34,392 nt of DNA. Origin: Parasporobacterium sp. (GTDB taxonomy: Bacteria > Bacillota > Clostridia > Lachnospirales > Lachnospiraceae). Positions 1 to 34,392 of the stretch are shown here, one piece after another. The position numbers were made by a program, and so were the translations under genes. Position 1 is the first letter of the stretch. Each line of letters begins with the position of its first letter. The stretch covers positions 32,001 to 66,392 of the forward strand of contig JAFWOB010000115.1 in NCBI GenBank assembly GCA_017510065.1. The letters run 5' to 3'. The notes below the pieces were generated by a model that had not been told where the DNA came from, made no database searches, and saw only the letters and a program-made list of their open reading frames with translations.

Positions 1-1
1 C

Positions 2-1099
2 CATAAGAAACTCAATATCTACAGGACGATCGATGTGAAGCGGGGCAGTTTCTCCCATATTCGGATGTTCCTGGATTATATTGTATTTCCTCTGATGTCC
101 TTTAGAGTCACCAAAAAACTGGAGGAAAACGAATATGATGCGGTATTGATCTACCAGCAGTCCCCGGTCATGATGTGCGGTCCTGGTCTTGCGGTCGCCA
201 AAAAACGGAATATTCCTGTTTATATCTATGCTGCGGAACTGTGGCCTGAGAGTGTTTTTCTGGATCTGGATGTTCAAAGCAGCCTGTTCCGGAAGTTTTT
301 GTACCGGCTGTCCATGCATTATTACTGGGAAGCTTCCAAGGTGATCGTGACCTCTACCGAGATGCGCAGGTACTTCGCGGAACATCTGGGGATGACGGAC
401 CGGGAACTTCCGATTGTGACTGATTTTCCGGATGAGGATTACGAACAGATCAGCATTGACGATACGCTGCTGGAAAAAACGGCAGGATGCTTTACGTTAT
501 TGATCCCGGGAGATTTCAGGGAACAGCTTTCCGTGGAAACGATCATTAAGACAGCCGAGATGATCCGCGGCAGCAATGCGAACAATATCCGGTTTGTGGT
601 GTTAGGAACAGGGCGGAAGATCGAACAGCTCCGCAAAAGAGTCCGTCAGCAGATGCTGGATGATCATTTCTATTTTGAAGGAAAGATCTCTTCCGGTGGA
701 ATCGGGAATTATCTGTATGTGACGGATATCATAACCGCATTTGTAAAGCCGGAAAAGATCAGCGAATATACCATGCCTCATGAGATCATCAATTATCTGG
801 CAGCCGGCAAACCGGTCGTCATTTCCCTGAGCGGTATGGTCCGGGAAATGATCCGTGGTGCGGGATGCGGTTATACAACAGAACCGGAAGATGCTGCAGG
901 TATGTATAGCAGTATCATGAAGATCTATCGGATGAGTGAAACTGAAAGGCGGCAGATGGGGCAGAAAGCGCTGGAATGCCAGCAGATTCATTTCAGCAGG
1001 GATATGGCAGCACAGAAGATCGCCTGGATCCTGGCCGGAGAGGAAATAGAGAGTACGGAACCGGATACATCGAGTATCCACAGGATCGACTTCATGTAA
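2..1099 (+). CDS. Glycosyltransferase family 4, 5'-truncated by the window edge
   Basis: The reading frame is open from base 2, so the GTG at 35 is an internal Val codon and not a credible start. About 365 residues are visible; the first few dozen residues of the N-terminal Rossmann lobe are missing. The visible part has the GT-B pattern of the family-4 (WbuB/WcaI-like) transferases: an acceptor-lobe stretch with YIYAAELWPES, a VVLGTGRK strand at the start of the donor-binding lobe, and the nucleotide-sugar signature region PEKISEYTMPHE followed by NYLAAGKPVV. Such enzymes transfer a sugar from a nucleotide donor to a growing cell-surface glycan on the cytoplasmic face of the membrane. Donor and acceptor cannot be read from sequence. 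A hairpin terminator follows directly after the stop, so this is the last gene of a unit lying mostly to the left, possibly a capsule or exopolysaccharide locus. Confidence 0.85.
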   Translation, partial: HKKLNIYRTIDVKRGSFSHIRMFLDYIVFPLMSFRVTKKLEENEYDAVLIYQQSPVMMCGPGLAVAKKRNIPVYIYAAELWPESVFLDLDVQSSLFRKFLYRLSMHYYWEASKVIVTSTEMRRYFAEHLGMTDRELPIVTDFPDEDYEQISIDDTLLEKTAGCFTLLIPGDFREQLSVETIIKTAEMIRGSNANNIRFVVLGTGRKIEQLRKRVRQQMLDDHFYFEGKISSGGIGNYLYVTDIITAFVKPEKISEYTMPHEIINYLAAGKPVVISLSGMVREMIRGAGCGYTTEPEDAAGMYSSIMKIYRMSETERRQMGQKALECQQIHFSRDMAAQKIAWILAGEEIESTEPDTSSIHRIDFM

Positions 1100-1123
1100 A
1101 AAGATGCGAAGGCATCTTTTTTT
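1099..1123 (+). terminator. Rho-independent terminator after the glycosyltransferase gene
   Basis: A 9-bp inverted repeat (AAAAGATGC at 1099-1107, GCATCTTTT at 1112-1120) with a GAAG tetraloop runs into a T tract to 1123. It begins at the last base of the stop codon and closes the upstream unit. Confidence 0.85.
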
Positions 1124-1208
1124 CTTTGGAAAAAATGTTCAGAAATTTGCCATAATCAGATCACAGAATCGTCACATTTACTGAATATCATCTGAATCGT
1201 AAAAAACA

Positions 1209-1223
1209 AACGATCATATCGTT
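1209..1223. promoter_or_regulatory. Perfect inverted repeat in the htrA leader, possible operator
   Basis: AACGAT-CAT-ATCGTT is a perfect 6-bp inverted repeat with a 3-base centre, 23 bases upstream of the HtrA start codon. It could be an operator half-site pair or a small mRNA hairpin. No convincing consensus promoter was found in 1124-1245; TTTACT (1177-1182) and TAAAAA (1200-1205) at 17 bases is only a weak pair, but it would place the repeat at the transcription start. No regulator can be named. Confidence 0.3.
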
Positions 1224-1245
1224 GTGAATAGAAAAGGAGAATACG

Positions 1246-2658
1246 ATGAACAGATTTGATCATTCAGAATTTGAAAGACAGTTTACAGAGGAAGAAAAAA
1301 CTCCCCGAAAAAGATCCCACAGAAAACTGATTTTTTCTGTGTCAGCAGTTTTGGTAGCGGCGATCGTCGCACTGGTTTCCGCAGTCAGCATCAGTGCCGG
1401 AACGGCAGAAGCTGATACGGCAGTCCTGACACTGGCAGCGCCCGTACAGGCAGAAGAAACAACGGCTGTTCCGACCGGTTATGTGCTTACAGACGTGTCT
1501 GATGTGGTTGAACAGGCACTTCCTTCCGTTGTTTCCATTACCTCAAGATCCCTGATCGATTATTACGGCGGTTTCGGAAACGGCGGTTTCGGTAATGGCA
1601 CGATCGATGATATCTTTAAATACTTCTTCGGAGACAGCTTCGGAGGAAGAAGCGGAGATGGATATTATTACTATGAAGGACCGGGATACCAGACTCCGGA
1701 ACCGGCTCCCGAAGCAGTACCTGAAGAAACGGAAAACGGTGAAGAGGCCGAAGAACATGCAAATGAGGTTGACAGCGGCATGGGATCCGGAACGATCATT
1801 TCCCAGAATGATACGGAACTTCTGATCCTCACCAGCTATCATGTAGTGGAAGGCAGTTCTTCCCTGTATGTAACATTTGTAAATGATGCCAGCGTGGACG
1901 GCTATGTAAAGGCTGCAGATGCCAGCGCTGATATCGCGATTGTCGCAGTTCCGCTGGAAGACATTGATGAAGATACTCTGAACAGTATCAGGATCGCCAC
2001 CATCTGCACGGAAGAACCTGAAGTAGGGGATGGCGTCGTTGTGATCGGCAATGCCCTTGGATACGGCACAAGTGTAACGACAGGTATCGTTAGTGCACTT
2101 AACAGAGAGATCACAGTAGAAGGTATGACCCTGAATGTGATCCAGACAGATGCAGCGATCAACTTTGGTAATTCCGGCGGCTGCATGCTGAATGCAAAAG
2201 GTGAGATCATCGGTATCAGCGAGGCCAAGGCTACCATCAGTTATGTAGAAGGCATGTGCTATGCAATCCCGGTAGCATCCAATCTGGAGCTGATCCAGGA
2301 ACTGCTGAATTCAAATGAAGTACTCAATGATCCCAATGCACAGCCAACAGGCAACGGAGCTTTCCTGGGAATCAGGGGCAGAGATGTAACCGAAGACCTT
2401 TCCGGTGAATTCGAGATGCCGATGGGAGTTTACGTATCCAGCGTCGTGATGGGAAGCGGAGCAGAAGAAGCCGGTATCCAGAGCGGTGATATCATCGTCG
2501 GCATTGACGGAAAAGATATTTCGACCATGCAGCAGCTTCAGTATGAACTGGGCTTCCATGAAGCAGGCGATACCGTGACACTGTCTGTCAACAGGCTTGC
2601 AGAAGGCACATATGAGGTCATTGACATCGAAGTGACACTGACAGATCGCATCAGCTGA
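1246..2658 (+). CDS. Membrane-anchored HtrA-like serine protease (S1C + PDZ)
   Basis: 470 residues. A basic cytoplasmic N-terminus (about 1-27) is followed by one transmembrane anchor (28-50), a short linker, a trypsin-like protease domain (about 80-345) and one PDZ domain (about 372-465), the usual HtrA/DegP layout in Gram-positives. The catalytic triad is visible: H199 in TSYHVV, D229 in ADASADIAIV and S310 in the signature NFGNSGG. The loop between the first strand and the His region (about 105-175) is Gly/Tyr-rich, then Pro/Glu-rich, and longer than usual. The family degrades or refolds misfolded exported proteins and is often induced by envelope stress. The ATG has a strong Shine-Dalgarno (AAAAGGAGA). 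The gene stands alone between a terminator and the clpX-like promoter. Family assignment is firm; substrates are unknown. Confidence 0.95.
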   Translation: MNRFDHSEFERQFTEEEKTPRKRSHRKLIFSVSAVLVAAIVALVSAVSISAGTAEADTAVLTLAAPVQAEETTAVPTGYVLTDVSDVVEQALPSVVSITSRSLIDYYGGFGNGGFGNGTIDDIFKYFFGDSFGGRSGDGYYYYEGPGYQTPEPAPEAVPEETENGEEAEEHANEVDSGMGSGTIISQNDTELLILTSYHVVEGSSSLYVTFVNDASVDGYVKAADASADIAIVAVPLEDIDEDTLNSIRIATICTEEPEVGDGVVVIGNALGYGTSVTTGIVSALNREITVEGMTLNVIQTDAAINFGNSGGCMLNAKGEIIGISEAKATISYVEGMCYAIPVASNLELIQELLNSNEVLNDPNAQPTGNGAFLGIRGRDVTEDLSGEFEMPMGVYVSSVVMGSGAEEAGIQSGDIIVGIDGKDISTMQQLQYELGFHEAGDTVTLSVNRLAEGTYEVIDIEVTLTDRIS

Positions 2659-2670
2659 CAGAAGAACTAT

Positions 2671-2699
2671 ATGACAAATGTAAGACCATAGTGTATAAT
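2671..2699 (+). promoter_or_regulatory. Sigma-A promoter of the clpX-like gene
   Basis: ATGACA (2671-2676) and TATAAT (2694-2699) are separated by exactly 17 bases. Transcription should start near 2706, right at the base of the 12-bp hairpin that follows. Confidence 0.75.
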
Positions 2700-2706
2700 A
2701 CAATTT

Positions 2707-2734
2707 GCAAGAGGATGATTCTTCATCCTCTTGC
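2707..2734 (+). promoter_or_regulatory. Perfect 12-bp hairpin at the predicted mRNA 5' end of the clpX-like gene
   Basis: GCAAGAGGATGA (2707-2718) and TCATCCTCTTGC (2723-2734) pair perfectly around a TTCT loop. There is no T tract after it, and it starts about one base from the predicted transcription start, so a role as a 5'-protecting stem-loop or protein-binding site fits better than a terminator. It could also act as a weak terminator for htrA. Confidence 0.6.
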
Positions 2735-2773
2735 CGTATATTATCAGATTGTATTACAAAGAAAGAGAAACGA

Positions 2774-4528
2774 ATGCCTAACAATTCAAACTATGATGAC
2801 AGAGAATGCGTCTGCAGCGTCTGCCACCGCACTGAAAGCAAAGCCGGCCAGATGCTGACACTTCCGGGCGGTATTTCAATCTGCATGGACTGTCTGCAAA
2901 AGACGATTAATAATGTGGATCTGTCCGGCATCGATCCCAGTATGCTGGGAGGGATGAACCCCTTCATGGGATTTCCGGCTCCGGGTTTTCCATTTCCGGG
3001 CAATACTCCGGCGGAACCGGATGAACAGGAAGATGACCTGATCGAGGAAGACGAACTGTCCGCGATTACGGATTCGGAAGATACACAGAATACAGAAGAA
3101 CAGGATAGTGAAGCGATGCCATCCGGCGCGGAAGAAGGGGAAACCAAGGAACCATCCTCTGAAAAGGAACCGGCTTCTCCTGGCAATCAGGGAAGTACTC
3201 TGGGAAAGATTCATCCGGTTAAAAAGTCCTCTTCCGAAGTTTATCAGGAAGCCCTGAAACGCAATCAGGAACGCCGGGATCAGATGAAGAAAGACAAGAA
3301 GACGCCGAACATCAGCTTCATCAATCTTTCCGACCTTCAGAATACGTTTGGCCGCCGGCAGCAGATCAAGAGAAAAGATCCTTCCGAACGAAAAGGCCCG
3401 CTGATCGATCCTTCCAAGATCCTGCCGCCTCACAAGCTGAAAGCGAAACTGGATGAGTATGTGGTAGGTCAGGAAAAAGCCAAGAAAGCGATTTCTGTTG
3501 CTGTATATAATCATTATAAAAGGATCCTGGCAGGGGACCGGTTCAAAGACGATGATGTGGAGATCGAAAAGTCCAACATGCTCCTCATAGGTCCCACCGG
3601 CTGCGGAAAGACCTATATTGTCAAGACTTTGGCAAAACTCCTGGATGTACCGCTGGCGATCACGGACGCAACATCTCTTACAGAAGCCGGCTATATCGGA
3701 GACGATATCGAGTCTGTATTGTCCAAACTGCTCCAGGCAGCGGATAATGATCTGGACCGGGCGGAGATCGGCATTGTCTTTATCGATGAGATCGACAAGA
3801 TTGCCAAGAAAAACAGCAACCGGGGCAGAGATGTCAGTGGAGAATCCGTGCAGCAGGGACTCTTAAAACTCCTGGAGGGCGCCGAGGTGGAAGTACCGGT
3901 AGGGGCTGCTTCCAAGAATGCGATGGTTCCGCTTACCACTGTCAATACGAAAAACATCCTGTTTATCTGCGGCGGTGCCTTCCCTGATCTGGAAGATATC
4001 ATCAAGGAACGGGTCAAGAAGAAGACCTCTATGGGATTTGGCGCGGAACTGAAAGATGTCTATGAAAATGATGAAAACATCATGGAAAAAGTGACGACGG
4101 AAGACCTGCGCAAGTTCGGTATGATCCCTGAATTCCTTGGACGTCTCCCGATTGTCTGCACGCTTCAGAAACTTACCGGTGAGATGCTGGTCCAGGTTCT
4201 GAAGGAGCCGAAGAATGCCATATTAAAACAGTATCAGAAACTGCTCGAAATGGATGAAGTACAGTTGGAATTTGAGGATGATGCGCTGCTGGCACTGACG
4301 GAAAGAGCACAGGCGCGGGAAACCGGCGCCAGAGGCTTAAGGTCGATCCTGGAAGAGATCATGCTGGATATTATGTATGAGATCCCCAAGGATGACAGCA
4401 TTGGAAAAGTTGTCATCACCAGGGATTATATTGAAAACAACGGTGCGCCGATCATTTCCATCAGGAGCAATGAAAAACAGAACTGGACTCTGCAGCTGCC
4501 GCCTCCGCAAACAGCAAATCAGGAGTAG
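2774..4528 (+). CDS. clpX: ClpX-type AAA+ unfoldase with extended acidic linker
   Basis: 584 residues from the ATG at 2774; a TTG at 2705 in the same frame would start inside the hairpin and is rejected. Domains: an N-terminal zinc-binding domain (C14-x2-C17, C37-x2-C40), an unusually long acidic and Pro/Gly-rich linker (about 50-215), then the AAA+ core with Walker A GPTGCGKT (273-280), pore loop AGYIGDD, Walker B IVFIDEID (D338, E339) and sensor-2 region ETGARGLR. Typical ClpX is about 420 residues, so the excess lies almost entirely in the linker. ClpX unfolds tagged proteins and feeds ClpP. Two functional loops differ from the standard form: the RKH substrate loop reads SKN (380-382), and the IGF loop that docks ClpP reads MGF (420-422). 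No clpP or tig is adjacent. It may be a paralogue with different substrates rather than the main ClpX. Confidence 0.85.
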   Translation: MPNNSNYDDRECVCSVCHRTESKAGQMLTLPGGISICMDCLQKTINNVDLSGIDPSMLGGMNPFMGFPAPGFPFPGNTPAEPDEQEDDLIEEDELSAITDSEDTQNTEEQDSEAMPSGAEEGETKEPSSEKEPASPGNQGSTLGKIHPVKKSSSEVYQEALKRNQERRDQMKKDKKTPNISFINLSDLQNTFGRRQQIKRKDPSERKGPLIDPSKILPPHKLKAKLDEYVVGQEKAKKAISVAVYNHYKRILAGDRFKDDDVEIEKSNMLLIGPTGCGKTYIVKTLAKLLDVPLAITDATSLTEAGYIGDDIESVLSKLLQAADNDLDRAEIGIVFIDEIDKIAKKNSNRGRDVSGESVQQGLLKLLEGAEVEVPVGAASKNAMVPLTTVNTKNILFICGGAFPDLEDIIKERVKKKTSMGFGAELKDVYENDENIMEKVTTEDLRKFGMIPEFLGRLPIVCTLQKLTGEMLVQVLKEPKNAILKQYQKLLEMDEVQLEFEDDALLALTERAQARETGARGLRSILEEIMLDIMYEIPKDDSIGKVVITRDYIENNGAPIISIRSNEKQNWTLQLPPPQTANQE

Positions 4529-4535
4529 ATTTCTG

Positions 4536-4564
4536 TTGACAAAAGAAGGAAGCGCGAGTAGAAT
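4536..4564 (+). promoter_or_regulatory. Promoter of tRNA-Arg(ACG)
   Basis: TTGACA (4536-4541) and TAGAAT (4559-4564) are spaced by 17 bases, ending 15 bases before the first tRNA base. Confidence 0.85.
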
Positions 4565-4579
4565 ATCTAGCGTTGACTT

Positions 4580-4653
4580 GTGCATTTAGCTCAGCTGGAT
4601 AGAGCGTCTGGCTACGGACCAGAAGGTCGGGGGTTCGAATCCTCTAATGCACG
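4580..4653 (+). tRNA. tRNA-Arg (anticodon ACG)
   Basis: Full cloverleaf of 74 bases. The acceptor GTGCATT (4580-4586) pairs perfectly with AATGCAC (4646-4652), discriminator G4653. The anticodon loop CTACGGA sits between CTGG and CCAG arms and gives ACG, which is read as ICG after deamination. The T arm is GGGGG-TTCGAAT-CCTCT. CCA is not encoded. Confidence 0.97.
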
Positions 4654-4662
4654 GAGCAAAAG

Positions 4663-4690
4663 CTGCTGCTTGATACAGGCAGCAGTTTTT
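4663..4690 (+). terminator. Terminator after tRNA-Arg(ACG)
   Basis: CTGCTGC (4663-4669) pairs with GCAGCAG (4679-4685), followed by five T. It separates the tRNA from the methyltransferase operon. Confidence 0.7.
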
Positions 4691-4706
4691 GTTTGTGAAA
4701 AAAAGC

Positions 4707-4735
4707 TTAATAATCGAAATCAGTTAGTGTATAAT
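4707..4735 (+). promoter_or_regulatory. Promoter of the methyltransferase operon, giving a near-leaderless mRNA
   Basis: TTAATA (4707-4712) and a consensus TATAAT (4730-4735) are 17 bases apart. The predicted transcription start is about 4742, three bases before the ATG at 4745. No Shine-Dalgarno precedes that ATG, so the mRNA would be essentially leaderless. Confidence 0.65.
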
Positions 4736-4744
4736 AATCTCACC

Positions 4745-5881
4745 ATGAAACTGGAGCTTCTGGCACCCTGCCATTTCGGGCTGGAATCAGTGCTGAAAAA
4801 AGAAATTACAGATCTCGGATATGACATCCTGCAGGTGGAAGACGGCAGGGTGACTTTTTGCTGTGATGAGGAAGGGATTCCTCGCAGTAATATATTTCTC
4901 AGGACCTGTGAAAGAGTTTATCTGAAGGTGGGCAGCTTTCATGCAGAGACGTTCGACGATCTGTTTGAAGGAACAAAAGCCATCGACTGGAAACAGTATA
5001 TTCCGGAGGACGGCAGATTCTGGGTTCGAAAAGCCCGTTCTGTAAAGTCAAAACTGTTCAGCCCTTCCGATATCCAGAGTATTGTCAAAAAAGCTGTCGT
5101 GGAAAAACTGAAGGAGACCTATCACACGGAATGGTTTGAAGAGACCGGGTGTGATTATCCCCTGTGGGTCTTCATCCATAAAGATGAAGTGACGATCGGG
5201 ATCGATACCACAGGAGAATCCCTGCACAAGAGAGGCTATCGTGCGATTGCTTCGGAAGCGCCGATCTCAGAGACCCTGGCTGCAGCACTGATCATGCTGA
5301 CACCGTGGAAGAAGGATCGTATCCTGGTAGACCCCTTCTGCGGAAGTGGAACGATCTGTATCGAGGCTGCCATGATGGCTGCCAATATCGCGCCCGGCAG
5401 CGGAAGGGATTTCCTGAGCCAGGAATGGGAACACCTGATTCCGAAAAAAGCGTGGTACCGAGCCATTTCCGAAGCGCAGGACCTGGTTTGCAAAGATATC
5501 CGGACAGATATCCAGGGATATGATATTGATGCGGAAGTACTCCGGGTAGCAAGGCATAATGCGAAACTCGCGGGGGTAGAGGATCTGATCCATTTTCAGC
5601 AGAGGGCTGTGAAGCAGCTGAGCCATCCGAAAAAATATGGTTTTGTGATCACTAATCCGCCTTACGGCGAACGGCTGGAAGATCAGAAAACCCTGCCTTC
5701 CATCTATCGGGATTTCGGGGAACAGTTCCGGAAACTGGATTCCTGGTCGGCATTTTTTATTACTTCCTATGAGGATGCACAGCGGTATTTCGGAGGAAAA
5801 GCTTCCAAAAACCGCAAGATATATAACGGTATGATTAAAACGTATTATTATTCCTATCTGGGACCGAAACCGAGAACATGA
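4745..5881 (+). CDS. THUMP-domain class I RNA methyltransferase (RlmL/YpsC-like)
   Basis: 378 residues from the ATG at 4745; the frame stays open upstream through the tRNA gene, but that extension is not coding. The N-terminal part (about 1-155) matches the ferredoxin-like plus THUMP region of the N2-guanine rRNA methyltransferases, and the C-terminal part is a SAM-dependent Rossmann domain with DPFCGSGTICIEA (SAM loop) and the catalytic NPPYGERL motif. Enzymes of this family make m2G in 23S rRNA (position 2445 for RlmL); the exact target here is inferred from the family. Length fits the single-domain Firmicutes form (YpsC), without the second methyltransferase domain of E. coli RlmL. The stop overlaps the next gene (ATGA at 5878-5881), indicating translational coupling. 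There is no Shine-Dalgarno. Confidence 0.92.
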   Translation: MKLELLAPCHFGLESVLKKEITDLGYDILQVEDGRVTFCCDEEGIPRSNIFLRTCERVYLKVGSFHAETFDDLFEGTKAIDWKQYIPEDGRFWVRKARSVKSKLFSPSDIQSIVKKAVVEKLKETYHTEWFEETGCDYPLWVFIHKDEVTIGIDTTGESLHKRGYRAIASEAPISETLAAALIMLTPWKKDRILVDPFCGSGTICIEAAMMAANIAPGSGRDFLSQEWEHLIPKKAWYRAISEAQDLVCKDIRTDIQGYDIDAEVLRVARHNAKLAGVEDLIHFQQRAVKQLSHPKKYGFVITNPPYGERLEDQKTLPSIYRDFGEQFRKLDSWSAFFITSYEDAQRYFGGKASKNRKIYNGMIKTYYYSYLGPKPRT

Positions 5882-7233
5882 AGAAGCTGACACCATTTTT
5901 GTTCTGCCTGCTTGTTGTCGTGGTTGGTGCGCTCTTTGCCTTTAATTTCCTGGGTATTACGGAGCCGGTTCTTTATTATTCCACGATCGAGGGGCAAAAG
6001 ACAACGTCCGGGATCCCGGTCATAGAAGCGGAGGATTTCAGTAATCTTGTTCTTCCGGCTTACTATAACTGCCTGGAATCCGGAAAACTCAATAAGACAA
6101 GGGATCAGGGTGAATTAGGAGCCTGCTGGGCCTTCGCAGCCAACACAGCACTGGAAAGCCGTCTGCTTCCCTGGGAACAGTGGGATTTTTCGGAAGACCA
6201 TATGCTGAAGAACAACGGCTTTTATGGCAATGATTCCGAAGGCGGGGACTTTTATATGGCTGTTGCCTATCTGGCAGCCTGGAAGGGGCCTGTGACAGAA
6301 GAGGATGATCCGTACAATGACGGCACAACCAATCCGTCCGCGCCTGTGGTAAAACATTTGCAGGAAGTCCTTTTTCTGAATGACGGAGATTTTGAGGCGA
6401 TCAAGAAAATGGTCTATCTGTATGGGGCCGTGGAAAGTTCGATCCATATCTCTATTGATGACGAACAGTATATCGATGAGACCTATTATAACAGGTATAA
6501 GCATACCTACTGTTATGATCAGGATGATGAAGCCAACCATGAGATCGTGATCGTAGGATGGGATGACCGCTATGCAGCAGAGAACTTCAATACCGGAGCC
6601 TCATCGAACGGTGCTTTCATCTGCCTTAACAGCTGGGGTTCTGAGTTCGGCGATAATGGGATCTTTTATGTTTCCTATGAGGACGCCTGCATCGGAAAAA
6701 CAGCAGAAGTCTACACCCGGGTAGAGGAACCTGACAACTATGATCATCTTTATCAGAATGATGAACATGGCTGGGTAGGCAGAATGGGATTTGATGAATC
6801 CTCAGCTTATTTTGCCAATGTTTTCATGGCATCCGGGAAACAGGAACTGAAAGCAGTATCCTTTTATGCGACAGACAGGAATACTTCCTACAGTGTTTAT
6901 GTCTGCAGACATTTCACCTCGGAAAATGACCTGCTTGCGGAACGTGTGATCAAAGCGCAGGGAGAGTTTTATTATCCGGGATATTATACTGTGGAGCTGG
7001 ACCGCAGTGTCCCGCTGGAAGACGGAGAACGCTTTGCCGTGATCGTACAGATCGAGACGCCCGGCAGTCAGCATCCGGTGGCAGTGGAGATGGATACCGG
7101 GGAAGGAAGGACCGGAGAGATCGTTCTGAAGGGACGGGAAAGCTATATCAGTCCTAACGGAAGGATCTGGGAAAACACACAGAAGGATTCAGGCTGTAAT
7201 ATCTGCCTGAAAGCATTTACAGCAGACAGATAG
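5878..7233 (+). CDS. Papain-like (C1) cysteine protease with lectin-like domain, membrane-anchored
   Basis: 451 residues. An N-terminal hydrophobic segment (about 5-25) is a signal peptide or anchor. The C1 peptidase domain shows the full active site: oxyanion Gln77 in RDQGELGACW, nucleophile C83 in GACWAFA, H221 in ANHEIVIVGWDD and N251 in CLNSWGSEFG. After about residue 275 a beta-rich C-terminal region resembles the lectin-like domain found after the protease domain in Clostridioides difficile Cwp84, which processes the S-layer precursor. Unlike Cwp84 there are no CWB2 cell-wall-binding repeats, so attachment would be by the N-terminal segment alone. There is no obvious propeptide of papain type. 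It overlaps the upstream methyltransferase by 4 bases and is followed after 9 bases by the XTP pyrophosphatase. The substrate is unknown. Confidence 0.88.
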   Translation: MKKLTPFLFCLLVVVVGALFAFNFLGITEPVLYYSTIEGQKTTSGIPVIEAEDFSNLVLPAYYNCLESGKLNKTRDQGELGACWAFAANTALESRLLPWEQWDFSEDHMLKNNGFYGNDSEGGDFYMAVAYLAAWKGPVTEEDDPYNDGTTNPSAPVVKHLQEVLFLNDGDFEAIKKMVYLYGAVESSIHISIDDEQYIDETYYNRYKHTYCYDQDDEANHEIVIVGWDDRYAAENFNTGASSNGAFICLNSWGSEFGDNGIFYVSYEDACIGKTAEVYTRVEEPDNYDHLYQNDEHGWVGRMGFDESSAYFANVFMASGKQELKAVSFYATDRNTSYSVYVCRHFTSENDLLAERVIKAQGEFYYPGYYTVELDRSVPLEDGERFAVIVQIETPGSQHPVAVEMDTGEGRTGEIVLKGRESYISPNGRIWENTQKDSGCNICLKAFTADR

Positions 7234-7242
7234 GAGATAATG

Positions 7243-7836
7243 ATGCAGATCATCATGGCGACATCCAACATGGATAAAGTAAAGGAGATCAGGCAGATAC
7301 TGGAGGGAACAGAATTTCAGATCCTGTCCCTGAAGGAAGCCGGACTAAAGTTGGACATAGAAGAGACGGGAAGCACATTTGATGAAAATGCAGCTATCAA
7401 GGCAGAGGCAGTGCGGGATCTGACAGGGCAGCTTGCTATCGCAGATGATTCCGGGCTTGTCATTGATTACCTGGATGGTGCTCCCGGGATCTATTCCTCC
7501 CGGTTCATGGGAGAAGATACGCCGTATCCGGAAAAAAACCGGGCTATCCTCAAGAAACTGGAGAATGCCGCAGAAGAAGAAAGGAGTGCGCGCTTTGTCT
7601 GTTCTATGGCAATCGCCTGGCCGGATGGACATACGGATATCTGCCGCGGTGTTATGGAAGGCAGGATCGCGTATGAGATCGCTGGAGAAGGGGGATTCGG
7701 ATATGATCCGATCTTCTATCTGCCGGAACGGGGCTGTACGTCAGCACAGCTTACAGCTCAGGAAAAAAATGCCATCAGCCATCGTGGAAAGGCTCTTCGT
7801 GAAGCAGTTTCCGTTTTGAAAACAAGTATTGCATGA
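7243..7836 (+). CDS. rdgB: XTP/dITP diphosphatase (RdgB/HAM1 family)
   Basis: 197 residues. Two ATG codons lie in tandem at 7240 and 7243; the GGAG at 7233-7236 gives a workable spacing only to the second. The enzyme hydrolyses non-canonical purine nucleoside triphosphates (XTP, dITP, ITP) to monophosphates plus pyrophosphate and so keeps deaminated bases out of nucleic acids. Family signatures are all present: MATSNMDKVKEI (substrate-binding SNxxK), ADDSGL (metal and catalytic Asp pair), GAPGIYSSRF, GFGYDPIF and SHRGKAL near the C-terminus. Length is normal for the family. It is the third gene of the methyltransferase-protease operon; no terminator is visible before the tRNA-array promoter 25 bases downstream. 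Confidence 0.96.
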   Translation: MQIIMATSNMDKVKEIRQILEGTEFQILSLKEAGLKLDIEETGSTFDENAAIKAEAVRDLTGQLAIADDSGLVIDYLDGAPGIYSSRFMGEDTPYPEKNRAILKKLENAAEEERSARFVCSMAIAWPDGHTDICRGVMEGRIAYEIAGEGGFGYDPIFYLPERGCTSAQLTAQEKNAISHRGKALREAVSVLKTSIA

Positions 7837-7861
7837 ACATTGGAAAATCTGAAAAATATTA

Positions 7862-7890
7862 TTGACATGGGCATTTAATTAATATATAAT
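7862..7890 (+). promoter_or_regulatory. Perfect-consensus promoter of the six-tRNA array
   Basis: TTGACA (7862-7867), 17 bases, TATAAT (7885-7890): both hexamers match the sigma-A consensus exactly. The predicted start is about 7897, 16 bases before the first tRNA. Confidence 0.92.
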
Positions 7891-7912
7891 TCCTCTTGCG
7901 TCACGGTTGAAA

Positions 7913-7987
7913 CGGGGTGTAGCTCAGTTTGGCTAGAGCGCTTGATTTGGGATCAAGAGGCCGCAGGTTCAAGTCCTGTCACCCCGA
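7913..7987 (+). tRNA. tRNA-Pro (anticodon TGG)
   Basis: Acceptor CGGGGTG (7913-7919) pairs with CACCCCG (7980-7986), discriminator A7987. The anticodon loop TTTGGGA between CTTGA and TCAAG gives TGG. First gene of the array; CCA is not encoded. Confidence 0.97.
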
Positions 7988-8032
7988 TTCCAAAGAGAGG
8001 CAATAGCTAAGGACGCAAGTGGTTTTGATCAT

Positions 8033-8103
8033 GCGGGTGTAGTTCAATGGTAGAACACCAGCCTTCCAAGCTGGACACGTGGGTTCGATTCCCATCACCC
8101 GCT
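8033..8103 (+). tRNA. tRNA-Gly (anticodon TCC)
   Basis: Acceptor GCGGGTG (8033-8039) pairs with CACCCGC (8096-8102), with discriminator U as usual for bacterial tRNA-Gly. The anticodon loop CTTCCAA between CCAGC and GCTGG gives TCC. CCA is not encoded. Confidence 0.97.
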
Positions 8104-8137
8104 TTTGATTTGCCAAATTGGCAGATTGGATGCATTA

Positions 8138-8211
<74 letters not shown>

Positions 8212-8249
8212 TTGGGCGGCAGGAAGGTTACAGGCACGCTTGATGATAT

Positions 8250-8324
8250 GGTGGATATGGCGCAGTTGGCTAGCGCGCCAGATTGTGGCTCTGGAGGCCA
8301 AGGGTTCGAGTCCCTTTATCCACC
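8250..8324 (+). tRNA. tRNA-His (anticodon GTG)
   Basis: Acceptor GTGGATA (8251-8257) pairs with TATCCAC (8317-8323). The extra G at 8250 faces C8324, the G-1:C73 identity pair of tRNA-His. The anticodon loop TTGTGGC between CCAGA and TCTGG gives GTG. CCA is not encoded. Confidence 0.97.
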
Positions 8325-8337
8325 CTTTCCTTTTTAA

Positions 8338-8409
8338 AGGGCTATCGCCAAGCGGTAAGGCACAGGACTTTGACTCCTGCATTCGCTGGTTCGAATCCAG
8401 CTAGCCCTG
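8338..8409 (+). tRNA. tRNA-Gln (anticodon TTG)
   Basis: Acceptor AGGGCTA (8338-8344) pairs with TAGCCCT (8402-8408), discriminator G8409. The anticodon loop CTTTGAC between CAGGA and TCCTG gives TTG. CCA is not encoded. Confidence 0.97.
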
Positions 8410-8416
8410 TTTGAAT

Positions 8417-8489
8417 GGGCCAATAGCTCAGGTGGTAGAGCACTTGACTTTTAATCAAGTTGTCCGGGGTTCGAGTCCCCGATGGCTCA
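8417..8489 (+). tRNA. tRNA-Lys (anticodon TTT)
   Basis: The anticodon loop CTTTTAA between CTTGA and TCAAG gives TTT; the T arm CGGGG-TTCGAGT-CCCCG is perfect. The acceptor GGGCCAA (8417-8423) faces ATGGCTC (8482-8488) with a G-U at 2:71 and an A-A mismatch at 7:66, which is unusual. Discriminator A8489. Last tRNA of the array; CCA is not encoded. Confidence 0.95.
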
Positions 8490-8491
8490 CG

Positions 8492-8530
8492 AAAAAACGG
8501 GATCTCAGGTGATGAGATCCCGTTTTTTTT
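8492..8530 (+). terminator. Strong terminator of the tRNA array
   Basis: A long stem built from AAAAAACGGGATCTCA and TGAGATCCCGTTTTTT with a short loop runs into eight T. It is the first terminator after the array promoter, so all six tRNAs are cut from one transcript. Confidence 0.93.
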
Positions 8531-8531
8531 G

Positions 8532-8560
8532 TTGAATTTGCCCGAGTTTAATTGTATCAT
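8532..8560 (+). promoter_or_regulatory. Promoter of rnpB
   Basis: TTGAAT (8532-8537) and TATCAT (8555-8560) are 17 bases apart, directly behind the tRNA terminator. The predicted start, about 8567, coincides with the first base of the RNase P closing helix. Confidence 0.75.
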
Positions 8561-8566
8561 ATAAAT

Positions 8567-8916
8567 TCGAGCAGGCTGAATGGTCGCGCTGTGCGTATGC
8601 ATGCATGCGCAGGTGAGGAAAGTCCGGGCTTCACAGGGCAGGATGCCAGATAACGTCTGGCGGGAGCGATCCCAGGACAAGTGCAACAGAAAGGATACCG
8701 CCCGCAAGGGTAAGGGTGAAATGGCAGTGTAAGAGACTACCGGTCCGACGGTAACGCCGGATGCAATGTAAACTCCATCCGAAGCAAGACCAAACAGATG
8801 GCGCTGAGGCGGCCCGCTTAGCCATCGGGTAGGTTGCGAAGAGACGACTGGTGACAGCCGTACAAGATAGATGACCGTTTTCAATGACAGAACCCGGCTT
8901 ACAGGCCTGCTCGACT
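8567..8916 (+). ncRNA. rnpB: RNase P RNA
   Basis: Catalytic RNA of RNase P, which removes tRNA 5' leaders. The ends pair as the P1 helix: TCGAGCAGGC (8567-8576) with GCCTGCTCGA (8905-8914). The universally conserved GAGGAAAGTCC lies at 8615-8625, and the 3' element AGAACCCGGCTTACAGGCC at 8889-8907. An internal ACAGAAAGGATACCGCC stretch also matches the conserved core, and the order and size (about 350 nt) suggest the ancestral A type used by Clostridia. The type assignment rests on pattern recognition, not a covariance model. The 3' end is approximate. No hairpin terminator follows; only a short T stretch at 8916-8919 and small hairpins at 8920-8955. Confidence 0.95.
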
Positions 8917-9002
8917 TTTCTGATCTTATCAGGAGCTTGATGAGAAGCATCTTAAGAAACCACAAGCCAGAATAAAGGGCGATTAACACGGAGGATGTAT
9001 CC

Positions 9003-9242
9003 ATGGAACATAACGAAGCAGAAGTTTGGTATGAAAAGTTTCTGGATTCCAGACTGATCAGAGAAAAAAGGGAGATTCTCCAGCGGATCTACAGGGAAGG
9101 CCTTTTAACTGACAAAATGATCGATGATTTTGCCGTCACGCTGGATATCGTTGTTCCGCAGGCAAGCCTGGATAACCGTTACTTTGATTTGATGCGATGC
9201 CTGGATTCTCTGGCAAAATTTGAGACTACGGGCCTTAGATGA
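9003..9242 (+). CDS. Small protein of unknown function (79 aa) downstream of rnpB
   Basis: 79 residues, charged, with no signal peptide or membrane segment, and predicted to be mostly helical. I do not recognise the family. It is likely a real gene: GGAGG at 8990-8994 is an excellent Shine-Dalgarno at 8 bases from the ATG, and the only antisense alternative runs over rnpB and tRNA genes. The N-terminal half is rich in Arg, Glu and Lys (KREILQRIYREG); the C-terminal half contains a run of helical, leucine-containing segments ending in FETTGLR. No terminator separates it from rnpB, so it may be co-transcribed. Its function is unknown. Confidence 0.7.
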   Translation: MEHNEAEVWYEKFLDSRLIREKREILQRIYREGLLTDKMIDDFAVTLDIVVPQASLDNRYFDLMRCLDSLAKFETTGLR

Positions 9243-9253
9243 TCGGCAGTTGA

Positions 9254-9302
9254 ATACAGAAACGCTGTATCTGAGGGTCAGTCTGTCCGGTAAAACGGAC
9301 AG
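9254..9302 (+). promoter_or_regulatory. Two small hairpins in the threonine synthase leader
   Basis: ATACAG-AAACG-CTGTAT (9254-9270) and CTGTCCG-GTAAAA-CGGACAG (9283-9302) are perfect inverted repeats between the 79-aa ORF and thrC. Neither is followed by a T tract, and neither looks like a T-box or a known threonine-responsive element. Possible operator or mRNA structure. Confidence 0.35.
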
Positions 9303-9335
9303 GAAAGTATCTATACTGATGATGAGGTAAAAAAT

Positions 9336-10823
9336 ATGGAAATCAGATATAAGAGCACACGAGGAGATGGAACACTGATCAGCGCCAGCCAGGCAGTTTT
9401 GCAGGGACTGGCTCCGGACGGCGGTCTGTACGTACCGGACGCGATCCCTTCACTGGATATCCCGCTTCAGGATCTGGCGGGGATGGAATATAAAGAGATC
9501 GCTTATCTTGTCATGAGTAAGTTCCTGTCTGATTATACAGAAGCAGAACTGAAGGAGTGCATCGAAAAAGCCTATGACAGCAAGTTTGATACACCGCAGA
9601 TCGCGCCGGTGGTCTTGAAAGGACAGGCATATTATATGGAACTGTTCCACGGTGCCACCATTGCCTTTAAAGATATGGCACTTTCTATTCTGCCGCATCT
9701 GCTTACCAAAGCAGCTCAGAAGAATCAGATCACTGACGAGATCGTGATCCTCACTGCAACCTCCGGGGATACGGGAAAAGCTGCCCTGGCAGGATTTGCC
9801 GATGTAGAGGGTACACGGATCGCAGTCTTTTATCCCAAGGGCGGCGTCAGCCGCATCCAGGAGCTTCAGATGGTAACCCAGAAAGGGGATAATACATTTG
9901 TGGCAGGCGTACGAGGCAATTTTGACGATGCTCAGACCGGCGTGAAGAAGATGTTCAATGACGCTCACCTGAAGCAGGAACTGAAGGAACGGGGATTCAG
10001 GTTCTCATCCGCCAACTCCATCAATATCGGTCGTCTGGTACCCCAGATCGCTTACTATGTCTGGGCGTATTCAAGGCTTGTGAAGGACGGAGCCGTAAAA
10101 GCCGGTGAAAAGATCAATTTCGTTGTCCCCACAGGCAATTTCGGAAATATCCTGGCCGGCTATTATGCAAAACTCATGGGGCTTCCGGTACAGAAGCTGA
10201 TCTGTGCCTCCAATGACAATAAAGTCCTGTACGATTTCTTCCGGACGGGAATCTATAACCGGAACCGGGAATTTATCCTGACCACCTCTCCGTCTATGGA
10301 TATCCTGATCTCCAGCAATCTGGAAAGACTGATTTTCAAAGTCTGTGCCTTTTCTCCGGAACAGAACCGGCAGTATATGAAGGACCTGGCAGAGAAGGGC
10401 GTATATACCCTGACGTTGAACCAGATCGCGCAGCTGGATGATTTTGTACCGGGTTATGCCGATGAGAAGGAAGATGCGCAGGAAATCCGGAAGATGTATG
10501 AGGAGACAGGCTATGTAATGGATCCGCATACAGCTGTTGCATCCGCCGTTTATCGGAAATACCTGCAGGAGACCGAAGATCCGACGCCGGCTGTGATCGT
10601 TTCCACGGCAAGCCCCTATAAATTTGCCCGTTCCGTCATGACAGCCATTGATCCTTCGTATGATCAGATGGATGATTTCGCCTTGATCGAAGAACTTCGG
10701 AAAACATCGAAGATCCCTGTCCCGAACGCGATCCGGGAGATCCTGGATGCACAGATCCGGCACGACCATGTATGCGGGATCGATGAGATGGAAGCAGCAG
10801 TAAAAGGGTTTCTTAAAGTATGA
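9336..10823 (+). CDS. thrC: Threonine synthase
   Basis: 495 residues, the longer (E. coli/yeast-like) threonine synthase form. This PLP enzyme converts O-phosphohomoserine to threonine in the cytoplasm. The N-terminal signature is present (YKSTRGDG, then LAPDGGLYVPD) and the PLP lysine is K112 in FHGATIAFKDMA. Later motifs include TATSGDTGKAAL, which binds the cofactor phosphate, and NFVVPTGNFGN. Only a weak GAGG precedes the ATG. No other threonine-pathway genes (hom, thrB) are adjacent. The stop overlaps the start of the next gene by 4 bases (ATGA), so the exporter-like protein is translationally coupled. Confidence 0.96.
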   Translation: MEIRYKSTRGDGTLISASQAVLQGLAPDGGLYVPDAIPSLDIPLQDLAGMEYKEIAYLVMSKFLSDYTEAELKECIEKAYDSKFDTPQIAPVVLKGQAYYMELFHGATIAFKDMALSILPHLLTKAAQKNQITDEIVILTATSGDTGKAALAGFADVEGTRIAVFYPKGGVSRIQELQMVTQKGDNTFVAGVRGNFDDAQTGVKKMFNDAHLKQELKERGFRFSSANSINIGRLVPQIAYYVWAYSRLVKDGAVKAGEKINFVVPTGNFGNILAGYYAKLMGLPVQKLICASNDNKVLYDFFRTGIYNRNREFILTTSPSMDILISSNLERLIFKVCAFSPEQNRQYMKDLAEKGVYTLTLNQIAQLDDFVPGYADEKEDAQEIRKMYEETGYVMDPHTAVASAVYRKYLQETEDPTPAVIVSTASPYKFARSVMTAIDPSYDQMDDFALIEELRKTSKIPVPNAIREILDAQIRHDHVCGIDEMEAAVKGFLKV

Positions 10824-11326
10824 ACGGAATAATCAACTGGATCGCGCAGACATTTGCGGGATGGAATCATGAACTGGTGATCTTCATCATCTCCCTGTTC
10901 CCGATCCTGGAACTCAGGGGAGGGCTGATCGCAGCTGCATTGCTGCAGGTACCTTATGTAAAAGCACTGATCATCTGCATGATCGGAAACATTATCCCGA
11001 TCCCCTTTATCCTGCTTCTGATCGAAAAGATCTTCCAGTGGATGAAGAAGTTTAAAACAGCGGGTCGGTTTGTAAATTTTCTGGAGACAAAGACCCTGAA
11101 GAAAAGAGACAGGATCGACAAATGGGGATTCTGGGGTCTTGTGCTGTTTGTCGGGATCCCGCTTCCCGGAACAGGAGGCTGGACAGGTGCTTTGCTGGCA
11201 TCTCTGCTTCGTATCCCTGTGAAAAAATCCGCACCGGCTATCGGGATCGGCATCTGTCTGGCAGCTGCCATTATGAGCTTTATCACCTATGGCATTCCCT
11301 GGCTTGTTTCCGTATTCGGTTCATGA
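10820..11326 (+). CDS. Small membrane exporter-like protein (COG2426, sm_multidrug_ex)
   Basis: 168 residues with about four hydrophobic segments (roughly 15-40, 45-70, 98-125 and 135-165). The family hallmarks are FPILELRGGL near the N-terminus and the re-entrant type motif FVGIPLPGTGGWTG in the centre. The family is annotated as putative small multidrug export proteins, but transport has been shown for few members, so the substrate is open. Translational coupling to thrC (ATGA overlap at 10820-10823) raises the possibility of a link to amino-acid export; this is inference. The next gene starts 27 bases after the stop. Confidence 0.85.
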   Translation: MNGIINWIAQTFAGWNHELVIFIISLFPILELRGGLIAAALLQVPYVKALIICMIGNIIPIPFILLLIEKIFQWMKKFKTAGRFVNFLETKTLKKRDRIDKWGFWGLVLFVGIPLPGTGGWTGALLASLLRIPVKKSAPAIGIGICLAAAIMSFITYGIPWLVSVFGS

Positions 11327-11353
11327 AAGCCGTAAATGAAAAGGAATAGATCA

Positions 11354-11950
11354 ATGGATCAGAACAGCAACTTTTTTGCCATGCTTTCCCGCATGAAATA
11401 TGTGAATCGATGGGGGCTGATGAGAAATACGATCCCCGAATCCCTCTCGGACCATACCATGGATGTGGTCATCATCGCCCATGCGCTGGCTGTGATCGCG
11501 AATCTGTATTTCGGAAAAGAGATCGACGAGAACAGGACTGCGCTGCTGGCAGCATTTCATGATGCCCCTGAGATCCTGACAGGTGATATGCCGACTCCTG
11601 TAAAGTATTACGACCCTCAGGTCAGGCAGTCTTATGCCAAGGTGGAAGAGGCGGCAACAGAAAAGATGCTGGATGCGCTGCCGCCGGAAATGAAAGCTCA
11701 TTATCAGGGGTTGATGAAAGGGGACAGTGAAGAAGACCTGCTGCTTCATCGGTATGTAAAAGCAGCCGATAAAATATCTGCCCTCATCAAATGTATTGAA
11801 GAAGAGCAGATGGGGAACCGTGATTTCATCCGGGCCAAGGAAGCCACGCAAAAGATCATCGATGGCCTTGATATGCCGGAAGTGAAGTTTTTTATGGAAC
11901 ATTTCATGCCCGGTTATTACAGGACACTGGACGAACAGACCCTTAGATAG
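11354..11950 (+). CDS. HD-domain 5'-deoxynucleotidase, YfbR-like
   Basis: 198 residues from the ATG at 11354, chosen because AAGGAA at 11341-11346 lies 7 bases upstream; an in-frame ATG at 11336 has no Shine-Dalgarno. The HD metal-binding residues are visible in order: His in ESLSDHTMDV, His-Asp in AAFHDAPE and the later Asp in YVKAADKISALI. The N-terminal RMKYVNRWGLMRN and the ILTGDMPTPVKYY stretch are typical of YfbR, which dephosphorylates deoxyribonucleoside 5'-monophosphates. The product is probably a cytoplasmic nucleotide-salvage enzyme. The gene converges on the minus-strand cassette with one base between the two stop codons and no terminator visible. Confidence 0.9.
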   Translation: MDQNSNFFAMLSRMKYVNRWGLMRNTIPESLSDHTMDVVIIAHALAVIANLYFGKEIDENRTALLAAFHDAPEILTGDMPTPVKYYDPQVRQSYAKVEEAATEKMLDALPPEMKAHYQGLMKGDSEEDLLLHRYVKAADKISALIKCIEEEQMGNRDFIRAKEATQKIIDGLDMPEVKFFMEHFMPGYYRTLDEQTLR

Positions 11951-11951
11951 T

Positions 11952-12440
11952 TCAGTCTTTCAGAGCCTGCCGGTAAGCTTCGTCGATCCGGTCGGCGTCT
12001 TCATGCACCACATACAGGAGAAAGTTTCCCTGCAGATCAATGACAGCATTCCGGCAGAGTTCATACTGAGGAGGTGCATAACCTTCGTAGATATTCTTCT
12101 GGGACTCAAGCCGCTTTTCCACGGATGCTACCAATGCATCCGCCTGTTCTTCACTTTTAAGCTTCACAAGCAGCAGCTCCTCTGCGTCCATGTTGGAGAT
12201 CGGGGAGTATAAGATCACGCCTTCATAATCCCTTGCGTTGAAGCCGTAATTCTTTTTAAACATCCTCTCCTGGCTCAGCTGGGCCCGTTCGTTTTCAAAC
12301 AGACCTGTAATCTGCGCGGCAACTTCCTCAGCAGAACGGCGGCTGCCGCTGCTGCTGGCCAGATAGACGATGATCACGACCAGAAGGGCCAGGACCATCA
12401 GTATACTGATTATTCTTAACAGAAACGCTCTTTTAGTCAT
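11952..12440 (-). CDS. DUF4358-like membrane-anchored protein, last gene of the O-acetylation cassette
   Basis: 162 residues, starting at the ATG at 12440 (a TTG codon just upstream is less likely). The start overlaps the SGNH gene by 8 bases. One N-terminal transmembrane segment (about 7-29) is followed by an extracytoplasmic domain of roughly 130 residues with no recognisable catalytic residues. The pattern resembles DUF4358 proteins, which in Firmicutes often lie next to AlgI/AlgJ-like acetylation genes; that assignment is from memory of the family and not certain. It probably assists or regulates the acetylation complex on the outside of the membrane. No enzymatic role can be claimed. Confidence 0.75.
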   Translation of the reverse strand: MTKRAFLLRIISILMVLALLVVIIVYLASSSGSRRSAEEVAAQITGLFENERAQLSQERMFKKNYGFNARDYEGVILYSPISNMDAEELLLVKLKSEEQADALVASVEKRLESQKNIYEGYAPPQYELCRNAVIDLQGNFLLYVVHEDADRIDEAYRQALKD

Positions 12441-13239
12441 CAAACACCATTGTATCCTTCAAATATTGTTTTAAGATCCTTTCTGCCAGCAGAGGATAGA
12501 AGGGTGCATAAAAATGTGCGCCATCCTCTCCGAACAGGTCTTCATTTTCTTCCACAAGATCCGAAACATCGATCGTGTTGTATCCCCGCTCTTGAAAGAT
12601 CTGCATTTCTTCCGCATTCCAGGTTATGGCATTTTGTACAAGACCCGGCATATCATAGACTTCTTCCACACGTTCCCGGGGGATCAGAATAGATTGGATA
12701 TAGATGCGGGCGTCCGGCAGATGCTCCTGGATATAATCTACATATTCCATTTCCGCTTCGGCGTATTCTGCCGGCGTCTGATACAGCCAGCCGATATCGT
12801 TCAGACCGTAGGCGAGAACGATCAGACTTGGATTGGCTGCCCATAATTCGTCAAAATGATCTTCCATACTGCGGATGGACTCTCCGCCGTCTGCAAGAAC
12901 CCTGCTTTCATCCATGAAGCCGTAGGTGGCGTAAGGTACTGTTCTGGAATCTCCCAGCATGACGGTACCGATCTGGTCCAGTGCCGTCCATACATAGTCG
13001 GGATCTTCTTCAATCTTTTCGTCCAGATCTTCAAAGAAGAGAGCCTGCCGCACGGCATTGACCTCTTTTTCCACTGAACTGATATCCACGGCTTCCATAT
13101 CCCGGATATATTTCAGGCCTTCCGTGATTTCCGTATCCGATTGTCCCGGTTTTACAAGGACCAGGATCAGGATAACAGCAGCTGCAACGACGGCAAGCGC
13201 AAGGAATATGAAGATGTATTTCTGTTGGTTTCGGTTCAT
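12433..13239 (-). CDS. Membrane-anchored SGNH/GDSL hydrolase
   Basis: 268 residues. N-terminal transmembrane anchor (about 9-29), a short linker helix, then an SGNH hydrolase domain facing outward. All four blocks are seen: GDSR with nucleophile S98, the block II Gly in DGGES (118), block III YGLND (N147) and block V DGAHF (D239, H242). Enzymes of this fold add or remove acyl groups on carbohydrates and peptidoglycan. Its position directly behind the MBOAT and the DHHW protein suggests an acetyl transfer or esterase step on a surface polysaccharide. It starts 3 bases after the DHHW stop, without its own Shine-Dalgarno, so translation is probably coupled. Confidence 0.9.
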   Translation of the reverse strand: MNRNQQKYIFIFLALAVVAAAVILILVLVKPGQSDTEITEGLKYIRDMEAVDISSVEKEVNAVRQALFFEDLDEKIEEDPDYVWTALDQIGTVMLGDSRTVPYATYGFMDESRVLADGGESIRSMEDHFDELWAANPSLIVLAYGLNDIGWLYQTPAEYAEAEMEYVDYIQEHLPDARIYIQSILIPRERVEEVYDMPGLVQNAITWNAEEMQIFQERGYNTIDVSDLVEENEDLFGEDGAHFYAPFYPLLAERILKQYLKDTMVFDD

Positions 13240-13242
13240 AAG

Positions 13243-14406
13243 TTATGATTCTGCCGTTAAAGCACCGGCAATGGAATTGTCTTCCACAAAGGTATTTACA
13301 TTGTAAAGAAACAGGATGTCCGTAATCTCTCCCGTGGTGACCAGTTTGTCCAGATCATCGCTGTAATAACGCGGATCCACGATGTAGATTGTTCCATAAT
13401 AGGGAAGTAGGAACTGAACAAACGCATTGGCATAGGAGTCTTTGATAAGAAGAAGGTTCTTCTTGTTGGGAGCGGTTGTCCTGATCTTGATGAGAGGATG
13501 GTTCCCGGCAAGGAACACCTCGTATTTACTGTTTGTATCAAGGGCGGAAGAGCTGTAGATGGTGGCTGATTTTTTGCTGTCACCTACATACTCGACCACA
13601 TACTGGATATCACTGTCCGGTACAAACAGATCGATCTCATCCCGGACGTCCGATGCGCCGGAAGCAGATGCGAGAGTCCCGGAAAACTGATCCGTAACCT
13701 TATACTGCGTGTATGTGTCAACCGGGTCCGTAATGCCCAGGGAAGGATACAGGGCATCGAAAGCATATCTGGCTCCCAGGCTGGTCCAGTGATGGTCACT
13801 TTTATAGTAAATGTACTCATGGCGATGCGCTATAAGATCCTGGGTCAGGTCCTCAAAATGAAGGACCGTTCCTACCTTTTCCGAGATCCTGTCAAGGATC
13901 GCCTCCTGGTCGATGGCAGGTGCGCCGGTGGGCAGAAGATGGCTCATAACGTAGACTGCATTGGGGATCACGGTCATGACGATATTCTGATCTCCGGCAT
14001 GACGCAGAGCGAAGTCGCGGATGGCATCCAGATTCCTTTCAAAATCCTCTTCCGCCGGTTCCTTGGCCTGCTCGATCAGATAACCTTCTTTTCCGAGATA
14101 GACCCCGTTGGACTCTTTTTTGCCTAACAGCTTATCCGCGTTCAGCTTGTAGGTGATCCAACCATCCCGCAGGAAAAACTGATCGGAGATAAAACTTTCC
14201 GCCTGGGTCATATATTTGCCGGAAAGAAGGTTTGAAGTGGTCAGGACGGGTGGTTTGGCAAGCACCCTGTTTTCCCGTTCGGAAAACTCTCTGTTGTGAC
14301 TTACAAGCAGGAAAATGTCTGCCAGGATAATGATCGCAGCAAACAGGACCAGGGTTACGATCCTGATAAAGCGGTTCTTTTGTTTTTGCTGCGTTCTTCT
14401 GTTCAT
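13243..14406 (-). CDS. DHHW/AlgJ-like O-acetyltransferase component
   Basis: 387 residues. N-terminal transmembrane segment (about 14-36), then an extracytoplasmic SGNH-like domain of the AlgJ/AlgX/DHHW group. The catalytic signature D204-H205-H206-W207 lies in YKSDHHWTSLG, and the likely nucleophile S324 in IKDSYANAF near the C-terminus. In the alginate system such proteins take the acetyl group exported by AlgI and pass it to the polymer. ATG with a good AAGGAA Shine-Dalgarno, 14 bases downstream of the MBOAT stop. The partner relationship is inferred from synteny; the acceptor glycan is unknown. Confidence 0.92.
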   Translation of the reverse strand: MNRRTQQKQKNRFIRIVTLVLFAAIIILADIFLLVSHNREFSERENRVLAKPPVLTTSNLLSGKYMTQAESFISDQFFLRDGWITYKLNADKLLGKKESNGVYLGKEGYLIEQAKEPAEEDFERNLDAIRDFALRHAGDQNIVMTVIPNAVYVMSHLLPTGAPAIDQEAILDRISEKVGTVLHFEDLTQDLIAHRHEYIYYKSDHHWTSLGARYAFDALYPSLGITDPVDTYTQYKVTDQFSGTLASASGASDVRDEIDLFVPDSDIQYVVEYVGDSKKSATIYSSSALDTNSKYEVFLAGNHPLIKIRTTAPNKKNLLLIKDSYANAFVQFLLPYYGTIYIVDPRYYSDDLDKLVTTGEITDILFLYNVNTFVEDNSIAGALTAES

Positions 14407-14420
14407 AATGTCTTCCTTGT

Positions 14421-15833
14421 CTAAAATTTAAAATACAAAAACGGATTGTAGGTCGCATTCACCAGATATGCCAGAGATGTGATAAACATCAGGACATAAA
14501 CAGCGGAGGCGACAATCTGTCCCCAACGTTTTCCTGCCTGTGATACCATACCGAAAAGAGTGCGGACCAGCGGAGTGGAGCACAGGATGCACAGGATCAG
14601 AAGAATGAGGTACGAAGTCAGGTAATACCAGGTAGCGGAATTTGAAAATCCGTTGCCCAGAAGACCGAACATGGCTTTAAAATTATCCCACAGTCCGGAA
14701 GCGGATGGAGCAGTAAAGATCAGCCATCCGATGATGAAAAAGAAGATCGTATAGATATGCTGGAAGATCCGCGGACATTTCTGAAGAAATCTACCCCAGA
14801 TGTATTTTTCCAGCAGAAGAAGTATGCCGTAATACAGTCCCCAGAGGATATAACACCAGGCAGCGCCATGCCACAGACCGGTGAGTGCCCAGACGATCAT
14901 GATGTTCCTGATATGGCGGAGCGGATTGACGCGGTTGCCTCCAAGCGGGATATAGACGTATTCACGGAACCAGGTGCTGAGAGAAATATGCCATCTGCGC
15001 CAGAATTCCGTAATGCTCCTGGAAATGTATGGATGATCAAAGTTCTGTACGAAGGTAAAACCCATCATCTTTCCGAGACCTATTGCCATATCGGAGTAGC
15101 CTGAAAAATCGAAATAGATCTGGAACGTATAGGCGATGATCCCGATCCACGCTGTAAGGGCCGGCCGCTGGGCGGCAGGAATGGCGAATACTGTATCAAA
15201 CAGCATACCGATGTTGTTGGCCAGCAAAACTTTCTTGGCCAGGCCCCGGATAAACCAGACGGCACCGTCAGCTGCCTTGTCCAGCGTAATCGTTCTTTTC
15301 TTCAGCTGCCGCTGTATATCTTCATAGCGTACGATAGGACCAGCGATCAGCTGGGGGAACATGGTGATATAGGCACCGAAGTCGATAATATTGAACTGGA
15401 CATCTACATTTCCCCAGTAAACATCGATCACATAGGACAGGATCTGGAAGGTATAAAAAGAAATGCCGATGGGAAGAGCCAGATCCTTGATCGGAATGTG
15501 GGTTCCCAGAAGTGCATTTACATTGGTCAGGAAAAAGCCGTAGTATTTGAAAAAGCAGAGGATCCCGACATTGACCGCCACCGTAAAGACGAAGACATGC
15601 TTCCTGATCCTGCGGACACGGCGGGATTTCAGGTCGCCAAGCTGGATGCCGGCGAAATAGTTAAAGACGATGCTGAACATCATCAGCAGCACATAGACCG
15701 GTTCGCCCCAGGCATAAAAGACCAGACTCGCCAGAAGGAGGAGAGCATTCTTGAACCTGAAAGGCAGAATGTAATACAATATTAATGTGACCGGCAAAAA
15801 AACGCACAAAAAAAAGGTGCTGCTGAAAATCAT
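14421..15833 (-). CDS. MBOAT O-acyltransferase (AlgI/PatA-like)
   Basis: 470 residues, polytopic with about ten or more hydrophobic segments. The MBOAT signature residues are H282 in FWRRWHISLSTWFR and H322 in LTGLWHGAAW; the region YIPLGGNR after the first His is the AlgI hallmark. Such proteins move acyl (usually acetyl) groups from a cytoplasmic thioester donor across the membrane to a partner acting outside. First gene of a four-gene minus-strand operon with DHHW, SGNH and DUF4358-like genes. GAGGAA serves as Shine-Dalgarno. The gene is distinct from the second MBOAT at 30421, which belongs to the dlt-like operon. Confidence 0.95.
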   Translation of the reverse strand: MIFSSTFFLCVFLPVTLILYYILPFRFKNALLLLASLVFYAWGEPVYVLLMMFSIVFNYFAGIQLGDLKSRRVRRIRKHVFVFTVAVNVGILCFFKYYGFFLTNVNALLGTHIPIKDLALPIGISFYTFQILSYVIDVYWGNVDVQFNIIDFGAYITMFPQLIAGPIVRYEDIQRQLKKRTITLDKAADGAVWFIRGLAKKVLLANNIGMLFDTVFAIPAAQRPALTAWIGIIAYTFQIYFDFSGYSDMAIGLGKMMGFTFVQNFDHPYISRSITEFWRRWHISLSTWFREYVYIPLGGNRVNPLRHIRNIMIVWALTGLWHGAAWCYILWGLYYGILLLLEKYIWGRFLQKCPRIFQHIYTIFFFIIGWLIFTAPSASGLWDNFKAMFGLLGNGFSNSATWYYLTSYLILLILCILCSTPLVRTLFGMVSQAGKRWGQIVASAVYVLMFITSLAYLVNATYNPFLYFKF

Positions 15834-15862
15834 ACGGATTCCTCAGAGAATTATTTTCGACT

Positions 15863-15871
15863 ATTATATCA
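15863..15871 (-). promoter_or_regulatory. Extended -10 promoter element for the O-acetylation cassette
   Basis: On the minus strand TGATATAAT is an exact extended -10 (TGn then TATAAT), about 30 bases upstream of the MBOAT ATG. The matching -35 is poor, as tolerated with an extended -10. Confidence 0.6.
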
Positions 15872-15970
15872 CACTCCGTTTGTTTTGCTATCTTTTCTTT
15901 TTCTAGGAAGGAAAATACCGTTTTCACTGTTTTTTTATACAGGAAAACCTTACAGAAAGAGAAGTAACAG

Positions 15971-15999
15971 TTGTCATTCCTACGGGAAAATGTTATGAT
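15971..15999 (+). promoter_or_regulatory. Promoter of the 6S-like RNA
   Basis: TTGTCA (15971-15976) and TATGAT (15994-15999) are 17 bases apart, placing the start at about 16006 within the closing stem of the RNA. Confidence 0.7.
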
Positions 16000-16004
16000 A
16001 TGGA

Positions 16005-16174
16005 TGCCCGGACCGGCTGATATTTTGAACCTACATCGATTAATAGGGATTCCAATATTTTTTAGCCTATGACATGCCTCGTTCGTGTGGACTTCAGAAG
16101 TTAAAGTGCGGTAAAACCCACCTGGCAAACGCTAGGGATCAAAATTCAGCTCAGGTTTTGGGCATTGCTTTTTT
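16005..16174 (+). ncRNA. ssrS: Structured small RNA with own promoter and terminator, probably 6S RNA
   Basis: About 170 nt. The ends pair: ATGCCC (16004-16009) with GGGCAT (16160-16165). Inside, 16017-16028 pairs with 16139-16149 as 11 bp with a single bulged base, leading to a large internal loop (5' side from 16029, 3' side ending near 16138) and an imperfect apical arm. A run of six T (16169-16174) follows the closing helix, so the RNA ends in its own terminator. Size, long rod shape, central bubble and U-tract match 6S RNA, which binds the sigma-A RNA polymerase holoenzyme. I recognise the elements GAACCTAC...AGGGA only loosely, so the 6S name is probable, not certain. No ORF with coding signals lies here on either strand. 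Confidence 0.6.
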
Positions 16175-16181
16175 AGATGGC

Positions 16182-16215
16182 AGGCTGTTTCTTCTATGAA
16201 GAAACAGCCTTTTTA
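16182..16215 (+). terminator. Second terminator between the 6S-like RNA and pheS
   Basis: AGGCTGTTTCTTC and GAAGAAACAGCCT form a perfect 13-bp stem with a TAT loop and a T tract. The -35 of the pheS promoter begins immediately after it. Confidence 0.92.
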
Positions 16216-16244
16216 TTGACACCACCCGGTAACTGTACTAAAAT
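16216..16244 (+). promoter_or_regulatory. Promoter of pheST
   Basis: TTGACA (16216-16221) and TAAAAT (16239-16244) are 17 bases apart; the start is expected near 16251, giving an 80-base leader. Confidence 0.85.
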
Positions 16245-16264
16245 CTTATGCACGTGTGCACATG

Positions 16265-16305
16265 CTGCACTCTATTCGTGCAGTTTAAAATAGAATGTGT
16301 CATTC
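16265..16305 (+). promoter_or_regulatory. Structured pheST leader, possible H-type pseudoknot
   Basis: CTGCAC (16265-16270) pairs with GTGCAG (16278-16283). The loop TCTATT (16271-16276) can pair with AATAGA (16289-16294), forming a pseudoknot. A second small hairpin GAATG-TGT-CATTC follows (16293-16305) and would compete for part of the same bases. No T-box motif is present. Confidence 0.35.
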
Positions 16306-16331
16306 TTTACTTAATATAAGGGGATAAGAAT

Positions 16332-17351
16332 ATGCTGGAAAAATTAGTGAAAATCAGACAGGAAGCGATGGAACAGATCTTAAGCGCTTCTTCCGCAGAT
16401 TCCCTCAACGATCTCAGAGTCAGGTACCTTGGGAAAAAGGGCCTGCTGACAGAGGTGCTGAAAGGGATGAAGGATGTGTCCGCTGAGGAGAGACCGCGTG
16501 TCGGACAGTTGGTCAATGATGCCAGAAAAGAGATTGAGAACAATCTGGATTCCATGCGGACAGAGTTTGAGAACAGACTGATGCAGGCAAGACTGCAGGC
16601 GGAAGAGATTGATGTGACGCTTCCGGGGAAAAAGAATACCCTCGGACACAGCCATCCGAACAATGTGATCCTGAGACAGGTGGAAGATATCTTTGTCGGA
16701 ATGGGATATGAAGTAGTGTCCGGACCGGAGATCGAATACGATTACTACAATTTTGAAGCTCTGAATATTCCTGCAAATCATCCGGCTAAGGATGAGCAGG
16801 ATACGTTCTATATAAATAATGATATCCTTCTGCGGACGCAGACGTCATCCGTGCAGATCCATGAAATGGAGCGGGGCGTCCTTCCGATCCGAATGATCGC
16901 TCCGGGAAGGGTCTTCCGCGCCGATGAAGTGGATGCGACCCATTCTCCTTCTTTCCACCAGATCGAAGGTCTGGTTATCGATAAGGGGATCACATTTGCA
17001 GATCTGAAGGGAACGCTGGATGAATTTGCCAAACGGTTTTTCGGACCGGATACCAGAACCAAGTTCCGTCCCCATCATTTCCCATTTACTGAGCCGTCCG
17101 CTGAAGTGGATGTCAGCTGCTTCAAGTGCGGCGGAAAGGGCTGCCGTTTCTGCAAAGGGGAAGGCTGGATCGAGATCCTGGGCTGCGGTATGGTGCATCC
17201 GCATGTTCTGGAGATGGCAGGGATCGATCCGGATGTTTATTCCGGCTTTGCCTTCGGAATGGGTCTGGAAAGACTTACCCTTCTGAAATGCGAGATCGAC
17301 GATATGAGACTTTTGTACGAAAACGATATGAGATTTTTAAAACAATTCTAG
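16332..17351 (+). CDS. pheS: Phenylalanine--tRNA ligase alpha subunit
   Basis: 339 residues, standard bacterial length. The N-terminal coiled-coil arm (about 1-85) binds tRNA; the class II catalytic core follows, with motif 2 around APGRVFRADEVDATHSPSFH and a phenylalanine pocket and motif 3 region near the C-terminus (GFAFGMGLERL). KFRPHHFPFTEPSAEV and the CxxC-type pairs in SCFKCGGKGCRFC (a zinc-ribbon-like insertion common in Firmicutes PheS) are present. Works as an alpha2-beta2 tetramer with PheT to charge tRNA-Phe in the cytoplasm. Strong AAGGGGA Shine-Dalgarno, 15 bases ahead of pheT in the same operon. Confidence 0.98.
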   Translation: MLEKLVKIRQEAMEQILSASSADSLNDLRVRYLGKKGLLTEVLKGMKDVSAEERPRVGQLVNDARKEIENNLDSMRTEFENRLMQARLQAEEIDVTLPGKKNTLGHSHPNNVILRQVEDIFVGMGYEVVSGPEIEYDYYNFEALNIPANHPAKDEQDTFYINNDILLRTQTSSVQIHEMERGVLPIRMIAPGRVFRADEVDATHSPSFHQIEGLVIDKGITFADLKGTLDEFAKRFFGPDTRTKFRPHHFPFTEPSAEVDVSCFKCGGKGCRFCKGEGWIEILGCGMVHPHVLEMAGIDPDVYSGFAFGMGLERLTLLKCEIDDMRLLYENDMRFLKQF

Positions 17352-17366
17352 GAAAGGAGAGAAGCT

Positions 17367-19784
17367 ATGAATGCGTCATTATCATGGATCAAATCATATG
17401 TGCCGGAACTTGACTGTTCCTATCAGGAATTCAGGGATGCGATGACTCTCTCCGGTACGAAGGTGGAAGGCTATAAAGTGTTTGATGAAGATCTGGAGAA
17501 GATCGTCATCGGTCAGGTCCTTTCCATGGAAAAACACCCGGATGCGGACAAACTGCAGATCTGCCAGGTGAATGTGGGAACGGAAACGATCCAGATCGTT
17601 ACAGGAGCCCCGAATGTCTTTGAAGGAGCCAAGGTTCCGGTGGTACTGGACGGCGGAAGAGTTGCCGGCGGACATGACGGCAATATGACTCCCGGCGGCA
17701 TTAAGATCAAAAAAGGCAAATTAAGAGGAGTGGAGTCCTTCGGTATGATGTGCTCCATCGAGGAGCTGGGTTCTACCAGGGAAATGTATCCGGATGCTCC
17801 GGAGAACGGTCTTTACATCCTTCCGGATGATGCGCCGGTAGGGGAAAGTGCCATCTCTTATCTGGGACTTTGCGATGCCAATTACGAGTTTGAGATCACA
17901 TCCAACAGGGTTGACTGCTACAGTGTACTGGGAATCGCCAGGGAGGCAGCCGCAACCTTCAGAAAGCCCTTTGTAAATGAAGAGCCGAAGATTCAAAAAA
18001 CAGAAGGGGATATCCGCGAACTTCTGGAAGTGGAAGTCAAAGATACAGATCTTTGTCCACGTTATACTGCCATGATGGTGAAAAACATCAGGCTTGCCCC
18101 GTCACCGAGATGGCTCAGGCAGCGCCTCGCCAGCAACGGGATCCGTCCCATTAACAATGTGGTGGATATTACCAATTATGTGATGGAAGAATACGGCCAG
18201 CCGATGCATGCTTTCGACTACGATACCATCAAAGGCCATAAGATCATAGTGAAAAGGGCTGAAGACGGAGAAAAGTTCGTAACACTGGACGGCCAGGAAC
18301 GGACTCTTGACAAAGACATCCTGATGATCTGTGATGCAGAACGTCCGATCGGAATTGCCGGCATCATGGGCGGAGAAGAGTCCAAGATCACAGACGATGT
18401 CAAAACCCTGGTCTTTGAAAGCGCCTGCTTCGACGGTACAAACAACCGTTTATCAGCCAGGAGATTGGGACTTCGGACCGATGCTTCCGGAAAATATGAA
18501 AAGGGACTGGATCCCAACAATACCGTTCCCGCCATCATTAGAGCCTGCCAGCTGATCGAAGAACTGGACGCCGGCGATGTAGTGGGGGGCATGATCGATC
18601 TTTATCCGGAACCGGTACAGGAAAAAAGGATCGCATTTGATCCTGACAGGATCAACGCTTACCTGGGTACAGATATTTCCAAAGAAGAGATGCTTTCCTA
18701 TTTCCCGGCGCTGGAGATCAGCTACGATGAAAAGAACGGCATGCTGACCGTTCCGTCCTTCCGCCAGGATCTTCTGCGGGGAGCTGATATCGCGGAGGAG
18801 ATCGCCAGATTCTACGGCTATGATAAGATTCCGACCACGCTTCCGGCTATGAAGGGAGCCAGCGGAAGGCTGACCTATAAATTCCAGGTGAATGAAGTGA
18901 TCCGTGAGCGGATGCAGGCCGTAGGCTTCTCAGAGGCGATGACCTATTCCTTTGAAAGCCCGAAGGTATTTGACAAGTGCCTTCTGGATCCGGATGATCC
19001 GCACCGTCAGGCCATCGTGATCAGCAATCCGCTGGGAGAGGATTACAGTATCATGAGAACTTCTCTCCTGAACGGACTGTTCACCTCCCTTGCCACCAAT
19101 TATAACCGGAGGAACAAAGAAGCAGCTCTTTATGAACTGTCCAACGTATATATTGCAAAGCAGCTGCCGCTTACCGAACTTCCGGACGAACGTATGACAC
19201 TGTCCCTTGGATTCTTCGGGGAAGGTGATTTCTTCAATCTGAAAGGTGCCGTGGAGGAACTTTTTGAAGGACTTGGGCTTACCGGACACCGCAGGTACGA
19301 CAACACTGGGGAACTTCCATTCTTCCATCCGGGCCGCCAGGCAGTGCTTTCCTATGAAGGTACTCCCGTGGCAGTCCTCGGAGAAGTTCATCCGACGGTA
19401 GTGAAAAACTATGGTCTGGCAAAGAGAACTTATGCTGCCCAGATCGATGTGGAAGCACTGTATGATCAGGTCTGCTTTGCAAGGAAGTATCAGGGAATCC
19501 CCAAATACCCGGCGGTATCCAGGGATCTGAGCCTTGTGATGGACAGGAGCGTCCGCGCCGGACAGATCGAAGAGATTATTGAAACCTGCGGCGGAAAACT
19601 GCTGGAGCATTATGAATTGTTTGACATCTATGAAGGAGAGCAGGTGGGGGCAGGCAGGAAATCCCTTGCCTATACCGTCAGATTCCGTGCCAATGACAGA
19701 ACTCTGGAAGACAAAGATGTGACGCCGATCATGGAGAAGATTGTCAGCCGGCTCGGAGAGATCAATGTATTTTTAAGAAGCTGA
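17367..19784 (+). CDS. pheT: Phenylalanine--tRNA ligase beta subunit
   Basis: 805 residues, normal for bacterial PheT. Domain order: tRNA-binding OB domain (about 39-150, with VTGAPNVFEGAKVPV), B3/B4 editing domain (about 205-400, with ASGKYEKGLDP), B5 (about 405-475, DLLRGADIAEEIARFYGY at its end), the catalytic-like core, and the C-terminal ferredoxin-like anticodon-binding domain (about 710-803, KYPAVSRDLSLV). It supports aminoacylation and edits mischarged Tyr-tRNA-Phe. Good GAGAG-type Shine-Dalgarno after pheS. No intrinsic terminator is seen before the secDF promoter at 19800. Confidence 0.98.
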   Translation: MNASLSWIKSYVPELDCSYQEFRDAMTLSGTKVEGYKVFDEDLEKIVIGQVLSMEKHPDADKLQICQVNVGTETIQIVTGAPNVFEGAKVPVVLDGGRVAGGHDGNMTPGGIKIKKGKLRGVESFGMMCSIEELGSTREMYPDAPENGLYILPDDAPVGESAISYLGLCDANYEFEITSNRVDCYSVLGIAREAAATFRKPFVNEEPKIQKTEGDIRELLEVEVKDTDLCPRYTAMMVKNIRLAPSPRWLRQRLASNGIRPINNVVDITNYVMEEYGQPMHAFDYDTIKGHKIIVKRAEDGEKFVTLDGQERTLDKDILMICDAERPIGIAGIMGGEESKITDDVKTLVFESACFDGTNNRLSARRLGLRTDASGKYEKGLDPNNTVPAIIRACQLIEELDAGDVVGGMIDLYPEPVQEKRIAFDPDRINAYLGTDISKEEMLSYFPALEISYDEKNGMLTVPSFRQDLLRGADIAEEIARFYGYDKIPTTLPAMKGASGRLTYKFQVNEVIRERMQAVGFSEAMTYSFESPKVFDKCLLDPDDPHRQAIVISNPLGEDYSIMRTSLLNGLFTSLATNYNRRNKEAALYELSNVYIAKQLPLTELPDERMTLSLGFFGEGDFFNLKGAVEELFEGLGLTGHRRYDNTGELPFFHPGRQAVLSYEGTPVAVLGEVHPTVVKNYGLAKRTYAAQIDVEALYDQVCFARKYQGIPKYPAVSRDLSLVMDRSVRAGQIEEIIETCGGKLLEHYELFDIYEGEQVGAGRKSLAYTVRFRANDRTLEDKDVTPIMEKIVSRLGEINVFLRS

Positions 19785-19799
19785 TATGATTATATTCGG

Positions 19800-19828
19800 T
19801 AGACAATATTAGGCTGAAATGTTAAAAT
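19800..19828 (+). promoter_or_regulatory. Promoter of secDF
   Basis: TAGACA (19800-19805) and TAAAAT (19823-19828) are separated by 17 bases, 37 bases ahead of the secDF ATG. Confidence 0.65.
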
Positions 19829-19864
19829 ACGTCAGTTAAACTGATTCTGGAAAGAGGAAGGGAT

Positions 19865-22174
19865 ATGAAAAGGACAAAACATATTATTATCTTTATCATC
19901 TCGGTAATTTTAATTATCGGATGCTGTGTGGTCGCCGGCATCGGATTCGGCGGCGGACACATTGGTGCAGCTAGAAATATTACCCTTGGCCTTGACTTAC
20001 GAGGCGGTGTCAGCGTGACATATCAGACGGTGGAGGACAATCCTTCCGCAATAGATATGGCGGATACGATCTACAAGCTGCAGCTGCGTGTGCAGCAGTA
20101 CAGTACGGATGCGTCTGTCTACCAGGAAGGGACTAACCGGATCACCGTAGAGATCCCGGGTGTTTATGATACCCAGAAGGTGATCGATGAACTGGGACGC
20201 CCCGGTTCCTTACAGTTTGTCACCTATGATCAGACGACAGAATCAGGAGCGACTGATTACGACAATCCGACTGTCTGGGTTTCCGGTACGGATATTGCCA
20301 ATGCGCAGGCGGCAAGCCAGTCTGATCAGAGAACCGGTACATCCGAATTTGTTGTACAGCTCCAGCTGAATGAGGACGGCGCAGCTAAATTTGCAGAAGC
20401 AACAGCCAAGTATCTGAACCAGATCATTTATATTGTTTATGACGGCGAGGTTGTCAGCAGCCCGAGAGTGCAGTCTGTGATCTCTGACGGCAACTGCATC
20501 ATTGAAGGTATGGAATCCTATGAGGATGCTACCACTTTAGCTTCTACGATCCGTATCGGTTCCCTGAGCCTGGAACTGGAAGAAGTATCTTCCAAAGTCG
20601 TTTCCGCAAAACTGGGCGACAACGCGATCAGCACTTCTCTGATCGCCGGCCTGATCGGAATCCTCCTGATCATGATCTTCATGATCATCTATTACAGGAT
20701 CCCGGGTCTTGCAGCTGCTCTGGCTATGGTCTTTTATACAGCCGCGATCCTGCTGCTGCTGAATGCCTTTAACCTGACCCTTACGATCTCAGGTATCGCC
20801 GGTATCATACTGACAATTGGTATGGCAGTGGACGGCAACGTAATCATCAATGCCCGTATCAAGGAAGAGATCAATGCAGGTTATTCCATTGAGCAGTCGA
20901 TTAAGAATGGCTTTAAGAAATCTACCTCAGCCATCCTGGACGGCAATATTACGACCCTGATCGTCGCTATCGTTCTTATGATCTTCGGATCAGGTACGGT
21001 AAACGGATTCGGTATGACGCTGGCTATCGGTATTGTGCTCAGTGTTATTACCTCCCTTCTGGTTACCAGAGTTTTAATGTTCAGCATGCTTTATATGGGC
21101 TGTGACAAACCGTCCATGTTTGCTTCTGCGAAGAAGTCCGCAAAGCAGGCATTTGACTTTGTCGGCAAGAGAGCCGTAGCATTTATCATTGCCATCGTCT
21201 GCATCTGTGCAGGTATTGTGGCGATGATCGTCGGCGGCGCATCAGGCGATCGTGCGCTGAACATGAGTATCGAGTTTGTCGGCGGTGTCAGCACAACCGT
21301 GGACTTCCCGGAAGATGTAACGATCGATACGTTTAACGATGAGATCAAGCCTGCAATTGCCGAAGTGATCGGAAGCAGTGATATCGAAGGTCAGAAGGTT
21401 ACCGGTTCCACCCAGTACGTGATCAAGACTCAGACCCTGGATGTGGACAAGAGAGAAGCGATGCAGACCCTTCTGGAGGAGACCTATGGCGCAGATCCGG
21501 AAAGCTTTGAGACAACATTCATCAGTTCTACGATCAGTTCGGAACTTTTAAGAGACGCTTATGTTTCCCTGATCATTGCAGCTGTTCTGATGCTGCTTTA
21601 TATCTGGATCCGGTTCCGCAAGTTTAAATTCGCTATCTCATCTGTAATCTGCCTTCTGCATGATGTCATGATCGTTATTGCTTTCTTTGCGATCTTCAGG
21701 CTGTCTGTGGGCAATTCCTTCATCGCCTGCATCCTGACCATCGTCGGATATTCGATCAATGCGACCATCGTTATCTTCGACCGTATCAGGGAGAACCTGG
21801 CAGATGCCACGATCAACCATGACCTGAAGTTTGTGGTCAACAGAAGTATCTCCCAGTCCATGACCAGGAGTATCCTGACATCAGCGACTACCTTCGTGAC
21901 AGTCCTGTTCCTGTATATCCTGGGCGTTGAGTCCATGAAGGCATTTGCTCTTCCGCTTGCAGTCGGTATCGTTGCCGGTGCTTTCTCCTCCGTCCTTTTG
22001 GCTGGATCACTCTTCTATATGCTTCATAAGAAAAACGATCGTCTGGACGTAAAGGGCGCCAAGGCTGTCAGACCTGCTGTGGAAGGTCCCGCAGAAGAAG
22101 CAAAGGAAACGGTTCAGGAAGTAAAGAAGATTACGGCTAATCCGAACCGCAAGAAGAAAAACCGCAAACAGTAA
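19865..22174 (+). CDS. secDF: Fused protein translocase subunit SecDF
   Basis: 769 residues, a natural SecD-SecF fusion as in Bacillus subtilis. SecD half: first transmembrane segment (7-29), the signature LGLDLRGGV, a large extracytoplasmic domain (about 35-255), then five membrane segments with AVDGNVIINARIKEE. SecF half from about residue 437: a transmembrane segment, FVGGVSTTVDFP, an outer domain and further segments with ATIVIFDRIREN. Uses the proton gradient to pull pre-proteins across the membrane after SecA-driven translocation. The C-terminal tail is Lys-rich (NRKKKNRKQ), cytoplasmic. Good Shine-Dalgarno (GAGGAAGGG). It has its own promoter after pheT, and a long hairpin follows the stop. 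Confidence 0.97.
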   Translation: MKRTKHIIIFIISVILIIGCCVVAGIGFGGGHIGAARNITLGLDLRGGVSVTYQTVEDNPSAIDMADTIYKLQLRVQQYSTDASVYQEGTNRITVEIPGVYDTQKVIDELGRPGSLQFVTYDQTTESGATDYDNPTVWVSGTDIANAQAASQSDQRTGTSEFVVQLQLNEDGAAKFAEATAKYLNQIIYIVYDGEVVSSPRVQSVISDGNCIIEGMESYEDATTLASTIRIGSLSLELEEVSSKVVSAKLGDNAISTSLIAGLIGILLIMIFMIIYYRIPGLAAALAMVFYTAAILLLLNAFNLTLTISGIAGIILTIGMAVDGNVIINARIKEEINAGYSIEQSIKNGFKKSTSAILDGNITTLIVAIVLMIFGSGTVNGFGMTLAIGIVLSVITSLLVTRVLMFSMLYMGCDKPSMFASAKKSAKQAFDFVGKRAVAFIIAIVCICAGIVAMIVGGASGDRALNMSIEFVGGVSTTVDFPEDVTIDTFNDEIKPAIAEVIGSSDIEGQKVTGSTQYVIKTQTLDVDKREAMQTLLEETYGADPESFETTFISSTISSELLRDAYVSLIIAAVLMLLYIWIRFRKFKFAISSVICLLHDVMIVIAFFAIFRLSVGNSFIACILTIVGYSINATIVIFDRIRENLADATINHDLKFVVNRSISQSMTRSILTSATTFVTVLFLYILGVESMKAFALPLAVGIVAGAFSSVLLAGSLFYMLHKKNDRLDVKGAKAVRPAVEGPAEEAKETVQEVKKITANPNRKKKNRKQ

Positions 22175-22204
22175 TTATCATCCTGTGTAGATCGAGGAAA
22201 TAAC

Positions 22205-22278
22205 AATTCCGGAGACCCTTCACCAGTCAGAAAGTTCCATATCATTCACTTTTTGACTGGTGAAGGGTCTCCGGGATT
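22205..22278. repeat. Very long near-perfect hairpin between secDF and the antiporter gene
   Basis: 22209-22229 and 22254-22274 are perfect 21-base inverted repeats (CCGGAGACCCTTCACCAGTCA and complement). Pairing continues inward through a G-U and AAAGT/ACTTT, and outward through AATT/GATT with one G-U, giving about 30 bp around a 12-base loop (TCCATATCATTC). No T tract follows on either strand. It may be a transcription barrier, an RNase III site or a remnant of a small mobile palindromic element. Confidence 0.9.
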
Positions 22279-22303
22279 TGTTCGTTTGATACAAGGAGAA
22301 AAC

Positions 22304-23281
22304 ATGTTAATTCCGATTTTGTTATTTATATTGGGTCTGATCTGCCTGATCAAAGGCGGAGACTGGTTCGTAGACGGGGCGGTGAGCCTTGCCCACAGAC
22401 TGAACCTTCCGGAAATCCTGATCGGCGCAACGGTTGTTGCCATCGGCACAACACTGCCTGAAGTCATGGTATCGGCTACGTCAGCGGCCACCGGCCATGG
22501 GGACCTGGCTTACGGAAATGCGATAGGATCCATCATCTGCAACACCGCACTCATCTCAGCGCTGACCATGGCAATCCGTCCTGCAAAGATTGAACGGAAG
22601 AACCTGATCGTACCTTCCATCGCATTTTTTGCAGCGGCTGCTGTGTATTGCGTAATCTCCTATATCACGAAGACTTTTACCAGAGTAACGGGAATTATTC
22701 TGCTTTTGATGTTTGTGGTTTATATGGCCATCAGTGTGAAGCAGAGTTTCGGAAAAAGCAGAATCGGAGCGGTGCCGGAAACACAAGAGAACGAAGAGGC
22801 AGCAAAAGAACTCCCTGTCTGGAAAATGATCCTGTTCCTGGTTCTGGGGGCTGCCCTGATCGCAGTCGGTGCCAGGCTGCTGGTGGACAATGGAACAAAG
22901 ATCGCAGAAGGATTCGGTGTTCCGGAGACCGTAATTGCCCTGACCTTTGTTGCCCTGGGCACATCCCTTCCGGAACTTGTTACAGCCATTACTTCACTGG
23001 CAAAAGGCCATGGGGCACTTTCCGTCGGAAATATCATCGGTGCGAATCTGTTCAATCTGGTGCTGGTAAGCGGGATCTCCATTACGATCCAGCCCTTTGA
23101 CCTTCCATCCTCCAAGATGCTGTGGGGACATAATGCATCCCTTATATTGGACCTGCCTCTGATGCTTCTGGTTATGCTGATCATGGTCATACCGGCACTT
23201 GTAAAGGGCAGGCTCTATCGCTGGCAGGGAATCGTGCTCCTTGTGTTATATGCAGGATTCTGCGCCGTGCAGATGATCTGA
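22304..23281 (+). CDS. Calcium/sodium antiporter of the CaCA family (YrbG-like)
   Basis: 325 residues from the ATG at 22304, chosen for AAGGAG at 6 bases; a TTG at 22253 in frame would begin inside the long hairpin and is rejected. About ten transmembrane segments arranged as two inverted halves. Both alpha repeats, which form the ion-binding site, are visible: GTTLPEVMVSATSAATGHGD...GNAIGS in the first half and GTSLPELVTAITSLAKGHG...GNIIGANLFN in the second. The polar loop between the halves (about residues 150-175) is short and Glu-rich. The family exchanges Ca2+ (or K+) against Na+ or H+; ion selectivity is not deducible. RecJ starts 14 bases after its stop. Confidence 0.92.
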   Translation: MLIPILLFILGLICLIKGGDWFVDGAVSLAHRLNLPEILIGATVVAIGTTLPEVMVSATSAATGHGDLAYGNAIGSIICNTALISALTMAIRPAKIERKNLIVPSIAFFAAAAVYCVISYITKTFTRVTGIILLLMFVVYMAISVKQSFGKSRIGAVPETQENEEAAKELPVWKMILFLVLGAALIAVGARLLVDNGTKIAEGFGVPETVIALTFVALGTSLPELVTAITSLAKGHGALSVGNIIGANLFNLVLVSGISITIQPFDLPSSKMLWGHNASLILDLPLMLLVMLIMVIPALVKGRLYRWQGIVLLVLYAGFCAVQMI

Positions 23282-23295
23282 TCAGACAGAAAGGT

Positions 23296-25041
23296 ATGCT
23301 ATACCCGAATATGGAAGTCTGGAAAATCTATTCGAAAAAGGCAGATTTTGCCGGTATATCAAAGCAATTCCATATCAGCCCGCTTCTTGCCCGGATCCTC
23401 AGAAACCGGGATATTGAAGGAGCAGAGCAGATCCGGAAATATCTTCATGCAGATGTATCAGATCTGTATGATCCGTTTCTGATGAAGGGAATGGAAGAAG
23501 GAGTCCGGATTACTCAGAATGTCATACAAAACGGCGGACGCATCCGCATTATGGGAGATTATGATACGGATGGTGTCTGCGCCAGTTATATTCTGGAACG
23601 TTTCCTGACCGCTGCAGGAGCTCATGCAGATGTCAGACTCCCGGACCGTATGGCAGAAGGCTACGGAATGAGTACGGTTATGGTGGAAGAAGCGTATGCG
23701 GATAAGATTTCTCTGATCATCACCTGTGATAATGGGATCTCTTCCCTTGAAGCTGTGCATGCCGCCAGAAGATATGGGATCGATGTGATCATAACGGATC
23801 ATCATGAACCATCGGAGATGCTGCCGAATGCCAACGTGATCATAGATGCCAAGCAGAAAGACTGTACCTATCCCTTTCGGGAACTTTGCGGGGCAGGAGT
23901 AGCTTATAAATTCGTACAGGCATATAACAGACTGTTCCAGACCAGTCTGGAAGATTTGCTGGACGATCTACTTCAATATGCAGGGCTCGCTACGATTGCT
24001 GATATTGTGCCGCTGAAAGACGAAAACAGAATCCTGGCATCTGAAGGAATCAAAAGACTTCGGAATACAGACAGCCCAGGGCTGCTGGCCCTGGCACAGG
24101 AGCGAGGGATGGATATGGCCTGTATGGATTCCCGCTCTGTCGCTTACATCCTGTCGCCATGCATCAATTCCGCCGGAAGACTGAAAAACGCCGGACTTGC
24201 CTATGAACTGCTTTGTGAAAGAGATCCGCAGAACGCCCGTATGCTGGCAAAGGAACTGTCGGAACTGAATGAGCAGAGAAAGAACCTGACTTCTGCCTGT
24301 GAAAAGGAAGCCATCGAGATGATCCGGCAAAAAGAAGAAAACAACCCATCCAGGGACAGCATCCTGGTAGTCTTTCTTCCTGCAGCCCATGAAAGCATTG
24401 CCGGTATCCTGGCAGGACGACTGAAAGATGAATACAACAGACCGGCGATCGTGATCACCAGGTCGCAGAATGCTTTGAAAGGCTCGGGACGTTCCATAGA
24501 TTCTTACAATCTGATTGAAGGACTGAGAGAACATCCGGAATTATTTGAAAAATGCGGCGGACATGCCAAAGCATGCGGGTTTACCTTAAAGTCTGCAGGA
24601 ACAGACGAAGAAACCGTCAATCGGTTCGCACAGCGCATGAATGCCTCCTGTCTGCAGGATCTGGCTGATATGGAGCGGGTGATCTGGATCGATATGGCTC
24701 TTCCTTTTAAATACATAAATGAGACCTTTACAAAGGAACTGGAACTTCTGGAGCCTTTCGGAACAGATAATGAAAAACCGGTATTCGGGCAGAATAAGGT
24801 CACAATACTGAGAAGCAGTATTTTAGGCAGAAACCGGAATGTACTGAAAATGTCCCTGCAGGATGAAAGCGGGTTTGTGACAGACGGCATCATGTTCGGC
24901 TCGGAAGATTATATCCGTCAGCAGTATGAAAAACTGACGGATGGGAGTCTGATCTCAATTCTTTATTATCCGATGATCAATGAATTCCGGGGAAACTGCA
25001 CCCCGCAGGCGGTCATCTCCGCATTCCGTATCTTGGAATAA
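23296..25041 (+). CDS. recJ: Single-stranded-DNA-specific 5'-3' exonuclease RecJ
   Basis: 581 residues. DHH-family catalytic motifs are clear: GDYDTDGV (about 87-94), CDNG (144-147) and TDHHE (167-171), followed by the DHHA1 motif GGHAKACGF and an OB-like C-terminal domain. RecJ degrades single-stranded DNA 5' to 3' in recombination and mismatch repair. The start is uncertain: AAAGG lies only one base before the ATG at 23296, and the next in-frame ATG (23311, MEVWK) matches where homologues usually begin but has a poorly spaced site. It lies 14 bases after the antiporter stop, so they probably share a transcript. No terminator is visible; the next gene has its own promoter. Confidence 0.95.
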   Translation: MLYPNMEVWKIYSKKADFAGISKQFHISPLLARILRNRDIEGAEQIRKYLHADVSDLYDPFLMKGMEEGVRITQNVIQNGGRIRIMGDYDTDGVCASYILERFLTAAGAHADVRLPDRMAEGYGMSTVMVEEAYADKISLIITCDNGISSLEAVHAARRYGIDVIITDHHEPSEMLPNANVIIDAKQKDCTYPFRELCGAGVAYKFVQAYNRLFQTSLEDLLDDLLQYAGLATIADIVPLKDENRILASEGIKRLRNTDSPGLLALAQERGMDMACMDSRSVAYILSPCINSAGRLKNAGLAYELLCERDPQNARMLAKELSELNEQRKNLTSACEKEAIEMIRQKEENNPSRDSILVVFLPAAHESIAGILAGRLKDEYNRPAIVITRSQNALKGSGRSIDSYNLIEGLREHPELFEKCGGHAKACGFTLKSAGTDEETVNRFAQRMNASCLQDLADMERVIWIDMALPFKYINETFTKELELLEPFGTDNEKPVFGQNKVTILRSSILGRNRNVLKMSLQDESGFVTDGIMFGSEDYIRQQYEKLTDGSLISILYYPMINEFRGNCTPQAVISAFRILE

Positions 25042-25104
25042 AAACCTGCGGAAGAAGGGAATTTTCGGAAAACATATGGAAATTGTGCAGATTCTGTGAT
25101 AAAT

Positions 25105-25133
25105 TTGACCTTTAGGTTCAAGGATAGTAAAAT
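25105..25133 (+). promoter_or_regulatory. Promoter of the transglutaminase/dlt-like operon
   Basis: TTGACC (25105-25110) and TAAAAT (25128-25133) at 17 bases, 31 bases ahead of the first ATG. It is the only good promoter found before the lipoprotein gene, so it probably drives at least seven genes. Confidence 0.7.
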
Positions 25134-25164
25134 AACTTGAAAACATACACAGCAGGAAGTAGCT

Positions 25165-26688
25165 ATGCGTACCGGATCAGGTAAAAGATCTTCTTACAAC
25201 AGAACGACCGGAAGCAGAACTGCGAGGCTGTATTCCCGCAGAACTGCTAAAAAGATAAATAAAATATATTTGAACGAAGAAGCAAAGATCATTCGGACGG
25301 AAGAGTACTACGGTGAATCCAGGACAGCGGCCCGCAGTTTTAATGCCGATGAGTACAACGACTATTATGATGATCTTTCCAGAGACAGAAAGAGCGGAGC
25401 AAAAACTAAGATCTCGACGATCATTATCACGGCTTCGCTTATTATTGTGGTCCTGGCTCTTGTGATCGCAGGACTGGCTCTTTTGAAGCCAAAGGATGAT
25501 ATTGTTACGGATCTTGTAAAGGCTCCGAAGACTGAACCGGAATCTGTACCGGCATCCTCTATGTACGGGGATTCCGCTGCACCGGAGATATTCGGCGTAA
25601 TACCGATCGTCGTTTACGCTGGTAATTCTGTGGCTTACAAAGACGGCATTTACCTGGAAGATGACAACGATCCTTCTCCTGTTCTGGAGATCGAAAATGA
25701 AGGAGTGGATCTGACCACACCGGGCATTTACCCGGTCACTTACGTTGCAAGGGATGCGGACGGCAATATCACCAGGGAACTGACAACAGTAACGGTTCTT
25801 TCCGGCACGGATCTGATCAGCCAGGAAGAGATCTATAAACTGGCAGATCTGGTACTGGAAACGATCATTCCGGATGATACGATCTCCGATGAAATGAAGT
25901 GTCTGAAAGTCTATGAATATCTGCATGCCATCGGATATGTGGATGAGGTACATTCAGAGGACTGGATGCAGAACGCTTACTGGATGCTGACAAAAAGGGA
26001 AGGGGACTGCTTCTGCTATTATTCTGCTTCCAGATTGCTCCTTTCCAGGCTTGGCTATGAAGTGATGGAGGTTAGGAACAACAACAACTACGTCCATTAC
26101 TGGTGTCTGGTCAGTATCGACAAAGGCAACACCTGGTGGCACTTTGATCCATGCTGCTGGAGCTGGGGAGAAGACGGAATATTGTGTCTGGTTAGTGATA
26201 AATATCTGTCTGAGTTTACCAGAAGACATATTACTTCGGACGGACGGCTGATCCATGCATGGGATCTGGTTAATTATCCGTCTACCCCTGAAGAGGATTT
26301 CTGGACAGATGAAGACCGCGAGGTCATTTATGAAGGTGGCCTGATCGATGTGGAAGCACAGTTCGATCCGAATGACGCCAGATGGAACAATGAAGGCTGG
26401 GAGTCCTATCAGGTACCGAGTTATTGGGAAGTACCTGACTGGACAGCGTACGACTACTATTATGATGACACATCCTATGATCCGGCCTTGTATGAAGAAA
26501 CTTATGATGGAGACGGAGAAATAATTCCGGATGACATTGATGTTCCGGCAGAACCGGATATTCCGGCCGATCCCGGGACTTATGAAGAAGATGCTGCTCC
26601 CGAACCCATTGAAGAGATTCCATACGAAGTAGAATATATAGAGCAGGTTTTTGAAGATACAGAAACCGGTGTTGAAGGTGAAAATTGA
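25165..26688 (+). CDS. Membrane-anchored transglutaminase-like protein 1
   Basis: 507 residues. A long basic cytoplasmic N-terminus (1-84) precedes one transmembrane segment (about 85-107), an Ig-like DUF5011-type domain (about 130-202, ending GIYPVTYVARDADGN), and a transglutaminase-like domain with the papain-type triad C282 (EGDCFCYYSA), H311 (YVHYWCLV) and D328 (WHFDPCCW). The last 100 residues are a very acidic, Tyr- and Pro-rich tail (about 410-507). These domains in bacteria are usually proteases or peptide crosslinkers rather than true transglutaminases. AGGAAG Shine-Dalgarno. Its stop overlaps the next start. A tandem paralogue follows, and both precede a dlt-like cassette. The function of the pair is unknown. 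Confidence 0.88.
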   Translation: MRTGSGKRSSYNRTTGSRTARLYSRRTAKKINKIYLNEEAKIIRTEEYYGESRTAARSFNADEYNDYYDDLSRDRKSGAKTKISTIIITASLIIVVLALVIAGLALLKPKDDIVTDLVKAPKTEPESVPASSMYGDSAAPEIFGVIPIVVYAGNSVAYKDGIYLEDDNDPSPVLEIENEGVDLTTPGIYPVTYVARDADGNITRELTTVTVLSGTDLISQEEIYKLADLVLETIIPDDTISDEMKCLKVYEYLHAIGYVDEVHSEDWMQNAYWMLTKREGDCFCYYSASRLLLSRLGYEVMEVRNNNNYVHYWCLVSIDKGNTWWHFDPCCWSWGEDGILCLVSDKYLSEFTRRHITSDGRLIHAWDLVNYPSTPEEDFWTDEDREVIYEGGLIDVEAQFDPNDARWNNEGWESYQVPSYWEVPDWTAYDYYYDDTSYDPALYEETYDGDGEIIPDDIDVPAEPDIPADPGTYEEDAAPEPIEEIPYEVEYIEQVFEDTETGVEGEN

Positions 26689-27878
26689 GTACGAGTGAGA
26701 ATACCCAGCTGAATGAAATATACAGACAGAGGAAACTGTTCCGGAATGACAGAAGACGCACTATGAGATTTATTTCCGCGTTTGCTGTGATGCTGGTCCT
26801 TTTAGGCGCGGTGATCGCGGTGGCAGGTCTTCTTTATATTGTTAAATATTCTCCTGATCATGACCTGATCGTACTGCGGGACAGGAAACCCCCTGTGGCG
26901 TCTGTGCATGACGCCGTTTCTGCAAACGGAAAAGTCTACACCATAGAAGAGTTTGCAGACACCGTCAGCGACATTTCAGACGTTCGAATGAGCTATATCA
27001 AAGAACCGGATTATGACAAGGACGGCATCCAGGATATCGTCATACGTTTTACAGACGAAGCAGGCAATTATACAGATAAAAGTCTGAAGCTGGAAGTGTA
27101 TCATGATACTTCGGCTCCGGTTATTTATGTGGATGAGGACATCTACGTGTTCTGGAATGATGCAATCTCTTATAAAAGCTTCGCTGAAGTGGAAGACGAT
27201 TATGACGAAGATCTGGAACTTGAGATCGACAACAGTGAAGTGGATGTGACAAAGATCGGAACCTATCCGGTTATATACAGTGCAACAGACAGTGTCGGAA
27301 ATACCACCAGTAAAACGGTTTACATTCATGTTATGGAACCGGATTCGGATGAGTATTACCTGATGAAGGCAAATGAACTATGTGATATCATCATCTCTCA
27401 GATCACCTATGACGGCATGGATGATCTCCACAAAGTATGGGCAGTTTACAATTATGTCCGGGAGATTCCTTATGTCCTGACGGATTATACCAGAAACTAT
27501 ATCCGGGAAGGCTATAAGATGCTGAGTGAATATCGCGGAGACTGTTACGGCAGCTATGCTTCTGTCAAACTTCTGCTGGACCGGCTGGGGATCATGAATA
27601 TGCCGATCCAGACAGATGAAACTTATACCAGGCATTTCTGGAACCTTGTCTCCCTGGATGGCGGCAACACCTGGTATCATGTGGATGCCACCAACTGGAC
27701 GGAGTGGAGTCAGAGGCCTAATATGTGCATGATCAGCGATGGACGGCTGGATGAGATCTCAGCACAGCACGGGGGGACACATTACCATATCAAGTCTGAT
27801 TATCCTGCAACCCCGTATAACAGTATGCCGGTGCCGGAGGATATTTCCGCGCAGTACGGTGTGTATGACTGGAGCTGA
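26685..27878 (+). CDS. Membrane-anchored transglutaminase-like protein 2
   Basis: 397 residues from a TTG start at 26685, chosen because AAGGTG lies 5 bases upstream and the TTGA overlaps the preceding stop; the next in-frame ATG (26763) has no Shine-Dalgarno and would remove part of the basic tail before the membrane anchor. Layout parallels the upstream gene: short basic N-terminus, transmembrane segment (about 28-52), two beta-rich Ig-like repeats (about 70-140 and 145-217, the second of DUF5011 type) and a transglutaminase-like domain with C287 (RGDCYGSYA), H317 (RHFWNLV) and D334 (YHVDATNW). It lacks the long acidic tail of its partner. Likely arose by tandem duplication and diverged. 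Confidence 0.85.
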   Translation: MSTSENTQLNEIYRQRKLFRNDRRRTMRFISAFAVMLVLLGAVIAVAGLLYIVKYSPDHDLIVLRDRKPPVASVHDAVSANGKVYTIEEFADTVSDISDVRMSYIKEPDYDKDGIQDIVIRFTDEAGNYTDKSLKLEVYHDTSAPVIYVDEDIYVFWNDAISYKSFAEVEDDYDEDLELEIDNSEVDVTKIGTYPVIYSATDSVGNTTSKTVYIHVMEPDSDEYYLMKANELCDIIISQITYDGMDDLHKVWAVYNYVREIPYVLTDYTRNYIREGYKMLSEYRGDCYGSYASVKLLLDRLGIMNMPIQTDETYTRHFWNLVSLDGGNTWYHVDATNWTEWSQRPNMCMISDGRLDEISAQHGGTHYHIKSDYPATPYNSMPVPEDISAQYGVYDWS

Positions 27879-27920
27879 TAATGGGTTGATGCCTACAGAA
27901 GGCAGAGCAGGAGGGCAGGA

Positions 27921-28652
27921 ATGGTAAACGGTAAAAAAGTACTTGGCGTGATCGGGGGCATGGGCCCCATCGCGACATCTTTTTTTATGGAACTGGTGAT
28001 CAAGATGACGGACGCTGCCACCGATCAGGATCATCTGGATATGATCATCTACAATATTCCATCTATCCCGGACAGGACTTCCTATATTCTGGACCATACC
28101 AGGAAAAGTCCGCTGCCGGTGATTCTTGACATTGCGGAGAAGCTGGAAGAACAGGGCGTAGAGTTTCTGGCCATGCCCTGCTGCACGGCACACTATTTCC
28201 AGGAAGAACTTGAGCAGTCCCTTCATAAACCCTTTGTGAATATCATACGGGCAACCGTTCACTATCTGAAGGAGCGGGGAATTACAAAGGTCGGGGTCAT
28301 GGCAACAGACGGCACCATGAGTACCGGGCTGTTCCGAAAAGAACTGGAAGAAAACGGCATGCAGATCGTCTGTCCCTCTCCGGAGCGGCAGAAAGATGTG
28401 ATGCATGTGATCTATCAGAATGTAAAGGCAAACCGTCCGGTAGAGATGGACAGGTTCCGCGCTGTTGGCGATGAACTGAAAGCAAACGGAGCGGAAGCGA
28501 TCATCCTGGGATGCACGGAACTGTCCCTGGTGAAGCGTGACTATGATATCGGACCGGGATATATAGACGCTATGGAGGTTCTTGCCCAACAGTCCCTGAT
28601 CTCATGCGGATCTGTGCTGAAAGAGGAATACAAAGAACTTATTACAGTATAA
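27921..28652 (+). CDS. Aspartate/glutamate racemase family enzyme
   Basis: 243 residues, the usual size for the two-cysteine, cofactor-independent amino-acid racemases (Asp/Glu racemase, YgeA/RacX type). N-terminal GVIGGMGPIAT binds the substrate carboxylate; the catalytic cysteines are C87 in MPCCTAH (usually MPCNTAH; here the Asn is a Cys) and C198 in LGCTELSLV. It interconverts L- and D-amino acids in the cytoplasm; the substrate (Asp, Glu or a broader range) is not deducible. AGGAGG Shine-Dalgarno. It sits between the transglutaminase pair and the adenylation enzyme, and could supply the D-amino acid that the latter activates (inference). The stop is 19 bases from the next start. Confidence 0.9.
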   Translation: MVNGKKVLGVIGGMGPIATSFFMELVIKMTDAATDQDHLDMIIYNIPSIPDRTSYILDHTRKSPLPVILDIAEKLEEQGVEFLAMPCCTAHYFQEELEQSLHKPFVNIIRATVHYLKERGITKVGVMATDGTMSTGLFRKELEENGMQIVCPSPERQKDVMHVIYQNVKANRPVEMDRFRAVGDELKANGAEAIILGCTELSLVKRDYDIGPGYIDAMEVLAQQSLISCGSVLKEEYKELITV

Positions 28653-28671
28653 TTTTAATGGAGTAATTATC

Positions 28672-30189
28672 ATGCAGTACACCAATATTTTGCAGTATCT
28701 GGAAGAAACCGTTCTGCAGGTACCGGATAAACCGGCATTCTGCGCACAGGACAGCACACTGACGTTTCGTCAGACATATGAGGCAGCCCGGGCGATCGGT
28801 TCTTTTCTGTATCAGAAGGGTTACTATAAAAAACCTGTTGTTGTTTTCATGAAAAAAACACCGGAAGCGATCGCTGCCTATCTGGGAGTGATCTATGCCG
28901 GCTGTTTTTATGTCGCCCTGGACGAAGAGATGCCGAAGCACAGGATCGAGCTGATCATCCAGACGGTGCAGGCAGGCGCAGTCATCTGTGATGAGACTAC
29001 AGGGGAAATGATCCGGGAATACGGTTTTAACGGTGAAGTCTGTCAGTACAGCCAGGTAAGCCGGAACGGGATCGATGAAGCATCACTCGGCAAAGTGCGT
29101 GATGCTCAGACAGATATCGATCCTATTTACGCAGTTTTCACTTCAGGTTCTACAGGTGTGCCCAAGGGTGTGCTGGCCTGTCACAGGTCTGTGATCGACT
29201 ATATTGAAAATCTGTCGGAAGTCCTTCAGTTTGATTCGGAAACGGTATACGGCAATCAGGCACCGTTTTATTTTGACGCTGCACTGAAAGAGATCGTACC
29301 TACTATGAAATTCGGTGCCACTACGTATATTATTCCGAAATCCCTGTTTATGTTCCCGATCAAGCTTGTGGAATTCCTGAATGAACATAAGATCAACACC
29401 ATCTGCTGGGCAGCATCTGCCCTGACGATCGTTTCCTCCTTCCGGACATTTGAGAAAATCCGGCCGGAATATATCAAACGTGTTGTATTCGTGGGAGAAG
29501 TCTTTCCGATCAAACAGCTGAACATGTGGAAGGAAGTCCTGCCGGACGCGCTGTATGTCAATCTTTACGGACCGACGGAAACAACAGGAGTATGCTGCTA
29601 TTATAAAGTTGACCGGGAATTTGCGCTGGATGAGACTCTTCCTGTAGGAAGACCGTTTCACAACACCTCCATTCTTCTTTTGAATGATGACCTTACAGAA
29701 ACGCCTTTCGGCGAGGTAGGTGAGATCTGCGTAAAGGGAACCTGTCTGACTCTCGGATACTACAACAATCCGGAGAAGACCAGGGAGGCATTCATCCAGA
29801 ACCCCCTGAACGACATGTATCCGGAGACCATTTACAAAACAGGAGATCTCGGACGATACAATGAACGGGGAGAACTGTGCTATGTTTCCCGCAAGGACTA
29901 TCAGATCAAACATATGGGGCACCGCATTGAACTGGGCGAGATTGAAGTCGTTGTGAATATGCATAAAGGGATCCGGACAAATTGCTGTATATTTGATGAC
30001 ATTAAGAAGAAAATCGTGTTATACTATGTCGGCGATGCAACGAGGGCGGAAGTGGCGGAATTCACCAAGGAAAAACTTCCCAGATATATGTTCCCGAATG
30101 TGATTGTCCAATTGGAGAATATGCCCTATACTGCTAACGGAAAGATCGACAGAGTCTCATTGAAAAATAAATATAACGAGGAAAAATAA
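28672..30189 (+). CDS. DltA-like amino-acid adenylation enzyme (carrier-protein ligase)
   Basis: 505 residues, length of DltA. ANL-superfamily motifs: ATP loop FTSGSTGVPKG (156-166), NQAPFYFD with D212 matching the DltA Asp that holds the substrate amino group, NLYGPTETT (297-305), YKTGDLGRY (389-396) and the catalytic Lys in NGKIDR (K491). It activates an amino acid with ATP and loads it on the carrier protein encoded next. DltA proteins carry a Cys in the motif FCGE, held to select D-alanine; here the motif reads FVGE with V274. Substrate may therefore differ from D-Ala. The stop abuts the carrier-protein start. I leave the symbol blank because dltA identity is uncertain. Confidence 0.88.
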   Translation: MQYTNILQYLEETVLQVPDKPAFCAQDSTLTFRQTYEAARAIGSFLYQKGYYKKPVVVFMKKTPEAIAAYLGVIYAGCFYVALDEEMPKHRIELIIQTVQAGAVICDETTGEMIREYGFNGEVCQYSQVSRNGIDEASLGKVRDAQTDIDPIYAVFTSGSTGVPKGVLACHRSVIDYIENLSEVLQFDSETVYGNQAPFYFDAALKEIVPTMKFGATTYIIPKSLFMFPIKLVEFLNEHKINTICWAASALTIVSSFRTFEKIRPEYIKRVVFVGEVFPIKQLNMWKEVLPDALYVNLYGPTETTGVCCYYKVDREFALDETLPVGRPFHNTSILLLNDDLTETPFGEVGEICVKGTCLTLGYYNNPEKTREAFIQNPLNDMYPETIYKTGDLGRYNERGELCYVSRKDYQIKHMGHRIELGEIEVVVNMHKGIRTNCCIFDDIKKKIVLYYVGDATRAEVAEFTKEKLPRYMFPNVIVQLENMPYTANGKIDRVSLKNKYNEEK

Positions 30190-30417
30190 ATGGAACAGTT
30201 ATTGGAAATTCTTGAAGGTTTACATCCCGAAGTGGACTTCGAACTTGCTGATGATCTGATCGACGGCAAGATCTTTGATTCTTTTGATATCGTTACCCTG
30301 GTAGCAGAGATCAATGCGGAATTCGATGTGGCAATTCCGGCAGAGGAACTGATCCCTGACAACTTCAATTCTGCGGAAGCAATCTGGGAACTGATTCAGA
30401 GACTGGACGAAGAATAA
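30190..30417 (+). CDS. DltC-like acyl carrier protein
   Basis: 75 residues, acidic, the size of DltC (D-alanyl carrier protein). The phosphopantetheine attachment Ser is S31 in GKIFDSFDIVTL. DltC and ACP usually have DS[LM] here; DSF is a variation seen in clostridial dlt-type carriers. It receives the activated amino acid from the upstream ligase and delivers it to the MBOAT. The ATG follows directly after the adenylation-enzyme stop, with GAGGAAAA as Shine-Dalgarno; the MBOAT begins 3 bases after its stop. Small and helical, it is a typical four-helix carrier. Confidence 0.88.
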   Translation: MEQLLEILEGLHPEVDFELADDLIDGKIFDSFDIVTLVAEINAEFDVAIPAEELIPDNFNSAEAIWELIQRLDEE

Positions 30418-30420
30418 AGA

Positions 30421-31989
30421 ATGTCCTTTACATCGATTGATTTTCTGGCATTTTTCGGAATACTGATCATCCTGTACTATGCACTGCCTAAAAAGATACA
30501 GTGGATAGTACTTCTTGTTGCCAGTTATACTTTTTATACCCTTGCAGGCCTGAAATATATAGGCTTTATTCTGTTTACCACCATCACAACCTATCTTGTG
30601 ACACGGTATATGGACGAGAATCTTCAGAGGCAGGATCTGTACCTGAAGAAGCATAAGACTGAGATGTCCAAAGAAGAGAAAAAAGCCTATAAAAAAGAGG
30701 TAAAATCCAGAAACCGTCTGTGGTTTGTGATCACTATTGTAGTGAATTTCGGAATCCTCTTTTTCTGTAAAGCCTGTCTGGTGGATCCTCTGCACAGCAT
30801 GAGCGGATCGGCGGTCTTTTCCTTCCTTTCCGTAGGGCTTCCATTCGGTATTTCCTTTTATATGTTCCAGTCTATGGGATATGTGATCGATGTATACAGG
30901 GGCAAGGCACAGGCAGAGCGTAATTTCTTCAGACTGGCATTGTTCGTGTCCTTCTTTCCTCAGCTTGTACAGGGCCCGATCAGTAAATGGGAGCAGCTCA
31001 AGGATTCCCTTTTTACACCGCATGCATTTGACCGCAGGCAGGTAGCATTTGGACTCCAGAGAGTCCTGTGGGGCTTTTTCAAAAAGCTGGTGATCGCAGA
31101 CCGGATCGCAGTAGCCATCGGAACGCTGAAAGGAACAGAGTATACCGGTGTTTCCTTCTTTGTTCTGACGGTATTTTATGCTGTGCAGATCTATGGCGAT
31201 TTTACCGGAGGAATCGATATTGCCATCGGTGTAGGAGAAACTCTGGGAGTTAAGATGCCGGAGAACTTCATTCGTCCGTTCTTCTCGAAAAACATTGCGG
31301 AGTACTGGCGTAGATGGCATATCTCCCTGAATGAATGGATGAAGAGCTATATCTTCTATCCAATCACGGTTTCCGGTCCTATGCTGAAGCTGGCACTGAA
31401 AACAAGAGCAAAACTGGGCCGTTTTGGTATGAGAATACCGGTCTATATCGGTTCTTTGCTGACCTGGCTGGGAACCGGCGTATGGCATGGCTTCAATTTC
31501 CATTTTATCCTGTGGGGACTGATCAACTGTGTTGTGATCGTGATCTCAGAAGAATTGAATCCGGCCTATGACAGATTCCACAATCGTTTTTCCTGGTCCA
31601 ACAAAAGAGGCTATGATGTGTTTCAGATCATCCGGATGTTTGTTCTGATGAATCTGATCAGGGCTACCGACCTGTTCAATGATGTCGGTGACTATTTCCG
31701 GCGGATAGGATCCCTGGCCTGGGAGTTCAATTTCCATGTGCTGTGGGATGGAACTATGATGAACCTCGGTCTTTCCGTAGCAGATTATATCATACTGATC
31801 TGCGGCATCATCATAATGTTCCTGGTGAGCTTTTTCAGCAGGGATGACGTGAGTTTCCGGGTGAAATTCCAAAAAGTTCCGAGAGTACTTCGCTATGTAC
31901 TGCTTTTCCTGCTGCTGCTGTCCGTGATCCTGTTCGGAAGCTACGGCATCGGCTATGATGCAAGCAGTTTTATTTACAACCAGTTCTGA
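30421..31989 (+). CDS. DltB-like MBOAT transferase
   Basis: 522 residues with about ten transmembrane segments and the MBOAT His residues H300 in EYWRRWHISLNEW and H356 in GTGVWHGFNFHF. A basic cytoplasmic loop (about 62-100) is larger than in DltB. DltB takes the aminoacyl group from the carrier protein and moves it across the membrane to a DltD-dependent acceptor. Gene order ligase-carrier-MBOAT-SGNH differs from the canonical dltABCD, in which the MBOAT precedes the carrier. It differs in sequence from the AlgI-type protein at 14421. No separate Shine-Dalgarno stands out, consistent with coupling to the carrier gene. Confidence 0.9.
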   Translation: MSFTSIDFLAFFGILIILYYALPKKIQWIVLLVASYTFYTLAGLKYIGFILFTTITTYLVTRYMDENLQRQDLYLKKHKTEMSKEEKKAYKKEVKSRNRLWFVITIVVNFGILFFCKACLVDPLHSMSGSAVFSFLSVGLPFGISFYMFQSMGYVIDVYRGKAQAERNFFRLALFVSFFPQLVQGPISKWEQLKDSLFTPHAFDRRQVAFGLQRVLWGFFKKLVIADRIAVAIGTLKGTEYTGVSFFVLTVFYAVQIYGDFTGGIDIAIGVGETLGVKMPENFIRPFFSKNIAEYWRRWHISLNEWMKSYIFYPITVSGPMLKLALKTRAKLGRFGMRIPVYIGSLLTWLGTGVWHGFNFHFILWGLINCVVIVISEELNPAYDRFHNRFSWSNKRGYDVFQIIRMFVLMNLIRATDLFNDVGDYFRRIGSLAWEFNFHVLWDGTMMNLGLSVADYIILICGIIIMFLVSFFSRDDVSFRVKFQKVPRVLRYVLLFLLLLSVILFGSYGIGYDASSFIYNQF

Positions 31990-31996
31990 TATTGAT

Positions 31997-33073
31997 ATGA
32001 AAAAGAAACTGATCCTCATTATTGTCATAACGGTATTGGCGGCAGCCGGACTTCTGTTCCTGGTGCAGGGACTTTTAATGCCCAAATTTATGTCGGAGAT
32101 CCCGGAAGGCGCCATGATCCAGGAGTATTATGATAATGCAGGCGGCAACGATGTGATCTTTATCAGCGATTGTGAAGTCTACGAAAATTTTTCTCCTGTA
32201 ACATTGTGGGAGGAGTACGGGATCACATCCTATATCAGGGGATCTGCCCAGCAGCTGATCTGGCAGTCTTATTACCTGATGGAAGAGACCTTCAAGTATG
32301 AAACGCCGGATATCATGATCTTTAATGTGTTGGAAATGAAATACAACACGCCTTCCGATACCGGTGCCTCCAGCCAGCGGGAAGCCTATAACCGAATGAC
32401 TCTGGACGGTATGCGCTGGTCATCCAGCAAATGGAATTCCATCTATGCTTCCATGACAAAAGAAGAAAGATCCAAGGACGGTGTATGGAGTTATATTTTC
32501 CCGATCCTGCGCTACCATGACCGTTGGTCGGAATTGTCAGGAGAAGATTTCCGGTATCTGTTCAGCAGGGATCAAATGACGGATAACGGATACCTGATGC
32601 AGGTCAAGGTCAATCCTGTCGGAGATGATTATCCGGTGATCCCGCTTGTGGATTATTCCTTCGGGGATAATGCCTACTATTATCTTGATAAAATGGTCGA
32701 GCTCTGTGAAGAGCACGGAACACAGCTGGTTCTTGTCAAGGCTCCGACCCTTTCTCCTATCTGGTATGATGAGTGGGAAGAGCAGATGGAACAGTATGCA
32801 CAGGAGCACGGGCTTTTATATTTCAATTTTCTGGAAAAAATTGATGAGATCGGGATTGACTGGAATACGGATACTTATGACCAGGGCCTGCACCTGAATG
32901 TTTACGGCGCTGAAAAGCTCTCCCGTTACTTTGGAAAGATCCTGTCGGAAGAACTTGGCGTAAAGGATCACAGAGGGGAAGAAGAGACTGCCCGGAAGTG
33001 GGAAGAAAAATGTGAAACTTATATGAACCGCAAAGAAAGACTTGAAAAAGAACTGACAAACATAGTAGAATGA
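31997..33073 (+). CDS. DltD-like SGNH-fold protein with SDCE in place of the usual GSSx
   Basis: 358 residues from the ATG at 31997; an ATG pair at 31955 would overlap the MBOAT by 35 bases and has no better ribosome site. N-terminal membrane segment (about 5-27), then an outward SGNH-like domain. The first block reads IFISDCEVY (S57-D58-C59-E60), where comparable proteins read GSSH or GSSE, so Cys stands at the nucleophile position. The C-terminal DQGLHLN (D295, H299) supplies the Asp-His pair. A charged helical tail (about 330-358) ends the protein. DltD finishes aminoacyl transfer to teichoic acids. With Cys at the active site it may act by a thioester, or be a non-catalytic relative. No Shine-Dalgarno seen. 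Confidence 0.82.
   Translation: MKKKLILIIVITVLAAAGLLFLVQGLLMPKFMSEIPEGAMIQEYYDNAGGNDVIFISDCEVYENFSPVTLWEEYGITSYIRGSAQQLIWQSYYLMEETFKYETPDIMIFNVLEMKYNTPSDTGASSQREAYNRMTLDGMRWSSSKWNSIYASMTKEERSKDGVWSYIFPILRYHDRWSELSGEDFRYLFSRDQMTDNGYLMQVKVNPVGDDYPVIPLVDYSFGDNAYYYLDKMVELCEEHGTQLVLVKAPTLSPIWYDEWEEQMEQYAQEHGLLYFNFLEKIDEIGIDWNTDTYDQGLHLNVYGAEKLSRYFGKILSEELGVKDHRGEEETARKWEEKCETYMNRKERLEKELTNIVE
33042..33071 (+). promoter_or_regulatory. Candidate internal promoter for the lipoprotein gene
   Basis: TTGAAA (33042-33047) and TAGAAT (33066-33071) are 18 bases apart at the end of the DltD-like gene. A GGTC-TGCG-GACC hairpin lies just behind it. Plausible but not decisive. Confidence 0.4.
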
Positions 33074-33127
33074 CCATTGCGGTCTGCGGACCATAAATAG
33101 TAATAGATCCTGAAGGAGACATTAGAT

Positions 33128-33703
33128 ATGAAAAAAATGATTTGTTTACTGATCGCAGCAGTTTTAGCGGCAGGAATGCTGACAGCCTGCGGTTCAGGCG
33201 ATAACAGCAGTAAAAAAGATGACCAGGCGACTACTGTCGCTGCTGCAACTGCAGATACGGCACAGACAGTTGAAGAGAGTGCAGCAGCCCAGGAAGCACA
33301 GTCGGATAGATTCACCTTTACGTACAAAGGGACTCCGATCGCTATGAAGGCTGAAGCAGCTCCGATCTGTGAGGCTCTGGGCGATGCAAAGAGCTATACA
33401 GAGGAAACAAGCTGTGCGTTTGATGGTCTGGATAAGAACTTTACTTATACCAGCTTTATCATGACCACCTATCCGGATGGTGACAAGGACAGAGTCAATT
33501 CCCTGACACTGCTGGATGATACTGTTTCTACTGCAGATAAGATCAGTATTGGCGATTCCAAGGAAAAAGTGGAAGAAGTATACGGTGCCGACAGCTTTAA
33601 CGGCGTCAATGCCTATATCCTGACGGAAGGAGATGCACAGCTTACCGTGATCATCGACGGCGACAAAGTATCTTCCATCCAGTATACGGCAGTGTTTGAG
33701 TAA
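33128..33703 (+). CDS. Small lipoprotein of unknown function
   Basis: 191 residues. A clear lipoprotein signal peptide ends in the lipobox LTAC (lipidated Cys at residue 21), followed by a Ser/Lys/Asp/Ala-rich linker (about 22-65) and a compact globular domain (about 66-191). That domain repeats the motif of small calcium-independent surface lipoproteins in Firmicutes, ending in IIDGDKVSSIQYTAVFE, but I cannot name a family. AAGGAG lies 10 bases before the ATG. It follows the DltD-like gene by 54 bases and precedes the operon terminator, so it probably belongs to the surface-modification operon, or is driven by the internal promoter at 33042-33071. Confidence 0.85.
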   Translation: MKKMICLLIAAVLAAGMLTACGSGDNSSKKDDQATTVAAATADTAQTVEESAAAQEAQSDRFTFTYKGTPIAMKAEAAPICEALGDAKSYTEETSCAFDGLDKNFTYTSFIMTTYPDGDKDRVNSLTLLDDTVSTADKISIGDSKEKVEEVYGADSFNGVNAYILTEGDAQLTVIIDGDKVSSIQYTAVFE

Positions 33704-33727
33704 ACACATTTTTCAATTTTAACAAAT

Positions 33728-33759
33728 AAGCCAGCATGCAGATGTCATGCTGGCTTTTT
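33728..33759 (+). terminator. Terminator of the transglutaminase/dlt-like operon
   Basis: AAGCCAGCATG and CATGCTGGCTT pair perfectly over 11 bp around a 7-base loop and run into TTTTT. The IS element lies directly behind it. Confidence 0.92.
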
Positions 33760-33844
33760 CCTTGTATGGCGACGCCATCAAATAAACCACCTGCTATGCA
33801 GGTGGTCGGAAGAAAGCTTTAGCTTCAAGCAAAAAACCTCCAAT

Positions 33845-33885
33845 AGTATAATGAGCGCAGGTTCGCCAACCGCGCAAAGAATACT
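33845..33885 (+). promoter_or_regulatory. Leader stem-loop of the IS200 transposase mRNA
   Basis: AGTAT, GCGC and GGTT (33845-33863) pair with AACC, GCGC and ATACT (33868-33885) around CGCC, immediately ahead of the AAGGAGG ribosome site. IS200 is known for such a leader hairpin that blocks read-in transcription and limits transposase translation. Confidence 0.7.
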
Positions 33886-33899
33886 AAGGAGGTATCCGT

Positions 33900-34361
33900 A
33901 TGGACAAAGGGAGTTTAGCACATACAACGTGGGAATGTAAGTACCACATCGTATTTGCGCCAAAATACAGGAGAAAGATAATCTATAACCAGATCCGAGC
34001 GGATGTGGGGCATATCCTCGGTGAATTATGCAAGAGGAAAGGGATCGAGATCATAGAAGCAGAAGCATGCCCGGACCACATTCACATGTTTGTGAGGATC
34101 CCGCCGAAATACAGTGTATCGGAGGTAATGGGTTATCTGAAGGGAAAAAGTTCGCTCATGATCTTCGAGCGGCATGCAAACCTGAAGTACAAGTATGGGA
34201 ACCGGCATTTCTGGTGTCGGGGATATTACGTAGATACAGTGGGTAAAAATGCGAAGAAGATCCAGGAATATATCCGCAACCAGCTCAAGGAAGATCTGGA
34301 GTACGACCAGATGACGCTCAAGGAATACTTCGACCCGTTTACGGGTGAGCCGGTAAAGTAG
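33900..34361 (+). CDS. tnpA: IS200/IS605 Y1 transposase TnpA
   Basis: 153 residues, full length. The HUH motif H60-I-H62 in CPDHIHMFVR holds the metal, and the catalytic Tyr is Y124 in IQEYIRNQ; NRHFWCRGYYVDTVG is the conserved stretch before it. Cuts and rejoins single-stranded DNA at the element ends, moving by a peel-and-paste mechanism often linked to the replication fork. Strong AAGGAGG Shine-Dalgarno after the leader hairpin. The open frame and intact residues suggest a functional enzyme. A 6-bp hairpin ACCCGT-TT-ACGGGT lies inside the 3' end of the gene (34333-34346). No tnpB is visible before the window ends. Confidence 0.96.
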   Translation: MDKGSLAHTTWECKYHIVFAPKYRRKIIYNQIRADVGHILGELCKRKGIEIIEAEACPDHIHMFVRIPPKYSVSEVMGYLKGKSSLMIFERHANLKYKYGNRHFWCRGYYVDTVGKNAKKIQEYIRNQLKEDLEYDQMTLKEYFDPFTGEPVK

Positions 34362-34392
34362 GGCAATAGAAAGAGGCTCTTAAGAGCCGGCC

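Follow-up and report, generated by a model that had tools for sequence, protein, structure and literature searches.

A conserved clostridial gene cluster resembling the Dlt pathway and possibly dedicated to D-aspartate

We analyzed a stretch of 34,392 nucleotides from Parasporobacterium sp. (contig JAFWOB010000115.1), further called the window, and observed that eight co-directional genes at 25165-33703 of its + strand are, as judged by sequence comparison, a conserved cluster that recurs beyond chance. We consider it somewhat more likely than not that this cluster encodes a Dlt-like machinery for surface aminoacylation, specialised for D-aspartate or a close derivative of it. The genes are, in order, TGL1, TGL2, RAC, LIG, ACP, MBOAT, DLTD-like and LIPO, where TGL stands for a transglutaminase-fold protein, RAC for an Asp/Glu-type racemase, LIG for an adenylation ligase and LIPO for a lipoprotein. 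The gene set, its order, its clade specificity, the active-site residues and the complementation of the racemase were read from the sequences. In a literature search that covered few subscription journals, no title or opening of an abstract described this cluster.

The sequence-only reading had described eight genes with short or overlapping gaps between one promoter and one terminator. We found all eight genes on the + strand at the coordinates given there, apart from one start codon (Table 1), and their spacing ranged from a 4-nt overlap (TGL1/TGL2) up to 54 nt, taking 31997 as the start of the DLTD-like gene. This start is more likely than the earlier 31955, since several orthologues begin near it. 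The start codon of TGL2 would be TTG. A terminator-like hairpin was found as well. The promoter is only plausible, because such sites were not clearly enriched over shuffled sequence (22 in the region, shuffle mean 16.2, sd 4.1). The gap between TGL2 and RAC (27878-27921) had no terminator-like or promoter-like site among those listed.

Table 1. Coordinates of the cluster genes and flanking signals in the window.
Feature	Position	Strand	Basis
Promoter-like site TTGACC-17-TAAAAT	25105..25133	+	10/12 matches; plausible only
TGL1, membrane-anchored, Ig-like and transglutaminase-fold domains	25165..26688	+	triad C282-H311-D328; Pfam matches below cut-off
TGL2, second anchored transglutaminase-fold protein	26685..27878	+	triad C287-H317-D334; Pfam match below cut-off
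RAC, aspartate-racemase-type enzyme	27921..28652	+	TIGR00035 match; two catalytic Cys
LIG, DltA/NRPS-type adenylation ligase	28672..30189	+	AMP-binding Pfam match; pocket residues
ACP, carrier protein	30190..30417	+	PP-binding match; phosphopantetheine Ser in FDSFD
MBOAT acyltransferase	30421..31989	+	Pfam MBOAT match; catalytic His; C-terminal FIYNQF
DLTD-like SGNH-type membrane protein	31997..33073	+	Cys (SDCE) where Ser nucleophile expected
LIPO, lipoprotein, conserved cluster member	33128..33703	+	no Pfam match; in 57/59 loci
Intrinsic terminator-like hairpin	33728..33756	+	3' of LIPO; 11-pair stem, 6 G-C, T run at end

We collected 93 distinct orthologous loci, 59 of which had enough flank for the partners to be counted. 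Among these 59, TGL was present in 56, RAC in 49, ACP in 57, and MBOAT and the DLTD-like gene in 58 each. All six partners of the ligase, LIPO included, occurred together in 47 loci, and the exact gene order, with TGL directly 5' of RAC, was kept in 33. Of the 74 distinct loci containing RAC, 64 have it immediately 5' of LIG. None of 26 loci of sister ligases had RAC, TGL or LIPO above threshold. The same genes were found together in tens of genomes and not next to sister ligases, and on these grounds we rule out a chance neighbourhood. A neighbourhood search for the ligase together with racemase and TGL genes had been proposed before; the combination recurs, and the orthologues examined did not lie in ordinary dlt loci. 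The carriers are anaerobic bacteria, mostly from the gut.

RAC matched Pfam Asp_Glu_race with 157 bits and exceeded the cut-off of the aspartate racemase model TIGR00035 (224 vs 93 bits). Its profile was closest to the Asp racemase of P. horikoshii. In the alignment, two catalytic Cys and the equivalent of Arg48 were present in 76/76 rows and the equivalent of Lys164 in 75/76, the remaining row being undetermined there. Arg48 and Lys164 of the P. horikoshii enzyme are residues which we take to form the site for the Asp side chain, with Asn83 presumably a further site residue. By the model score and the Cys pair, RAC is of the aspartate-racemase type. The equivalent of Asn83 was replaced in 71 of the 76 rows, by Cys in the window, and the Asn of the PCNT motif was changed to Ile, Val, Met or Cys in 69/74 cluster racemases, a replacement that could mean a changed substrate.

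Further, we compared genomes with and without RAC in the cluster, all of them hand-picked draft assemblies. In genomes with a RAC-less cluster, a racemase homologue was found elsewhere in 13/14, and 11 of these homologues were intact at 170 bits or more. In 28/28 genomes with a cluster RAC, which represent 28 of the 74 RAC-containing loci, the sole racemase match was, by position, the cluster copy. The difference (11/14 vs 0/28) gave a Fisher p of 8.5e-8, with relatedness of the genomes not corrected for. Such a distribution, in which cluster genomes carry either the cluster RAC or another racemase, is expected if the cluster needs the product of a racemase. The earlier claim that the racemase belongs with the ligase is supported by adjacency, complementation and absence beside sister ligases.

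The same racemase could instead feed a D-Asp side branch of peptidoglycan and be merely co-regulated with a ligase that uses an L-amino acid. Some of the racemases located elsewhere do adjoin MurE-like and ATP-grasp-like genes, and RAC was missing from 10 of the 59 loci, one of which, L048 of genome G065, lies in a genome without any racemase match. We regard this explanation as improbable, because RAC stands directly 5' of LIG at most of its loci, is not found beside sister ligases, and cluster genomes carry one racemase or another as if its product were needed.

LIG matched Pfam AMP-binding with 214 bits, and ACP matched Pfam PP-binding with 23 bits (cut-off 20.8), its phosphopantetheine Ser being kept in 95/95 rows, which include two duplicates and four sister loci. 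The binding pocket of the window LIG consists of D202, A203, K206, C245, V272, V274, L298, G306, V307 and K491, and the pattern of the clade is D-A-K-C..L-G.-K, with Lys in 94 of 95 rows and Arg in one. V274 and V307 of the window depart from the common Gly/Met. A link between this V274/V307 pocket and loss of RAC was considered and not supported, as the window and locus L058 have RAC and L048 is without it. We assume, from NRPS codes, that a pocket lysine goes with an acidic substrate; our literature search on these codes found no paper stating this link. The sister ligase group (n = 16) also has the pocket lysine and is mostly accompanied by a PLP decarboxylase.

An asparagine synthase (AsnB) was found inside nine distinct related clusters and is not part of the window. 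AsnB of locus L122 exceeded the cut-off of TIGR01536 (444 vs 267 bits), 10/10 rows (nine distinct) matched this model, and the N-terminus M1-C2-G3 was invariant. The LIG pocket was unchanged in AsnB-containing clusters except for L101. The presence of AsnB in one sub-lineage suggests that amidation to Asn takes place there.

The acidic substrate could also be D-glutamate, handled by an otherwise identical pathway, since the pocket lysine resembles Glu-type NRPS codes and RAC falls within the Asp/Glu superfamily. The profile of RAC was much nearer to the P. horikoshii Asp racemase (238 bits) than to entries named glutamate racemase (at most 52 bits), and the asparagine synthase points to aspartate. 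MurI already supplies cells with D-Glu, so a racemase dedicated to it would be unneeded. We consider D-glutamate a quite unlikely substrate.

D-alanylation is the textbook route by which Gram-positive bacteria aminoacylate surface polymers. The cluster shares with the Dlt pathway (DltA, DltB, DltC, DltD, DltX) a ligase, a carrier, an MBOAT protein with a catalytic His, a Tyr acyl-shuttle motif and a membrane-anchored SGNH-type partner. It differs in that the shuttle motif lies at the C-terminus of the MBOAT protein itself, the ligase pocket is different, the SGNH-type protein has Cys in place of Ser, and RAC, TGL, LIPO and sometimes AsnB are added. MBOAT (Pfam MBOAT, 58 bits) had the catalytic His in 89/89 rows and the C-terminal FxYxxF motif in 85/87, both misses being ORFs that reach the contig end. 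The DLTD-like protein has an SGNH-type block I and scored 22.6 bits with Pfam GDSL/SGNH, under the cut-off of 32.9. Its nucleophile position was Cys in 81/81 rows (SDCE in the window, GDCE in relatives). Sister homologues had Ser there in 16/17, the remaining one being unaligned at this position, and GSSE was invariant in DltD of the class (5/5). Its comparison with the DltD profile was weak (hhalign probability 27% over 50 columns), and no solved structure matched it significantly (best E 0.019).

We judge it very unlikely that the cluster is a variant dlt operon with D-alanine as substrate and the racemase and TGL genes as bystanders, even though the enzyme classes are the same and DltA models were among the better matches of LIG. 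These matches stayed far below the cut-offs (TIGR01734, 261.8 vs 559.85 bits; NF003417, 285.2 vs 476 bits). No protein of the whole genome passed a DltA cut-off; five near-canonical DltA of the class, used as yardsticks, were also below it at 501-549 bits. The DltB and DltC models likewise scored below their cut-offs (TIGR04091, 136 vs 375 bits; NF003464, 31 vs 68 bits). A second locus of the same genome (C129), with ACP, LIG, MBOAT and DLTD-like genes, scored 290 bits, has Cys at the position of DltA Cys269 and by sequence is a better candidate for the DltA of this genome than the window LIG. The Cys269 equivalent is Val in the window and Gly, Ala or Val in its relatives. Among the five yardsticks it is Cys in L192 and L196 and Val or Ile in L193-L195, so Val at 274 is by itself compatible with D-alanine. 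The position of the pocket lysine, in turn, holds Met, Ala or Ser in all five. RAC, TGL and LIPO are conserved in the clade of the window LIG, and none of them appeared in the listed surroundings of the five near-canonical dltA genes. The cluster is thus distinct from dltABCD, as the sequence-only reading had proposed, and we rule out an ordinary dlt operon on model scores, the pocket lysine, the SGNH residue and gene context.

A pathway in which RAC is CuyB-like and the amino acid is D-cysteate or some other acidic one would fit the replaced PCNT Asn and the scores with the cysteate-racemase model NF052483 (window RAC, P0003, 219 bits vs a cut-off of 190; 24/24 cluster racemases scanned at E 0.001, with E-values only for the other 23), but we find it highly improbable, as TIGR00035 scores P0003 equally high, the recurrent neighbours, whose families the search did not name, included no conspicuous one of the sulfonate type, and, in genomes whose cluster lacks RAC, the racemases encoded elsewhere retain PCNT in 10/11 and in some cases adjoin MurE-like genes.

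The sequence-only reading, which our analysis supports in part, had an unspecified amino acid exported and attached to a surface polymer, with the transglutaminase-fold enzymes acting on the resulting groups or on nearby peptides. Beyond it, aspartate is in our analysis the most likely amino acid, and the Cys for Ser in the DLTD-like protein and the asparagine-synthase branch are additions made from sequence comparison. What follows is an inferred route, in its substrate and individual reactions as well as in the acceptor and the role of TGL. RAC would convert L-Asp to D-Asp. LIG would activate D-Asp with ATP, the side-chain carboxylate being paired with K206, and load it on ACP. MBOAT would then carry the aminoacyl group across the membrane to the Tyr in FIYNQF at its own C-terminus, from which the Cys of the DLTD-like protein would take it as a thioester and pass it to a surface acceptor. 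Outside the cell, TGL and LIPO would work on the product or on the way it is attached, possibly forming or cleaving amides, and in the asparagine-synthase sub-lineage amidation to Asn would be added.

A more elaborate version, which we think unlikely, has D-Asp pass from the ACP thioester through the MBOAT tyrosyl ester and the SGNH cysteinyl thioester to an envelope amide, after which TGL would covalently join surface proteins or polymers through D-Asp or D-Asn. The use of Cys would here be explained by the suitability of thioesters for transfer to an amine, giving a D-Asp amide on the envelope. As regards the D-aspartate pathway in general, the cluster suggests that anaerobic Clostridia, many of them from animal guts, diversified the D-alanylation machine into parallel pathways. 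In each of these, a particular ligase pocket would go together with a particular amino-acid enzyme, which is a racemase here and, for most of the sister clade, a PLP decarboxylase. The predicted novelties are a D-aspartyl modification, a thioester relay created by the Ser-to-Cys swap and a connection with transglutaminase-fold enzymes of the cell surface.

Three other systems share parts of this design. In enterococci and lactococci, a racemase and an ATP-grasp ligase supply D-Asp for peptidoglycan side branches. The cluster resembles this supply in the racemase superfamily and in the possible partnership of an AsnB-like amidotransferase, and differs in using adenylation and a carrier where the ATP-grasp ligase acts on a peptidoglycan precursor. 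Distant versions of the exosortase A-associated ligase, decarboxylase and amidotransferase (TIGR03098, TIGR03099, TIGR03108) accompany the LIG superfamily: LIG scored 170 bits (cut-off 592), the partner of sister-clade LIG 207 bits (cut-off 478) and AsnB 354 bits (cut-off 817). The exosortase A-associated sets are not known to include racemase or TGL genes. Acyltransferases of the PatA/PatB type combine an SGNH-type partner with an MBOAT protein that has FxYxxF at its own C-terminus (PMC12148441), and the cluster is like them in both respects. It differs from them in that its donor is presumably an aminoacyl carrier protein instead of acetyl-CoA, and in that Cys replaces the Ser nucleophile.

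The neighbours of the 93 loci varied and gave no clue to the acceptor polymer. Asparagine synthase recurred at 10 loci, in one case on the opposite strand. A mixed family occurred at 17 loci in scattered positions; besides these, no family was found at more than 5/93 loci. The genome has matches to sulfatase-type (PF00884) and PF04464 families, none of them tied to the cluster.

LIPO and eight of its relatives matched no Pfam family over its cut-off, and a lipobox-like pattern was present in 62/73 LIPO proteins. The TGL proteins of the window scored below the cut-off of 23 bits with Pfam Transglut_core (PF01841; TGL1 20.3, TGL2 19.2 bits), and the Ig-like match of TGL1 (22.1 bits) was below its cut-off of 27. 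The TGL profile matched only Ig-like parts of solved structures and one weak transglutaminase-like entry (E 0.035). Among aligned TGL proteins, 30/30 matched PF01841 at E of 0.01 or lower, the best at 1e-12. The Cys-His-Asp triad, present in both window proteins, was identical in 82/82 aligned rows (80 loci and both window proteins, one of which is counted twice).

In the window we found eight genes in one direction, encoding two transglutaminase-fold proteins (TGL1, TGL2), an Asp/Glu-type racemase (RAC), a DltA/NRPS-type adenylation ligase (LIG), a carrier protein (ACP), an MBOAT acyltransferase, an SGNH-type membrane protein (DLTD-like) and a lipoprotein (LIPO). The cluster is best explained as a conserved, clade-specific, Dlt-like surface-aminoacylation module with D-Asp or D-Asn as substrate. 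A literature search, limited in coverage, found no description of it. The domain assignments of the sequence-only reading agreed with domain matches, the TGL and SGNH matches of the window itself scoring under curated cut-offs. That reading had also placed one promoter and one terminator around the genes. The terminator was found, and a sequence scan listed no terminator-like site between 27878 and 27921; the promoter is only plausible, since the region held 22 promoter-like sites against a shuffle mean of 16.2 (sd 4.1).

Coordinates of features in the window
Feature	Coordinates	Remark
tRNA genes	7913-8489	n = 6
RNase P RNA	8568-8917	follows the tRNA genes
recJ-like gene	end at 25041	precedes the cluster; named by eye
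Hairpin terminator	33728-33756	after the eight-gene series
Hairpin	33785-33807	between operon and transposase
IS200-like Y1 transposase	33900-34361	directly follows the operon; PF01797, 143 bits

We sought ligase relatives by protein search in 150 genomes of the same family. Fourteen full-length relatives outside the window (identity 53-63%) and two fragments were obtained, after which identity fell to 49% and below. With their alignment we scanned 84,980 genomes (a single genome for each species) and kept the best 80 of 579 confirmed candidates; further loci exist, and the frequencies therefore describe a close clade. Record titles pointed chiefly to Clostridia, Lachnospiraceae and Oscillospiraceae among them, and most of the genomes were MAGs sampled from animal guts and other anaerobic sources. 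Including the window there were 95 loci, 93 of them distinct (L111 = L043, L122 = L044). Row counts keep both duplicates; distinct proteins numbered 93 LIG, 79 DLTD-like, 74 RAC and 87 MBOAT.

Fifty-nine distinct loci extend 4 kb or more upstream of the ligase and 4.5 kb or more downstream of it. In these we detected TGL in 56, RAC in 49, ACP in 57, MBOAT in 58, DLTD-like in 58 and LIPO in 57. All six partners occurred together in 47/59 loci, and all except RAC in 55/59. The exact contiguous one-strand order TGL-RAC-LIG-ACP-MBOAT-DLTD-LIPO was present in 33/59. RAC lay immediately 5' of LIG in 64 of the 74 distinct RAC-bearing loci (93 surveyed), and at least two TGL genes were found in 11/93, the window among them. 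Median intergenic gaps were 10-25 nt (from 47 exact-order loci; the full set of 101 included six sister loci as well as duplicates). Where the order is rearranged, as in L044, L047 and L108, the TGL, RAC and LIPO genes were still grouped. TGL was absent from L045, L051 and L133; at L051 the ligase stood by itself, and a different contig of that genome carries a cluster-type racemase close to an ORF that resembles an MBOAT by eye.

As controls we used 26 loci of sister ligases, related ligases outside this clade (identity 36-49%; no flank filter, six shorter than 14.1 kb). RAC (150 bits) and TGL, LIPO and AsnB, asparagine synthase (60 bits each), were above threshold in 0/26; weak matches occurred for TGL in L183 (19-41 bits) and LIPO in L181 (20 bits). 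ACP was present in 23/26, MBOAT in 19/26 and DLTD-like (at least 60 bits) in 10/26. Standard dlt loci had been said to lack racemase and transglutaminase genes, and we saw no RAC, TGL or LIPO among the neighbours listed for five dltA genes from the same class. These five are near-canonical, scoring 501-549 bits against TIGR01734, which is itself below cut-off; one such locus, L195, had a weak AsnB-like match (26 bits).

We numbered the pocket places from motifs, following the gramicidin synthetase scheme, a mapping we assume. The commonest code was D-A-K-C-A-G-L-G-M-K (85/95 rows); place 239 was Lys in 94/95 and Arg in 1/95. The window ligase has Val at 299, 301 and 331; that of L048 (genome G065) likewise has Val at 301 and 331. 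The pocket-lining lysine suggests a substrate with a carboxylate side chain, a link we presume from NRPS codes; a literature search for it found no confirmation. In B. cereus DltA, PMC4176424 reports, Cys269 helps D-Ala selectivity. Its equivalent was Gly, Ala or Val in cluster ligases and, in the five near-canonical DltA, Cys in 2/5 and Val or Ile in 3/5; taken by itself, the position is thus weak evidence. The window genome encodes three additional DltA-like ligases. The best scorer against DltA, on contig C129 (290 bits, cut-off 560), has Cys at the Cys269 position and is the better D-Ala candidate; this second Dlt-like locus (L052) comprises ACP, ligase, MBOAT and a DLTD-like protein that keeps Ser, and it lacks RAC and TGL.

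The solved structure nearest to RAC was P. horikoshii aspartate racemase (profile 238 bits). Both Cys and the Arg48 equivalent were conserved in 76/76 rows and the Lys164 equivalent in 75/76. The Asn after the first Cys was Ile, Val, Met or Cys in 69/74 distinct cluster racemases; it was retained in 13/13 background racemases and in 10/11 non-cluster racemases of RAC-less genomes, where a twelfth match (100 bits) looks like another paralogue. Fourteen cluster genomes were RAC-less (ten from the 59 flanked loci, four with less flank). Thirteen had a racemase match elsewhere, 11 intact (at least 170 bits) and two in pieces (G153, G155); only G065 had none in its genome. In 28 analyst-selected genomes of the 74 RAC-bearing loci we observed exactly one match at E 1e-15 (298-400 bits), by position the cluster's own in 28/28 (0/28 vs 11/14, Fisher p = 8.5e-8, kinship and genome incompleteness uncorrected). 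By family search, 14 further RAC-containing genomes had no second match of at least 170 bits (two had weak ones, 112-118 bits), and 13/133 genomes without this ligase had a match above 200 bits. Several non-cluster racemases adjoin MurE-like and ATP-grasp-like genes (by eye). The MurE-like neighbours in L198 and L212 pass TIGR01085; the ATP-grasp-like ones matched weak models only, and a solved-structure search with one gave no match. By eye, the background racemases of L197 and L207 also have AsnB-like genes nearby. These neighbourhoods fit cell-wall D-Asp, without proving it.

The MBOAT His was present in 89/89 rows and a C-terminal F-x-Y-x-x-F in 85/87 distinct proteins, the exceptions (L050, L062) being ORFs that run into a contig end. 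For DltX and PatA, PMC12148441 describes a motif Tyr through which the SGNH partner receives the acyl group. The DLTD-like protein carried G/S-D-C-E in 81/81 rows, whereas DltD of the dlt loci has invariant GSSE (n = 5) and sister homologues have G-x-S at the Cys column in 16/17 (L167 is unaligned there). The Ser-to-Cys change therefore marks the clade, and a cysteinyl thioester would be the natural prediction.

Ig-like and transglutaminase domains both matched at E 0.01 in 30/30 aligned TGL proteins. The C-H-D triad was intact in 82/82 rows, and 69/80 proteins had a strongly hydrophobic stretch in the first 130 residues. AsnB was found inside nine distinct clusters, on the cluster's own strand; it directly follows the DLTD-like gene in seven and the MBOAT gene in two, and TGL comes next in five. 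These clusters sit in a 13-tip part of the ligase tree (support 0.56, rooting uncertain) and have the common pocket code, L101 excepted. The simplest reading is Asp-to-Asn amidation, on the free amino acid or a later intermediate.

The FastTree of 124 ligases was not rooted on dltA, whose five tips did not form a single clade. With rooting thus uncertain, the 93 cluster ligases formed one group (support 0.55), adjoined by 16 sister ligases (parent node 1.0). The code of these 16 starts D-V-K (16/16) and ends C-N-K. In 12 of them (L056, L057, L168, L170, L173, L174, L175, L178, L180, L184, L185, L186) an ORF looking by eye like a PLP fold-III decarboxylase directly follows the ligase; Pfam confirms those of L170 and L185, the best NCBIfam models being below cut-off. 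This suggests a parallel pathway for attaching an amino acid that has been decarboxylated or made in a different way. In another sister group (L171, L176, L177, L181 and L182) the code is S-M-T/L-Y, ending D-I-K, with Ser replacing the Asp that normally binds the alpha-amino group; these ligases may activate a non-amino acid. L167 (D-A-K-D-M-L-L-G-D-K), with MBOAT, DLTD-like and ACP and no RAC or TGL match, may be a further acidic-substrate variant.
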